Shown here: positions 1 through 64,000 of the stretch, one piece after another | Position numbering within the stretch: the first letter of the stretch is position 1 | How the letters are laid out: every line of letters starts with the position of its first letter | Assembly (NCBI GenBank): GCA_002162795.1 | Contig: MAAY01000042.1 | Span: forward strand, 1 to 64,000 | Reading direction: 5' to 3' | Origin: Rhodobacterales bacterium 56_14_T64 | GTDB taxonomy: Bacteria > Pseudomonadota > Alphaproteobacteria > Rhodobacterales > Rhodobacteraceae | DNA: 64,000 bases | Program-made: the position numbers and the translations under genes | Notes under the pieces: model-generated | Database searches by the model: none | Told to the model about the DNA's origin: nothing | What the model saw: only the letters and a program-made list of their open reading frames with translations

Positions 1-148
1 CTTCGCTGTCTTTCGGCAGCAGTGGGTTGTATGTGCCCAGCTTTTCGATGAAGCGACCATCGCGAGGCATGCGGCTGTCAGCAGCAACGACGCGATAGAA
101 GGGGCGCTTTTTGGAACCGCCGCGGGCGAGACGAATTTTCATAGCCAT
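1..148 (-). CDS. rpsP: 30S ribosomal protein S16 (partial, runs off window start)
   Basis: Minus-strand translation [49 protein letters not shown] is the characteristic S16 N-terminus. Confidence 0.95.
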
Positions 149-210
149 GAGAGTTTCTCCTTATAAGTGGCTGGTCGATGGGCGGGCCCACCGGCTTTCT
201 TGGTTGTTTT

Positions 211-240
211 GGTGCGGTGCGTGCAAGCACACACCCTACG
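211..240. repeat. Dispersed palindromic repeat copy 1 (GGTGCGTGC-AA-GCACACACCCTAC)
   Basis: Near-identical core also at 16271-16297 and 32166-32192. Confidence 0.75.
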
Positions 241-244
241 TTGG

Positions 245-541
245 TTATTGCGTGAACTTCTTGTGGTGATGGATCACCTCGGTGATGATGAAGTTCAGGA
301 AATTCTTGGCGAAGTCGGGGTCGAGATCGGCCTCACGGGCCAGATCTTCGAGACGGGCAATCTGTTTGGCCTCGCGCGCCGGGTCGGAGGGCGGCAAGTC
401 ATGTTCGGCCTTGAGCTTACCAACGGCCTGAGTGTGCTTGAACCGCTCGCCCAGAGTATAAACGAGGATCGCATCCAGACGGTCGATGCTCTCGCGGTGC
501 CCTTTCAGGATCTCCGCGGCGCGTGTCACGTTGTCAGTCAA
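245..541 (-). CDS. aroQ: Chorismate mutase (AroQ class)
   Basis: ORF part LTDNVTRAAEILKGHRESIDRLDAILVYTLGERFKHTQAVGKLKAEHDLPPSDPAREAKQIARL; TTG start overlapping upstream stop. Confidence 0.85.
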   Translation of the reverse strand: MTDNVTRAAEILKGHRESIDRLDAILVYTLGERFKHTQAVGKLKAEHDLPPSDPAREAKQIARLEDLAREADLDPDFAKNFLNFIITEVIHHHKKFTQ

Positions 542-1139
542 TGGCCCATCCTTTTGGTTTGAACAGCGGGTCGGCGTAGTGGCTGATTTCCATCTCGATG
601 CCATGCGCGATTTGGCTGCCCGCAAGCGCATCAGCTGTGGGATGGCGGTAAACCGCGTCGTTGCCGTCAATGGTCTTGGCGTCTTTATCCTTGGTCGCCC
701 CAAGACGTTCCGCCAGGCGGATCGAGTCGAGGTTTTTGGGATCGATATAGCTGACCGCGCCGTCCCAGCCTTGCTGGCTGTAGAAGTAATTACGCGCGGC
801 ATGGGTTGCTTCCAGCGCGTAGCCACGTCCAGCCGCATCAGGCCAGATGATCCAAGCGATTTCCTTTTCCGGCCAACCCGCAGGCATCCAGCCACCGGCC
901 ATGCCGTAAGTTTCGTCGGTCACCCGGTCGTGGATCATCCACATGCCAAAGCCGTGGATCTGCCAGTGGCCGATTTCGGCGGCGTAGAGCATCCAGGTTT
1001 CATAGGTGTTCAGCGGGCCGCCCATGAAGCGGGCACGGTACGAGCTGAAGGTTGCCTTGAAATTCGGGTAATCCTCGGCCTCGGGGCCGCGCAGGACCAG
1101 ACGTGCAGTTTCGATTGTGGGGATGTTTTGCAGGCTCAT
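534..1139 (-). CDS. GNAT family N-acetyltransferase
   Basis: MSLQNIPTIETARLVLRGPEAEDYPNF...; RimJ/RimL-like; paralog of the neighbouring gene. Confidence 0.85.
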   Translation of the reverse strand: MSLQNIPTIETARLVLRGPEAEDYPNFKATFSSYRARFMGGPLNTYETWMLYAAEIGHWQIHGFGMWMIHDRVTDETYGMAGGWMPAGWPEKEIAWIIWPDAAGRGYALEATHAARNYFYSQQGWDGAVSYIDPKNLDSIRLAERLGATKDKDAKTIDGNDAVYRHPTADALAGSQIAHGIEMEISHYADPLFKPKGWAID

Positions 1140-1675
1140 GCGTAGGCCTCCAGTCCACCAGCAGACAGATCTTCGGGCGAGGGGTGACGCCACACTTCCA
1201 GCGTTCCATGGCGCTCGTGCTCGAACAGGCCTTCATAAGTGGCGCCCATACGCTTGGCGACACTGCGCGAGCCGTCGTTGGCAGGCGCAACAAGGCTGAT
1301 GGTGGTGGTCCAGCCTAGAGTGTCATAGGCATATTCGCGCGCGGCCAGTGCAGCCTCGGTTGCATAACCCTTGCCCTCGAACCCGTTCATCAGGTCCCAG
1401 CCCAGCTCGGCCTCGGGCCAGCCTTCAGGGTTCCAGAGACCAATGATCCCGGCCAGTTTTCCGGTCGCGGTTTCTTCCACAGCCCAGCGGCCATAGCCGC
1501 GCAACGGCCAGTGGCCCAGCTCGGTTGCCAGCATGCGCCAGCTTTGCTCGGCCGTGGCCGGGCCGCCCACAAATTTCGACCGCTCAGACGCAAAGAACGC
1601 TGCGAAGTCCGGGAAATCACCGGCTTCGGGCGCACGCAGCGTCAGGCGTGGGGTCGATATTGTGGGGATCTGCAT
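1136..1675 (-). CDS. GNAT family N-acetyltransferase
   Basis: MQIPTISTPRLTLRAPEAGDFPDF...GWDLMNGFEGKGYATEAALAAREYAYDTLGW; 4-bp overlap with 534-1139. Confidence 0.87.
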   Translation of the reverse strand: MQIPTISTPRLTLRAPEAGDFPDFAAFFASERSKFVGGPATAEQSWRMLATELGHWPLRGYGRWAVEETATGKLAGIIGLWNPEGWPEAELGWDLMNGFEGKGYATEAALAAREYAYDTLGWTTTISLVAPANDGSRSVAKRMGATYEGLFEHERHGTLEVWRHPSPEDLSAGGLEAYA

Positions 1676-2013
1676 CAGGCCAGATCCTCGAGCGTTTCAA
1701 TGGGGGCAGCGTCCAGCACCGGACGGGTAAAGCTGCGGTCATAGCGGCGAATGCAACCTGTGCGCTGCGCAAAAGCAAAGGCTTTTTGGCAGTCAGCATC
1801 ATCCATCGAGGCAATACGATAGGCCTCGTAGGTGGCTAGCGACGGGAATGAGAACATCGCATAAGCGATATCGTTGGCGCCCTCATGAGGCAGCCAGTAG
1901 CCGTGATGGGTGCCACCGAAACGATTGACCAACCCAATCCAAACCCGGCCGTACGCTTCAAAAGCGTCGACCTGATTGGGGTCAATTTCATATGTCAGCG
2001 TGCAGGTGATCAT
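1675..2013 (-). CDS. NIPSNAP family protein
   Basis: MITCTLTYEIDPNQVDAFEAYGRVWIGLVNRFGGTHHGYWLPHEG. Confidence 0.75.
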   Translation of the reverse strand: MITCTLTYEIDPNQVDAFEAYGRVWIGLVNRFGGTHHGYWLPHEGANDIAYAMFSFPSLATYEAYRIASMDDADCQKAFAFAQRTGCIRRYDRSFTRPVLDAAPIETLEDLA

Positions 2014-3509
2014 TTCTTTTTACCAAACCCGCTCAGGCCCGGGGGCAGGCCCATGCCGCCGCCCAGACCGGGCAGCTTGCCGCCCATCTGCTTGGCAGCT
2101 GCTTCCAAAGCGGCCTGATCCATGCCACCCATGTCGCCAGCGCCGGGCATGCCGCCGCCTTTGCCCATCATGCCCTTCATGGCTTGCTTGAGCATGCCAC
2201 CTTTGCCCATTTTGCCCATCTTCTTCATCATGTCGCCCATCTGGCGGTGCATCTTCAGAAGTTTGTTCAGGTCCGCGACCTCCATGCCAGCACCCTTGGC
2301 GATCCGCTTTTTACGGTTGGCCTGCAGCAGCTTGGGGTTGGCGCGTTCTTTCTTGGTCATCGACTGGATCAGTGCGATCTGGCGTTTCAGAGCTTTGTCG
2401 TCAAAGCCGGATTCCTGCACCTGCTTGGCCATTTTGCCCATGCCGGGCATCATCGACATCATGCCTTCCATGCCGCCCATCTGTTGCATCTGTTCCAGTT
2501 GGGTGCGCAGGTCGTTCATGTTGAACTGACCCTTCATCATGCGCTTCATCATGCGCTCGGCCTGTTCGGCCTCGATGGTTTCCTGGGCCTTTTCAACCAG
2601 CGCTACGATGTCGCCCATGCCAAGGATACGGCCGGCGATACGCTCGGGCTCGAATGTCTCCAGCGCGTCGAGCTTTTCGCCCATGCCGACAAAGCGGATT
2701 GGCTTGCCGGTGACAGCGCGCATCGACAGGGCAGCACCGCCGCGACCATCGCCGTCCATCCGGGTCAGCACGACGCCGGTGACGCCGATCTTGTCGTCAA
2801 ATTCCTGTGCAACCTCGACGGCGACCTGACCGGTGAGACCATCCACCACCAGCAGCGTTTCGCGCGGGGTGACGGCGTTGCGGACGTCTTCGACTTCCTG
2901 CATCAGGATTTCGTCGATGTGCAGACGGCCGGCAGTGTCGAGGATGTAGACATCATAGCCGCCCAACAACGCCTGCTGTTTGGCGCGTTTGGCGATATCG
3001 ACCGGCTTCTGACCAGCCACGATGGGCAGGGTGTCAACGTCAAGCTGCTTACCCAGAACCGCCAACTGCTCCATCGCTGCCGGGCGATAGACGTCAAGCG
3101 AGGCCATCAGCACTCGCTTGCCCTCACGTTCCTTCAAACGTTTGGCCAGCTTACCAGAGGTGGTGGTCTTACCCGAGCCCTGCAGACCAACCATCAGGAT
3201 GGGGGCAGGTGGGTTGTCGATTTTCAGCGCACCGGGATCGCCGTCGCCTTGCAGAGTCGAGATCAGCGCGTCGTGCACAATCTTGACGACCTGCTGGCCC
3301 GGAGTGACCGATTTGGTGACGGCCTGGCCGGTGGCCTGATCTTGGACCTTTTTGATGAATTCACGCGCAACCGGCAGCGAGACATCGGCCTCTAGCAGGG
3401 CAACACGGACTTCGCGCAGGGCGGTTTTGACGTCTTCGTCGCTTAGCGCGCCCTGTTTGGTCAGCCGGTCAAAGACACCGGATAGGCGTTCGGATAGATT
3501 TTCAAACAT
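2010..3509 (-). CDS. ffh: Signal recognition particle protein Ffh/SRP54
   Basis: MFENLSERLSGVFDRLTKQG, GLQGSGKTTTSGKLA, DTAGRLHID, Met-rich M domain. Confidence 0.98.
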   Translation of the reverse strand: MFENLSERLSGVFDRLTKQGALSDEDVKTALREVRVALLEADVSLPVAREFIKKVQDQATGQAVTKSVTPGQQVVKIVHDALISTLQGDGDPGALKIDNPPAPILMVGLQGSGKTTTSGKLAKRLKEREGKRVLMASLDVYRPAAMEQLAVLGKQLDVDTLPIVAGQKPVDIAKRAKQQALLGGYDVYILDTAGRLHIDEILMQEVEDVRNAVTPRETLLVVDGLTGQVAVEVAQEFDDKIGVTGVVLTRMDGDGRGGAALSMRAVTGKPIRFVGMGEKLDALETFEPERIAGRILGMGDIVALVEKAQETIEAEQAERMMKRMMKGQFNMNDLRTQLEQMQQMGGMEGMMSMMPGMGKMAKQVQESGFDDKALKRQIALIQSMTKKERANPKLLQANRKKRIAKGAGMEVADLNKLLKMHRQMGDMMKKMGKMGKGGMLKQAMKGMMGKGGGMPGAGDMGGMDQAALEAAAKQMGGKLPGLGGGMGLPPGLSGFGKKK

Positions 3510-3544
3510 GCCTCTCAGCCTCCTTTGCCGTTACTGTCTTGGCC

Positions 3545-3660
3545 TGCCCTATGTGGGGAGAGCCGGGTCCATACACAATTGCCCCCACGGGCGTAACACG
3601 CTGGTGGGGGGCGATCCCTGGCTCATGCAGGGACCGGAAGATTACAGTTCTCCCGGATGT
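3545..3660. ncRNA. Candidate structured RNA or ffh 5' leader (strand unresolved; minus if leader)
   Basis: Nested helices: 3556-3570/3631-3654, 3578-3588/3604-3615 (about 11 bp), 3615-3620/3628-3633 in the ffh upstream gap. Confidence 0.4.
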
Positions 3661-3671
3661 TGGGGGAGGCG

Positions 3672-4172
3672 TTACGCCTGATCCGGGGCGGAGTCAAGCG
3701 GGGCGGTCTGATGCCACTTGTTTATGGCGTTGACCAGCCGGGCCGGGCCGCCGGTGCTGGTATAGCTGGTGACCATGGGATGCAGGGTGCCGCCAATGTC
3801 GAGACTGGGGCGGTACATGGTCGAGGCGTTGCCGTTGTTTGCCGACGAGATCGCCGTTTCCAGCACCGCCTTGCGCAACTGGGGCAGCGGGTAGGTGTCC
3901 TGAGTATAGGCGTAGACTGAGCGGGTGCGGATAGAGATCAGGTTGCTGTCCCGATCAAAGATCACCTGGACACGACGGACAAAGGCAACAAAACAGGCCG
4001 CGCCAATTCCGCCGCCAAAGAGCGCAAACAAGAAGCCGGGCAGGGGTTCCTCGGTTGCGACCATCAGGCCGGCGCCGACAAACAGCACGATGAAGGCCGC
4101 CAGCGCGCAGCCGATCAGCCACGGCTTGTTGGCGAGGATCAGTTGCTGGGGTGTGTTGCGGGCGACTTTCAT
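3672..4172 (-). CDS. Hypothetical membrane protein
   Basis: Two hydrophobic segments (PWLIGCALAAFIVLFVGAGLMVA; PGFLFALFGGGIGAACFVAFV). Confidence 0.65.
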   Translation of the reverse strand: MKVARNTPQQLILANKPWLIGCALAAFIVLFVGAGLMVATEEPLPGFLFALFGGGIGAACFVAFVRRVQVIFDRDSNLISIRTRSVYAYTQDTYPLPQLRKAVLETAISSANNGNASTMYRPSLDIGGTLHPMVTSYTSTGGPARLVNAINKWHQTAPLDSAPDQA

Positions 4173-4233
4173 GATGCGGGGTTAGGATAACCGTTCCTGT
4201 GTTGAGTTCATACTGCTCATTCGGTGTGACTAA

Positions 4234-4611
4234 TCATGATTCGCCCGTCAAATCTTCTGCGAGCATGAGAGCGTTGCCGTCAGGATCATAAAAAGTTGCT
4301 GTTTTGACCATACCTTCGACTACATCAGTTTCTCCGCCAAATTTAACTTTGGCTAGCTCCAATTTCTGCCTCGCGGAGGCCAAATCAGTAGTCCCAAAAA
4401 CGGGTACGCAGTTGCCCGGTGCGGGCTTGGTATGCTCACCAAGGCCGATTGTTACTCCGGGTGTATTCGTCTGAAGTTCTGACCATCCTGCGTCGTCTGC
4501 ATGGTAGATGGTCTCAAACCCCAGCATACTGCCGTACCATTTGGCACTTACGTGACGATCCTTGACGGACAGAGAAATGGTTATGGTTTCATTGAGCGAA
4601 ATAAGAGACAT
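4234..4611 (-). CDS. VOC family (glyoxalase/bleomycin resistance) protein
   Basis: ISLSVKDRHVSAKWYGSMLGF...TATFYDPDGNALMLAEDL. Confidence 0.85.
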   Translation of the reverse strand: MSLISLNETITISLSVKDRHVSAKWYGSMLGFETIYHADDAGWSELQTNTPGVTIGLGEHTKPAPGNCVPVFGTTDLASARQKLELAKVKFGGETDVVEGMVKTATFYDPDGNALMLAEDLTGES

Positions 4612-4622
4612 AGTCTTTCCTT

Positions 4623-4658
4623 TTGTACAAAAATATATTAACTATACTTTATGTACAT
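4623..4658. promoter_or_regulatory. AT-rich divergent promoter with two GTAC palindromes (TTGTACAA, ATGTACAT)
   Basis: Two 8-bp palindromes 28 bp apart between VOC and HxlR-like genes. Confidence 0.4.
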
Positions 4659-5193
4659 TGAGTCCTTTGTCAACATCACCTCAAGAGCTTGGGCGTTACC
4701 CATACTATCAAACCTGCACGCAGGTATCGCCGGACGACAGGCACCTTTGTTGGTGGCAACTGGCGCGAGTCGGACGGCTTTCGCACAAAGCATGGATCAT
4801 CTGATCACGATGGGGTTGATAGAACGAAACCCCGGTTACGGTCATCCACTGCGTCCAGAGTTCCGGCTCACACCGCTCGGAATTACTGCCGCTGCAATTG
4901 CCAGCAAAATTCAAAATGTTTCCGCTGATGAAGATCAAAAATTGCTCCGTCGGTCATGGACATTACCGGTGCTGTCGTCGCTTCACTCACCAAGTCACTT
5001 CAATGATATCAAGCGAAAATTGCCGACAATTACAGATCGAGCTTTATCGCAGTCATTGAAAACTCTGGAAGTCAGAAGCTGGGTTTGCCGTAGCGTTGAT
5101 GAAGCTGCTCGCCCGCCTAGATCAATCTACGAGGCTGTAAATACTGGCGAAGTGATCAGTAAAGTAACGGCACCTGAAATTAGCTTTGTTTAG
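4651..5193 (+). CDS. HxlR-family wHTH transcriptional regulator, apparently two wHTH units
   Basis: C-terminal WTLPVLSSLHSPSHFNDIKRKLPTITDRALSQSLKTLE is HxlR-like; N-terminal SRAWALPILSNLH...LITMGLIERNPGYGHPLRPEFRLTPLG is a second winged-helix-like unit. Confidence 0.75.
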   Translation: MYIESFVNITSRAWALPILSNLHAGIAGRQAPLLVATGASRTAFAQSMDHLITMGLIERNPGYGHPLRPEFRLTPLGITAAAIASKIQNVSADEDQKLLRRSWTLPVLSSLHSPSHFNDIKRKLPTITDRALSQSLKTLEVRSWVCRSVDEAARPPRSIYEAVNTGEVISKVTAPEISFV

Positions 5194-5328
5194 CAAAACC
5201 GGACGTTCGTTTAGAAGTGGCGAATGGCGGGAACGTACCCACAGTTGGTATTCACGACTTGGACGGAGAAAGTAGAAATGGGTCGCTGCCAAGCAGCTTT
5301 CATAACGCGCGGAACAAGGCCGCAGGCC

Positions 5329-5470
5329 GCCGCGCGATCGCCTGTCCGTTCCGGCGGGCTGGTGATTTGGTGAGTGTAGCGCCTCAAATTGATCTTGTAC
5401 GGACGTTGCCGGCATAAAGTGGCCGACAATAGGGTTGGATCGCCATCCCACGGGCAGGCGATCGCGCGGC
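5329..5470. repeat. Inverted repeat GCCGCGCGATCGCCTGTCCGT / ACGGGCAGGCGATCGCGCGGC
   Basis: 21-bp arms, 20/21 complementary, at 5329-5349 and 5450-5470. Confidence 0.7.
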
Positions 5471-5681
5471 ATAGTGGCCAGGCGGGAATTGCCACTTGAC
5501 GGAATCGCACCCTTGGCAAAGACTTGTGGATGTACCGTTTCTGTCTGGGCGCTCGAAGCTGAGGGTTGTCAGGCTAGTTAACGGACTGAGGCAGAGCTCA
5601 TATTCAGACAGTCAACGCGGCTGATACAGTCCGCGCTTTCCATTCGTGCAGCCTATTTGGACGCCGTGGAGGGATGGCAGT

Positions 5682-7604
5682 ATGAGAGTATTTACAATTT
5701 TGGGGCCGTCGCAGTCGGGTAAATCGACACTTGCGGCAGCTATGGCCGCGCTGGAGGGCGCGGCCGGCAAGCGCCGCGAGGTGGCGCATGTGGCGGCTTT
5801 GCAGCCGTTTCAGTTTATGAACGAAGACTGGGCCGCGATTGATATCGCCGGTGGCCCGGAAAATCTGGCGCAGGCGGGGCCTGCCTTGGCGGCCAGCGAT
5901 GCGGCGGTGCTGGTGGTCCCGGCAGATGCCGAGGCGGCGGTGCTGAGCGCACCGTATATCAGGCTGATCGAGGAGGCGGGCATCCCCGCCTTTCTTTTTG
6001 TCAATCGGATGGATGTTGCGCCGCACAGGGTGGCGCGGATCGTCGAATCTTTGCAAACCTATTGCCGCCATAATCTGGTGCTGCGGCAGGTACCAATGCG
6101 TCAGGGCGGCGAGGTTGTGGGGTCAGTTGACCTGATCTCGGAACGGGCCTGGAAATACAACGAGGGCAGGCCCTCGGCCTTAGTCAAACTGCCCGGCGAC
6201 ATGATGAGCCGTGAACAAGAGGCGCGCGGCGAGATGCTAGAGGCGCTGGCGGATTATGATGATCATCTGATGGAAGAATTGATCGAAGATCATCAGGTTC
6301 TGACGGCGGAGGTTTATGATGTTGCCACCAAGGTGTTGCAGCATAACGACCTGCTGCCGGTTTTGTTGGGCTCGGCCAGTCATTGCAACGGTGTCATGCG
6401 GTTGATGAAGTCGCTGCGGCATGAGGCACCGGATGTCGGGGTGACGTTGGAGAGATTGTCAGCCAAGTCGAAAAAGGGTGGCGACGTGGTTGCAGTTGGC
6501 TGTCTGGCCGATCTGGTCAAGCATCTGGGTAAGACGGTGACAGTGCGGGCAATGGATGGTTCGATGGGCAATGGTGCTTCTGTGGGTGGCGCAGCTTTGG
6601 GCTCGTTGACTGGATTCGGGGCCAATTCCAACGGGTCGGGATTGGTTTCGGGGGATCTGGGGCAGGCGGTGAAATCACCTCATCTGAATATGGGCTATGC
6701 CTATCTGCGCGATGGCAGTGCTAAGTTACCGAATTGGGCGCAGCCGCATCCGTCAACCTTTCGTCGGGTGGTGACGCCAGTGCGGGACCGCGATGATGTG
6801 CGGCTATCGGTGGCGCTGGAACGGCTGGGTGAGATTGACCCGGCGCTGGTGGTCGAGCAACACGCGCAGACCGGTCTTACTGTGCTGAACGTGCAGGGAC
6901 CGCTGCACATGCGCCGAGTGTTGGCAGTGTTGCGACAGGGATTTGGCATCGAGGTCGAAGAGGCGCAGGTGCCGCCGTCGCTGCGGGAAACGATCACGCG
7001 GTCGGTCGAAGTCCAACATCGTCACCGCAAGCAATCCGGCGGGTCTGGACAGTTTGCAGACATCAAGATCGAGCTGCGCCCCGAGCCGCGCGGCAGTGGT
7101 TTTCGATTCGAGGAGCACATCAAGGGCGGTGCGGTGCCCAAGAACTATATCCCCTCGGTCGAGGCGGGCGCCCGCGATGCGTTGATGGAGGGGCTGAACG
7201 GTCACCCAGTGGATGATCTCTGTGTGATCCTGAAAGACGGCAAACACCACTCGGTGGACAGTTCGGACTTTGCCTTTCGCACGGCGGGCAAGAATGCAGT
7301 GCGCGAAGCGCTGCGCGAGGCCGGGCCTGTGCTGCTGCAGCCGATCATGCGGGTGCATATTCATGTGCCGACCGTCTTCACTGGCGGGCTGGTGCCGGTG
7401 ATTAGTGGTATGAAGGGGCAGATCCTGGGGTTTGAAAACAACCCGGATGCGGCTGGCTGGGATGTGTTTGAGACGCTGTTGCCAATGGCGGTGCAGGACG
7501 ACCTGTGCAGTTCACTGGCCAGTGTGTCGCGCGGGACTGGTTGGTTTAGTGCCGACTTCGATCATTATCAAGAAGCGAAGCGGGCGGATTTCGCCGACGC
7601 CTGA
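5682..7604 (+). CDS. Elongation factor G-like translational GTPase paralog
   Basis: MRVFTILGPSQSGKSTLAAAMAAL, NRMD, LLGSASH, domain IV HRHRKQSGGSGQFADIKIEL and VDSSDFAFR. Confidence 0.85.
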   Translation: MRVFTILGPSQSGKSTLAAAMAALEGAAGKRREVAHVAALQPFQFMNEDWAAIDIAGGPENLAQAGPALAASDAAVLVVPADAEAAVLSAPYIRLIEEAGIPAFLFVNRMDVAPHRVARIVESLQTYCRHNLVLRQVPMRQGGEVVGSVDLISERAWKYNEGRPSALVKLPGDMMSREQEARGEMLEALADYDDHLMEELIEDHQVLTAEVYDVATKVLQHNDLLPVLLGSASHCNGVMRLMKSLRHEAPDVGVTLERLSAKSKKGGDVVAVGCLADLVKHLGKTVTVRAMDGSMGNGASVGGAALGSLTGFGANSNGSGLVSGDLGQAVKSPHLNMGYAYLRDGSAKLPNWAQPHPSTFRRVVTPVRDRDDVRLSVALERLGEIDPALVVEQHAQTGLTVLNVQGPLHMRRVLAVLRQGFGIEVEEAQVPPSLRETITRSVEVQHRHRKQSGGSGQFADIKIELRPEPRGSGFRFEEHIKGGAVPKNYIPSVEAGARDALMEGLNGHPVDDLCVILKDGKHHSVDSSDFAFRTAGKNAVREALREAGPVLLQPIMRVHIHVPTVFTGGLVPVISGMKGQILGFENNPDAAGWDVFETLLPMAVQDDLCSSLASVSRGTGWFSADFDHYQEAKRADFADA

Positions 7605-7738
7605 GACGCGCCGATAAGTGTATCCATGTCAGTGCCCGACAATGATGGTCGGGCGCTGATCATATCTGCCTCTTGCAATTCACCGTCATTCAGCGTGATC
7701 TGCGCCGACCTAATAGCAAGACGACGGACTGACCGCTT

Positions 7739-8266
7739 ATGGACAACTCACCTTTGGATCTGGACAGCATGCCTGTTTCGTCGGATGCGCTGCTGGCGCA
7801 GCTGGACGGCTGGGGGCTGGGCTATGTGCTGCATGAACATGTGGCGCTGCGCACGGTCGAAGAGGCCAAGCAGGTTGAGGGCGTCATTGAGGTGCCGGGT
7901 GAAAATGCGTTGCGGGTCAAGAACCTTTACTTACGCGACAAGAAGAAGCGCAATTATCTGGTGACGTTGGAACAGGATCGCAAGATCGACCTCAAAGAGC
8001 TGGGGGCTGAACTGGGCGTGGGTAAACTGTCGTTTGGCTCACCTGACCGGCTGATGCAGCATCTTGGCATTTTCCCCGGCGCGGTGACGCCGCTGGCGAT
8101 GATCAATGGGGTGCAGAACGAGGTGCAGTTCTTTATGGACGGCGCCGCGCAACAAGCAGATGTGATCTATATGCATCCGCTTATAAACACCCGGACTGTA
8201 GGGCTGAAGCGTGCCGATTTGCTGGCTTTTTTTGAACGCATAAGCTGTGCGGTCACCTGGGTCTGA
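7739..8266 (+). CDS. Prolyl-tRNA deacylase/editing protein (ProX/YbaK-type)
   Basis: YVLHEHVALRTVEEAKQVEGVIEVPGENALRVKNLYLRDKKKRNYLVTLEQDRKIDLKELG. Confidence 0.88.
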   Translation: MDNSPLDLDSMPVSSDALLAQLDGWGLGYVLHEHVALRTVEEAKQVEGVIEVPGENALRVKNLYLRDKKKRNYLVTLEQDRKIDLKELGAELGVGKLSFGSPDRLMQHLGIFPGAVTPLAMINGVQNEVQFFMDGAAQQADVIYMHPLINTRTVGLKRADLLAFFERISCAVTWV

Positions 8267-8563
8267 CGCAGCATTTTTGCCCGTCAAAGCGTTTGCCGTG
8301 ACGGTTGAGATCCATTTGTGATGCTGTCTGGCTGTTTCAATTGCCAATTTGATTACTAGTGGCGACGTCGCCAAGGCGAAGATGGCCGGGGATTTTATCC
8401 CCCGTGCGTAGATGCATCCCAATAGCGCCCCCGGTACAACGGAGGCCCTGTTTCAGTGCCAGGAGTGTCAGGCCCGGCGGTAATCGCGATTGGGCGACAC
8501 TCTGACAGGTAATCGGAAACTCTGGGTAAAGTGCGCGCGCGGTGCCTTGGCAACGGGTCTGAC

Positions 8564-9316
8564 TCAAGCAGGTTTTCCGTCGCTCAGTGCCAACTTAAGC
8601 GCCGCCGCCACATGTGCGGCTGATGGATTGACGAACAAAAAGCCCTCGGCCTGGAAACTGACGTCGTCCAGGTGATCGGGAAAGGCGAGGGGCAGTTCTG
8701 TGCAGGCCAGCAGAATGGCGGTGTCGGGGGCGGCATGGCGTCGGCAGAAGGTTAGAAACCGCTCGCGGGCGTGGTCTGAACCTCCGGAATAGAAATCCTC
8801 GTCTATCATCGCCTGCATTTCGGCGATCTCAGAGGTCGCCAGTTGGTTGTTTGCCGCAACGCCTTGGCTGGCCAGAGCCTCGGCGTAATTGCTGGCCTGC
8901 ATGGTGACGGTTGTGCCCAGCACCAGGGCTGCGGTTGCACCAGTGGCGGCTGTGGCCTTGGCGGCCTCGTCCAGGATGTTGATGATCGGGATTGTCACAC
9001 CCTGACGGATGGAATGCAGGCGGGTGTGCGGCGTGTTGCTGGCCATCAGGGCAAAGTCACAGCCTGCTGACTCGAGTGTTAGCATGGCATCGCGGAATAC
9101 CGCGTCGAAGGCGGCCCAGCTGGCCTCGTCGCCGGGCGTGCCGCGCAGGCTGCGGGTGTGGGATTGAGTGACGGATTCGATGGTCATTGGTGGAACCGGC
9201 AGCGGAGATACTGCGCCTTGGGCGGCAAAGAAGGCACCGGATCCTTTGGCGATTGCGCGGTAATAGTCCACGGTTGAGGCCCAGCCGACGCCGCCAAGAA
9301 TGCCAATTTTCTTCAT
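8564..9316 (-). CDS. Aspartate/glutamate racemase family protein
   Basis: MKKIGILGGVGWASTVDYYRAI; ASNTPHT; LACTELPLAF. Confidence 0.88.
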   Translation of the reverse strand: MKKIGILGGVGWASTVDYYRAIAKGSGAFFAAQGAVSPLPVPPMTIESVTQSHTRSLRGTPGDEASWAAFDAVFRDAMLTLESAGCDFALMASNTPHTRLHSIRQGVTIPIINILDEAAKATAATGATAALVLGTTVTMQASNYAEALASQGVAANNQLATSEIAEMQAMIDEDFYSGGSDHARERFLTFCRRHAAPDTAILLACTELPLAFPDHLDDVSFQAEGFLFVNPSAAHVAAALKLALSDGKPA

Positions 9317-9424
9317 CGAGTGACCTCTGCCTGCAGGTGTAGAGCCGCAAGGGTGGGGCATGGGAGGATCTGGTGCAAGAGGGAGATTGCCGCCGACTTT
9401 GGATAGGTCGGCGGCGGTGTAGGT

Positions 9425-10006
9425 TTAGGCGGCCAGAGCCTCGATCGCGCTGTTGGCGCGTGCCATTGCGGCGTCAGCATCAGCCATCAAAGCGTCGGCA
9501 GCGACAAACTGCACATCCGTGATGCCAAAGAAGCCAAGCATATGGCGCAGATAGTCGGTGGCAAAATCGATGTCTGATCCTACTTGGGTGCCACCCGAAG
9601 CTACAGCGATGATGGCGCGCTTGCCCTTGAGCAGGCCTTCGGGGCCGGTTTCTGAATAGGCAAAAGTCCGGCCAACCCGGGCCATCAGATCAATCCAGGC
9701 CTTGAGACTGGCGGGAACTGCGAAGTTGTAGATCGGTACGCCAATCACCAGGGTGTCTGCGGCGATTGCCTCGTCTACCAGTTGGTCGGACAGGGCCAGC
9801 AAATCGCGCTGCACCGCGTCGCGGTCATCGGCTGGGGTGAAGTTGGCACCGATCCAGTCTTCGGTGAGCTGCGGTAGGGCGCTGGTCAGGTCACGGCGGA
9901 TCACCGTGTCGGCGTTCAGGCGCGCGACGATTTTCGCGGTGAGATCGCGGGAGGTGGAACCATTGGTGCGGGCGGAGGCGTCAATGTGGAGAACGGTCTG
10001 GGTCAT
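9425..10006 (-). CDS. azoR: FMN-dependent NADH-azoreductase
   Basis: MTQTVLHIDASARTNGSTSRDLTAKIV; VIGVPIYNFAVPASLKAWIDLMARVGRTF. Confidence 0.88.
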   Translation of the reverse strand: MTQTVLHIDASARTNGSTSRDLTAKIVARLNADTVIRRDLTSALPQLTEDWIGANFTPADDRDAVQRDLLALSDQLVDEAIAADTLVIGVPIYNFAVPASLKAWIDLMARVGRTFAYSETGPEGLLKGKRAIIAVASGGTQVGSDIDFATDYLRHMLGFFGITDVQFVAADALMADADAAMARANSAIEALAA

Positions 10007-10089
10007 TTCTACGGATCCTGTGTTTGCGTTACTGGAGTAATACTTGGGTCCTTGCAATTTTGAACGCAATCGCCGACAACTCACATCAA

Positions 10090-10107
10090 CTGTGCAAAAA
10101 TGCGCAG
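10090..10107. promoter_or_regulatory. Candidate LysR-regulator operator (CTGTGCA-AAAA-TGCGCAG)
   Basis: Imperfect palindrome (6/7 arms) in azoR/lysR divergent gap. Confidence 0.45.
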
Positions 10108-10134
10108 ATCGGCGCGACAATCCGGGAGTGACAC

Positions 10135-11013
10135 ATGGAGAACTGGGACGAGGTTCGAACCGCTTATCAGGTGGCACGCATGGGTACCGTCAGCGGAGCC
10201 GCCGAGGTGCTGGGCGTGCACCATGCCACCGTGATCCGGCATATTGATGCCATCGAGGCGCGGTTGGGTGTAAAATTATTCCAACGCCATGCCCGGGGTT
10301 ATACCGCCACCGAAGCTGGCGCTGACTTGCTGCGTGTGGCGCAGGCCACGGATGACCAGTTCAGCCAGCTGGTTGGGCGGCTCAAGGGGCAGGGCGACGA
10401 CGTGTCGGGAGAGCTGGTGGTGACATCACTGGCCAGTCTGGCCCCTATGCTGGTTCCTGTGCTGACCGAATTTCAGGACCTTCATCCCGGATTGATCTTG
10501 CGCTATCTGACGGGAGACCGGTTGTTCCGCTTGGAATACGGAGAGGCGCATGTCGCCATCCGTGCCGGATCAGCACCGGATCAGCCTGATAATGTGGTGC
10601 AGCCCTTCTTGCCGCAGAAAATCGGCCTGTATGCCAGCCAGAGTTACGTGGATCAGCATGGGCCTTTGAAGGGGCCAGAGGATTTCGGCAATCATCGGTT
10701 TGTCAGCACCGATGATGAACACAGCAGGGCGCCATTCTATCGCTGGCTGAAGAACCTTGTCCCTGCTGACGCCATTACGTTCCGGTGTAGCAATAATATC
10801 AGCATGCAAGAAGCTGTTCAGGCTGGTGCCGGGATTGGCTTTATTTCAGTCTGGGAGGCCAACCGCTCTGGAAATTTGGTGCAGATGATGGAGCCGCAGC
10901 CCGAGTGGGAGGGCCGTTTGTGGCTGGTGACCCATGTGGACTTGCACCGCACAACCAAAGTGCAAACCTTTTTGACCTTCCTGAAAGAGCGCGCCAAGGA
11001 ATGGTGTAAATGA
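10135..11013 (+). CDS. LysR family transcriptional regulator
   Basis: MENWDEVRTAYQVARMGTVSGAAEVLGVHHATVIRHIDAIEARLGVKLFQRHARGY. Confidence 0.92.
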   Translation: MENWDEVRTAYQVARMGTVSGAAEVLGVHHATVIRHIDAIEARLGVKLFQRHARGYTATEAGADLLRVAQATDDQFSQLVGRLKGQGDDVSGELVVTSLASLAPMLVPVLTEFQDLHPGLILRYLTGDRLFRLEYGEAHVAIRAGSAPDQPDNVVQPFLPQKIGLYASQSYVDQHGPLKGPEDFGNHRFVSTDDEHSRAPFYRWLKNLVPADAITFRCSNNISMQEAVQAGAGIGFISVWEANRSGNLVQMMEPQPEWEGRLWLVTHVDLHRTTKVQTFLTFLKERAKEWCK

Positions 11014-11912
11014 GCAATGCGATGCGCGGGCATCTGGCGATGTTGGCGTTTTCGGCACTGGTGGCGGGATCGTTTTCACTAGGCTCATTGATCGCCAATC
11101 AGATTACGCCAATGGCACTGAACGCGGCCCGTTTTGTCATTGCGGCAGTGGTCATCGGCACGGTTGCCATGGCCACCCACGGATTGCGCCCACAGCAGTT
11201 CCGCGCGCCGTGGCGATTTGTGCTGTTGGGCGGACTGTTCGCGGGCTATTTTGTACTGATGTTCTATGGGCTGAAGACTGCCGCGCCGGTCAGCGCCGCC
11301 GCGGTGTTTACCCTGACCCCGGTGCTCAGCGCTATTGCGGGTTGGTTTCTACTTCGTCAGGTCACCACGCCGCGTATGGCGCTGGCGCTGGCCATCGGCG
11401 GAGCCGGAGCTCTGTGGGTGATTTTTGGTGCCGATTGGGCGACGCTCAAGGCATTTCAGTTCGGCCCGGGTGAGAGCATCTATTTCTGGGGTTGCGTGGC
11501 ACATGCCGTCTATACCCCGCTGGTGCGCAAGCTGAATCGTGGCGAGCCGGCGGTGGTCTTTACTTTTGGTATGTTAGTGGCAGGAACGGCAATCCTGTTG
11601 GTGTTTGGCTGGGCTGACATTCGCGCCACCAACTGGCTGCAATTGCCGGTGATTGTCTGGATCGGGCTTGGCTACCTGGCCATTTTTGCCAGCGCCACCA
11701 CTTTTGTGCTTTTGCAGTTTGCCGCGTTGCACCTGCCCTCGGCCAAGGTGATGGCCTATACCTATCTGACACCAAGCTGGGTGATCATCTGGGAGATCGC
11801 CTTGGGTCGTCCGGTTCCAGCAGGACTGATGCTGGTGGGTATTGGCCTGACGGTGATCGCTTTGCTGATGCTGCTGAAAGATGATGCCAAGCCGGTGCGG
11901 GTCACAGGGTGA
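11010..11912 (+). CDS. EamA/DMT family transporter
   Basis: About ten hydrophobic segments; AAPVSAAAVFTLTPVLSAIAGWFLLRQ. Confidence 0.88.
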   Translation: MSNAMRGHLAMLAFSALVAGSFSLGSLIANQITPMALNAARFVIAAVVIGTVAMATHGLRPQQFRAPWRFVLLGGLFAGYFVLMFYGLKTAAPVSAAAVFTLTPVLSAIAGWFLLRQVTTPRMALALAIGGAGALWVIFGADWATLKAFQFGPGESIYFWGCVAHAVYTPLVRKLNRGEPAVVFTFGMLVAGTAILLVFGWADIRATNWLQLPVIVWIGLGYLAIFASATTFVLLQFAALHLPSAKVMAYTYLTPSWVIIWEIALGRPVPAGLMLVGIGLTVIALLMLLKDDAKPVRVTG

Positions 11913-11928
11913 CGAGGACGGGCTAATC

Positions 11929-11971
11929 CGGACTTTTTGAAAAGTCCGCTTCGGAAAATTCGAATTTTCCG
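11929..11971. terminator. Tandem twin hairpins CGGACTTTT-TG-AAAAGTCCG and CGGAAAATTCGAATTTTCCG
   Basis: Two perfect inverted repeats 3 nt apart between convergent genes. Confidence 0.6.
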
Positions 11972-11993
11972 GGTCACGCGGCCACTGTGGTGG

Positions 11994-12329
11994 TTAGTCG
12001 ACCTTGGTATCACTCAGCTCAGAGGCCAGGAACCGTTCAAACGCGTCGAGGTGAATCGGCTCAAACTGCCCAAACCCCTGCATCCACACCGAGGTGCTGC
12101 GCATGGCGTCGGGCTGCAATTTGCACCATTTCACCCGACCTCGTTTTTCCTGCGCAATCAGCCCGGCCCGGCTGAGGATCATCAGGTGTTTGGAGATCGC
12201 CGCTAGCGAAATTTCAAAGGGTTCGGCCACGTCAGTCACCGCCATGTCGTCTTCCAACAACATGGTCAGGATCGCCCTGCGGGTGGGATCAGCCAATGCG
12301 GCAAAGACGGTATCAAGGGGATCGCTCAT
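11994..12329 (-). CDS. ArsR-family wHTH transcriptional regulator
   Basis: MSDPLDTVFAALADPTRRAILTMLLEDDMAVTDVAEPFEISLAAISKHLMILSRAGLI. Confidence 0.92.
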   Translation of the reverse strand: MSDPLDTVFAALADPTRRAILTMLLEDDMAVTDVAEPFEISLAAISKHLMILSRAGLIAQEKRGRVKWCKLQPDAMRSTSVWMQGFGQFEPIHLDAFERFLASELSDTKVD

Positions 12330-12414
12330 ACGGATACCTCTAAACCGCAAGTTCTGGATCGACAATCCCGATGGCGGATGCTCAAAGGGCATGTTCCAGC
12401 AGGAGGCGGGTGAA

Positions 12415-13329
12415 ATGGCACTGAAGTATTGGGCAGTTATCTTTGTGCTGGGCATTGGCTGGGGCATGTCGTTCATGTTCAACGCCATTTTGCTGCGTGA
12501 GTTGGGGCCATTGTCGGTGTCCATGGGGCGGGTCGGCCTAGGTGCGCTGGGCTGCTGGATATATGTGCTGGCTTCTCGCAAACCGGTGAAACTAACTGTG
12601 CGCCGCGCGGTGGTATTGCTTGGCTTTGGTGTGCTGAGCTACGCCGCGCCTTTTGCCTTCTACGCGCTGGGCCAGCAGCATATTGCGAGCGGCGTTGCAG
12701 GGATTATCAATGCCATCACCCCAGCATTCGCTGTTGTCGTTTCACATTTCTGGCCCGGCGGAGAACGCGCCACGATCCTCAAGTCACTTGGTGTGCTCTG
12801 CGGGATCGGCGGCATTGTGGTTCTGTCCCTTCCAGTCCTGCAATCAGGGCAGACATCGGAACTCTGGGCGGTGCTGCTGACACTCTGCGCGCCCATTTGT
12901 TACGCGTTCTCGGTCAATCTGGCACGTGCCTTTCGCGATATGGAAGCGGTGGTACTGGTTGCGCTGGCTCTGACAGGGGCGACGCTTGCGATCACTCCGC
13001 TGGCACTATGGGCCGAAGGCATTCCGGTGATCACACGGGGGGAAACCTGGGCGTCGCTGGCGGTGATCGGATTTATTCTGACCTCAGCGGCCTTCATCGT
13101 CTTTTACTGGGTGCTGCCGAAGGTTGGACCGACCAATATCACCATGGTCACATTTATCGCTCCGATTTCAGCGCTGATCCTTGGAGCCTGGGTTTTGGGG
13201 GAGCGGCTGCTGTTTGAACACTTGATCGGCATGGTGGCGATCATGATGGGCTTGCTGTTGATCGATGGTCGGATTGTGCGCGCGATGCGACCGGGAACGG
13301 CCAAAAAGCAAGATCAACTCATTGGTTGA
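12415..13329 (+). CDS. EamA/DMT family transporter
   Basis: MALKYWAVIFVLGIGWGMSFMFNAILLRELGPLSVSMGRV; multi-pass. Confidence 0.87.
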   Translation: MALKYWAVIFVLGIGWGMSFMFNAILLRELGPLSVSMGRVGLGALGCWIYVLASRKPVKLTVRRAVVLLGFGVLSYAAPFAFYALGQQHIASGVAGIINAITPAFAVVVSHFWPGGERATILKSLGVLCGIGGIVVLSLPVLQSGQTSELWAVLLTLCAPICYAFSVNLARAFRDMEAVVLVALALTGATLAITPLALWAEGIPVITRGETWASLAVIGFILTSAAFIVFYWVLPKVGPTNITMVTFIAPISALILGAWVLGERLLFEHLIGMVAIMMGLLLIDGRIVRAMRPGTAKKQDQLIG

Positions 13330-13513
13330 ATATGTGTTTCATCAGACTGGGCTGCCATCAAACACGGACCAGTCCTTTGTGCTGTGTTTCTTTTTGCAGA
13401 AAATACTCAATATAACAACGGCTTGATGGAAACGATGCGCTTGCAATTGAATAATTGACTCTGCGTCCCTAGGCCCTTAGCACCACCCTAAGAATTCGCG
13501 TGAGGATGACGCC

Positions 13514-13876
13514 GTGACAGATGACGATCAAAAGCAGCGCATGGCGCAGCTCGAGGATCGCCTCTCAGCGGCGCGTAAGGCACAAGCGCCCAAGCCGCGC
13601 GCGGATGAACACTACTCGATGGCCAATATGGCCTGGCGGATGGTGATAGAATTGGTAGCCGGTCTTGGGATCGGTTTTGGCATCGGATATGGGCTGGATC
13701 GCCTGTTCGGGACACTCCCGATCTTTATGGTGCTGTTTATAATGCTGGGTCTTGCGGCCGGGGTGAAGACGATGCTTCGCAGCGCGCAGGAAATCCAGGA
13801 AAAGACACTGGCCGACGAGGCCAAAAAAAATGCGAAAGACCGGGATCAACCCCCGGCGACAGGAGACACAGACTGA
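13514..13876 (+). CDS. atpI: F0F1 ATP synthase assembly protein I
   Basis: [48 protein letters not shown]; first gene of atp operon. Confidence 0.9.
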
Positions 13877-14679
13877 TGGGCAAGATTTTCTTTTTCGCAA
13901 TGGTGGCACTGGCTCTGTTATCCGGTCTGCTGTTTGCACCTGAGACTGCCGAGCTTGCCATTCACCCAATGGATCAGTTCATCGTACAGCCACTGTTCGG
14001 TCACGGTGAGATTTCCTGGTATACCCCAACAAATGTAACCCTGTGGCTGCTTCTGGCTGTTGCGGCGGTGTTTGCGTTGATGGTTCTGGGCTCGTCGCGC
14101 CGCGCTATCGTGCCATCGCGTGGTCAGTCGATCGCCGAGCTGGCCTATGGCTTTGTTTACAAAATGGTCGAAGACGTTGCCGGCAAAGACGGCGTCAAGT
14201 TCTTCCCTTATATCATGACCCTGTTCATGTTCATCGTGATGTCCAACGCTCTGGGCCTGTTGCCGATGAGCTTTGCAACCACGTCGCACATCGCAGTGAC
14301 CGCAGTTCTGGCGATGTTGGTGTTCCTGACTGTGACCATTCTGGGCTTTGTCAAAAATGGCACTGCCTTTTTGGGTCTGTTCTGGGTCTCCAGCGCGCCA
14401 ATGGCGCTGCGTCCAATCCTGGCCATCATCGAGCTGATCTCGTACTTTGTGCGCCCCGTGAGCCACTCCATTCGTTTGGGCGGCAACATCATGGCGGGCC
14501 ACGCAGTTCTGAAAGTGTTCGCCGGTTTTGCTGGCGCGCTGGGTCTGTTCAGCATGCTGCCGATCTTTGCGATCACTGCAGTCTACGCCCTGGAGGTCCT
14601 GGTGGCCTTTATCCAGGCCTATGTCTTTACCATCCTGACTTGTGTGTACCTGAAGGATGCATTGCACCCGAGCCACTAA
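13876..14679 (+). CDS. atpB: F0F1 ATP synthase subunit a
   Basis: [31 protein letters not shown]. Confidence 0.97.
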
Positions 14680-14760
14680 GGCAGGATCTAAAAGTTTACC
14701 GGCTGGGTCGTCAGACTCATCCAATCCTAATCAAATCATTCCATCGTAAGGAGAATACTC

Positions 14761-14997
14761 ATGGAAGGTAATATCGCAGAAATGGGACAGTTCATCGGCG
14801 CAGGCCTGGCAGCAATTGGTTCCGGCGCAGCCGCAATCGGTGTTGGCCACGTAGCTGGTAACTTCCTGGCAGGCGCACTGCGCAACCCGTCAGCTGCTGC
14901 TGGCCAAACTGCTACTCTGTTCATCGGCATCGCCTTTGCAGAAGCCCTGGGCATTTTCTCGTTCCTGGTCGCTCTGCTGCTGATGTTTGCTGTCTAA
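14761..14997 (+). CDS. atpE: F0F1 ATP synthase subunit c
   Basis: [54 protein letters not shown]. Confidence 0.98.
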
Positions 14998-15024
14998 GAA
15001 CCTTCGGAACCTAAATCCTTACGG

Positions 15025-15053
15025 TCGGGCAGTGTGATCATCACACTGCCCGA
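15025..15053 (+). promoter_or_regulatory. Intercistronic hairpin (13-bp arms) between atpE and atpF'
   Basis: TCGGGCAGTGTGA-TCA-TCACACTGCCCGA; no T-tract follows. Confidence 0.7.
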
Positions 15054-15082
15054 TGTAACGGCAAGTTCCTTTGGAGGACGAC

Positions 15083-15640
15083 ATGGCAACTGAGACGCAC
15101 GACGCCGCTGAGGTCGCACATGGTGCTGCCGAGGCCGCACATGGGTCCGCTCCGGGAATGCCGCAGCTGGACTTTACTACTTTTTCGAACCAGATTTTCT
15201 GGCTCGCGGTCGCGCTTGTCGCGATCTATCTGATCCTGTCGCGCGTTGCGCTGCCTCGTATTGCGGCAGTTCTGGCTGAGCGTCAGGGTACGATCACCAA
15301 TGACATCGCGGCGGCTGAGGAACTCAAAGCCAAAGCGGTTGAGGCTGAAAACGTATACAACAAGGCGCTGGCGGATGCCCGTGCCGAGGCACAGCGTATC
15401 GTTGCTGAAACCCGCGCTGAAATTCAGGTCGGGTTGGACGAAGCCATTGCCAAGGCGGATGTAGAAATCTCAGCCAAGGCAGCGGAATCTGAGAAGGCGA
15501 TCGCTGAAATCAAAGCGGGCGCGTTGGACAGCATCAAGACTGTTGCCAATGATACCGCTGCTGAAGTTGTAGCAGCATTTGGCGGCAAGACTGACGCCAA
15601 AGCGATTGCAGCTGCAGTTTCTGACCGGTTGAAAGGATAA
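15083..15640 (+). CDS. F0F1 ATP synthase subunit b'
   Basis: [46 protein letters not shown]. Confidence 0.93.
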
Positions 15641-15644
15641 GACC

Positions 15645-16205
15645 ATGCGTAACATTCTTGCTCTTATCCTGACCACTGGTGTTGCTAGCCCGGCGCTGGC
15701 TGCATCGGGTCCGTTCTTTTCGATGAGCAACACAAACTTTGTCGTTTTGCTTGGTTTCCTGCTGTTTGTTGGCATCTTGCTTTATGCAAAGGTGCCTAGC
15801 CTGCTCGGTGGTCAACTGGACAACCGTGCCACTGGTATTCAGTCGGACCTGGACGAAGCCCGTGCCCTGCGTGAAGAAGCCCAGACGCTTCTGGCGTCTT
15901 ATGAGCGTAAGCACAAAGAGGTTCAGGAGCAGGCAGATCGCATCGTTGCGGCCGCTCGCCTTGATGCCTCTGCGGCGGCGGATCAGGCCAAGGCCGATCT
16001 GGAAACTTCGATTGCCCGCCGTCTGGCTGCAGCCGAAGATCAGATCACCTCGGCTCAGGCTGCTGCGGTCAAGGACGTACGTGATCAGGCGATCTCAATC
16101 GCCATTGCTGCGGCGGATCAAGTGATCGCCAAGCAGATGACTGCGGCTGAAGCCAACAAGCTGATCGACGCGGCGATTACAGACGTAGACGCCAAGCTGC
16201 ACTAA
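15645..16205 (+). CDS. atpF: F0F1 ATP synthase subunit b
   Basis: NTNFVVLLGFLLFVGILLYAKVPSLLGGQLDNRATGIQSDLDEARALREEAQTLLASYERK. Confidence 0.95.
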   Translation: MRNILALILTTGVASPALAASGPFFSMSNTNFVVLLGFLLFVGILLYAKVPSLLGGQLDNRATGIQSDLDEARALREEAQTLLASYERKHKEVQEQADRIVAAARLDASAAADQAKADLETSIARRLAAAEDQITSAQAAAVKDVRDQAISIAIAAADQVIAKQMTAAEANKLIDAAITDVDAKLH

Positions 16206-16230
16206 GCTTCGTTTCAGTCTGTTGAGATTA

Positions 16231-16260
16231 AAGAGACCCGGGCCTTGGCTCGGGTCTTTT
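16231..16260 (+). terminator. Terminator of atp operon
   Basis: AGACCCG...CGGGTCTTTT hairpin plus T-run. Confidence 0.75.
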
Positions 16261-16270
16261 GCTGTTGGGG

Positions 16271-16297
16271 GTGGTGCGTGCAAGCACACACCCTACA
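16271..16297. repeat. Dispersed palindromic repeat copy 2
   Basis: GTGGTGCGTGCAAGCACACACCCTACA. Confidence 0.75.
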
Positions 16298-16338
16298 CTG
16301 GCCTTATAGTTTGGGTTGTTATTTGAGGGGCCGCAGTC

Positions 16339-16752
16339 ATGAGCAACATTGCAGAAACCAAGTCAGACATGATTTCCAAAATGACGCCAGAACTGCAACC
16401 TGGGTGCTTTGTGTTTGCCACTATCCCTGATGGCAATGTGCCAAGCGACCTTACCCAGACGGCAATCTCTGTCTTCAATGAGAAGGAAGGGGTATCGTTG
16501 ATCCTGCCCTTAGACGTTGCTGAGGGCGCTGGGATCAGTGTCGAAGACAAAATGTGCTGTATTACCCTAAACGTCTATTCATCATTGCAGGGCGTTGGTT
16601 TGACGGCGGCTGTTTCCAATGCGTTGGGTGAGAGCGGCATCCCCTGCAATATGGTGGCGGCGTATCACCATGATCATGTCTTTGTTCCTGCGGAAAAAAG
16701 TGATCAGGCAATGCAGGTGCTGGTCAGCTTGCAGAATGAGACGCTGCGGTAG
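16339..16752 (+). CDS. ACT domain-containing protein
   Basis: CCITLNVYSSLQGVGLTAAVSNALGESGIPCNMVAAYHHDHVFVPAEKSDQAMQVL. Confidence 0.75.
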   Translation: MSNIAETKSDMISKMTPELQPGCFVFATIPDGNVPSDLTQTAISVFNEKEGVSLILPLDVAEGAGISVEDKMCCITLNVYSSLQGVGLTAAVSNALGESGIPCNMVAAYHHDHVFVPAEKSDQAMQVLVSLQNETLR

Positions 16753-17269
16753 AGGACTTTATGCCAGCTGAAATTTGGGAGCAGGTTTCATGCGCAGCGG
16801 TGGATGACGGGTGGAGGTAATATGTGTGCCCGACCTCATCAAATACTGTGACTTGGTCTGGGGCACTTGCCAGCCACTGCGACGAAGGCTTTCCCTGGTC
16901 TTTGCTTCCAAAAAACACATGGTTCGGTGTTGCAATCGAAGCTTCCTCTCGGAGGCGGGTAGAGGACACGCAGAAAAGGGCGGCGAAAGAACATCCCGTT
17001 GTAGCAGCGCGCCAAAGGGCTGTGCCACCGGCGCTGTAACCCAAACCGGCAAACTCGCCGTTCAAGGTTTCTTTGAGAGAACGAACAACGACATCCATGC
17101 CGCTGTGACTAAACAGGTGCTGATGTAGGGCTTCACCGGATAGACCGGGCCGACCACATAGTTCATTCAACGCAAGCCTGATCACGCGGTGGGAGCCGTC
17201 TATGCGTGTAGAAAAGCACTGCTCTGGAGAGGGGCCGTTGTGAATATCTGTGATGACATAGAGTTTCAT
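16724..17269 (-). CDS. Putative alpha/beta-hydrolase-like protein
   Basis: GLGYSAGGTALWRAA nucleophile-elbow-like motif. Confidence 0.55.
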   Translation of the reverse strand: MKLYVITDIHNGPSPEQCFSTRIDGSHRVIRLALNELCGRPGLSGEALHQHLFSHSGMDVVVRSLKETLNGEFAGLGYSAGGTALWRAATTGCSFAALFCVSSTRLREEASIATPNHVFFGSKDQGKPSSQWLASAPDQVTVFDEVGHTYYLHPSSTAAHETCSQISAGIKSSTAASHSAS

Positions 17270-17316
17270 TCACGGACAGTATTGTGGGGTAGGGAAATCT
17301 GCAATCCCGCGTTCGG

Positions 17317-18099
17317 CTACCCTTTCTCAGCTTCATGCTGCAGCCGCAGTTGCGCGACGGCGGCGTTGGCTTCGGCTTTTTGATGATCACTCAGCGCTTG
17401 TTGCACATAGTCCAGATGTGTCTCGACTGCGGCGCGTGCGGCGGCGGGGTCGCGGGCTTGCAGCGCCGCGTTGATGGCGCGGTGCTGGTCCAGCAGAACC
17501 CTGCGCGAGGTGTGTTGGTGGAACATGATCTTGCGATTGTAGAACACGCCTTCGCGCAGCAGATCGAACATCGACCGCATCATGTGCAGCATCACCACGT
17601 TGTGGCTGGCATCGATGATGGCCGAGTGAAATTTGGCGTCCAGTTCGGCATCTTCTTCCGACAGCATGGGCGATGGCTCGGGGGCGTAGATGGCCTCCAT
17701 CTTGTCGAAACAGGCCTGAATGACCTGCAGGTCGTAATCTGACCCCAGACGGGCGGCGCGTTCGGCGGCCAAGCCCTCCATATCGCGGCGAAATGACAGG
17801 TAGTCGAACACGGCCTCGTGGTGGCTGGCAAACAGTTGGATCAGCGCCGGAGAGAAGGCCGAGCCGAGCACATCCGCGATGAAGACACCCGATCCGGCGC
17901 GGGCGGCAAGCAGGCCACGGTCCTGTAACTCGGCAATTGCGTCGCGCAGCGAGGGGCGGGAGACGCCCAGGCGCTCGGCCAGTTCGCGTTCCGAGGGCAA
18001 CCGTTCGCCCGGTGTCAGGATGCCACGCAGGATCAGCTTTTCGATCTGGCGCACCACGGATGCTGAGAGTTTTTCGGGTTGGACTTTTTGAAACGGCAT
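17317..18099 (-). CDS. FadR/GntR family transcriptional regulator
   Basis: QIEKLILRGILTPGERLPSERELAERLGVSRPSLRDAIAELQDRGLLAARAGSGVFI. Confidence 0.93.
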   Translation of the reverse strand: MPFQKVQPEKLSASVVRQIEKLILRGILTPGERLPSERELAERLGVSRPSLRDAIAELQDRGLLAARAGSGVFIADVLGSAFSPALIQLFASHHEAVFDYLSFRRDMEGLAAERAARLGSDYDLQVIQACFDKMEAIYAPEPSPMLSEEDAELDAKFHSAIIDASHNVVMLHMMRSMFDLLREGVFYNRKIMFHQHTSRRVLLDQHRAINAALQARDPAAARAAVETHLDYVQQALSDHQKAEANAAVAQLRLQHEAEKG

Positions 18100-18117
18100 T
18101 TGGGTACTCGGCTGAAT

Positions 18118-18216
18118 TGGTCAGTTCATTTGACCACGTGAGGATGTGCCCTGCAAGAGGAGCACCGCGGGGTTGCGATCACGATGGTTGAAATATTAGG
18201 TCAGCATTATTGACTT
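18118..18216. promoter_or_regulatory. Two candidate GntR operators (TGGTCA-N7-TGACCA; AGGTCA-N7-TGACTT)
   Basis: Inverted repeats 18118-18136 and 18198-18216 in divergent gap. Confidence 0.55.
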
Positions 18217-18268
18217 TATATCAGCTCTGAATAGCGTCGGACCCAAGTCAGCCGGAATAGGAGCCAGC

Positions 18269-19471
18269 ATGTCACTACCTCAGATCTTTGCCAGTCGCGC
18301 ATCGCGGATGAAGGCCTCGGAAATTCGTGAGTTGTTGAAGCTGCTGGATCAACCTGGTGTGATCTCGTTTGCCGGCGGGATTCCCGATCCGGCGTTGTTT
18401 CCGGCCACAGCTTTTGCCGAGGCCTTTGCTGCGGGGCTGAGCCCGGAACGCCAAGCGCAGTCGCTGCAGTATTCGGTGAGCGAGGGCTATCTGCCGCTGC
18501 GCCAGTGGATCGTTGGTGAGATGGCCAAGATCGGTGTTCCATGTTCGCCCGATAACGTGTTGATCACTTCGGGGTCGCAGCAGGCGCTGGATTATCTGGG
18601 CAAACTGTTCCTGTCACCGGGTGACACTGCATTGGTGGGTTGGCCGACCTATCTGGGCGCGCTGGCGGCGTTCAACGCTTATGAGCCGCGCTATGATCAA
18701 CTGAGCGTCAACGGCAATCGTGCAGCCAGCAGTTACGCGCAAGAGGCAGGCGGTGGGCAGGTCAAGCTGGCCTATCTGTCGGCGGATTTTGCCAACCCAA
18801 CGGGAGAAACGCTGGATCAGCGCGGGCGCGAGTCACTGCTGGACCTGACCGAGGAGCTGGGCTGTGCCTTGATCGAGGACGCCGCCTATCAGGCGTTGCG
18901 TTACGATGGCGAGGCGGTGGCGCCCATCTTGGCAACCGAGATCGCGCGGAAGGGATCAGTGGAAGAGTGCCGGACGATCTATTGCGGGTCGTTCTCCAAG
19001 ACTCTGTCGCCGGGATTGCGGTTGGGCTGGGTTGTCGCGGCCAAGCCGGTGATTTCGCAATTGGTGCTGTTGAAGCAGGCGGCGGACCTACACACCGCGA
19101 CATTGAACCAGATGGCTGTGTTTGATGTGGCTTCGCGGATATTTGATGACCATGTCGACACTGTGCGCAATGCTTATCGCAAGCGACGGGATGCCATGCT
19201 GGCGGCGCTGGAAACGCATATGCCCGAAGGGGTCAGCTGGACCCGGCCCGAGGGTGGCATGTTCGTTTGGCTGACGCTGCCAGTAGAGGTGGACGGGGCG
19301 GAATTGCTGGCGCACTCGCTAGAAACCGTCGGCGTCGCCTTTGTGCCGGGCAGCGCGTTCTTTGCGGATGGCTCGGGGGGCAACAGTATTCGGCTGAGTT
19401 TCTCATGCTCCGACGAGGATGAGATCAACGAAGGAATGCGAAAATTGGGCGAAGTTCTGCGCGAGGTCTGA
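18269..19471 (+). CDS. PLP-dependent aminotransferase (2-aminoadipate/valine aminotransferase type)
   Basis: IRELLKLLDQPGVISFAGGIPDPALFPATAF; GSFSKTLSPGLRLGWV. Confidence 0.9.
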   Translation: MSLPQIFASRASRMKASEIRELLKLLDQPGVISFAGGIPDPALFPATAFAEAFAAGLSPERQAQSLQYSVSEGYLPLRQWIVGEMAKIGVPCSPDNVLITSGSQQALDYLGKLFLSPGDTALVGWPTYLGALAAFNAYEPRYDQLSVNGNRAASSYAQEAGGGQVKLAYLSADFANPTGETLDQRGRESLLDLTEELGCALIEDAAYQALRYDGEAVAPILATEIARKGSVEECRTIYCGSFSKTLSPGLRLGWVVAAKPVISQLVLLKQAADLHTATLNQMAVFDVASRIFDDHVDTVRNAYRKRRDAMLAALETHMPEGVSWTRPEGGMFVWLTLPVEVDGAELLAHSLETVGVAFVPGSAFFADGSGGNSIRLSFSCSDEDEINEGMRKLGEVLREV

Positions 19472-19535
19472 GCAGGGTTATGCCGGCAGGGAATTGTTAA
19501 CCAAGTTGAGGGAGGCTGGGGAGAGGATTTTCGCC

Positions 19536-19934
19536 ATGCCTATTCTTGTTGTCTTGCTCTTGGTTCTGTTGACCGGTTGCATCAGCTCAACCCGGCATTT
19601 TCGCGGAGTTGAGGCGGTTCGATTGCAAGTTGACGGCAGTGTCTTTGACATTCGCCTTCGGGGTAATCTGGCCGAGGCCATTCGCGTTAACCCGCAATAT
19701 GCGCCACGAATGGGACCGCTGCGGGCGCGGGCGGGGTTTGCCATGGCAAAAGTCAGCGGATGCAAGGTGACAGGTGTGCTGGGCGATCAGGCCCTGATGA
19801 CCGGAATACTGGATTGTCAGGAGGCCGCGCCCGGGGCAGTTACCTCTTGGTACGACTGTGGTGATGTTGCGGACTGGCTGAAAGAGAGTGGATCTGCGGC
19901 TTACCCAAAATATGAGTGCTCGCCCTTATCGTGA
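19536..19934 (+). CDS. Putative small lipoprotein
   Basis: MPILVVLLLVLLTGCISSTRHFRG: LTGC lipobox. Confidence 0.6.
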   Translation: MPILVVLLLVLLTGCISSTRHFRGVEAVRLQVDGSVFDIRLRGNLAEAIRVNPQYAPRMGPLRARAGFAMAKVSGCKVTGVLGDQALMTGILDCQEAAPGAVTSWYDCGDVADWLKESGSAAYPKYECSPLS

Positions 19935-20063
19935 ATTTGGGGTGAGTTTCGCAACATATGGTAGAGATCCTGGGCGCGTTTGCCGGATTATGGGGCTGTA
20001 TCGTTGACACAACTACCTTGAACCGCTCAGGTTTCTGTCTAACGGAATCATTGCGGGGCGAAT

Positions 20064-23000
20064 TTGCGCTTTTCCAAACTCAGGCTGACCGGCTTTAAAA
20101 GTTTTGTGGACCCGACCGATCTGATAATCTCGGACGGTTTGACCGGTGTTGTCGGACCCAATGGCTGTGGCAAGTCCAATCTGCTGGAAGCGTTGCGTTG
20201 GGTGATGGGGGAAAATAGACCCAAGTCGATGCGTGGCGGCGGCATGGAGGATGTGATCTTTGCCGGTGCCCATTCGCGTGGCGCGCGCAACTTTGCCGAG
20301 GTCAGCCTACAAATCGACAACACCGAACGGCTGGCACCGTCCGGGTTCAACGAGAGCGACAGCCTGGAGATCGTGCGGCGAATCACACGGGATGTCGGCA
20401 GTGCCTACAAGGCCAATACCAAGGACGTGCGGGCGCGGGATGTGCAGATGCTGTTTGCCGATGCCTCGACCGGGGCGCATAGCCCGGCGCTGGTGGGGCA
20501 GGGGCAGATAGCCATGCTGATCAACGCCAAGCCCAAGGCGCGGCGGCGGATCCTGGAGGAGGCGGCAGGGATCTCAGGCCTGTACCAGCGGCGGCATGAG
20601 GCTGAGCTGAAGTTGAAGGGCACGGAAACTAACCTGCTGCGGGTCGATGACGTGATCGAACAAATGGCGGCGCAGTTGGCGCAGTTGGCGCGGCAAGCCC
20701 GGCAAGCGCAGCGTTACCGCGATATTGGCGAGCAGTTGCGGCAGGCTGAGGGCATGTTGCTGTACCGGCGCTGGCGAGAGGCGGATGATGCACGACTGGC
20801 CGCGGAGGAGGTGGACCGGACGCGGGTGACACAGGCCTCGAAGGCTGAGGCGATGGCGCGAATTGCGGCTGACCAGCGGCTTGAGGCTGAGGGTAAGTTG
20901 CCGCCGTTACGGGAAGAGGAAGCGATTGCGGCGGCGGTTCTGCAGCGGTTGATTGTGCAACGTGATGCGTTGAGCGCGCAGGATGCGCAGGCGCGGCAGG
21001 CGATTGAGACGCTGACCAACCGGGTTTTGCAATTGGGCCGCGATATCGAGCGTGAAAGTGGTCTGAACCGGGATGCGGGCGACACCATTGAACAGCTGGA
21101 GTGGGAGGCCCGCGAGCTGTCAAAGGCCGGTGAAGGACAGGACGAGCGGTTGAATGAGGCGGCTGATTTGTCTCGGGAGGCCTCGAAAATCTTGCAGGGG
21201 CATGAGGATCATCTGGCGCAGCTTACCGAAGATGTGGCTCGATTGGCGGCGCGCCATCAATCGGCGCAGCGGTTGGTTGAAGACCATAACCGCGCTTTGA
21301 TGCGGGCGACAGGAGAGGGCGACCGCGCGCGGTCGGCGGTGGACGAGGCCAAGGTGGCTTTGACGCGGGTAGAAGCTGAGTTTGAGGCGGCTGTTGAGGC
21401 CGAGGAAGAAACCAGAGAGGCTGCGGAGCTGGCAGAGGAAGCGTTGGCGGCAGCGGATGACATGCGCGGCGAAACGCAGGCGCGTGAATCCGATGCCAGG
21501 GCACAACGGTCCGAGGCTGAAGGCGAGTTGGGGGCGTTGCGGGCAGAGGTCACGGCGCTGGCCAAACTGGTAGAACGCGACACCGCCGAGGGTGGTCAGG
21601 TGCTGGACGAATTGCAGGTAGAGCCGGGCTATGAAAAGGCGCTGGGGGCGGCGTTGGCGGATGATCTGCGGATGCCGCTGGTGGCGGCTGATGGTCCCTC
21701 GGGCTGGGTGGATTTGTCGGCGTATTCGCGTGATCTACCGATGCCTGAGGGGACATTGCCATTGGCGAGGCATGTATCAGGCCCCGAGGCGCTGGGGCGG
21801 CGCATTGCGCAGATTGGCTTGGTTGACGGCGATAGCGGGCCGCGCCTCCAGGCGCAGCTGCAGCCAGGGCAGCGTTTGGTCTCACTCGAAGGGGATTTGT
21901 GGCGTTGGGATGGGTTCCGCGCTTGGGCCGAGGACGCGCCTAGTGCGGCAGCGCTGCGGTTGGAACAACTGAACCGGCTGGAATCGCTGAAACAAGAGAT
22001 GGAACGGGTTGGCGCGCGGGCTGAGGGCGCGCGCGCGGCGCATGAAGTGTTGGTGCGTAAGCTGGAGCAAGTGGCGCAGGCCGATCAGGATGCTCGGCAG
22101 GCCCGCCGCGCTGCCGATCAGCGGGTTGCGGACAGTGCACGGGCGTTGAGCCGGGCCGAGGCCAACCGGAACCTGGGCGAGGGCAAGCTGGAGACGCTGG
22201 GCATCGCGGTGGCGCGCCACGACGAGGATGCCGAGGCGGCGCAAGAGCACTTGTCCGAGGCGAAGGAAGCTCTTGAAGACCTAGGCGATTTGGATACCGC
22301 ACGTGGTGGTGTCGAGGATGTCAAACAAGCGGTTGAGGCCGCGCGGATCACCATGTTGACGCATCGCTCAACCCATGACGAGCTGCGCCGCGAGGGCGAG
22401 GCGCGCACCAAGCGATCGCAACAAGTGACTAAGGATATCAGCGGCTGGAAACACCGGTTGGACAGTGCTGACAAACGGATTACCGAGTTGGCCGAACGCC
22501 GGGAGGCCTCGCAAGACGAGCTGGAAGAGGCCAATGCGGTGCCGTTTGAGATCGCTGAAAAGCGCGAGGAGCTGACAGAGGCGATTGAAGAAGCCGAGGT
22601 GCGCAAGAGCTTGGCCAGTGAGGCGCTGGTTGGGGCTGAAACGGTGTTGCGCGATGCGGTGCAAACCGAACGCGAAGCTGAACGGCTGGCATCCGAGGCC
22701 CGCGAGGCCCGCGCCCGCGCCGAAGCACTGAGTGAGGCCGCGCGCGAAACTGTGGCCCATGCTGCGGAGCGTATTGCTGAGGACCAGCAGCTTACACCGC
22801 ATCAGCTACTGGAACAGTTGGATGCCAATCCCGAAGACATGCCCGCGGCCGAGGTTCTGGAGGCGGAAGTGAACCGTCACAAACGTCAGCGCGACGCCTT
22901 GGGAGCGGTCAACCTGCGCGCTGAAGAAGATGCGCGTGAGATCAAGGACGAGCACGACACTTTGGTTAGCGAGAAAGCGGATCTGGAAGAGGCGGTAAAG

Positions 23001-23519
23001 ACCCTACGCAACGGGATTTCCAGCCTGAACCGCGAGGGACGTGAGCGTTTGCTGACCGCCTTTGAACAGGTCAACGGCAGCTTTTCATCGCTATTTCGAC
23101 ACTTGTTCGGCGGTGGTGAGGCCAGTCTGGTGATGGTTGAAAGCGACGACCCTTTGGACGCTGGGCTGGAAATCATGTGTCAGCCCCCGGGTAAGAAGCT
23201 GTCGACTTTGTCACTGCTGTCAGGTGGCGAGCAGACATTGACCGCGATGGCGCTGATTTTTGCGGTGTTCCTGGCCAACCCAGCGCCGATTTGCGTGCTG
23301 GACGAGGTCGACGCGCCGCTGGATGACGCCAATGTCACCCGGTTCTGCGACCTGTTGGACGAGATGTGTCGGCAGACCGATACCCGCTTCTTGATCATCA
23401 CTCACCACGCGGTGACGATGGCGCGAATGGACCGACTGTTTGGTGTGACCATGCAGGAACAAGGGGTCAGTCAGCTGGTGTCGGTTGATTTGAAAAAGGC
23501 CGAGGCTATGGTGGCCTGA
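20064..23519 (+). CDS. smc: Chromosome segregation protein SMC
   Basis: TTG start; MRFSKLRLTGFKSFVDPTDL, GPNGCGKSNLLEALRWVMGE, LLSGGEQTLTAMALIFAVF, VLDEVDAPLDDANV. Confidence 0.98.
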   Translation: MRFSKLRLTGFKSFVDPTDLIISDGLTGVVGPNGCGKSNLLEALRWVMGENRPKSMRGGGMEDVIFAGAHSRGARNFAEVSLQIDNTERLAPSGFNESDSLEIVRRITRDVGSAYKANTKDVRARDVQMLFADASTGAHSPALVGQGQIAMLINAKPKARRRILEEAAGISGLYQRRHEAELKLKGTETNLLRVDDVIEQMAAQLAQLARQARQAQRYRDIGEQLRQAEGMLLYRRWREADDARLAAEEVDRTRVTQASKAEAMARIAADQRLEAEGKLPPLREEEAIAAAVLQRLIVQRDALSAQDAQARQAIETLTNRVLQLGRDIERESGLNRDAGDTIEQLEWEARELSKAGEGQDERLNEAADLSREASKILQGHEDHLAQLTEDVARLAARHQSAQRLVEDHNRALMRATGEGDRARSAVDEAKVALTRVEAEFEAAVEAEEETREAAELAEEALAAADDMRGETQARESDARAQRSEAEGELGALRAEVTALAKLVERDTAEGGQVLDELQVEPGYEKALGAALADDLRMPLVAADGPSGWVDLSAYSRDLPMPEGTLPLARHVSGPEALGRRIAQIGLVDGDSGPRLQAQLQPGQRLVSLEGDLWRWDGFRAWAEDAPSAAALRLEQLNRLESLKQEMERVGARAEGARAAHEVLVRKLEQVAQADQDARQARRAADQRVADSARALSRAEANRNLGEGKLETLGIAVARHDEDAEAAQEHLSEAKEALEDLGDLDTARGGVEDVKQAVEAARITMLTHRSTHDELRREGEARTKRSQQVTKDISGWKHRLDSADKRITELAERREASQDELEEANAVPFEIAEKREELTEAIEEAEVRKSLASEALVGAETVLRDAVQTEREAERLASEAREARARAEALSEAARETVAHAAERIAEDQQLTPHQLLEQLDANPEDMPAAEVLEAEVNRHKRQRDALGAVNLRAEEDAREIKDEHDTLVSEKADLEEAVKTLRNGISSLNREGRERLLTAFEQVNGSFSSLFRHLFGGGEASLVMVESDDPLDAGLEIMCQPPGKKLSTLSLLSGGEQTLTAMALIFAVFLANPAPICVLDEVDAPLDDANVTRFCDLLDEMCRQTDTRFLIITHHAVTMARMDRLFGVTMQEQGVSQLVSVDLKKAEAMVA

Positions 23520-23591
23520 CTTATTATTTCCCCTTGTGGGGAGTAAGCTGAGTCAACTAGCCATGATTTGAAAGCAATAAAGGATGTGTCC

Positions 23592-24059
23592 ATGAAAATT
23601 ATTACAAAGCTTGCGGCGGCCGCCGTTGTCTGTGTTCCGTCGCTGGTTTCGGCCGAGATGTTGGTGGCGACCAATCCTGACACTCTGGTGCAGTTTTTTG
23701 TCGAAGAGGGCGCTGACGTTGAAAGCACCGTGGACAATGCCGGTGATCCGAAACTGAAGGTCGAATATTACGGTTCGGACTTTGTTTTGTACTTCTACGA
23801 TTGCACCGACAACAGTGATTGCAAATCGATCCAGTTCTTCTCGGGGTATAAGACCGAAGGCAGCGTGCGCAAATCCAAGGTGAACACCTGGAACGCTGAA
23901 AACCGTTATTCCCGCGCCTATATTTCTGACAGTGGATCAGCCCGGATCGAACATGATCTGTACCTTGGCAACGCCGGTATTGATGCGGATGATTTTGCCG
24001 CTCTGGTCAGCAAATGGACCAGCGCCCAGGGTGAGTTCGAAGAATTCATCGATTGGTGA
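23592..24059 (+). CDS. YbjN domain-containing secreted protein
   Basis: Signal peptide MKIITKLAAAAVVCVPSLVSA; FVLYFYDCTDNSDCKSIQFFSGYKT. Confidence 0.7.
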   Translation: MKIITKLAAAAVVCVPSLVSAEMLVATNPDTLVQFFVEEGADVESTVDNAGDPKLKVEYYGSDFVLYFYDCTDNSDCKSIQFFSGYKTEGSVRKSKVNTWNAENRYSRAYISDSGSARIEHDLYLGNAGIDADDFAALVSKWTSAQGEFEEFIDW

Positions 24060-24097
24060 TATTGCTAGGCGGGGGGCGACCCCCGCCGCTGTTTTGG

Positions 24098-25267
24098 TCA
24101 AAGCTTGTTCAGCAGGGCAGGTGTAGGCCAGGCGTCGGCTGGCAGGCCAAGGCGCTGTTGTTCGGCCTGTACTGCAATGCGGGTTTTAGAGCCTAATATC
24201 CCATCTACCTTTCCCACATCATGACCGCGCGCCTGCAGCTTCTTTTGTAGCTGCTTCATCTGTGCGCCGCTGAGGCCCTGATCGGGGTTGCCTGCCTTGT
24301 AGACACCTGCGCCGTCCAGACGGGTGGCGAAATAGGCGGCAGTCAGCACATAGGTGAAACTCTGGTTCCACTCAAAGTAGACGTCGAAATTGGGGTAGGC
24401 GAGGAAGGCCGGGCCTTTGTGCCCCTGTGGCAGCAGCAGTGAGGCTTGCAGATTGCCGCTGGCCAGCGAACCAGAGCGAGGTTGAACACCCATTTTGGCC
24501 CAGTTAGAGACCGAATTCTTTTGCGAAGGGCCAGTTTTGGACAGGTCCAAACCACTTGGGATTGTGACCTCTTGCAGCCAGGGCTGGTTTGGTTGCCACC
24601 CCAAGTTCGACAGCATCTTGCCGCCCGACATCAATGCGTCCGGGGGGGATGTTTTCAGGCTGACCTGACCATCCCCATCGCCATCAGTGCCGTTTTCCAG
24701 AATGTCGCGGGGCAGCATCTGCACCATGCCGATTTCACCGGCCCAGGCGCCTGTGGTTTTACGTGGGTCGAAATTGCCCTGTTCATAGAGTTCGAGTGCG
24801 GCAAAGATTTGTGGGCGGAACAGTTCGGGGCGGCGGCAGTCGTGCGACAGGGTGACCAGTGCGTTCAGCGTGTTGAAGTCACCCTGGAAAGCGCCGTAGT
24901 CGGTCTCGAACGCCCAGAAGGCCAGCAGCACGCCACGGTCGATGCCGTATGTTTTCTCGATCCTGTCGAAGGTGCTATTAAATTTCTTGGACATCGAGCG
25001 GCCACGATCTACCCGATTTTGCGAGATCAGGTGACGGGAGAATTCGATGAATGGTTTTTGGAAAACACCTTGTGAACGATCCGCGCGCAGCACCTTGGGG
25101 TCCTGCTTTACGCTTTTGAAAAACGCTTTGGTGGTGGCAGCATCATGGCCTGCACTGATGGCCTCACGTTTCAGGTCTTTGACAAATCCCGAAAAGCCGC
25201 CGCCGCATTGGGCAAAGACAGTGGCGGGTAACAGGCTGGCAACAAGGGCTAGGGGCAATAAGCGCAT
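24098..25267 (-). CDS. Lytic murein transglycosylase (MltB-type, C-terminal peptidoglycan-binding domain)
   Basis: LLAFWAFETDYGAFQGDFNTLNALVTL; GEIGMVQMLPRDI; GLSGAQMKQLQKKLQARGHDVGKVDGILGSKTRIAVQ. Confidence 0.92.
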   Translation of the reverse strand: MRLLPLALVASLLPATVFAQCGGGFSGFVKDLKREAISAGHDAATTKAFFKSVKQDPKVLRADRSQGVFQKPFIEFSRHLISQNRVDRGRSMSKKFNSTFDRIEKTYGIDRGVLLAFWAFETDYGAFQGDFNTLNALVTLSHDCRRPELFRPQIFAALELYEQGNFDPRKTTGAWAGEIGMVQMLPRDILENGTDGDGDGQVSLKTSPPDALMSGGKMLSNLGWQPNQPWLQEVTIPSGLDLSKTGPSQKNSVSNWAKMGVQPRSGSLASGNLQASLLLPQGHKGPAFLAYPNFDVYFEWNQSFTYVLTAAYFATRLDGAGVYKAGNPDQGLSGAQMKQLQKKLQARGHDVGKVDGILGSKTRIAVQAEQQRLGLPADAWPTPALLNKL

Positions 25268-25307
25268 AAAAAGGGCAATCCAATATGACAGAGATGCCCC
25301 TTGTTAG

Positions 25308-26219
25308 CTAGAACATCAGGGCCAAGGCAACCGTCAAGACCAACGCAAGGCCCCAGACCTGCCAGAGTTTGGTGGTGCAAGCGTCGATATCATGGGCGGT
25401 GATGGATTTACTGGCGGGCGCATTGACCCAGGGAAAATCCTGCATCTGACCGTCATATGACCGCGGGCCAGCCAGGGCCAGATCCAGCGCGCGCGACATG
25501 GCGGCTTCGGGCCAACCGGCGTTGGGCGAGCGGTGGCGGCGGGCATCAGTCACGATGGCGCGCCAGTTGCGCAACTGACCGCTGCACAGGGCGATCAGTA
25601 GGCCGGTCAGGCGCGCCGGGATCAGGTTCAGCAGATCGTCCATGCGGGCGGCGGCTTTGCCGAAGTCTTCGTATTGGTCGTTGCGATAACCGATCATGCT
25701 GTCGGCGGTGTTGATCATCTTGTAGACCAGCAGCCCTGGCAACCCGGCGAGCAGAAACCAGAACGCAGGCGCAATGACACCATCCGAGAAATTTTCGGCA
25801 CCGCTTTCGATGGCCGAGCGGGCGACCTGCGGGGTGGTCATCGACGCGGTGTCGCGGCTGACGATCATGGCGACCGCTTCGCGGCCATGGGACAGGGATT
25901 GCCGCAGGCCGGTGGCCACAGCCGTGACATGATCGGTCAGGGATCGCTGGGCGATCAGTATGGCGGCGCAGAGGACGGACATCACCGGGCCGAGCAGGGT
26001 TAGCAGTGTGCCGAGAAGCAGGCCCAACCCGATCAGAACAGCCACAGTGATGCCGCCTTTGATACGCAGGTGAGGTCCGTGATTCAGGCTCTCATCAAGG
26101 GCTTTTACCACTTTTCCCATCAAGACGGCAGGGTGCGGGATGCGTGACCACAGCCATTTCGGTTCCCCCAGAACTGCGTCCAGGATTAGTGCGATAGATA
26201 AGAGGGCCGCCGTGCTCAT
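25308..26219 (-). CDS. cbiB: Adenosylcobinamide-phosphate synthase
   Basis: [67 protein letters not shown]. Confidence 0.95.
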
Positions 26220-27178
26220 AACTCGGCCTTGATTCGGTCCCAGCCATCTTCGGGGGGGAGGCCCAGACGCAGGAGCGTTTTGGAGTATGGGAAGATGCGG
26301 CTGAGGATGTGTTTGCGGGCCAGACGGTCGTGCCAGGCTTTGGCGTCGTCGACCTCGTACAGGCGGAACAGCGGCGTGCCGCCGACCAGGTGTGCGCCGC
26401 GTGCTAGAACAAGCGCATCCAATCGGGCAGCATCCTGTGTCAGGCGGGCGCGGGTCGTGGCGGCCCAATCGTGGTCCTGCAGCGCCTCAGCGCCGATTTG
26501 CAGAGCAGGGCCAGAGACGGCCCAAGGACCTTGCCATGTTTCCAGTTTTGAAATCAGGTCCGGGTGGCCGATAGCAAAGCCCAGCCGCAAACCAGCCAGT
26601 CCCCAGAACTTGCCAAAGCTTTTCAGCACCACAACACCGGGGCGGTTTGCCAATGAGATCAGGCTCCGCTCGGGGCAGATGTCGCAGAAGCTCTCGTCGA
26701 TCACCGTCAGCGGCCCGGTGACGTCCTGTTCTGACCACAGCCGTCCGTCGGGATTGTTGGGATGGACCAGAACCCGCGCTTGGGTCGGCCCATGATCCGC
26801 AACCGTCCAGCCATGAGCACGGAAACCAGCTGCGTGTTCGTTGTAAGTTGGTGGCGTGATTTCAACTGTTTGCGCAGGCGCCAGTGCGGGCAGGGTGGCG
26901 ATCAGAGCCGAGGCACCGGGTGCCGGCAGAACTGCTGCATCTGGAGGGATTTCCCAGAAGGATCGGGCTGATTCTACCAATTTCTGGTGTGCGTTGTGGT
27001 CGGGTAGCGCGGACCAAACTTCAGGTTGAAAATCACTAAGGGGGAAAGGTAAGGGATTGATCCCCGTTGACAAATCCAGCCAATCGGACCGCATACCGCC
27101 AAATAGCGTCATCGCGGCATCCAGACCGCCGCCGTGATCTCGTTGAGTTTGCGGAGTTTTATCGGATGAATAGGGCAT
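26216..27178 (-). CDS. cobC: Threonine-phosphate decarboxylase
   Basis: [40 protein letters not shown]; 4-bp overlap with cbiB. Confidence 0.9.
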
Positions 27179-27359
27179 GGCAACGCCTGATGAACAATGG
27201 GGAAAGTCCAGCCACCACTAAAGCGGCTAGGTGCATATGGAACAAGATCTTTCACGAGGCAACCGTGCTTGGTGATTTGCGTAAAATTTGCTAAGACATA
27301 TTTAACGGTTACCGATGTTGGGGAGTGGCACGGCGTTAAAGAGTGTGCCCGGTTATTGT

Positions 27360-27722
27360 ATGAATGTTTTGATTGTTGAGAGTACCTTGGATCTTGGGGC
27401 GCTATGGAAGAGGCACCTTGAGCGGCAAGGAGCCGAGGTCACGCTGGTGGAAAACCAGGAGGCCGCCATCCTGGCGTTATACGCCGGTGACTATGATATC
27501 ATTGTGTTGGATCTGGTGATCGAAGAAGGCAGTGCCCTGGCAGTGGCCGATTTTGCTAGTTATCGCCGCCCTGATGCGCGGGTGATTTTTGTTACCAACA
27601 CCAGCTTCTTTTCAGACGGCTCAATTTTTGCCCATAGCCCCAACGCCTGTGCCTATGTGCAAAGCGGCACGCCGCCAGAAGATCTGGCGGCGATGGTGGA
27701 GCATTACGCGGGCGCGCGATAG
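27360..27722 (+). CDS. Single-domain (divergent) response regulator receiver protein
   Basis: MNVLIVESTLDLGALWKRHLERQGAEVTLVENQEAAILALYAGDYDIIVLDLVIEEGSAL. Confidence 0.75.
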   Translation: MNVLIVESTLDLGALWKRHLERQGAEVTLVENQEAAILALYAGDYDIIVLDLVIEEGSALAVADFASYRRPDARVIFVTNTSFFSDGSIFAHSPNACAYVQSGTPPEDLAAMVEHYAGAR

Positions 27723-27737
27723 GTTTCACGCCCGGCG

Positions 27738-28712
27738 TTAGCCGCGCCCGTGTGGAGTCAGCCAATCCAATATTGGATTGGTCGGGATGATCCGAGACGG
27801 ATTGATGCTGTCGTGACTGTAGTGATAATGGCGCACGATATGCTGCATACCCACTGTGTCGGCGACACCAGGCCATTGATATAGCTCGCGGACATAGGCC
27901 CATAGGTTCGGGTAGTCGATCAGCCGTTTGCGGTTACATTTGAAATGCAGGTGATAGACGGAATCGAACCGGGCCAAGGTGGTGAACAGTCGCCAGTCTG
28001 CCTCGGTCACTTTGTCGCCCAGCAGGTACCGATGCTGGGACAGCAGATCCTCTAGCCAGTCCAGCGTGGTAAAAAGTGGCTCTATTGCGGCGTCATAGGC
28101 CTCTTGCGAGGTCGCAAAGCCGCATTTGTAGACACCGTTGTTCAGGGTGTCGTAGATGCGCGCATTGATTGCCTCGATGGGCTCACGCAGATCTTGCGGC
28201 CAGTAGTCATCTGTATTGCCGGTCAGATCGTTGAAGACGGAGTTCATCATGCGGATGATTTCGGAGCTTTCGTTCGACACGATGGTGTTTCGCTGTTTGT
28301 CCCATAGAATCGGCACGGTGACGCGACCGGTGAAATCTGGCACAGCCCGAGTGTAGATCTGATGCGCGTGGGTCAGACCAAACAGCGTGTCGCGGGTGGC
28401 ACCGTGTTCATCGGCTTCAAAGGTCCAGCCCTCGTCCAGCATATCGGGATGTACGACGGAAACACTGATGTGATCCTGCAGCGATTTGAGCTGGCGAAAG
28501 ATCAGGGTGCGGTGGGCCCAGGGGCAGGCCAGCGAGACATAGAGATGGTAACGACCACTTTCCGCCTTGAACCCGTCACCGCCCGAGATACCCGCACTGC
28601 CGTCTGCGGTGACCCAATTGCGAAACTTGGCCTCAGCGCGTTTGAAGGCTCCACCGGTGGCACCCGTATCATACCATCGGTCGTGCCACTTTCCGTCGAT
28701 CAACAGGCCCAT
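27738..28712 (-). CDS. Glutathione S-transferase family / glutathionyl-hydroquinone reductase
   Basis: YHLYVSLACPWAHRTLIFRQLKSLQDHISVSVVHPDM. Confidence 0.92.
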   Translation of the reverse strand: MGLLIDGKWHDRWYDTGATGGAFKRAEAKFRNWVTADGSAGISGGDGFKAESGRYHLYVSLACPWAHRTLIFRQLKSLQDHISVSVVHPDMLDEGWTFEADEHGATRDTLFGLTHAHQIYTRAVPDFTGRVTVPILWDKQRNTIVSNESSEIIRMMNSVFNDLTGNTDDYWPQDLREPIEAINARIYDTLNNGVYKCGFATSQEAYDAAIEPLFTTLDWLEDLLSQHRYLLGDKVTEADWRLFTTLARFDSVYHLHFKCNRKRLIDYPNLWAYVRELYQWPGVADTVGMQHIVRHYHYSHDSINPSRIIPTNPILDWLTPHGRG

Positions 28713-28932
28713 GCTGCCGCTCCTAATTGTTTTCTATGGCCAAGGTAGTGCGAAAGTGTTGGCGAGCCTATTGGCGGCTGCGCGCATTGGCTATGCGCCG
28801 GTGCACAGGCGCTGTTGTGTCGCGGCCCCTGGCATCAAATCCACGGTTTGGAAAGGATATTTTATAAAAACTTCACTTGATTTTATTCCTTTTCATGGCA
28901 CTTTCGGACTCAACACAGCAAAGGTTAGCCAG

Positions 28933-29289
28933 ATGTCGACATACCTGCCCAAAGAAGTTCAAGATGGATTGGATGCCGCCCGTTTGGTCGGGTTGAGAAA
29001 GTCGAGCCGTCTGCGGGTGCGCGTTGGTGACGAGGTGTTTCGCGTGCTGCGCATGTGGAAGGACGGATTTACCGTCGAAGAAGAAATCACCCCAAAGCTG
29101 CGCGGTTTGATTGATCTTTATGATGGCTCAATTCACCTGTATCAGTGTCTGATTGTGGCCGCCGAGGCCGAGGGTGGCGAGATGCGTTATGACTTTAAGC
29201 GTTCCACCGCAGCCGCTGACAAAGCCCCGTTGGATTTCTACCGCGCACCGGATGCGCCGGTGGCGTTATTGGGGCATGACGCCGGTTAA
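28933..29289 (+). CDS. Conserved hypothetical protein
   Basis: MSTYLPKEVQDGLDAARLVGLRKSSRLRVRVGDEVFRVLRMWKDGF; followed by a terminator. Confidence 0.7.
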   Translation: MSTYLPKEVQDGLDAARLVGLRKSSRLRVRVGDEVFRVLRMWKDGFTVEEEITPKLRGLIDLYDGSIHLYQCLIVAAEAEGGEMRYDFKRSTAAADKAPLDFYRAPDAPVALLGHDAG

Positions 29290-29312
29290 GGTAACTGTAA
29301 TTTGTATGTAAG

Positions 29313-29337
29313 AAAGGCCCCGAAATCGGGGCCTTTT
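29313..29337 (+). terminator. Rho-independent terminator
   Basis: AAAGGCCCCGAAATCGGGGCCTTTT. Confidence 0.85.
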
Positions 29338-29374
29338 CTATTGGTACTGTGAGAGGGCGATTCGCAGGATTTGC

Positions 29375-30547
29375 TTACTGCAGGTCCGAGAACGCGTGTT
29401 GCATGCGCTCGCAGGCCTCGATCACGCGGCTGCGTTGGGTGGCCAGGTTGAAACGTTGGAACATTTCGCCGCCTGCGCCAAAGCCGGGGCCCTGCGAGAC
29501 GGCGATTTTGGCACCGTCGCGAATGCGGGTGGCAATTTCCTCGTGGCTCATCCCGGTGCCAGAGAAATCGACCCAGGCCAGATAGGTGGCTTGTAATGGC
29601 ATGGATTTCAGGCCGGGGATGGCATTGATGGCCTGATCAAAGATCTGCCGGTTGCCATCAAGATGAGCGATTTGCGCATCGACCCATTCGGCCCCTGCAG
29701 GAGAGTAGGCGGCTGTGATCATATTGATGGCCAGACTGCCGGCACCATAGTCCAGCGTGTTCAGGCGGTGCTTCATCGCGGCGCGCAACGTGTCATCAGG
29801 GATGATCATGTTGCCGGTACGCTGGCCCGCAATATTGAATGTCTTGGAGGATGCGGTCAGGGTGACAGTGCGATCGCGGGCTTCGGGTGCGGCGATATCC
29901 ATCGGCACAAAGATGTTGCCGGGAAAGATCAGATCGTGGTGAATTTCGTCCGAGACAAGGATCAAATCGTTGCGGGTTGCAAAATCAGCGACTTGGCGCA
30001 GCTCGTCAGGTGTCCAGATCCGGCCTGATGGATTCTGAGGCGAACACCAAAGCAGCAGCTTTTCCTTGCCTGTCAGGCGGCTTTGCGCATCGTCCAGATC
30101 CAATACATAGGTGTCGCCTTCGCGCTGGAGCGGGCATTCGGTCAGGGTGCGGCCGGTCTTGGCAACTTTATGGGCAAACTCGTGATAAACCGGAGAGAAG
30201 ATCACCACCCCATCACCTTCATCGCTCCAGACATCCAGCGACAGTGCGATGGCATTGCCCAATCCTTGCGAGGTGAGGATCCAGTCCTGTTCAATCGCCC
30301 AGTTGTGGCGCGTCTGCATCCACCACTGCACGGCAGAGAGATAGTCGGGGTGGTCCCAGGAGTAGCCAAAGACACTGTGATCAGCGGCCTTGCGAATTGC
30401 CTCGATCACACAGGGCGCGGTGGCATAGTCGGAATCAGCCGTCCACATCGCCAGACCATCGTCGGGGGAGACGCCATAGTAGGTCTCCATCTTGTCCCAT
30501 TTCGAGCTGTGGGTGCCGCGGCGGTCGATCAAGTCGTCAAAACTCAT
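29375..30547 (-). CDS. MalY/PatB-type PLP-dependent C-S lyase/aminotransferase
   Basis: DLIDRRGTHSSKWDKMETYYGVSPDDGLAMWTADSDYATAPCVIEAIRKAADH. Confidence 0.9.
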   Translation of the reverse strand: MSFDDLIDRRGTHSSKWDKMETYYGVSPDDGLAMWTADSDYATAPCVIEAIRKAADHSVFGYSWDHPDYLSAVQWWMQTRHNWAIEQDWILTSQGLGNAIALSLDVWSDEGDGVVIFSPVYHEFAHKVAKTGRTLTECPLQREGDTYVLDLDDAQSRLTGKEKLLLWCSPQNPSGRIWTPDELRQVADFATRNDLILVSDEIHHDLIFPGNIFVPMDIAAPEARDRTVTLTASSKTFNIAGQRTGNMIIPDDTLRAAMKHRLNTLDYGAGSLAINMITAAYSPAGAEWVDAQIAHLDGNRQIFDQAINAIPGLKSMPLQATYLAWVDFSGTGMSHEEIATRIRDGAKIAVSQGPGFGAGGEMFQRFNLATQRSRVIEACERMQHAFSDLQ

Positions 30548-30645
30548 CTAGAAATCTCCTGAAATTTGAATGTGAAGCTACTGGGAAACACGGCAGGTGC
30601 AAGGGGGGCGTTGCGGCTGCTGGAGCAATGGCCTAAATCGGGAGC

Positions 30646-31164
30646 ATGAAACGTAATATACTGATCCATCCCGACCCCCGCCTGAAGAAGGTTTGCGCGC
30701 CAGTGAGTGATATCACTGACGAGTTGCGTAAGCTTGCTGATGACATGCTGGAAACCATGTATGATGCGCCGGGCATTGGTCTGGCCGCGCCGCAGCTTGG
30801 TATCACCAACCGGCTGATCGTGTTGGATTGCGTCAAGGAAGAGGGCGAAGTGGCGCGCCCTTTGGTGATGTTCAATCCGGTTGTTGTGGCCTCGTCCGAC
30901 GAGACCAATATGTACGATGAAGGCTGCCTGTCGATCCCCGATCAATACGGTGAGGTGACCCGCCCCAAGGTGGTGGATGTTGAGTGGATGGATCGCGACG
31001 GCAAGGCACAACGTGAGACCTTTGATAATCTGTGGGCGACCTGCGTTCAGCACGAGATAGACCATCTGCAAGGCAAACTGTTCATTGATTATCTGAAACC
31101 GCTGCGACGCCAGATGATCACCCGCAAGATGCAGAAACTGAAACGCGAAATGGCGCGCGGGTGA
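30646..31164 (+). CDS. def: Peptide deformylase (canonical)
   Basis: GIGLAAPQ, EGCLS, QHEIDH all intact. Confidence 0.97.
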   Translation: MKRNILIHPDPRLKKVCAPVSDITDELRKLADDMLETMYDAPGIGLAAPQLGITNRLIVLDCVKEEGEVARPLVMFNPVVVASSDETNMYDEGCLSIPDQYGEVTRPKVVDVEWMDRDGKAQRETFDNLWATCVQHEIDHLQGKLFIDYLKPLRRQMITRKMQKLKREMARG

Positions 31165-31658
31165 GTGTTCGTCCGATCCTGATCTGGCCTGATGCTCGGT
31201 TGTCGCAACGCTGCGAACCGGTTGGGCCCGAGGTTCTGGATGAACTGATCGCGGATATGTTCGACACTATGTACGGCGCGCAAGGTCGGGGGCTGGCAGC
31301 TCCGCAGATTGGCGTGATGAAGCGCCTTTTTGTGATGGATTGCACTTGGAAGGAAGGTGCGAGGTCGCCGATGGTGATGATCAACCCAACCATCATGGCT
31401 GCCGAGCGCCTTCCGGTTCCGGCTGAGGAAGGCTGTTTGTCGATTCCCGGCGTGTTGCTGTCGGTGGAACGTCCCAAGGCGGTGACCGTGCAATGGACCG
31501 CCGCCGAGGGCGACATTCACATGGCAGATTTCGACGGGTTTGAGGCGCGTTGCATTCAGCATGAGTTTGATCATCTGAACGGTACCGTGACATTTGACCA
31601 TCTTTCGGGCGCTGAGCGCGCCAAGGCCGAGGCCGAATTTCTGGAGACACGACAATGA
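31161..31658 (+). CDS. Peptide deformylase paralog 2
   Basis: GRGLAAPQ, EGCLS, QHEFDH; 4-bp overlap with first def. Confidence 0.93.
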   Translation: MSVRPILIWPDARLSQRCEPVGPEVLDELIADMFDTMYGAQGRGLAAPQIGVMKRLFVMDCTWKEGARSPMVMINPTIMAAERLPVPAEEGCLSIPGVLLSVERPKAVTVQWTAAEGDIHMADFDGFEARCIQHEFDHLNGTVTFDHLSGAERAKAEAEFLETRQ

Positions 31659-32152
31659 CTACCCGTACCTGCCTGCCGTGGCCCGACAAGCGCCTGCGGA
31701 CCAAAGCCGAAGACGTGACTGAAATCACCGACGAGATCCGTGAGATCTGGCAGGATATGGTGGATACCATGGAGGCTATGCCTGGTGTTGGGCTGGGCGC
31801 GCCGCAGATTGGTGTGATGCTGCGGCTTGCGGTTGTTGATGGATCACGTGAGCGGGGCCGCGCAGTGAAGATGGCCAACCCCGAAGTTCTGCATGCCTCG
31901 ATCGAGTTGCGCGAACATTATGAGGCCAGTCCGAACTTGCCGGGGGTCTCGGCTACGGTCAAACGGCCGCGGGCGGTGACAGTGCGGTTCATGAACGAAG
32001 CGGGGCAGATTGATCGGCGCGATTTTGTTGGGGTTGAAGCCACCAGCGTGCAGCACCAGATCGATCATTTGAACGGTCGGATGTATTTTGATCGTTTGAG
32101 CAAGGTTAAGCGCGACATGTTGTTGCGGAAGGCCAAGAAGCTAGGCGGCTGA
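31655..32152 (+). CDS. Peptide deformylase-like paralog 3, predicted inactive
   Basis: GVGLGAPQ; EGCLS replaced by EASPN; QHEIDH replaced by QHQIDH. Confidence 0.9.
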   Translation: MTTRTCLPWPDKRLRTKAEDVTEITDEIREIWQDMVDTMEAMPGVGLGAPQIGVMLRLAVVDGSRERGRAVKMANPEVLHASIELREHYEASPNLPGVSATVKRPRAVTVRFMNEAGQIDRRDFVGVEATSVQHQIDHLNGRMYFDRLSKVKRDMLLRKAKKLGG

Positions 32153-32165
32153 TTGCCAGCCAGGC

Positions 32166-32192
32166 ATGGTGCGTGCCAGCACGCACCCTACA
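32166..32192. repeat. Dispersed palindromic repeat copy 3
   Basis: ATGGTGCGTGCCAGCACGCACCCTACA. Confidence 0.75.
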
Positions 32193-32206
32193 CAGGAAGC
32201 AGAGCA

Positions 32207-33112
32207 ATGCGCGTGATATTTATGGGAACGCCTGAGTTCTCGGTTCCAGTCCTTGAAGCGCTGGTTGAGGCTGGGCACGAAATTGCTGCGGTCTATTGTC
32301 AGCCACCACGTCCGGCGGGACGAGGTAAGAAGGACCGACCGACTCCGGTTCATGCCCGCGCCGTTGAGTTGGGATTGGACGTGCGTCATCCTGTGTCGCT
32401 GAAGACACCCGAGGCGCAAGGCGAGTTTGCTGCGCTGGACGCGGATATTGCGGTGGTGGTGGCCTACGGGTTGATCCTGCCACAGGTTATTCTGGATGCA
32501 CCCGCCAAGGGGTGTTTGAACATCCACGCCAGCCTGTTGCCGCGTTGGCGTGGTGCTGCACCGATCCACCGCGCGATCATGGCTGGGGATGATGAGACCG
32601 GCATTTGCATCATGCAGATGGAGGCCGGGCTGGACACTGGTCCGGTGCTGTTGCGGGAAGGCACGGCCATTGGTGACGAGGAAACCACCGCGCAACTGCA
32701 TGACCGGTTGTCAGAGATGGGGGCGTCGTTGATCGTGACCGCTTTGCGCCATCTGGATGGGCTCTCGCCTGATGTGCAGCCTGACGATGGCGTCACCTAT
32801 GCCAGCAAGATCGACAAGGCTGAGGCGCGCATTGACTGGAACCGCACTGCGGTTGAGGTGGATCGGCAAATCCGCGGGTTGTCGCCATTTCCGGGGGCCT
32901 GGAGCGAGTTGGGCGGGCAGCGTGTCAAAGTGCTGGCCTCGCGTTTGGCTGAAGGGCAGGGAAACGCCGGTGAAGTGTTGGATGAAAAGCTCACCATTGC
33001 CTGTGGTTCAGGGGCTGTTGAACTGCTGCGCTTGCAACGGGCGGGTAAGGGCGCGCAGGATCGCGAAGTATTCTTGCGTGGCTTTGCGGTGAAGCCGGGC
33101 GATAGTTTCTGA
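32207..33112 (+). CDS. fmt: Methionyl-tRNA formyltransferase
   Basis: [41 protein letters not shown]. Confidence 0.97.
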
Positions 33113-33125
33113 GCGGAGAGCCAAT

Positions 33126-33362
33126 ATGCTGCTGACTTTGATGGGCACCGTGGTGATTGCAGGGATTGTTGGCTATGGCGCTGAGCGATCGGGCTTTACC
33201 GCCAATGGTTATTTGCCGTCGATCATCATTTGTGTCGGTGGGGCATTTTTGTTCTATTTTGTACGGCTGATGTTTGACGTCGGGTTTCATGCGGCAGGGT
33301 GGAATGCCATTGTGTCGTCAATCGGGGCGCTGATTATTGTGCCCTTTCACTGGAAGAGGTGA
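33126..33362 (+). CDS. Small membrane protein, GlsB/YeaQ/YmgE-like
   Basis: MLLTLMGTVVIAGIVGYGAERSGFTANGYLPSIIICVGGAFLFYFV. Confidence 0.6.
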   Translation: MLLTLMGTVVIAGIVGYGAERSGFTANGYLPSIIICVGGAFLFYFVRLMFDVGFHAAGWNAIVSSIGALIIVPFHWKR

Positions 33363-33367
33363 CTGGG

Positions 33368-33604
33368 ATGCCAATTATTGCGCTGATTATTATTGGAGCG
33401 GCGGCTGGATTTCTGGCGACGCGGCTGATGCGGATTGACGCAAATATAGTGACCACCGTGGTGATCGGCATGGCCGGAGCGCTGATTGGCGGTCTGGTTC
33501 TGCGGTTTTTGTTGACGGTGATGGGGATGTTGGCCGGGTTTGTTGGGGCAGTGTTGGGAGCCTTGTTGTTGATCTGGCTGTGGCAGAACTATTTCCAGAA
33601 ATAG
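33368..33604 (+). CDS. GlsB/YeaQ/YmgE family membrane protein
   Basis: MPIIALIIIGAAAGFLATRLMRIDANIVTTVVIGMAGALIGGLVLR. Confidence 0.7.
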   Translation: MPIIALIIIGAAAGFLATRLMRIDANIVTTVVIGMAGALIGGLVLRFLLTVMGMLAGFVGAVLGALLLIWLWQNYFQK

Positions 33605-33649
33605 CTTAGGGCGCGCCCGACCTTTCGGTCGTGCAGTGAGGCGAAAAAC

Positions 33650-34291
33650 TCAACTGCGCGGTGGGCGGCTTTTGTAGACCGGCAGATGCCAACCAAACAG
33701 GATCGAGCCTGCCCGGAGCGACCAACAGACAATTGCGCAGGCGATCAAGCCGGTTAGCTCGTGCAGGCCGAGATCTTCGGTAATGCCAATTGAGTCGATA
33801 GCGACAGCCGTGAAGGCTCCGGCCATGGCGCAGGTGATATAAAGCTCGCCCTGTTTGAGCACCAAAGGAACCTCGTTACAGACCACATCGCGCATCAATC
33901 CGCCGAGCGATCCGGTGGCCATGCCCATCAGGACCACGATGACCGGTGATTTATCCAGTTCCAGTGCAGCGCCGGTGCCAGCAGACACTGCGACGGCGAG
34001 GGCAAAACTGTCCAGCCAGACCAGCCATTTTTGTCGGCTTTCCACTCGGTGCGCGGTGAAGAAGACCAGCACTGCGGCAGCTGAGGCGAGCAGGATATAA
34101 GTGGGCTCACCCACCCAGAACACGGGATGCCGGTCGAGCAACAGATCGCGGATCGTGCCGCCGCCGACGGCCGTTAGGCAGGCGACAAAGGCAAAGCCGA
34201 CGATATCCAACTGGGCGCGGCTGGCGACCAAAGCGCCGGTCAGCGCAAAGACGAGAACCGAGGCATAGTCTAGTAAAGTCAAAAAGCTCAT
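33650..34291 (-). CDS. Trimeric intracellular cation channel (UPF0126/YicG) family protein
   Basis: LDYASVLVFALTGALVASRAQLDIVGFAFVACLTAVGGGTIRDLLLDRHPVFW. Confidence 0.92.
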   Translation of the reverse strand: MSFLTLLDYASVLVFALTGALVASRAQLDIVGFAFVACLTAVGGGTIRDLLLDRHPVFWVGEPTYILLASAAAVLVFFTAHRVESRQKWLVWLDSFALAVAVSAGTGAALELDKSPVIVVLMGMATGSLGGLMRDVVCNEVPLVLKQGELYITCAMAGAFTAVAIDSIGITEDLGLHELTGLIACAIVCWSLRAGSILFGWHLPVYKSRPPRS

Positions 34292-34320
34292 CAGGTGATC
34301 CTATCAGAGCTTTGCAGAGG

Positions 34321-34791
34321 TCACGACTTGGATTTTTTGGGCTTGAATGGTGCCATGCCTGCGCGGGCCAGTTCATCGGCGCGTTCGTTCTCTTCGTGGC
34401 CGGCGTGACCTTTGATCCATTTCCAGGTCACATTGTGGCGGCTCTGGGCCTCGTCAATGCGTTGCCATAGATCGACGTTCTTGACCGGTTTTCTGGCGGA
34501 GGTTTTCCAGCCGTTTTTCTTCCAGCCAAAAATCCACTGGGTGACACCGTTTTTCACATAGGCCGAATCGGTCACCACGGTCAGGGTTGAGGGGCGACTG
34601 AGGCTTTCCAGCGCATTGATTGCGGCCAGCAGCTCCATCCGGTTGTTGGTGGTATCCGGCTCGCCGCCTTTCAGCTCGCGCTCTTTGGCAATTTTGCCAT
34701 CTTCATCAATGGCGCGCAGCAGCACGCCCCAGCCACCGGGGCCGGGATTACCGGAGCAGGCTCCGTCGGTATATGCGTATAGGTCAGACAT
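34321..34791 (-). CDS. rnhA: Ribonuclease HI
   Basis: [48 protein letters not shown]. Confidence 0.97.
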
Positions 34792-35383
34792 GCGCGGTCA
34801 TTACTACGAAGGTATCGTCACTGCCAGCCAATCCTTTGCCATTTCCGATCCTTGAACGGGATACGGTGAAATCAGCGTCTGTCAGCAGGCTGCGCAACTC
34901 GTCTTCGCCGTAATAGGCATAGAGACGCCCCAGTTTGTCGCGGTGTTCGCCGGTGCCTATTTTTAGTCCGATGCTGAAACAGCCGCCGGCGCGCAAAGCA
35001 CGGTGAATCCGTTTTAAGTGGTTGGGAAAATCGGCGCGGGGGGCATGCAACAGGCTGAAGTTGGCCCAGATGCCGTCATAGAGGTTTTCAACGGTTAAAT
35101 CCTCAAAGGTGGCGACCTTGGCGTTCAGGCCGTGGTTGGCCTTGGCGAGGGCGACCATTTCTGGGGAGGCGTCGGTTGCTTCGACAACAAGGCCATGGTC
35201 GCGCAGCCGGGCAGCCCATTGACCTGGGCCGCATCCGAGATCCAGAACCAGGCCCCCCTTGGGGACTGCAGCAAAGAAGGCGTTCAGGTCGTCCTCTTGG
35301 TTCGAGTCTTTGGTTTTGGCGAAATCGCGGGCGTAGGTTTCGGCTGCTTCGGCGTAGACCCGCATGGTTTCTGGGTCAGTCAT
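34784..35383 (-). CDS. Class I SAM-dependent methyltransferase
   Basis: [35 protein letters not shown]. Confidence 0.9.
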
Positions 35384-35406
35384 GGTCGCTCCAATCAGAA
35401 AAGGGT

Positions 35407-36019
35407 TAGGTGCGATCCATGGCCAGGCGTGCGGCAAGACCGGCAAAAATGGCGGCAAAGCTGCGGTTTAACCAGGTAAGTACGCGTTCTGACCCAAGAA
35501 ATAGTCACGCGCGGTGGCGGCAAACAGGCCATAGAGTACGAAAATCACAAATGTGAGCGCCATGAAGACAGAGCCCAGCAGGGCCATTTCAAATGTGGCG
35601 GAACTGGCGTTGCCACTGAGGAACGGCGGCAGCAGGGCTAGGAAGAAGATCGACAATTTCGGGTTCAAAATGTTGATCAGGGCACCGCGCTGGGCAATTT
35701 TGAGGCCAGACTGCGTGGTGCGTTGTGACGTGATGGCCAAGGCCCCACCGGATTTCATAGCCTGCCATGCGAGGTAGAGCAGGTAGAGCACGCCGGCGAT
35801 TTTGACGATTTGGAACAACATGGCTGAGCTGTGCAGGACAGCTGCAAGGCCGAGCGTTGCGGCAGCAAGATGTGGCAGGATGCCAAAGGTGCAACCCAGT
35901 GCTGCCCAAAATGCCGCCTGACGACCTTGACCCAACCCAAGGGCCAGCGTGTAGATCACACCGGTTCCGGGGGCGAGGACAACAACAAACGCGGTGAGCA
36001 GGAAATGCAGGGAAATCAT
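35407..36019 (-). pseudogene. LysE-family translocator with apparent 1-nt frameshift (frame 1 ends at 35468)
   Basis: MISLHFLLTAFVVVLAPGTGVIYTLALGLGQGRQAAFWAALG...; LysE-like C-terminus SERVLTWLNRSFAAIFAGLAARLAMDRT* readable only after adding 1 nt at 35493-35495. Confidence 0.75.
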
Positions 36020-36108
36020 CAAATGGCTCCGGGTGGGTGTAATGCCCTCAAGGCCTAGCATGGCTTTGAGGCGCTGTCACAACCTTCGGAGTGCCGTGTC
36101 GGCCTGGG

Positions 36109-37059
36109 CTAGGCCGGTTGACGTAACACGCGGGGGACTTTGAACTCGATGTTTTCGACGGCGGTTTCCACCACTTCGACAGTTACATCATAGCGGCAGC
36201 GGAAGGCGTCGATCACCTCGTTTACCAGAAGTTCCGGGGCTGATGCGCCGGCGGTTACGGCGACGCTGCGGATGCCGTCAAGCGCGCGCCAGTCGATATT
36301 GGTGGCACGTTGCACCAGTTGCGCGTATTTGCAGCCGGCCTTGGCGCCAACTTCGACCAAGCGGCGCGAGTTTGAGGAGTTGGGCGCTCCAACCACCAGC
36401 AGAGCGTCGCTCTTGGGCGCTACGGATTTCACCGCGTCTTGGCGGTTGGTGGTGGCGTAGCAGATGTCTTCTTTGTGGGGGCCGATGATGGCCGGGAAGC
36501 GGGTGTTCAGCGCGGCGACGATGTCTTTGGTATCGTCAACCGACAGGGTGGTCTGGGTGACAAAAGCCAGTTGCGCAGGATCGCGCACGTCCACAGTGGC
36601 GACATCTTCGACTGTTTCCACCAGTATGACTTCACCATCGGGAAGTTGGCCCATGGTGCCGACGGTTTCGGGGTGGCCCTTGTGGCCGATCATGATCATC
36701 TGCAAACCGGCATCCGCGTGGCGCTGGGCCTCGATATGCACCTTGGACACCAGCGGGCAGGTGGCATCCACATAGACCATATTGCGCAGGGCTGCGGCGG
36801 CGGGGACTGATTTTGGCACACCGTGGGCCGAAAAGATCACCGGGCGATCATCTGGGCAGTCTTCCAGTTCCTCGACAAAGACCGCACCTTTGTCGCGCAG
36901 CCCATCGACGACAAATTTGTTGTGTACGATTTCGTGGCGCACATAGACAGGCGCGCCCCATTTTTCGAGCGCCATTTCGACGATCTTGATGGCGCGGTCG
37001 ACACCAGCGCAAAAGCCGCGCGGGGCAGCTAGGTATAATGTGAGGGCTGGCTTGGTCAT
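36109..37059 (-). CDS. ispH: 4-hydroxy-3-methylbut-2-enyl diphosphate reductase
   Basis: [58 protein letters not shown]. Confidence 0.98.
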
Positions 37060-37195
37060 CGGTGTCTCCTTGCTGGGCAGAGGTAAGGCTTTCACCGCCT
37101 TAGGTCCATAGGGGGGAATGTCACGGCGATGTGATTGGAGGCTCCAGTGGGGGAAGGCCGCAGAAAAGGGTGATGCTAAGAGTGAAGGATCGGCA

Positions 37196-37657
37196 ATGAA
37201 GTTTCTATTGGGTGGAACCACGTTGAGTGTTGCTGTGGTGGGTGCGTTTCTGTGGAGTCAGAACGCCGCGGTCAATGCTGCTGGGTTGCTTCCGTATAAG
37301 GACGATGCGGCTGTGGCGCGTGGAACGGTCGTGTATCAGGACAATTGCGCCAGCTGTCATGGGGATCAGTTGCAGGGTCAGGCAAATTGGCGCGAACGTG
37401 ACAGCGATGGGTATCTACCCGCACCGCCGCATAACGCAAATGGCCACACATGGCACCACCGCGATGCGCAACTGCTGGCGATCACTCAGAAGGGGACCGC
37501 AGCCCTGGTGGGCAATGGCTATCGCAGTCGGATGCAGGGGTATGAAGATGTGTTGAGCCAACAGGACATGCTGTCGGTTCTGGCCTATATCAAAAGCACC
37601 TGGTCGCCCGAGATCATCGCGCGTCACAATCAGATTAACGGGCAAGCAGAAGAGTGA
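37196..37657 (+). CDS. Cytochrome c family protein (exported)
   Basis: [13 protein letters not shown] heme-binding CXXCH; N-terminal hydrophobic signal. Confidence 0.88.
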
Positions 37658-37704
37658 CATTTCAGAAATTCTAAAAAGACACTGCGGCTGCGGTGTTGGC
37701 AGAC

Positions 37705-37739
37705 AAAAAACGGGCGCCGGATTTTCATCCGGCGCCCGT
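37705..37739 (-). terminator. Rho-independent terminator for NYN gene
   Basis: Minus strand ACGGGCGCCGGAT-GAAA-ATCCGGCGCCCGTTTTTT; 13-bp arms. Confidence 0.85.
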
Positions 37740-37769
37740 CTGATGTTCGCTCAGGTCGATTGACCCGAA

Positions 37770-38342
37770 TTAGTTGCCTGCATAGGCCACGTTGCGTGGC
37801 TCGGCTGGAATTTCGCGAGGTGGACGACCTATGACGTCTTTCAGCTCTTCCAGCTCGATGAAGTTGTCGGCCTGACGGCGCAACTCGTCTGAAATCATCG
37901 GAGGCTGGCTGCGAATGGTCGAGACAACGGATACGCGGACACCTTGACGCTGCAAGCTGGCAACCAGCGGCCGGAAATCCCCATCCCCGGAAAACAGCAC
38001 AATGTGATCCACGCGCGAAGCCAATTCCATGGCGTCCACCGCAAGCTCGATATCCATGTTGCCCTTAACCTTACGGCGGCCCATGCTATCAGTGTATTCT
38101 TTGGCAGGTTTGGTCACCATGGTGAAACCATTGTAATGCAACCAGTCTACCAGCGGTCGAATTGGCGAGTACTCGTCATTTTCAAGCAGCGCCGTGTAAT
38201 AGAACGCACGCAGCATTTTGCCGCGGCGCATAAATTCTTGACGCAATAACTTGTAGTCGATGTCAAATCCCAATGCCTTGGCTGCGGCATAAAGATTCGA
38301 GCCATCGATGAACAGCGCTAGCCGCTCGTCTTTGTAAAACAT
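37770..38342 (-). CDS. NYN domain (LabA/DUF88) protein
   Basis: LALFIDGSNLYAAAKALGFDIDYKLL; VDHIVLFSGDGDFRPLVASLQRQG. Confidence 0.92.
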   Translation of the reverse strand: MFYKDERLALFIDGSNLYAAAKALGFDIDYKLLRQEFMRRGKMLRAFYYTALLENDEYSPIRPLVDWLHYNGFTMVTKPAKEYTDSMGRRKVKGNMDIELAVDAMELASRVDHIVLFSGDGDFRPLVASLQRQGVRVSVVSTIRSQPPMISDELRRQADNFIELEELKDVIGRPPREIPAEPRNVAYAGN

Positions 38343-38479
38343 AACAATGTCCTTCCGGTATAACCCTGTCGCGCGGTGTGTTCCGTGAGTGAATGCTAAA
38401 ATATGCGAAACAGGTGGAACTAATGTAAGTTATTTGGCATGTGCTGCAAGTGTAACCACTATATGAATTGGGGTCAAAA

Positions 38480-39049
38480 ATGACCGAAATCCGGTCAAAA
38501 GCGTTAATTGCGCTGGGCGGCAACCTGCCTTCCGCAAAAGGGGCTCCAAAATATACGTTAATCGCTGCTATTGCAGAGATTTCTAGACGTGGATTGTATG
38601 TGCAATTACTGTCGCGATTCTTTCATACACCTTGTTTTCCTGCCGGTGCAGGGCCTGACTATGTGAACGCGGTGATTCAGGTTGGCAGCGATTTGTTACC
38701 AGACGAGTTATTGGCGATTTTACACGAAATCGAAGTAGATTTTGCGCGCGTGCGCGACCAAAGGTGGGGAATGCGGACCCTGGATCTGGATCTTATTGCC
38801 GTTGGAAAACAAATTCTACCTGACGATGGCATCTATCGACAGTGGCTGGAATTGGCGATGGCGGATCAGTTGCGCCAGGCCCCGGATCAGTTGATTTTGC
38901 CGCATCCCCGGCTTCAGGATCGCGGCTTTGTACTGGTGCCGCTCTGTGACATTGCTCCGGATTGGATTCACCCGGTGTCGGGGCTTTCTGCTGCGGAAAT
39001 GCTGGCGGCGCTGTCGGAAGCTGCCGTTGCAGAGGTGCGGCCGCTGTGA
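38480..39049 (+). CDS. folK: 2-amino-4-hydroxy-6-hydroxymethyldihydropteridine diphosphokinase
   Basis: ALIALGGNLPS; RVRDQRWGMRTLDLDLIAVG; LPHPRLQDRGFVLVPL. Confidence 0.93.
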   Translation: MTEIRSKALIALGGNLPSAKGAPKYTLIAAIAEISRRGLYVQLLSRFFHTPCFPAGAGPDYVNAVIQVGSDLLPDELLAILHEIEVDFARVRDQRWGMRTLDLDLIAVGKQILPDDGIYRQWLELAMADQLRQAPDQLILPHPRLQDRGFVLVPLCDIAPDWIHPVSGLSAAEMLAALSEAAVAEVRPL

Positions 39050-39142
39050 TGTTGCCGAATGGCGGCATTCAACGCTTGTCAAGGCAAAGATTCGGGCTTA
39101 CATACCTGCTTTCTGGATCCTTACTCATTTGGAGAGTCGCTG

Positions 39143-39496
39143 ATGGCCCGCGTAACGGTTGAAGACTGCGTAGACAAAGTTCCCAACCGCTTTGAGCTGG
39201 TTTTGCTGGCTGCCCATCGCGCCCGCGAGATCACAGCCGGGGCGCCGCTCACTGTCGAGCGTGACAATGACAAAAACCCTGTGGTGTCGCTGCGCGAAAT
39301 CGCTGACGAAACTCAAGGTGCTGATGCCCTGCGGGAGCGTCTGATCGAAAGCAACCAGACCCAGATCGAGGTCGACGAGCCGGAAGAAGATTCGATGGCT
39401 CTGTTGATGGGTGGCGAAGCTGACAAGCCCGCCGATGACGATATGTCAGAAGAAAAACTTCTTCGTGCGCTGATGGAAGCCCAAGGGCAGGGCTGA
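39143..39496 (+). CDS. rpoZ: RNA polymerase omega subunit
   Basis: [33 protein letters not shown]. Confidence 0.97.
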
Positions 39497-39527
39497 GCGG
39501 CACAATATTTAAGGCTGCGGACCGGAA

Positions 39528-41657
39528 ATGATATCACCTGAAGATCTGATTGCGCTGGTCCGCAACTACAATCCCAAGACCAACGAAAAACGATTGGCCG
39601 AAGCTTATGCTTACGGCGAGGAAATGCACACGGGGCAGGTCCGCCATTCGGGTGAACCCTATTTCACCCACCCGGTTGCTGTCGCCGCGATCCTGACCGA
39701 ACAGCGTCTGGATGATGCCACCATCATCACAGCACTGCTGCACGACACTATCGAAGACACCAAGGCCAATTACGAAGAGGTCTCGACACGATTCGGCAGC
39801 GAAGTCGCCGAATTGGTTGATGGTGTGACCAAGCTGACCAACCTGCAGCTGTCCAGCCGTGAAACCAAGCAGGCCGAGAATTTTCGCAAGCTGTTCATGG
39901 CGATGTCCAAGGATCTGCGGGTTATCTTGGTTAAGCTGGCCGACCGGTTGCACAACATGCGCACCATCAAGGCGATGCGCCCGGAAAAGCAGGCGCAGAA
40001 AGCCCGCGAAACCATGGATATCTATGCGCCTCTGGCTGGCCGCATGGGCATGCAGTGGATGCGCGAAGAGCTGGAGGATCTGGCCTTTCGGGTGCTGAAT
40101 CCCGAGGGGCGTCAGTCGATCATCCGCCGCTTTATCACTTTGCAGCGCGAAACCGGCGATGTGATTCATCGCATTACTGGCGACATGCGCAGCGAGCTGG
40201 AAAAAGCCGGGATCGAGGCCGAGGTATTTGGCCGTGCCAAAAAACCCTATTCAATTTGGCGCAAGATGCAGGAAAAGGATCAGGGGTTTTCGCGCCTGTC
40301 CGACATCTATGGGTTCCGCATCATCACCGCGACCGAGGAAGACAGCTATCGCACGCTTGGTGCCATTCACCAGCGTTGGCGGGCGGTGCCGGGGCGGTTC
40401 AAGGATTACATCAGCCAGCCGAAATCAAACGGGTATCGCTCGATCCACACCACGGTGTCGGGTCGCGATGGCAAGCGGGTCGAGGTGCAGATTCGCACCC
40501 GACAGATGCATGATGTTGCTGAAACCGGAGTGGCAGCACATTGGTCGTACCGCGATGGGGTGCGTACTGAGAACCCGTTTGCGGTAGATCCGGTCAAATG
40601 GATTGCCTCGCTGACCGAACAGTTCGACGCCGAAGAGGATCACGACGAGTTCCTCGAGGCGGTGAAACTGGAAATGTACTCGGATCAGGTGTTCTGCTTC
40701 ACGCCCAAGGGAGACGTGATCAAACTGCCCAAAGGTGCGACGCCGATCGATTACGCCTATGCCATCCATACTCGGATTGGACATGCCTGTGTCGGCGCCA
40801 AAGTCGATACCATTCGGGTGCCGCTGTGGACCCGTCTGCGCAATGGTCAGTCGGTCGACATCATCACCGCCGAAGGTCAGACGCCGCAGGTCAGCTGGCT
40901 GGAGATTGCCACCACCGGCAAGGCTCGTACCGCCATCCGTCGTGCCTTGCGGGATGCGGATCGTGAACGGTTTGTAAAACTGGGCCGCGAGTTGGCGCGA
41001 TCAGCATTTGAACATGTTGACCGGAAGGCCACCGACAAGACACTGGAAACTGCTGCCCGTGCCTTGCGGCTGGGCAACGCATATGAACTGCTGGCGCGTC
41101 TGGGAGCTGCCGAAATCACCGGGCATGATGTCGTGCAGGCGGTCTATCCTGATCTGGCGCCGGACAATAGCGATGAAATCTCACCACGTCGGGCGGTGAT
41201 TGGTCTGGAGCCAGGGCAGAGTTTTGAGCGCGCGCCCTGCTGTCAGCCGCTGCCAGGTGAGCGCATCATCGGCATCACCTATCGCGGGCGCGGTGTGGTG
41301 GTTCATGCTGCGGACTGTGACAGTTTGGGCAATTATGAAGACCAGCCGGAGCGCTGGGTTGATGTGCAGTGGCACAGCGGTACCCACCCGGCGGTCTATG
41401 GCGTCACGCTGGGGCTGACCATTGGCAACGATGCTGGCGTACTGGGACGAATTTGCACATTGATTGGCGAGAAAAAGGCCAATATCTCGGACCTAGAATT
41501 TGTCGACCGGAAACCAGACTTTTACCGTCTGGTGATAAACGTCGAGCTAAGAGATGTTGAGCAGCTGCATTCACTGATTTTGATGTTGGAAGCAGAGAGT
41601 GACGTTGCCGCGGTTGAGCGGCTACGTGACCATCCTGCAAAGCACAGCGCGAACTAG
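39528..41657 (+). CDS. rsh: Bifunctional (p)ppGpp synthetase/hydrolase (RelA/SpoT homolog)
   Basis: HD, synthetase, TGS (CFTPKGDVIKLPKGATPIDYAYAIHT) and C-terminal ACT regions. Confidence 0.96.
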   Translation: MISPEDLIALVRNYNPKTNEKRLAEAYAYGEEMHTGQVRHSGEPYFTHPVAVAAILTEQRLDDATIITALLHDTIEDTKANYEEVSTRFGSEVAELVDGVTKLTNLQLSSRETKQAENFRKLFMAMSKDLRVILVKLADRLHNMRTIKAMRPEKQAQKARETMDIYAPLAGRMGMQWMREELEDLAFRVLNPEGRQSIIRRFITLQRETGDVIHRITGDMRSELEKAGIEAEVFGRAKKPYSIWRKMQEKDQGFSRLSDIYGFRIITATEEDSYRTLGAIHQRWRAVPGRFKDYISQPKSNGYRSIHTTVSGRDGKRVEVQIRTRQMHDVAETGVAAHWSYRDGVRTENPFAVDPVKWIASLTEQFDAEEDHDEFLEAVKLEMYSDQVFCFTPKGDVIKLPKGATPIDYAYAIHTRIGHACVGAKVDTIRVPLWTRLRNGQSVDIITAEGQTPQVSWLEIATTGKARTAIRRALRDADRERFVKLGRELARSAFEHVDRKATDKTLETAARALRLGNAYELLARLGAAEITGHDVVQAVYPDLAPDNSDEISPRRAVIGLEPGQSFERAPCCQPLPGERIIGITYRGRGVVVHAADCDSLGNYEDQPERWVDVQWHSGTHPAVYGVTLGLTIGNDAGVLGRICTLIGEKKANISDLEFVDRKPDFYRLVINVELRDVEQLHSLILMLEAESDVAAVERLRDHPAKHSAN

Positions 41658-41692
41658 CAGTCCCCGCGCAAAATGGGGCCGGAACTTGGACC

Positions 41693-42412
41693 TTGATTGG
41701 GCCACAACTTGGAAGGACGCATTCGTTGGTATTCAGGCGCCGTGACCGACGTTCGCCGCTTCGTGCGATTGCGGATTTCCTGTGGCCGCGGGGCGGCTGG
41801 ACGCGTGCATTTCATTACGTGAAACACCGGGTGCGTCGGCTGCCTGATTCGCCAGAACGCATCGCGCGTGGGATTGCGGCGGGTGTGTTCACTGCGTTCA
41901 CTCCGTTCTACGGTTTGCACTTTGTTGTGGCGGTACTGCTGGCGCGCCTGTTCAACGGCAATATTCTGGCGGCCCTCAGCGGTACTTTCTTTGGCAATCC
42001 GCTCACTTATGTGCCTATTGGTGTGGCGTCGCTGCAAACTGGCCACTGGTTGCTGGGCACCGATTTTGACACTGAGGTGGATCATTCGCTGATCGGCAAG
42101 TTCTTTGGTGTCAGCAAGGATGTCTGGAATAACCTGCTGGTCCTGGTTTCGGATCGGGAAGCGGACTGGCATGGGCTGCAGCTATTCTACGACGAAGTGT
42201 TCTTGCCTTATATGATCGGTGGGGTGATCCCCGGGATTATCGCCGCGACGGTTTGCTATTTCCTGAGCGTACCCTTGATCCGGGTCTACCAGCAGCGCCG
42301 CCGCTCTAAGATCAAGGCCAAATTCAAGGCGATCAAGGCGCGGGCGCATATCGAAAGTGGCATCGCAATCCAATCCGTCGCAGCCAAAGTGGCACCGCGA
42401 AAGGCACGCTAG
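41693..42412 (+). CDS. DUF2062 domain membrane protein (start may be TTG at 41726)
   Basis: RIARGIAAGVFTAFTPFYGLHFVVAVLLARLFNGNILAALSGTFFGNPLTY. Confidence 0.82.
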   Translation: MIGPQLGRTHSLVFRRRDRRSPLRAIADFLWPRGGWTRAFHYVKHRVRRLPDSPERIARGIAAGVFTAFTPFYGLHFVVAVLLARLFNGNILAALSGTFFGNPLTYVPIGVASLQTGHWLLGTDFDTEVDHSLIGKFFGVSKDVWNNLLVLVSDREADWHGLQLFYDEVFLPYMIGGVIPGIIAATVCYFLSVPLIRVYQQRRRSKIKAKFKAIKARAHIESGIAIQSVAAKVAPRKAR

Positions 42413-42483
42413 ATTTTTGCAGTTTGCTCTTTTTGTCTGGCGGTCTAGTGTCAGGGAAACTGGGCTTTCTAGGACTGGCAAAA

Positions 42484-43230
42484 ATGGCTGATAACTCTCT
42501 GCGACTGGGTCTTAACATCGATCACGTGGCGACTGTGCGCAACGCGCGCGGCGGGGCCTACCCGGATCCGGTCCGGGCTGCAATTATGGCGGAAGAAGCC
42601 GGCGTTGATGGGATTACTGCGCACCTGCGGGAGGATCGCCGTCATATCATGGACACCGATATCGAAGGTTTGATGCAGGCGCTGACGGTGCCGTTGAACT
42701 TTGAGATGGCAGCGACGGACGAAATGCAGGCCATCGCTCTGCGTCACCGTCCCCATGCGGTTTGCATCGTTCCCGAGAAACGCGAGGAACGCACCACCGA
42801 AGGTGGGCTAGAAGTGGCTCGTGAAGAAAACAAACTGGCGCATTTCATCGCGCCATTGCGGGATGCTGGCTGCCGTATCTCGATTTTTGTTGCTGCGGAT
42901 CAGAAGCAGATCGAGGCAGCACACCGGATTGGTGCTGACATCGTCGAGTTGCACGTGGGCGCCTATTGTGATGCCCATGCTGAGGGTGATTTCGACCTGC
43001 GCGATACCGAGTTGGCGAGCCTGCGTGAGATGTCCACCTATGCGCATTCACTGGGGCTAGAGGTACACGCGGGTCACGGGCTGACCTATGATTGCGTCAA
43101 ACCCATTGCGGCATTTCCTGAGGTGCAGGAATTGAACATCGGTCATTTCCTGATTGGCGAGGCTGTGTTTCGTGGTTTGACTCCGGCGGTGCATGAGATG
43201 CGTCGTTTGATGGATGAGGCTCGTAGCTAA
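42484..43230 (+). CDS. pdxJ: Pyridoxine 5'-phosphate synthase
   Basis: LRLGLNIDHVATVRNARGGAYPDPVRAA; LEVHAGHGLTYDCVKPIAAFPEVQELNIGHFLIGEAVF. Confidence 0.97.
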   Translation: MADNSLRLGLNIDHVATVRNARGGAYPDPVRAAIMAEEAGVDGITAHLREDRRHIMDTDIEGLMQALTVPLNFEMAATDEMQAIALRHRPHAVCIVPEKREERTTEGGLEVAREENKLAHFIAPLRDAGCRISIFVAADQKQIEAAHRIGADIVELHVGAYCDAHAEGDFDLRDTELASLREMSTYAHSLGLEVHAGHGLTYDCVKPIAAFPEVQELNIGHFLIGEAVFRGLTPAVHEMRRLMDEARS

Positions 43231-43238
43231 TGAGTTAG

Positions 43239-43282
43239 CCGTTTTCTTTGAAGAAAACGGTACGGAATTTTCCAAAATTCCG
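43239..43282. terminator. Tandem twin hairpins CCGTTTTCTT-TG-AAGAAAACGG and CGGAATTTT-CC-AAAATTCCG
   Basis: Two perfect inverted repeats 2 nt apart; same layout as 11929-11971. Confidence 0.6.
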
Positions 43283-43302
43283 GGTAGATGCGGAAAACAA
43301 AC

Positions 43303-43728
43303 ATGATCCTTGGCATCGGTACTGACCTTGCAAATATAGACCGGATCCAGCGGACGTTGGATCGATTTGGTGATCGGTTTAAGAACCGCGTGTTCACCAG
43401 CATCGAACAACGCAAAGCCGAGCGTCGTTTGGATGTCGCTGGTACCTATGCCAAACGCTGGGCCGCCAAGGAGGCCTGCTCGAAAGCGCTGGGGACAGGC
43501 CTGCGCATGGGGATTGCCTGGAAGGATATGGCGGTCAGCAATCTGCGCAGTGGTCAGCCCGTAATGCACGTGACTGGCTGGGCAGCCGAGCGGTTGCGTG
43601 AGATGACCCCGGTGGGTCATGAGGCGGTGATTCATGTGACCCTGACCGATGATCACCCCTGGGCGCAGGCCTTTGTGGTGATCGAGGCGCGAGTGATTGC
43701 TGATCTTGACGATGGAGCGGGGGGCTAA
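43303..43728 (+). CDS. acpS: Holo-[acyl-carrier-protein] synthase
   Basis: [54 protein letters not shown]. Confidence 0.96.
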
Positions 43729-43791
43729 GCTTGACTTACCCGCATCCGGACCGCATGTAGCCTCGGACCTATTGTTGAACCGGAGAGCCTG

Positions 43792-44631
43792 ATGGCGACC
43801 AAAGTCCAAGCTGGAAATTCGATCATCGAGACGATCAAAACCATTGTCTATGCGCTGTTGATCGCCGGTGTTTTCCGCACCCTGTTTTTTCAACCATTCT
43901 GGATCCCGTCAGGGTCGATGAAGGAAACGCTGCTGATCGGCGACTTCCTGTTCGTCAATAAGATGGCTTATGGCTATTCCTATGCCTCGTGTCCCAGCGT
44001 GAAACTGGCGCGTCTTGGCGTTGATATCGATGCCGAAGACATTTGTGGTTTCCTGGACGGTGACAATACACGGCTGTTTGGTGGTACGCCTGAGCGAGGC
44101 GATGTGGCGGTGTTTCGTCATCCTGTGAACAACACTGACTTTATCAAGCGTCTTATTGGTCTGCCCGGCGACAAAGTGCAGGTCAAAGACAGTGTTCTCT
44201 TTATCAATGATCAGCCGGTCGCGTTGAAAGACATTGAAGACTTTGAAGAGGAAATGGAGCGTCAGGGCCCGCAAGGTCGCTACCCGAGATGTGAGAATAA
44301 TGCAGCCGTGGGTGAAGGCGGCGTTTGTATTAAGTCGCGCCAAATCGAGACGCTGCCGAATGGTGTTGAACACGCAATTCTGAACATCGGCAATCAACCT
44401 ACCGATCATACCGGGGTGTATCTGGTGCCCGAGGGGCATTACTTCTTCATGGGGGACAACCGGGACAACTCGACCGACAGTCGCGTGCCTCAATCGGCAG
44501 GCGGTGTTGGCTTTGTGCCTTATGAAAACCTGATCGGCCGGGCAGATCGTATTATGTTCTCTTCTGCAGGGCGGTCGATGTTGTTCTTCTGGACCTGGCG
44601 CAGTGATCGTTTCTTCAAGGGTATCAAGTGA
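43792..44631 (+). CDS. lepB: Signal peptidase I
   Basis: [41 protein letters not shown]-like [28 protein letters not shown]. Confidence 0.97.
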
Positions 44632-45314
44632 AGCTGTCAAAAGAAATGCGGGGCTTTCAGGATCGGATCGGGCATCAGTTCGCCGAGCCGGAGCTGTTAG
44701 TGCGAGCGCTGACCCATGCCTCGATCTCGTCATCGACGCGTAGCGACAACCAGCGGCTTGAATTTCTGGGGGACCGGGTGCTGGGGCTGGTATTGGCAAC
44801 AGCGCTGTTGGAAGATGACAAAACTGCCTCTGAGGGACAGTTGGCGCCGCGCTTTAATGCTATGGTGCGCAAAGAGACCTGTGCCGATGTCGCCCGCGAG
44901 ATCAATCTGGGCGAAGTGTTGAAGCTGGGCCGATCCGAGATGATGTCGGGCGGGCGGCGCAAGCTGGCGTTGCTAGGTGACGCGATGGAAGCGGTGATTG
45001 CCGCGGTCTACAAGGACGCCGGGTTCGAGGCGGCGCAGGCGATGATCCTGCGGCTTTGGGCCAATCGTATTACTTCAGTCGAGGCAGACGCGCGCGACGC
45101 CAAGACCTCGTTACAGGAACTGGTTCAGGCCAAGGGGGAAAAACCTCCTGCCTATGAGTTAGTGTCTCGCACGGGGCCGGATCATCAGCCGGTATTTACG
45201 ATCGCGGTACGTCTTAATGATGGCGCCGAGGCGCAGGCCACCGCTGGATCAAAACGTCAGGCCGAACAGGCCGCAGCCACTGCGCTGCTAAGCAAACTGG
45301 AGCAAAAACAATGA
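44628..45314 (+). CDS. rnc: Ribonuclease III
   Basis: [41 protein letters not shown]-terminal dsRBD. Confidence 0.97.
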
Positions 45315-46216
45315 GTACTCGTGCCGGATTCGTGGCCCTGATTGGTGAACCGAACGCGGGCAAGTCGACGCTGCTGAACCGCATGGTTGGCGCCAAGGTG
45401 TCGATCGTGACCCACAAGGTGCAGACCACCCGTGCGCGCATTCGTGGCGTGGCGATGGATGGTCAAAACCAGATTGTGTTCGTCGACACGCCCGGCCTGT
45501 TTGCGCCGCGCCGTAGGCTGGACCGCGCCATGGTTGCCGCTGCCTGGGGCGGTGCTGCGGATGCGGACGTGATCGTGCTGATGGTCGAGGCCCACAGGGG
45601 TGTCACCGAGGGCGTTGAGAAGATCCTGGAAGGCCTGGCCGAAATTGGCGAGGGGCGTACAGTACTTCTGGCGATCAACAAGATTGACAAGGTTCCGACC
45701 GAAAAACTCTTGGGATTGGCTCAGATATTGAACGAGCGCTATGCCTTTTCCGAGACCTTTATGATCTCGGCTGAAAAGGGGCATGGGGTCGAGGATCTGC
45801 GCAGCTGGTTGGGGGGCAAAGTACCCGAAGGTCCGTGGTTGTATCCCGAGGATCAGATCGCCGATCTGCCGTTGCGGATGATTGCCGCCGAGATGACCCG
45901 CGAGAAGCTGACGCTGCGGTTGCATCAGGAATTACCTTATCAAATGACGGTCGAAACCGAAGGCTGGGAAGATCGCAAGGATGGCTCGGTCAAGATTGAC
46001 CAAGTAATCTATGTGGTACGTGACGGTCACAAAGGCATCGTACTGGGCAAGAGCGGCGAGACCATCAAGGCTATTGGTCAGGCATCCCGGACTGAATTGA
46101 CCGAGTTCCTGGATCGTAAGGTGCATTTGTTCCTGCAGGTCAAAGTGCGGCCCAACTGGCAGGATGAGTCCGAGCGCTATTCGCAGATGGGGTTGGACTT
46201 CAAGGACGGAAACTAA
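45311..46216 (+). CDS. era: GTPase Era
   Basis: [47 protein letters not shown] domain. Confidence 0.97.
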
Positions 46217-46237
46217 GGTTGGGCGGTTATCGCTCAA

Positions 46238-46278
46238 GCTCAAGTGTTGAGCTTCCCCGACCGATAGTTCGGGGAAGC
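46238..46278. terminator. Two adjacent hairpins after era
   Basis: GCTCAAGTGTTGAGC and GCTTCCCCGA...TCGGGGAAGC. Confidence 0.55.
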
Positions 46279-46301
46279 CTTCGTTCTATAGGACCCAAGA
46301 C

Positions 46302-46631
46302 ATGGCCCGTCTGACTGCTGAGTTCTGGGTTCATGCCTATTTGGCGCGGCTCAGGTTTCAGGAAATTCCCGCCTTTGTAGTGGCGCACGGTGACGACACC
46401 GCCGGCGCTGTGCTGGTCAAGTTGAATACACTGGACGGGCAGGCGATTGCGTTTCAGCGCTCGTTTGATCTGATGAGTGGCGAGCGGCAGTGGATCGAGC
46501 TGGCCTCAGGGGAAGAGCGCGACGTCGATACATCCGTTCGCAAACAGCGGGAATTCGACCCCGATCTGTGGGTGATCGAGGTCGAGGACCGACAGGGGCG
46601 TCACCTTCTGGGTGAACCGGGGCTGGAGTAA
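46302..46631 (+). CDS. DUF1491 family protein
   Basis: LTAEFWVHAYLARLRFQEIPAFVVAHGDDTAGAVLVKLNTLDG. Confidence 0.85.
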   Translation: MARLTAEFWVHAYLARLRFQEIPAFVVAHGDDTAGAVLVKLNTLDGQAIAFQRSFDLMSGERQWIELASGEERDVDTSVRKQREFDPDLWVIEVEDRQGRHLLGEPGLE

Positions 46632-46937
46632 TTACCAGCCGCTGGTTTTCATCGCGATATCGTGGCCTATGGCGGATGGTGCCCCACCGGCAAACGCGCG
46701 CACCTGCCCGGCAAAGGTTTTGAAAAACTCCTGCGACTGCAGATGAGCCAGTGTCTCGGCGCTGTCCCAGCGGCCCCAGTGGAACCGGGTTTCCTTGTCG
46801 TCTGCCACGGCCACTTGATAGGTGAATTTTCCAGCAATTACCGGATCGCTTTCGATGGCGGTTATGAAATCTTTCATGGCGCTTTGCCACGGGGCTTCGT
46901 CGCCGCTGTATTTGTAAGTGATGGTGATGCCGCGCAT
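46632..46937 (-). CDS. Hypothetical protein, antibiotic biosynthesis monooxygenase-like
   Basis: MRGITITYKYSGDEAPWQSAMKDFITAIESDP; small dimeric alpha+beta barrel-like size and pattern. Confidence 0.55.
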   Translation of the reverse strand: MRGITITYKYSGDEAPWQSAMKDFITAIESDPVIAGKFTYQVAVADDKETRFHWGRWDSAETLAHLQSQEFFKTFAGQVRAFAGGAPSAIGHDIAMKTSGW

Positions 46938-46948
46938 GATTGAAATTC

Positions 46949-46974
46949 CTTAATTAACTGATGCGTTAATTAAG
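46949..46974. promoter_or_regulatory. Perfect inverted repeat CTTAATTAAC-TGATGC-GTTAATTAAG (candidate operator)
   Basis: 10-bp perfect arms, 11 bp upstream of the 46937 start. Confidence 0.55.
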
Positions 46975-47066
46975 ATAGGCAATGGATCGGGGCATTCAAG
47001 GGGCTCCTTGCGGTTTGCCGGGGCTTCGGGTCTGTTGCATGCTGGAAACCTGAGGGAGAGCGGCCA

Positions 47067-47792
47067 TTGGAATGGCGTGATCACGGCATCTTGCTAAGCC
47101 TGCGTCGCCATGGTGAAAGCTCGGCCATTATTGATGTCTTCACCGAAGAGCATGGCCGTCACGCAGGCGTGGTGCGCGGAGGTGCCAGCCGCAAGCAAGC
47201 ACCGGTGCTGCAACCCGGCGCGCAGTTGGATCTGATCTGGCGCGCCCGGCTAGAGGATCATCTGGGGCACTATCAGGCCGAGCCACTGCGCAGCCGCGCG
47301 GCGGCGGCGTTTTCGGGGCGCATGGCGCTGGCAGGACTGAATGCGGTGACAGCGCTGTTGTCGTTTTGCCTGCCAGAGCGCGAGCCTCATGCCAGCCTTT
47401 ATACCAAGTCCGAGCAGCTATTGGACCTATTGGAGCAAGAAAGTCTGTGGCCATTGGCCTATCTGCACTGGGAGTTGGCGCTGCTGGAGGAAATGGGATT
47501 TGGGCTGGATCTCACCAGTTGTGCGGTGACGGGGGCAACAGAGGGGCTGATCTATGTCTCTCCCAAGTCCGGTCGGGCGGTATCTGCCGAAGGGGCAGGG
47601 GACTGGGCAAGTCGGTTGTTGCCGCTGCCGCCTGTTCTGCGCGGTGAGGGCGATGCTGGGGATGCTGAGATAGAGCAGGGTCTGCGCACCACTGGTTTCT
47701 TCCTTGAGGCACGTCTGGCGCCGTCGTTAGGCCATCGTCCACTACCCGAGGCGCGCGGGCGATTTGTTGATGCCTTTACTCGGCGGCGGTGA
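47067..47792 (+). CDS. recO: DNA repair protein RecO
   Basis: [43 protein letters not shown]. Confidence 0.95.
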
Positions 47793-48180
47793 ACAGCATC
47801 TCGCGGCCCGCGACATTGCTTAGGATCAGTGTACTCCCCGAGACTTCGGATAGGGTCATGTCTTGTAGGGCCTGCAGGAATTGGCTTTCCGCTGCCAGAT
47901 CATCGCAGGCCATGCGTGTAACGTTAAGGTGCTGGGCATCGAACCAGGGGTAGGGGGCGTCCAAGTCGGCACTGTAGTTGTTGCACGGGGCGACACCGGC
48001 GATGCGGCCCGGCTCAGGAAAGTTCAACGTAGCCGTGGCTGCAAAGGGCTGGCCGTCTATCTCTGTCAGGTGCCATTTGTTGTCAGCAGCGCCGTAGGCA
48101 GCAATGGTTTCATCACCTCTGCAGGCGGCAAGGCTAAGGCAGATGAAGCCAAGAGGGATCAGGGAATTGGGCATAGGCAT
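47776..48180 (-). CDS. META domain-containing lipoprotein
   Basis: [13 protein letters not shown] lipobox; [36 protein letters not shown]. Confidence 0.8.
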
Positions 48181-48210
48181 GCCGCCAATCTAAGCAAGAT
48201 CGCTGGGCGT

Positions 48211-48765
48211 TCAAGCTGGGGATTGTGCCAAAATCAACTCTATCAGATGGCACAGCGGGTTGGGCGATAGGTTTTGGCTGTTGGGCAGATCATCGAGCCC
48301 GATCAGCGTGGCATAGATCATCTTTGAATAAGGGGTGGGGGGGACTTTGGCCTCGGTCAGCAGGCTGTCCAGGTAGGCGAGCCGCCGGGCATCCACCCGG
48401 TCCACTGTTTGCCGCACCAACGGTTCCGCACGGGCCCAGGCCCGGATAGCGCTTTCTGATGCCTGGTTTGGGTCCAGTTCGGCGGGGGTCTTCTGAGCAA
48501 TCTGTGCCAGCGCACGCAATCGGTCGCGCGGGGTGGGCACGGGGGCCAGGGCGTCAATGATATCAGTGACCGCGCGTTGCTCCCACAGTTCCATCATCGC
48601 GCGGTGAAAACCCGCAACGTCCGGAAAATGCCAGTAAAACGACCCTTTGGAACTGCCTACCCTGCGGGCCAGCACCTCGGCTTTTAGGGCAGTAGGGCCG
48701 TGTTCGGCCAGAGCGTTGAAGCCGGTAAAAATCCAGTCATCTGGGGAAAGTCTTGGTTTGGACAT
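48211..48765 (-). CDS. TetR/AcrR family transcriptional regulator
   Basis: IFTGFNALAEHGPTALKAEVLARRVGSSKGSFYWHFPDVAGFHRAMMELWE. Confidence 0.93.
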   Translation of the reverse strand: MSKPRLSPDDWIFTGFNALAEHGPTALKAEVLARRVGSSKGSFYWHFPDVAGFHRAMMELWEQRAVTDIIDALAPVPTPRDRLRALAQIAQKTPAELDPNQASESAIRAWARAEPLVRQTVDRVDARRLAYLDSLLTEAKVPPTPYSKMIYATLIGLDDLPNSQNLSPNPLCHLIELILAQSPA

Positions 48766-48772
48766 GCGTAAA

Positions 48773-48831
48773 CTATACGGATGCGTATGGACTCTGGCAA
48801 GGGGATCTGCAATCCATACGGTAACGTATGG
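48773..48831. promoter_or_regulatory. Two tandem 18-bp TetR operator candidates
   Basis: CTATACG-GATG-CGTATGG (48773-48790) and CCATACG-GTAA-CGTATGG (48814-48831). Confidence 0.7.
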
Positions 48832-48846
48832 AATCGGAGAAGAGAG

Positions 48847-49233
48847 ATGCAGATCAATCGTAGTTATGCCGCCGCTGCTGTCCTGATGGGGTTAACCGTG
48901 GGGCTTCATATTTTTGGCGGAGGGCCTGAGATCCACGACCCGATCCGAGCTAGCGCACTTCCGGATGTGGTGCGCGCCATTGGCTCGGTGTTGTGGCATG
49001 CGGTGACCTGGATGCTGATCCTGATGGCCGTGGCCCTTGGTTGGCTAAGCCTGCGCCGTGATCCTGCGCTTTTTGTCATAGTGGCTGCGATGCAGGTTGG
49101 CTTTGCGGCGCTGTTTGTCTTTTATGGCTGGACGCTGCTAGGTACGCTTTGGGAAACGCCTCAATGGGTTATCTTTAGCGTCATTCCCGTGGTTATGTTT
49201 TTTGGGCTTTGGCAAGACAAGCGCAGCGCATAG
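48847..49233 (+). CDS. Small integral membrane protein
   Basis: Several hydrophobic helices; divergent to the TetR gene. Confidence 0.75.
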   Translation: MQINRSYAAAAVLMGLTVGLHIFGGGPEIHDPIRASALPDVVRAIGSVLWHAVTWMLILMAVALGWLSLRRDPALFVIVAAMQVGFAALFVFYGWTLLGTLWETPQWVIFSVIPVVMFFGLWQDKRSA

Positions 49234-49286
49234 CGGACCATCAGATCAAAGATCGCGGAGGATATGGGGCGCGAGGTGCCTGAAGG

Positions 49287-49970
49287 TCACTCGGTCGTTA
49301 TGATGTCCGCAATTTTGTTGCCAATGGCGGTGCTGGCCTTGGTCGACGGGTGGATCATGTCGAGCGCATGGTACGAGCGGTCCCCGTGCGGAACCAGATC
49401 GCGCAGGGACAAGAAATAAATACCGCTGTCGATCTCGGCCAGGCGGGTAATGCGTTGCTCCAGAATATCGCCTTCTTCACGGCAGTGCTCAATCGCCGAG
49501 CCAACACCGGGGCTGCGCAGGTATCCGACATAGATGACTTTTGCCCCGGTTTGGCGGAATTGCGACAGCATGCCGGGGATGGCACCTTTGCGCCCGTCCT
49601 TTGATATCAGCTTGTCCAGTTTGCGGTCACAGGCGAAGCAACCACAGCCGAGCCACAAATCATTGCCGCCGCCATTGACGATAATCCAATCCCAATCACC
49701 TGCCTTGTATTGTTTGCGGATGTTCATACCGGCACTGCCAGACACCGGCAGGTGATAAATGATCCGTGCAGCCGAAATCGATCGATCTATCACCGGTTCG
49801 CCCAGTGTTTCTGCAACGGTGTCTGGGATTGATTGGCTGCTGACACTGTTCCATGCCATCAGCGAATCGCCCATCGCCAGGATGCGGGGGCTTTGACCGC
49901 TTGGCGGTGCGCCTGCACAGCCAGACAGCAACACTGCGAATACGGCAAAAAGACGGGTGACTAAGGTCAT
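49287..49970 (-). CDS. SGNH/GDSL hydrolase family lipoprotein
   Basis: LLSGCAGAPPSGQSPRILAMGDSLMAWN; DWIIVNGGGNDLWLGC; YHALDMIHPS. Confidence 0.85.
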   Translation of the reverse strand: MTLVTRLFAVFAVLLSGCAGAPPSGQSPRILAMGDSLMAWNSVSSQSIPDTVAETLGEPVIDRSISAARIIYHLPVSGSAGMNIRKQYKAGDWDWIIVNGGGNDLWLGCGCFACDRKLDKLISKDGRKGAIPGMLSQFRQTGAKVIYVGYLRSPGVGSAIEHCREEGDILEQRITRLAEIDSGIYFLSLRDLVPHGDRSYHALDMIHPSTKASTAIGNKIADIITTE

Positions 49971-50055
49971 GAGGCTTATTAGCGAAAATATGCCTCGATG
50001 ATAACAGCCTTGAGGAGAAACAGTCTCTTTCTGAGATCGGCAGTGGTGGTGGGAA

Positions 50056-50082
50056 AAGAAAAGCCCGGCGCAAGGGCCGGGC
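50056..50082 (-). terminator. Rho-independent terminator
   Basis: Minus strand GCCCGGC-CCTTGC-GCCGGGCTTTTCTTTT. Confidence 0.75.
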
Positions 50083-50117
50083 AGTTAGGGGAAAACCCCG
50101 GGGGAAATGCTTGGAGG

Positions 50118-51776
50118 TCAGGCCAGCAGGCGGCGGGCGATGACCTGGGCCTGAATTTCGGCAGCGCCTTCAAATATGTTGAGAATGCGGGCATCACACA
50201 GCACGCGTGAGATTTTGTATTCCAAGGCAAAGCCGTTGCCGCCATGGATTTGCAACCCGTTGTCGGCGGCGGCCCATGCAACGCGCGCGCCCAGCAGCTT
50301 GGCCATTCCGGCCTCAAGATCGCAGCGGTGGCCGTTGTCTTTCTCCCAAGCTGAGAAATAGGTCAGCTGGCGGGCGATCATGATCTCAACAGCCATCATT
50401 GCCAGCTTGCCCGATACACGCGGGAATTCGATCAGCGATTTGCCGAACTGCTTGCGGTCTTGGGCGTATTGCGTGGCGATATCCAATGCAGACTGTGCAA
50501 CACCGATGGCGCGGGCTGCGGTCTGGATGCGGGCGGACTCAAAGGTCTCCATCAGCTGTTTAAAGCCTTTGCCTTCTTCACCGCCCAGCAGGTTTTCACC
50601 TTTGACCTGAAAGCCGTCGAACGCCAATTCGTATTCCTTCATGCCGCGATAGCCGAGCACTTCGATCTCGCCGCCGGTCATGCCTTCGGTGGGGAAGGGG
50701 TCTTGCTCGGTTCCGGGTGTTTTTTCCGCCAGAAACATCGACAACCCGCGGTGATCCGCGCTATCCGGATTGGTGCGGGCCAGCAGGGTCATCACATGGG
50801 TGCGGGCGGCATGAGTGATCCAGGTTTTGTTGCCAGTGATTTGATAGTCGCCATTGGCGTCCTTGATGGCGCGGGTGCGCAACGAGCCAAGGTCCGAGCC
50901 TGTGTTGGGCTCAGTAAACACTGCAGTTGGCAGGATCTCGGCGCTGGCGATCTTGGGCAACCAGTTGGCTTTCTGCTCGTCAGTGCCACCACAGATAATC
51001 AGCTCAGCCGCGATTTCGCTGCGGGTGGCCAGCGAGCCGACGCCGATATAGCCGCGCGACAGTTCCTCGGAGACCACCACCATCGAGGCCTTGGATAGGC
51101 CAAAGCCACCGAATTCTTCGGGGATGGTCAGGCCAAAAACACCCATTTCGGCCAACTCGTCGATGATCTCCATCGGGATCAGCTCGTCCTTGAGGTGCCA
51201 GTCATGGGCGTGAGGCTCGACCCGCTCGACGGCGAAGCGGCGGAATTGCTCGCGGATCATTTCCAATTCTTCGTCCAGCCCGGTGGCGCCGGTGGTCAGG
51301 TTGGCGGATTGTTCTTGCATCAACTCGACCAAGCGGCTGCGGGCGGCCTGCGTGTTGCCCGTTTGGGTCAAAGTGACGACCGCAGGTTCCATCAGTGTGT
51401 TTAAGTCATCAAGCCCCAGACCCAAATCCTGCAAGCGGACAACTTCGCCCTGGTTCATCTGAATGCCGCCGTGGATTTGGCTGAGGTATTCGCCAAAGGC
51501 GATCTGATGGATCAGCTGTTCGACCTCACCAAATTTTCCGTCCGCTTGCAGGCGTTCGGCCCATTTCTGCATCTGCACAAGGCTTTGGTGATAGGTGGCT
51601 AGCCATGACAACCCATGCGCGGCTGTTTGGTTCTGTTCAATCAACTGCCCCGAGACACGACCCTCTTCGCTAACCATCGCTGCGACCGCAGTGCGGGCGG
51701 ATTGGAACAGCTTTTCCACAGGCGGCAGCGCAGCATTGGTCAGCGCCAGCAGATCACTAAGAAGGGTCGGTTTCAT
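50118..51776 (-). CDS. mcd: (2S)-methylsuccinyl-CoA dehydrogenase-type acyl-CoA dehydrogenase
   Basis: About 550 aa acyl-CoA dehydrogenase with ~150 aa N-terminal extension; EFGGFGLSKASMVVVSEELSRGYIGVGSLATRSEIAAELI. Confidence 0.85.
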   Translation of the reverse strand: MKPTLLSDLLALTNAALPPVEKLFQSARTAVAAMVSEEGRVSGQLIEQNQTAAHGLSWLATYHQSLVQMQKWAERLQADGKFGEVEQLIHQIAFGEYLSQIHGGIQMNQGEVVRLQDLGLGLDDLNTLMEPAVVTLTQTGNTQAARSRLVELMQEQSANLTTGATGLDEELEMIREQFRRFAVERVEPHAHDWHLKDELIPMEIIDELAEMGVFGLTIPEEFGGFGLSKASMVVVSEELSRGYIGVGSLATRSEIAAELIICGGTDEQKANWLPKIASAEILPTAVFTEPNTGSDLGSLRTRAIKDANGDYQITGNKTWITHAARTHVMTLLARTNPDSADHRGLSMFLAEKTPGTEQDPFPTEGMTGGEIEVLGYRGMKEYELAFDGFQVKGENLLGGEEGKGFKQLMETFESARIQTAARAIGVAQSALDIATQYAQDRKQFGKSLIEFPRVSGKLAMMAVEIMIARQLTYFSAWEKDNGHRCDLEAGMAKLLGARVAWAAADNGLQIHGGNGFALEYKISRVLCDARILNIFEGAAEIQAQVIARRLLA

Positions 51777-51947
51777 AAGCGGGTCCTGTTTGTCTTGGGC
51801 GAAGGGTCGCATTTATTCCGTCTTGGGTGGTGGTAATCACTTTGCACTTGCAGCGCAACATAAATACGCTGCATTGCGGCATTTTGGATAATTGTTGCGC
51901 AAGCGTTTCGTGAGTGCAGCTTCGCGCGGATATGGTACAGGGGTTCC

Positions 51948-52715
51948 ATGGACAGTTTATTCTTACTCATTTCACCCTTCCAGTTGATCGCGGCAGTTGG
52001 CGTTGCCTTGTTCGCTGGTGTGATCAAAGGGCTGGTCGGGTTTGGCATGCCGATGATCCTGATATCCGGGCTCAGCGTGTTTCTCAGCCCCGAGCTGGCC
52101 TTGGCTGGTTTGATACTGGCAACTGTGGCTAGCAATGGCATACAGGCGCTGCGGCAGGGCTGGGCGGCGGCTTGGCAATCAGTGAAGCGGTTCCGGGTGT
52201 TCCTGCTGGTTGGGCTGGTGTTTTTGCTGTCCAGTGCGCAGCTGGTGCGGCTGCTGCCGACGCAGGTTCTGCTGCTGGTGCTGGGTGTCCCGATCACCAT
52301 CTTCGCCTTCCTGCAACTGTTCGGGCTGCGGTTTCACCTTGAGAAACCCTCTACCCGAATCGAGGCGGCTGTAGGTGCCTTTGCGGGCTTTATCGGCGGG
52401 TTGTCGGGCGTTTGGGGGCCTCCGACGGTGGCCTATCTGACAGCGCTGGACACACCCAAAGGTGAGCACATTCGGGTGCAGGGCGTGATTTACGGGCTGG
52501 GCGCTGTGGCGCTGCTGGTGGCGCATACCGGGTCTGGGGTGCTACGCGCCGAAACCCTGCCGCTGTCACTGGCGCTACTGCCACCAGCGATGTTGGGCAT
52601 GTGGGTCGGGGTGCGCTGGCACGACAGCATTGATCAGGCCACGTTCCGCAAGGCCACTCTGGTGGTGCTGGCTGTCGCCGGGCTGAACCTGGTGCGACGC
52701 GGGGTGTTCGGATGA
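51948..52715 (+). CDS. Sulfite exporter TauE/SafE family protein
   Basis: GVIKGLVGFGMPMILISGLSVFLSPELALAGLIL; GGLSGVWGPPTVAYL. Confidence 0.9.
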   Translation: MDSLFLLISPFQLIAAVGVALFAGVIKGLVGFGMPMILISGLSVFLSPELALAGLILATVASNGIQALRQGWAAAWQSVKRFRVFLLVGLVFLLSSAQLVRLLPTQVLLLVLGVPITIFAFLQLFGLRFHLEKPSTRIEAAVGAFAGFIGGLSGVWGPPTVAYLTALDTPKGEHIRVQGVIYGLGAVALLVAHTGSGVLRAETLPLSLALLPPAMLGMWVGVRWHDSIDQATFRKATLVVLAVAGLNLVRRGVFG

Positions 52716-52725
52716 GGATGCCAGG

Positions 52726-53622
52726 ATGAACAACCGAGTCTCGGCTGAACGTCTGGCACTGGGCTCCATCGCGGTGTCGCTGCTGGTGTTGGGGCTGAAA
52801 TTCCTGGCCTGGAGGTTGACCGGATCGGTGGCGCTGTATTCTGACGCTTTGGAATCGCTGGTCAATGTTGGCGGCGCTACACTGGCGTTGATTGCCGTGC
52901 GCTATGCTCAACGGCCGGCGGATCGCGGTCATCCCTTTGGCCATCATAAGGCCGAGTACTTTTCAGCCGTAGCCGAGGGCATCATGATCGTGGTGGCGGC
53001 ATTACTGATTGTGCATCAAGCACTTGCTGCTCTCTCGACCCCGGATCTAAGCGAGCTTGGCCCTGTTGGGCTGGCGGTGAACGCGGTGGCGATGGTGATC
53101 AATCTGGCTTGGGCCCGCGTGTTGATCACTTGGGCGCGCAGCCATCATTCACCCGCAATGGCCGCCAGCGGACGCCATTTGATGAGCGATGTCTGGACCT
53201 CGGTTGGGGTTTTGGCCGGCTTGCTACTGGCGCTGTTGACAGGTTGGGCAATTTTGGACCCGGTGCTGGCCATCATCGTGGCCCTGAATATCCTGCGCGA
53301 AGGCATTCTGGTCATCCGGTCTTCGATCGGTGGGCTGATGGATTCGGCGGCAGACCCGGTTGAACAGGCGCAGATCGAAGAGATTATTCACGCCGCCGCC
53401 ATTGGCGCGCTACAGGCGCACGACATTCGCACCCGGCGGGCCGGACAGGCGCTGTTCGTCGAGTTTCATTTGGTGGTTAGTGGCGCCATGTCTGTCGCGG
53501 CGTCGCATGAGATCTGTGACGGGATTGAGGCCGCATTACAGGCGCAGATTCCCGGTATCAACACCACCATCCATGTCGAGCCCGACAGCAAACTGGAGCC
53601 GGATGGCCTGGTCCCGCGGTAG
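52726..53622 (+). CDS. Cation diffusion facilitator family transporter
   Basis: GSVALYSDALESLVNVGGATLALIAVRYAQRPADRGHPFGHHKAEYFSA. Confidence 0.95.
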   Translation: MNNRVSAERLALGSIAVSLLVLGLKFLAWRLTGSVALYSDALESLVNVGGATLALIAVRYAQRPADRGHPFGHHKAEYFSAVAEGIMIVVAALLIVHQALAALSTPDLSELGPVGLAVNAVAMVINLAWARVLITWARSHHSPAMAASGRHLMSDVWTSVGVLAGLLLALLTGWAILDPVLAIIVALNILREGILVIRSSIGGLMDSAADPVEQAQIEEIIHAAAIGALQAHDIRTRRAGQALFVEFHLVVSGAMSVAASHEICDGIEAALQAQIPGINTTIHVEPDSKLEPDGLVPR

Positions 53623-53657
53623 AGACCCCACGCGGGATTTCTCTATCGGAAATACAG

Positions 53658-54311
53658 CTATTTGCCGGTTTTGCTGCGCTGGCGATCGGCCATCATTGCG
53701 GTGATGCGGCTCGCCCATTTGGCGTTTTCGTTGGATAGGTTTTTGATTTCCTTTGCGAGATAGGCAAACCCCAGCCCCGCGTCGCCTGCGCGGGCGGCTT
53801 CGATCCCGGTATTGATTGACAATATTGACAATTCCCGCACCGAACGCAGGATATTCCCGGCCAATTCAACGATTTCAGTATTGGCTTCTTCGGTTTCGCG
53901 CAGCGTGGCCTCTAGAGTTTCGCGCAATTTGACTTCGGCGGATGCGTCAACCACCAAGCCCTGCAAGTACACCAATGTGCCTTTCCCATCATAGACCGCA
54001 TTGCCGCGTTCACGCACCCATGCTTCGGTTCCGTCGGCGCGGCAAAACCGATAATCCACATCCCAATTTCGGCGTTGTTCGATGGCGGTGTCGACCTCTG
54101 CAAAGACGCCAGTGGCGTCTTCTTTGTGCATCAGGTCACCAAAGGCCACGCGCTTGTTGCCAAGGATGTCATCGACAGAATATCCGCACAGCTTTTCGAC
54201 CTGGCCGGCCATGAATTCCATCGTGAAAACATCGTCATTTGCGCATCGATAAATAAAGGCGTCGCCGGAACTGAATACGCTTTTGAAAACTGAAAGAGCT
54301 TCGTTATTCAT
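53658..54311 (-). CDS. PAS domain protein with C-terminal partial MCP signalling segment
   Basis: CGYSVDDILGNKRVAFGDLMHKED...DYRFCRADGTEAWVRERG; LSINTGIEAARAGDAGLGFAYLAKEIKNLSNENAKWA. Confidence 0.8.
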   Translation of the reverse strand: MNNEALSVFKSVFSSGDAFIYRCANDDVFTMEFMAGQVEKLCGYSVDDILGNKRVAFGDLMHKEDATGVFAEVDTAIEQRRNWDVDYRFCRADGTEAWVRERGNAVYDGKGTLVYLQGLVVDASAEVKLRETLEATLRETEEANTEIVELAGNILRSVRELSILSINTGIEAARAGDAGLGFAYLAKEIKNLSNENAKWASRITAMMADRQRSKTGK

Positions 54312-54526
54312 TGGTCTCTCCCGCAGCGAAACGCCGCGTCGGTTAAGTAAATGATTTTGCCGCATTGTTCGGGGAATAGGTTAATTTTTAGTTTAGGGTA
54401 ATTTTGTTTCCTGTGGGTGAAGTTGACTTATTGAAAGCGCAAACTTGCCGTGAAATCACTGTTTGGACTGACCATGTTTGCCCAGCCCCGCAGGGGATCT
54501 ACCTGATTGCCAGATAGGAGGTACTT

Positions 54527-54955
54527 ATGACCGATGTTCAAAAAGGACAGTGTTTTTGTGGTGCGGTTGCAATCGAAGTGACCGGTGCGCCTGAGGCAAT
54601 GGGGTATTGTCATTGCGATTCCTGCCGGTCGTGGTCAGCAGGGCCGGTCAATGCCTTTACGCTGTGGAAACCAGATGCGGTGACCGTGACCAAAGGCGCT
54701 GAGCATCTGACCATGTTTGAAAAGAATGAAAGCAGCCAGCGCCAGTTTTGTGCACTTTGCGGTGGTCATGTGATGACAGGTCACAAGGGATTTGGTCTGG
54801 TAGACGTTTACGCCGCCACCATTCCCACGCAGAAGTTTGAGCCAGGCGTGCATGTAAACTATGCTGAGACGGTTCTGCCGATCAAAGACGGTTTGCCAAA
54901 GATGCGTGATTTTCCTGCCGAATTGGGCGGTAGTGGCGACACCATGCCTGAATGA
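54527..54955 (+). CDS. GFA family (glutathione-dependent formaldehyde-activating enzyme-like) protein
   Basis: GQCFCGAVAIEVTGAPEAMGYCHCDSCRSWSAGPVNAFTLW. Confidence 0.92.
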   Translation: MTDVQKGQCFCGAVAIEVTGAPEAMGYCHCDSCRSWSAGPVNAFTLWKPDAVTVTKGAEHLTMFEKNESSQRQFCALCGGHVMTGHKGFGLVDVYAATIPTQKFEPGVHVNYAETVLPIKDGLPKMRDFPAELGGSGDTMPE

Positions 54956-54972
54956 TTCAGGCGGTCTAAATA

Positions 54973-55002
54973 CAAAAGGCCCCGATGGTTCGAGGCCTTT
55001 TG
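54973..55002 (+). terminator. Terminator between convergent genes
   Basis: CAAAAGGCC...GGCCTTTTG. Confidence 0.75.
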
Positions 55003-55019
55003 TCACTATTTTTCTACCT

Positions 55020-56618
55020 TCAGCCGATGGCTGCGGATTTTACGTCGTCGTCGATGTGCGGCAGATACTGCTGAAAGTTCTCTGAAAACATCTGAACCAG
55101 CTTGGCGGCCTGGCTGTCATAGGCTGCCTGATCGTCCCAGGTGCGGCGTGGGTCCAGCAGGACCTCGGCAACACCAGGCACCGACACTGGCACGTCAAAG
55201 CCAAAGTTACTGTCCTTGCGGAACTCGACCTCGGCAAGCGAGCCGTCCAGCGCCGCACTCAGCAGTGCACGGGTGGCACGGATCGGCATCCGCGAGCCAA
55301 TGCCATAGGCGCCACCGGTCCAGCCTGTGTTGACCAACCAGCAAGTCGCGCCGTGCTCGGCGATCTTTTCACGCAGCAGATTGCCGTAGACTTCGGGACG
55401 ACGTGGCATAAAGGGCGCGCCAAAGCAGGTCGAGAATGTCGGCTCGGGTTCGGTCACGCCGCGCTCGGTTCCCGCCACTTTCGAGGTGAAACCGGACAGG
55501 AAGTGATACATCGCCTGCGCAGGGGTTAGTCGGGCGATCGGAGGCAGCACACCAAAAGCATCACAGGTCAGCATGATGATATTCTTGGGGTGGCCGCCCA
55601 TCGCGCTGCTGGACGCGTTGGCGATATATTCCAGCGGGTAGGCACAGCGCATATTGGCGGTCAGGCTGTCGTCATTGAAATCCAGCTCTTTGGTTTCCTC
55701 GTCGAACACCATGTTTTCAATCACGGTGGCGAATTTGGAGGTGGTGGCGTAGATTTCAGGCTCGGCCTCGGCGTTCAGATTGATGGTCTTGGCATAGCAA
55801 CCACCCTCAAAGTTGAAGGTGCCGTTATCGGACCAGCCATGCTCGTCATCACCGATCAGCGTACGCGATGGATCTGCAGACAGTGTGGTTTTGCCAGTGC
55901 CGGACAGGCCAAAGAAAATCGCCGAATCGACAGGGTTGCCAGTGGCGTGGTTGGCCGAGCAGTGCATCGGCATGATGCCTTTTTCTGGCAACAGGTAGTT
56001 CAGCAGCGAGAACACTGATTTCTTGTTTTCGCCAGCGTATTCGGTACCGCCGATCAGGATCAGCTTGCGATCAAAATTCATCGCGATGACGGTTTCCGAG
56101 CGGCAATTGTGCTTGTCTGGATCCGCCTGAAAGCTGGGGCAGTTGATAACCGTGTAATCAGCCAGGAAGTCGTCCAGATCCTCGCGGTCGGGACGGCGCA
56201 GCATGTGACGGATGAACAGGTTGTGCCAGGCCAACTCGGTCACCATACGGACATTGATCGAATGCGCGGGGTCTGCACCGCCGACCAGATCCTGAACAAA
56301 GTACTCTTTGCCCTTCATGTGCGCCAACATGTCAGCATAAAGAGCATCAAAGCCTTCGGGGCTCATCGCGGCGTTGTTTTCCCACCAGATGGTGTCGACA
56401 ACGCCGGCGGTTTTAACCACGTGCTTGTCCTTGGGGGATCGGCCAGTGAATTTCCCGGTCGAGACCAAAAAGGCCCCGCCGTTGCCCAAAGTACCCTCGC
56501 CACGCTTCAGTGCAGCCTCGACCAGTGCCGGTTCCATATAGTTATAATAGACATGTCCCAGACCCTCGATGCCCTGATCCTCGAGTCGGAATTGCGGGTT
56601 AACCCGTCCTAATGTCAT
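55020..56618 (-). CDS. pckA: Phosphoenolpyruvate carboxykinase (ATP)
   Basis: [47 protein letters not shown]. Confidence 0.98.
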
Positions 56619-56752
56619 CTGTTTTCTCTCCTATGTCGGCGGACGACACCTTCGTTAGTGGCGACGCCGTGGGGCTATGGAAACGATCAGCAGACCGATG
56701 GTCGCGGTCATAACATGGTGTTTTGGGGTGTGAACAGGACGGTTTGGCGCAG

Positions 56753-56786
56753 TTAGCGCCACCATGGTCAATTTTAGCGCAACCAT
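56753..56786. promoter_or_regulatory. Direct repeat TTAGCGCCACCAT / TTAGCGCAACCAT spaced 21 bp
   Basis: 12/13 identical, in pckA/chvI divergent gap. Confidence 0.5.
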
Positions 56787-56956
56787 AAAACCGATGCTGA
56801 AAACGACAGCACTTGTTCAGGGGATACTAAGGTATTTTTGTCTCTATTAGGACGCAACATTGCCGCGATTCGTTAATGGGGATTGATTCGGCCCGGCAGA
56901 ACAGCGATGAATGGGTCAAAAAACAGGCAGTTCAGAGCAGATTAGGGGCACAGCAG

Positions 56957-57664
56957 ATGTCAAAGATTGCATTGGTCGACGATGACAGGAATATCCTGAC
57001 ATCCGTCTCGATGACACTCGAAGCCGAAGGCTTTGAGGTTGAAACATACAACGATGGACAGGCGGCGCTAGACGCATTCAACAAAAAACTGCCGGACATG
57101 GCGGTGCTGGACATCAAGATGCCGCGCATGGATGGTATGGATCTGCTGCAACGGCTGCGGCAAAAATCCCAGATGCCGGTGATTTTTCTGACCTCCAAAG
57201 ATGACGAGATCGACGAGGTGCTTGGCCTTCGCATGGGCGCCGACGATTACGTCAAAAAACCGTTCTCGCAACGCCTGCTGGTCGAACGTATCCGCGCCCT
57301 GTTGCGCCGCCAGGAAGCGATCAAAAACGATGCCGATGGTGACGCGCCTAGTGTTGAAACCAAGGTGATGGAGCGCGGCCAGCTGCGCATGGATCCCCTG
57401 CGCCATTCGGTCAGCTGGAAAGACAAGGACGTCTCGCTAACGGTGACCGAATTCCTGCTGTTGCAGGCGCTGGCGCAACGACCCGGATTTGTCAAAAGCC
57501 GTGACCAGTTGATGGATGTGGCCTATGATGATCAGGTTTACGTAGACGACCGCACCATCGACAGCCACATCAAGCGGTTGCGCAAGAAGATGCGCAGCGC
57601 TGATCCTGATTTTTCAGCGATCGAAACGCTGTATGGCATCGGTTACCGTTATAACGAAGACTAA
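56957..57664 (+). CDS. chvI: Response regulator, ChvI-type (OmpR family)
   Basis: [60 protein letters not shown]. Confidence 0.93.
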
Positions 57665-57697
57665 GAGACCCTGGTGGGTCTTGGTGGAAGGGCGCCA

Positions 57698-59407
57698 ATG
57701 CGCGACACGGGCATGACACAAAGCCAGCACGACGGTGACGTTGTCTTGGGCGACGATTGGGTCGCCCCGGAGAACACTGTTGCGCGCGAAATGCTGGCCA
57801 AACGGGCGCGCCGAGGGTTGTTTTCCCTCAAGGGATCACCGCTGACGCGTAAAATCATCACCTTTAATCTGATCGCCCTGATCATCTTGGTTGCGGGCGT
57901 TCTCTACCTCAATTCCTCGCGCCAAAGTCTGGTTTTGCAGCGCGCAGGCGCTGTGGTGGGCGAGGCACGGTTGATTGCCGATGTGCTTGAGGCACAATTG
58001 CCGACCAGTGGTGCAGTTAGTCTTGCCACCGGTGAGGGCTTTGATGTTGCCGACACTTTGGCAGGGTTGAGTCTGCGCACAGGTGTCGAGGTTTACGTTT
58101 TTGATGCGACCGAAAATCTGATTGCTCAGACCATGGGTGATTCTGAGAGCGAAGCGCTGGATCAGCTGAATGGAGGGCAGTTCGGCCCGGCCCTGATCAG
58201 CGATGGATTGTCGGCAATATGGTCCGCTGTTGAGCGCATTTTACCGGCAAGTCGGACGCAAGAGCATGACTCGTTAGAGGATCAGCTGCGGATGATGGTG
58301 CCGCGCGCGCTGTTGGACGGCACCAAAGTCGAGCCAGTGGTCGATACTGCCGGCGGCACAGTGTTCTCTGCAGTCACACCCATTTGGCAACAAGGCCAGC
58401 CGATAGGTGTTGTTGCCGTGGCGTCTCCGGCTGGTGAAATTGACGCGTTTGTCAGAGCCGAGCGCGAGCGGGTTTTGCAGATGTTTGTGGTGGCGCTGCT
58501 GGTCTCAGTCGGGCTGTCGCTGGTGCTGGCCTCGACCATTGCCAATCCATTGGCCGATCTGGCCGAAGCTGCCGAGTTGGGCCGTGATCGCGACTCGCGC
58601 AAGGTTCAGCCAGGCCGTATTCGCATTCCTGACCTGTCGGCCCGCCCGGACGAAATTGGCCGGCTAAGTCGGGCGCTGCGTGGCATGGTCAAAGCGCTAT
58701 ACAGTCGCATCGATAGCAACGAGCAATTTGCCGCGGACGTGGCACATGAGATCAAGAACCCTCTGGCCAGCCTGCAATCAGCGGTTGGCACCCTGCGCAT
58801 TGTCAAGCGCGAGGACCAGCGCGAGACCTTGCTGGCCGTAATCGAACATGATGTGCGACGGATGGATCGGCTGGTCAGCGACATCTCCAATGCCTCGCGT
58901 CTGGATGCGGAATTGGTGAAAGAGGAAGAAGAAGAATTTGATCTGCTGGTGATGATGCGCAATCTGAACCAGTATCTGGGTGAAGATGCCCGCGCCAAAG
59001 GCATCGATTACATTACTGATCTGGCCGAAGGCCCGATCATGATAACCGGGCTGGAGGCGCGACTGGCGCAGGTGTTTGTCAATCTGATCACCAATGCAAT
59101 CTCGTTCTGTGATGAGGGCGATGCGATCAGGGTCTGGGCCCGGCGCCGGGCAAACCGGGTACTGGTGGTGGTCGAGGATACCGGCCCCGGTATTCCAGAA
59201 CAAGCGTTGAGCAAAATCTTCAAACGGTTCTACTCGCAGCGCCCGGACGAGCATTTTGGTAATAACTCCGGTCTTGGTCTGGCGATCTCCAAGCAAATCG
59301 TCGAAGCCCACGGTGGCGTGGTCTGGGCCGAAAATATCCGTCCAACCGAGGTTGATCTGACGTCCGAGCCATTGGGCGCACGATTTGTTGTCGGTCTACC
59401 GGTCTAG
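57698..59407 (+). CDS. chvG: Sensor histidine kinase, ChvG-type
   Basis: DVAHEIKNPLASLQSAVGTLRIVKREDQRETLLAVIEHDVRRMDRLVSDIS; HATPase motifs. Confidence 0.93.
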   Translation: MRDTGMTQSQHDGDVVLGDDWVAPENTVAREMLAKRARRGLFSLKGSPLTRKIITFNLIALIILVAGVLYLNSSRQSLVLQRAGAVVGEARLIADVLEAQLPTSGAVSLATGEGFDVADTLAGLSLRTGVEVYVFDATENLIAQTMGDSESEALDQLNGGQFGPALISDGLSAIWSAVERILPASRTQEHDSLEDQLRMMVPRALLDGTKVEPVVDTAGGTVFSAVTPIWQQGQPIGVVAVASPAGEIDAFVRAERERVLQMFVVALLVSVGLSLVLASTIANPLADLAEAAELGRDRDSRKVQPGRIRIPDLSARPDEIGRLSRALRGMVKALYSRIDSNEQFAADVAHEIKNPLASLQSAVGTLRIVKREDQRETLLAVIEHDVRRMDRLVSDISNASRLDAELVKEEEEEFDLLVMMRNLNQYLGEDARAKGIDYITDLAEGPIMITGLEARLAQVFVNLITNAISFCDEGDAIRVWARRRANRVLVVVEDTGPGIPEQALSKIFKRFYSQRPDEHFGNNSGLGLAISKQIVEAHGGVVWAENIRPTEVDLTSEPLGARFVVGLPV

Positions 59408-59410
59408 GGT

Positions 59411-59854
59411 ATGGGCGGGCACAATGATCTGTGTCTGCATGCTTCATGTGTAACGTTGGATGGCCGTGGATTGTTGATCCGCGGGGCGTCGGGCAGCGGA
59501 AAATCTGCACTAGCGCTTTCTCTGATGGCGCTGGGGGCTTCATTGGTTGCAGATGACAAAGTGTTGGTGACGTTGGATGCGGGCGAGCTGATTGCTCGCG
59601 CCCCTGAGCCCATTGCGGACATGGTCGAGGCGCGTGGTCTGGGCCTTTTGCGGGCCGACCGATGCGCCGAATCGGCAATTTGCGCGGTGATTGATATGGA
59701 CATGGTTGAGACCGAACGCCTGCCTGCGATCCGTACAGTTGAGATCCTGGGGCAGACGGTGACACTGCTACGCAAGATTGACGCTGCCTATATTGCGCCG
59801 GCTCTGTTACAATACCTCAAGCGTGGACGACGGAATCCAGATGCAGGAACATAG
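59411..59854 (+). CDS. hprK: HPr kinase/phosphorylase (short alphaproteobacterial form)
   Basis: LHASCVTLDGRGLLIRGASGSGKSALALSLMALGASLVADDKVLV. Confidence 0.92.
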   Translation: MGGHNDLCLHASCVTLDGRGLLIRGASGSGKSALALSLMALGASLVADDKVLVTLDAGELIARAPEPIADMVEARGLGLLRADRCAESAICAVIDMDMVETERLPAIRTVEILGQTVTLLRKIDAAYIAPALLQYLKRGRRNPDAGT

Positions 59855-60713
59855 CGACACTCTGAAGCCTTTGGTGCTGGTGACTGGCCCGTCTGGTGCG
59901 GGGCGATCCAGTGCCATCAAGGTACTTGAGGATTTGGGGTTTGAGGCGATCGATAACCTGCCGCTCAGGTTGTTGCCGCGCCTCGTGACCATCGATGAAA
60001 TGAAGTCACCGATGGCCCTTGGCCTAGATATCCGAAATCGCGATTTTTCAACCGAGGCGCTGCTGGATCTGATTGCGGTGCTAGAGGGGTACCAACATGC
60101 TGCGTTGACGATGCTTTACTTGGATGCCAGGCCCGAAGTACTATTGCGGCGCTATTCGGAAACGCGCCGTCGGCATCCGCTTGCGCCCGCCGAAACGCCC
60201 GAGATCGGCATTAGTCGAGAGTTGGACCTGATGCGGCCGATTCGCGAGCGCGCCGATATGTTGCTCGATACTTCGGATCTGAATGTACACCAGTTGAAGG
60301 CCGAGATTGAACACTGGTTTGCCCCCGGTGGTCGGTCGCTGGCACTGTCGGTACAGAGTTTTTCCTACAAGCGCGGCATCCCGCGCAGCGTTGATATGGT
60401 GTTTGACTGCCGGTTCTTGACCAATCCTTATTGGCAAGAGGAGCTGCGCGGCCTGGATGGTCGGGACGAGGCGGTGCAGGCACATGTAAAGACCGACTCG
60501 CGTTACAATGAGTTCTTTGAGCGGGTGTTGGGGCTGACCCAAATGTTGCTGCCGGCCTACCGCGAAGAGGGTAAATCACACCTGTCGATCGCCTTTGGCT
60601 GCACTGGTGGGCAACATAGGTCAGTGACAGTAGCAGAAACACTGGCCAAAGCCCTTGCAGAAGATGGCCAGCAGGTGTCAATTAGACATCGCGAGCTGCA
60701 AGGCCAGCAGTAG
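59841..60713 (+). CDS. rapZ: RNase adapter RapZ family ATPase
   Basis: VLVTGPSGAGRSSAIKVLEDLGFEAIDNLPLRLLP; LSIAFGCTGGQHRSVTVAE. Confidence 0.95.
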   Translation: MQEHSDTLKPLVLVTGPSGAGRSSAIKVLEDLGFEAIDNLPLRLLPRLVTIDEMKSPMALGLDIRNRDFSTEALLDLIAVLEGYQHAALTMLYLDARPEVLLRRYSETRRRHPLAPAETPEIGISRELDLMRPIRERADMLLDTSDLNVHQLKAEIEHWFAPGGRSLALSVQSFSYKRGIPRSVDMVFDCRFLTNPYWQEELRGLDGRDEAVQAHVKTDSRYNEFFERVLGLTQMLLPAYREEGKSHLSIAFGCTGGQHRSVTVAETLAKALAEDGQQVSIRHRELQGQQ

Positions 60714-60728
60714 AACGGAGAGGCAGGA

Positions 60729-61136
60729 TTGATCGGGATTGTGATTGTTGCGCATGGTGGGTTGGCCAGGGAATACTTGGCCGCTGTGGAGCATGTTGTC
60801 GGTAAACAGCTGTCGCTGACAGCTATTTCCATCAACCCCGACGATGATCGGGAGGCCAAGCAGCAGGAGATCTGCATGGCTGCCAATGCGGTGGACAGCG
60901 GAGCAGGGGTGGTGGTTGTCACCGATCTGTTTGGCGGCTCGCCCTCGAACCTCAGTCTGCAGGCCTGTGCGCCCAACAATCGTCGCATCCTTTACGGTGC
61001 AAACCTGCCGCTTTTGATTAAACTGGCGAAGTCGCGACACTTACCTGTAGCAGATGCCGTGCGTCAGGCGATGGAAGCTGGTAAGAAGTATATTAATTCG
61101 CAAAACATCAGTCCCGAAGGGGAGCAATCGATTTAG
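60729..61136 (+). CDS. PTS system mannose-type EIIA protein
   Basis: MIGIVIVAHGGLAREYLAAVEHVVG; VVVVTDLFGGSPSNLSL. Confidence 0.93.
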   Translation: MIGIVIVAHGGLAREYLAAVEHVVGKQLSLTAISINPDDDREAKQQEICMAANAVDSGAGVVVVTDLFGGSPSNLSLQACAPNNRRILYGANLPLLIKLAKSRHLPVADAVRQAMEAGKKYINSQNISPEGEQSI

Positions 61137-61406
61137 ATGACGCAGAAAACACTCACAATCGTCAACGAAAAGGGGCTGCACGCCCGCGCCTCGGCCAGGC
61201 TGGTCGAAGTGGTTGAAGGATTTGATGCCTCGGCTGAGGTTTCCCGCGATGGGTTGTCAGCCTCGGGCGACAGTATTATGGGGCTTTTAATGTTGGCAGC
61301 CTCAAGGGGAACGACTATTGACGTCGAAACCTCTGGCCCGGACAGCGATGCCCTGGCGCAGGCCCTAGAGACTCTGGTGGCCGACAAGTTTGGCGAAGGC
61401 TATTAA
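61137..61406 (+). CDS. HPr family phosphocarrier protein
   Basis: KGLHARASARLVEVVEGF; ASGDSIMGLLMLAASRGTTIDV. Confidence 0.96.
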   Translation: MTQKTLTIVNEKGLHARASARLVEVVEGFDASAEVSRDGLSASGDSIMGLLMLAASRGTTIDVETSGPDSDALAQALETLVADKFGEGY

Positions 61407-61442
61407 GCCTGAACCTCGTTTGAGCAGAACAGGAATTGTATA

Positions 61443-62336
61443 GTGGCGGATACCGCTCATGACAGGGACAGCAACCGCATGACGCAGGCGGGAGAGCAGG
61501 TCGGCGAGGTTTATGACCGTCGCACCCTGACCTATGCCAATTCCTTTGATGACCGTTGGACCTCGCTGGCGATCCGCAGTATCGAATGGGCCACCGGCAA
61601 GTTCATTATCCTGCGCATGGTCGCCAAGTTTGAAAAAAACAACGCCAAGTTTCGCGGCCAGAAATTCTGGCAGGGTGTGTTGGAGGTCATGGGGATCGAA
61701 CTACAAACCCCAGTTGAACAATTGCGGAATATTCCGACCGAGGGGCCGGTAGTGGTGGTTGCAAACCACCCGCATGGCATGGTCGATGGCATGGTGTTTG
61801 CTGAATTGGTCGGCCGGGTGCGTCAGGATTACCGCATCCTGACCCGCTCGGTGTTGACCGGTCTGGACGAAGCGGCGACCTCGTTCATGATCCCGGTTCC
61901 GTTTCCGCATGACCCCGAAGCACAGCGTAAGATGGTTGAGATGCGGGCCAAGGCGATGGCGCATTTGAAAGAGGGCGGCGTAGTGGCGCTGTTTCCGTCG
62001 GGTGTGGTGATGTCGTCGAAGACTTGGTTTGGACCGGCGCAGGAGGCGGAATGGAACGTGTTCACTGCGCAGCTAATCCGACGATCCGGTGCCAAGGTGG
62101 TGCCACTGTATTTCCCAGGCAGCAATTCGCGCGCCTACCAGATTGCCAATAAAATCTCAGCGGTATTGCGCCAGGGGTTATTGCTGCATGAAATCGTACG
62201 GTCATGCCACCGGCCACAAGCGCCGATCATTGGCGAAGTTCTGAGCGATGAGCAGATGGAACAGCTGAGCAGTGATCCGCGAGGGTTTATGGTCTGGTTG
62301 CGAAAACATACGCTGTCGTTGGGCGACAAGACCTAA
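61443..62336 (+). CDS. Lysophospholipid (1-acyl-glycerol-3-phosphate) acyltransferase family
   Basis: GPVVVVANHPHGMVDGMVFAELVGRVRQDYRIL (HX4D-like); FPSGVVMSS; GTG start. Confidence 0.85.
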   Translation: MADTAHDRDSNRMTQAGEQVGEVYDRRTLTYANSFDDRWTSLAIRSIEWATGKFIILRMVAKFEKNNAKFRGQKFWQGVLEVMGIELQTPVEQLRNIPTEGPVVVVANHPHGMVDGMVFAELVGRVRQDYRILTRSVLTGLDEAATSFMIPVPFPHDPEAQRKMVEMRAKAMAHLKEGGVVALFPSGVVMSSKTWFGPAQEAEWNVFTAQLIRRSGAKVVPLYFPGSNSRAYQIANKISAVLRQGLLLHEIVRSCHRPQAPIIGEVLSDEQMEQLSSDPRGFMVWLRKHTLSLGDKT

Positions 62337-62476
62337 AGCCTGCTGTTACCGGAAATGAGTGCCTGCGGCACACTGGTTAATTTTGGCCAGTATTGGCCGC
62401 GTTGTTGTGAGCCGATTGAGCGTTTTGTTTGGGGCCGACTTTGAGGCGCTTCTGAGTCACCAGAGCAGCAAGCTCC

Positions 62477-62623
62477 GGAGCCCTCATCACTTTCATCTTG
62501 TCTGACAGAGTACCGACACGCCACCAAGGACAATAGCGGTTTCCACCTTTGGTGGAGCCTCCGCGATTCTCCTTGGCTCTGTGCCGTCACCCTGTCCGCC
62601 ACTCCTTAAGCGATGAGGGCTCC
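62477..62623. repeat. Intergenic inverted-repeat structure (GGAGCCCTCATC ... GATGAGGGCTCC)
   Basis: 12-bp perfect arms plus internal CCACC-TTT-GGTGG and CCAAGGA/TCCTTGG. Confidence 0.6.
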
Positions 62624-62652
62624 AGAGCAGCAGCACGATTTTGGTTATGGGG

Positions 62653-63528
62653 TTAGCGGGTTGGGATTGGGGTGTCGCCGCGGTAATCGTAGAAACCGCG
62701 CTGGGTTTTGCGACCAAGCCAGCCGGCCTCGACGTATTTCGTTAGCAGCGGGCAGGGGCGGTACTTGGTGTCGGCCAGCCCATCGTGCAGCACGTTCATG
62801 ATCGCCAGGCAGGTGTCCAGACCAATGAAATCGGCAAGCTCCAGTGGCCCCATTGGGTGGTTGGCGCCCAGTTTCAGCGACAGATCAATCGATTGCACTG
62901 AGCCGACGCCCTCGTAGAGGGTATAGACCGCCTCGTTGATCATCGGCATCAGGATACGGTTGACGATGAAAGCGGGAAAATCCTCGGCGCTGGCGGCGGT
63001 TTTGCCCAGCCGCTCGACCACATCATGGCAGGCTGCGTAGGTTTCTTTGTCCGTGGCAATGCCGCGAATCAGTTCGACCAGTTGCATCACCGGCACCGGG
63101 TTCATGAAGTGAAAGCCCATGAAGCGTTCGGGGCGATCTGTGCGCGAGGCCAGCCGGGTGATAGAGATCGACGAGGTGTTTGAGGTCAAAATCGTATGCG
63201 GCAACAGGTGCGGCAACAAGGCGTCAAAGATCGCTTGTTTCACTGCTTCCTTCTCTGTGGCCGCCTCGATCACCAGGTCAGTGGCGCCAATATCTGCCAG
63301 GGCGAGCGTTGGTGTTATCCGTGCCATCGCTGCAGCCATATCAGAGGCCGAGATCTTGTCGCGACTGACCTGGCGGGCTAGGTTTTTGTCAATCGCCGCA
63401 AGGGCATCGTCCAAGGCCTGTTGGCTCACGTCGTTCAGAACGACATCATAGCCTGCCAGAGCCATCACATGGGCGATGCCGTTGCCCATCTGTCCTGCTC
63501 CGACGATGCCGACTTTTTGAATGATCAT
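62653..63528 (-). CDS. 3-hydroxybutyryl-CoA dehydrogenase
   Basis: KVGIVGAGQMGNGIAHVMALAGYDVVLNDV; FHFMNPVPVMQLVELI; ANHPMGPLELADFIGLDT. Confidence 0.96.
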   Translation of the reverse strand: MIIQKVGIVGAGQMGNGIAHVMALAGYDVVLNDVSQQALDDALAAIDKNLARQVSRDKISASDMAAAMARITPTLALADIGATDLVIEAATEKEAVKQAIFDALLPHLLPHTILTSNTSSISITRLASRTDRPERFMGFHFMNPVPVMQLVELIRGIATDKETYAACHDVVERLGKTAASAEDFPAFIVNRILMPMINEAVYTLYEGVGSVQSIDLSLKLGANHPMGPLELADFIGLDTCLAIMNVLHDGLADTKYRPCPLLTKYVEAGWLGRKTQRGFYDYRGDTPIPTR

Positions 63529-63684
63529 GTCCTCTGGCCTTTCGGGTTGCCTGCGGCGTGACCTTACCGATCTGGCCACTGCAGGTGCAAGTGTGATCGC
63601 GCCGTATTTAAGCGATTTTTAACATTAGTAATTTGGCAAGAGACTCAGGTCACAGTGGATCTTGGGTGAAAATTGGTGGGTGAT

Positions 63685-64000
63685 ATGAGCTATGAACTGA
63701 CGGGCGCGTCAGCGCTATCGGACGAGCCATGCCGGTATGGCAAATCAAAATTACTGGTGCGAGGGCCACGCCGTGATCTAGACACGCCTTATTTGGCGTT
63801 TATGGGCGGCACCGAGGTCTACGGGCGGTTTGTGCCACGCCCCTTTGTGGCGCGGCTTGAAGAGTCGCTGGAGCGGACCTGCGTCAATCTGGGCAGTGTT
63901 AACGCTGGCCTGGATAGTTTTGTGAATGATGAAGAGCTGAAATCCGTGGCGCGCGGCGCCGACATCACGGTGTTGCAGGTTTTGGGGGCACAGAACATCT
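63685..64000 (+). CDS. Conserved protein, probably DUF6473 family (partial, runs off window end)
   Basis: MSYELTGASALSDEPCRYGKSKLLVRGPRRDLDTPYLAFMGGTEVYGRFVPRPF; open to window end. Confidence 0.6.
   Translation, partial: MSYELTGASALSDEPCRYGKSKLLVRGPRRDLDTPYLAFMGGTEVYGRFVPRPFVARLEESLERTCVNLGSVNAGLDSFVNDEELKSVARGADITVLQVLGAQNI

Follow-up and report, generated by a model that had tools for sequence, protein, structure and literature searches.

The stretch of DNA analysed here (the window, 64,000 nucleotides of contig MAAY01000042.1 from Rhodobacterales bacterium 56_14_T64) carries three genes of the peptide deformylase (PDF) family, which are the only PDF-family genes in the whole genome. The genes and the features of the third of them are as follows:

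30646-31164, forward strand: def1, 172 aa, a canonical peptide deformylase with GIGLAAPQ, EGCLS and QHEIDH intact and a basic C-terminal helix
31161-31658, forward strand: def2, 165 aa, GTG start, a second deformylase with GRGLAAPQ, EGCLS and QHEFDH intact, Arg at position 44 (E. coli numbering) and a C-terminal helix devoid of basic ribosome-binding residues
31655-32152, forward strand: def3, 165 aa, ATG start, a putative pseudo-deformylase with a substituted active site
31784-31807, forward strand: motif 1 of def3, GVGLGAPQ, starting at residue 44 and kept, as read from the sequence
31922-31936, forward strand: altered motif 2 of def3, EASPN, with Cys90Ser, Leu91Pro and Ser92Asn (E. coli numbering), from sequence and conservation
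32051-32068, forward strand: altered motif 3 of def3, QHQIDH, with Glu133Gln and both metal-binding His kept, from sequence and conservation
32102-32149, forward strand: predicted basic C-terminal helix of def3, residues 150-165, from AF2 secondary structure and K/R at 150, 157 and 160
32207-33112, forward strand: fmt, methionyl-tRNA formyltransferase, ATG at 32207, the next gene after def3

The coordinates of the open reading frames bear out the original prediction of a head-to-tail def triplet with 4-bp overlaps (GTGA between def1 and def2, ATGA between def2 and def3) and fmt after it, and motifs 2 and 3 are intact in the first two genes, as had also been claimed. In Def3, the predicted replacements of Cys by Ser and of Glu by Gln lie exactly at the codons agt (31928-31930) and cag (32057-32059), and the protein does retain motif 1 (PGVGLGAPQ in its fuller context), both zinc-binding His residues and its full length, matching PF01327 over the full length with 137 bits (cut-off 22.8). 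Against TIGR00079 it scored 121 bits, which is above the equivalog threshold (103.95). Its closest named relatives include Zongyanglinia, Leisingera, Ruegeria and Parasedimentitalea, which places the genome in the roseobacter group of the Rhodobacteraceae.

To place these substitutions, we aligned 261 Def1, 102 Def2 and 233 distinct Def3 sequences with 25 Def sequences from outside the family and with E. coli Def, the reference sequence of which was verified at residues C90, L91, Q50, H132, E133 and H136. Cysteine is present at position 90 in none of the 233 Def3 sequences, 232 of which have Ser there; Leu91 is replaced by Pro in all 233 and Cys129 by Ser in 231 (both from alignment columns), and position 92 is always substituted (Asn in 223, Cys in nine and His in one). 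Glu133 is replaced by Gln, giving HQxxH, in 232 of 233, the exception being the frameshifted copy of genome G451, while the catalytic Glu is found in 260 of 261 Def1 and 101 of 102 Def2 sequences. Motif 2 reads E[AG]SP[NC] in 230 of 233 Def3 sequences, within an ungapped region of the alignment flanked by the invariant Glu88 and a conserved Leu/Ile-Pro-Gly. The first 140 Def3 sequences that we read had Ser in 139 cases and Pro in one at the Cys position, and Gln in all 139 that were readable at the Glu position. Retained in Def3 are Gly43, Gly45, Gln50 (233/233), Glu88, His132 and His136; among the 232 full-length copies, H132, H136, Q133, P91, Q50 and E88 are invariant over a summed tree length of about 40 substitutions per site. 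No intermediates with a partial Def3 signature were found. The original prediction named intact EGCLS/HEIDH in close relatives as evidence to the contrary; none of the 233 Def3 sequences has them, and the substitutions are fixed family-wide. L91P, S92N and C129S, which are just as fixed, were absent from its list of substitutions, and it did not note that the ribosome-binding helix is retained. Asn, Cys and His at position 92 (e.g., L138, L100 and L116) are all possible metal ligands, so a shifted third ligand is possible.

In active deformylases, Cys90 is a metal ligand, the backbone NH of Leu91 together with Gln50 stabilises the reaction intermediate, and Glu133 acts as the general acid/base. 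As proline offers no NH at position 91, three separate catalytic elements (the Cys ligand, the Leu91 NH and Glu133) have been lost in Def3. In Salmonella PDF, Cys90 was reported to be required for activity and PDF-C90S fails in vivo, while replacement of the second Cys by Ser about halved the activity (PMC7683392).

Searching one genome per genus of Rhodobacteraceae, we found Def3 in about 209 of the 249 genera and no Def3 in about 40, counting by eye and assigning best matches weaker than about 1e-39 to Def1. A second set of 296 Rhodobacteraceae genomes yielded about 288 with a full-length Def3, one with a frameshifted copy and seven with none. A single canonical Def was found in 23 genomes. 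Outside the family, scores with a Def3 profile never exceeded about 195 bits, the level of an ordinary Def1, in either a class sample (362 of 367 searched) or a phylum sample (284 of 299), true Def3 proteins scoring at least 235 bits; the best 25 loci read outside the family all have EGCLS and QHExDH, and Def3 was not found in other Pseudomonadota families among those sampled. A 15-base degenerate pattern for HQIDH, applied across the class, was far too unspecific and was discarded. All tblastn matches in phages were below 60% identity, their motifs not being read; three profile matches came from viral contigs, two with intact EGCLS/QHExDH and a third missed by the motif scan; and the sole plasmid match above 60% lay on a 1.6-Mb replicon from Pseudorhodobacter, a genus that belongs to the Rhodobacterales. 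One locus of a record titled Nocardioides marinus (L211, JAHVJD010000009.1) carries a Rhodobacteraceae def cluster and is likely mislabelled.

Def3 forms one clade with a support of 100/100 in a tree of 125 rows, in which two unusually diverged Def1 sequences (L154_Def1 of G173 and L135_Def1 of G208) also sit on long branches. The stem of the Def3 clade is long (0.97 changes per column), and its attachment is weakly supported, the bootstrap not having settled. The sequences indicate that the Def3 substitutions arose once, in an early ancestor of the family, after one ancient Def-type duplication. The arrangement seen in the window is common: the start of def3 and the stop of the upstream PDF gene share 4 bp in 159 of the 228 measured loci, and fmt directly follows def3 in 222 of 232. 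Mapped onto an approximate tree of 155 genomes built from Def1+Fmt, presence or absence changes 12 times for Def3 and 36 times for Def2; the dead copy has thus been kept more stably than the motif-intact Def2, although the several losses among its 12 changes mean that Def3 is not essential to the family. Rare genomes have Def1 and Def2, with Def3 not found (G119 and G427; L341, L343).

Pairwise NG86 comparisons (12,315 pairs, which are not independent; for Def2, 2,206 pairs) gave median dN/dS values of 0.235 for Def3, 0.19 for Def1 and 0.40 for Def2, and 92 non-overlapping pairs gave 0.256 for Def3 and 0.157 for Def1. Mean amino-acid identity across the triplet genomes is 72% for Def3, 75% for Def1 and 53% for Def2. 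Selection on Def3 is hence purifying, and frameshifts are rare. It is hardly credible that Def3 is a degenerating copy heading for loss: the genera without it, the frameshift in the G451 copy, the remnants seen in G158 and the lack of an intact Def3 in G137 are what such a process would leave, but purifying selection, the fixed derived signature and a count of state changes lower than that of Def2 refute this for the family as a whole. The frameshifted def3 (L342, G451:C4:59014-59509) lies in an otherwise complete def1-def2-def3 cluster and is either a recent loss or a sequencing error. Fixed substitutions and purifying selection support the view, put forward in the original prediction, of a maintained pseudo-enzyme and not a decaying copy; judged from its residues, Def3 is a conserved protein of apparently inactive type.

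We then compared the conservation of the pocket, the positions of which were picked on the basis of the E. coli structure. It is 0.874 in Def3 and 0.892 in the active Def1, as against 0.722 for the remainder of Def3, a value as high as that of the Def3 pocket being reached in three of 5000 permutations. This conservation argues for a working pocket, beyond mere retention of the fold. An AF2 model of Def3 (pLDDT 95.9, pTM 0.91) superimposes on solved type 1B PDFs, including E. coli Def, with a TM of about 0.92 (Foldseek; rmsd of 1.3-1.6 A to the E. coli entries), and has its C-terminal helix at residues 150-164. A recent study describes contacts of E. coli Def with uL22 and with 23S rRNA that are made by basic residues, K150, K157 and K160 among them (PMC12690207). 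Residues at 150, 157 and 160 are all basic in 257 of 261 Def1, 231 of 232 Def3 and 25 of 25 outside Def sequences, and in none of 102 Def2 sequences. The helix residues of Def3 could nonetheless be conserved for a non-ribosomal reason.

Canonical type 1B PDFs function as monomers. Were Def3 to heterodimerise with Def1 (or Def2) in a structural or regulatory capacity, without binding a ligand of its own, one might expect what is seen at the loci that we read, where def3 nearly always lies near def1, is translationally coupled through the 4-bp overlap and has kept its (predicted) fold. A purely structural role would have no need of an invariant pocket, however, and Def2 is excluded as an obligatory partner because 134 of the 232 Def3 loci lack it; given also the monomeric state of the canonical enzymes, we regard a partner subunit as unlikely. 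It is about equally improbable that the metal site has shifted, with residue 92 as the third ligand, making Def3 a sensor of metal, redox state or NO, or a slow hydrolase with another substrate. Both His residues are invariant, position 92 is confined to Asn (222), Cys (nine) and His (one) among the 232 full-length copies after about eight changes on an approximate tree, and with C90S and C129S both active-site Cys residues are gone, including the thiol targeted by NO in the Salmonella enzyme (PMC7683392), but Asn coordinates metals poorly and the change of Glu to Gln takes away the general base.

That Def3 should still be a deformylase, working through rewired residues, seems very unlikely to us. 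The binding pocket is retained, and type 3 PDFs of T. brucei with altered motifs have been reported to be active, according to passages of the same study (PMC12690207), which counts against reading Def3 as a dead deformylase; yet in Def3 the ligand Cys, the oxyanion NH donor and the catalytic Glu have all been replaced, and C90S alone was reported to abolish the function of Salmonella PDF (PMC7683392).

The reading that we favour, tentatively and at somewhat less than an even chance, is that Def3 is a non-hydrolytic protein that docks at the tunnel exit, where it would tune Def1 by binding formyl-Met N-termini or by competing either for them or for the place of docking. Def3 would not hydrolyse formyl-Met; its C-terminal helix would dock at the uL22 site of the ribosomal tunnel exit, and the docked protein would either bind and shield the formyl-Met N-terminus or compete with Def1 and MAP for it or for the docking site. 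In this way Def3 would set the timing of action, and the choice of nascent chains, for Def1 (and MAP), and the translational coupling of def3 to the other PDF genes, with fmt after them, would match the doses. A more specific version, which we find somewhat doubtful, is that Def3 might be a dedicated, non-hydrolytic reader of formyl-Met N-termini at the tunnel exit; it may have a rewired metal site, and throughout the family it would either postpone the deformylation of nascent chains or decide which of them undergo it.

Among known systems, the type 1B PDFs (E. coli Def; PF01327/TIGR00079) share with Def3 the fold, motif 1, both metal-binding His residues, Gln50, Glu88 and the basic C-terminal helix, whereas Cys90, Leu91, Ser92, Cys129 and Glu133 are all replaced in Def3 and its loop at E. 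coli positions 64-67 is shorter. Like Def3, type 3 PDFs are accessory homologues with substitutions in catalytic motifs, thought to be weakly active or inactive; such PDFs outside the Rhodobacterales, with inactive accessory ones in S. aureus and in S. pneumoniae, are described in two papers, the second of which is a 2017 paper on Vp16 PDF (PMC12690207, PMC5591237). Def3 instead branches with alphaproteobacterial Def, in a tree that includes no type 3 reference sequences; its gene belongs to a def cluster that is followed by fmt, and it has one fixed set of substitutions across the family.

The triplet was correctly described in the original prediction, but it was missed that clustered PDFs in Rhodobacterales had already been published: passages of Lamberioux et al. 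(2025) report them in 98.1% of Rhodobacterales reference species, with three PDFs in 62.5% of those clustered genomes, and call the rationale of the clustering "elusive" (PMC12690207). As described in these passages, the clustered PDFs are the same genes as the triplet in the window, and the main-text passages contain no mention that we could find of a fixed pseudo-enzyme status of one cluster member (PMC12690207). Likewise, we found no report in the open-access literature on the third Rhodobacterales PDF as a fixed pseudo-enzyme, or on any pseudo-deformylase, and the main text of the R. sphaeroides Tn-seq paper mentions neither deformylase nor fmt. Thus, while PDF clustering is already known, the fixation of the third gene as a pseudo-enzyme appears to be new, and Def3 offers a direct handle on this published, unexplained clustering.

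Nearly all bacteria deformylate the N-termini of their proteins, and this step is a target of antibiotics. A probably dead PDF that is presumably co-expressed and has been kept family-wide with its pocket and a putative ribosome anchor would imply an unrecognised layer of control over nascent-chain processing. Furthermore, NCBIfam calls Def3 "peptide deformylase" via the TIGR00079 equivalog cut-off; since Def3 passes this cut-off, automatic annotation probably miscounts active deformylases.

In 101 of 102 sequences of Def2, the fastest evolving of the three paralogues, position 44 (E. coli numbering) is Arg; going by its sequence, Def2 may be a deformylase that acts away from the ribosome.
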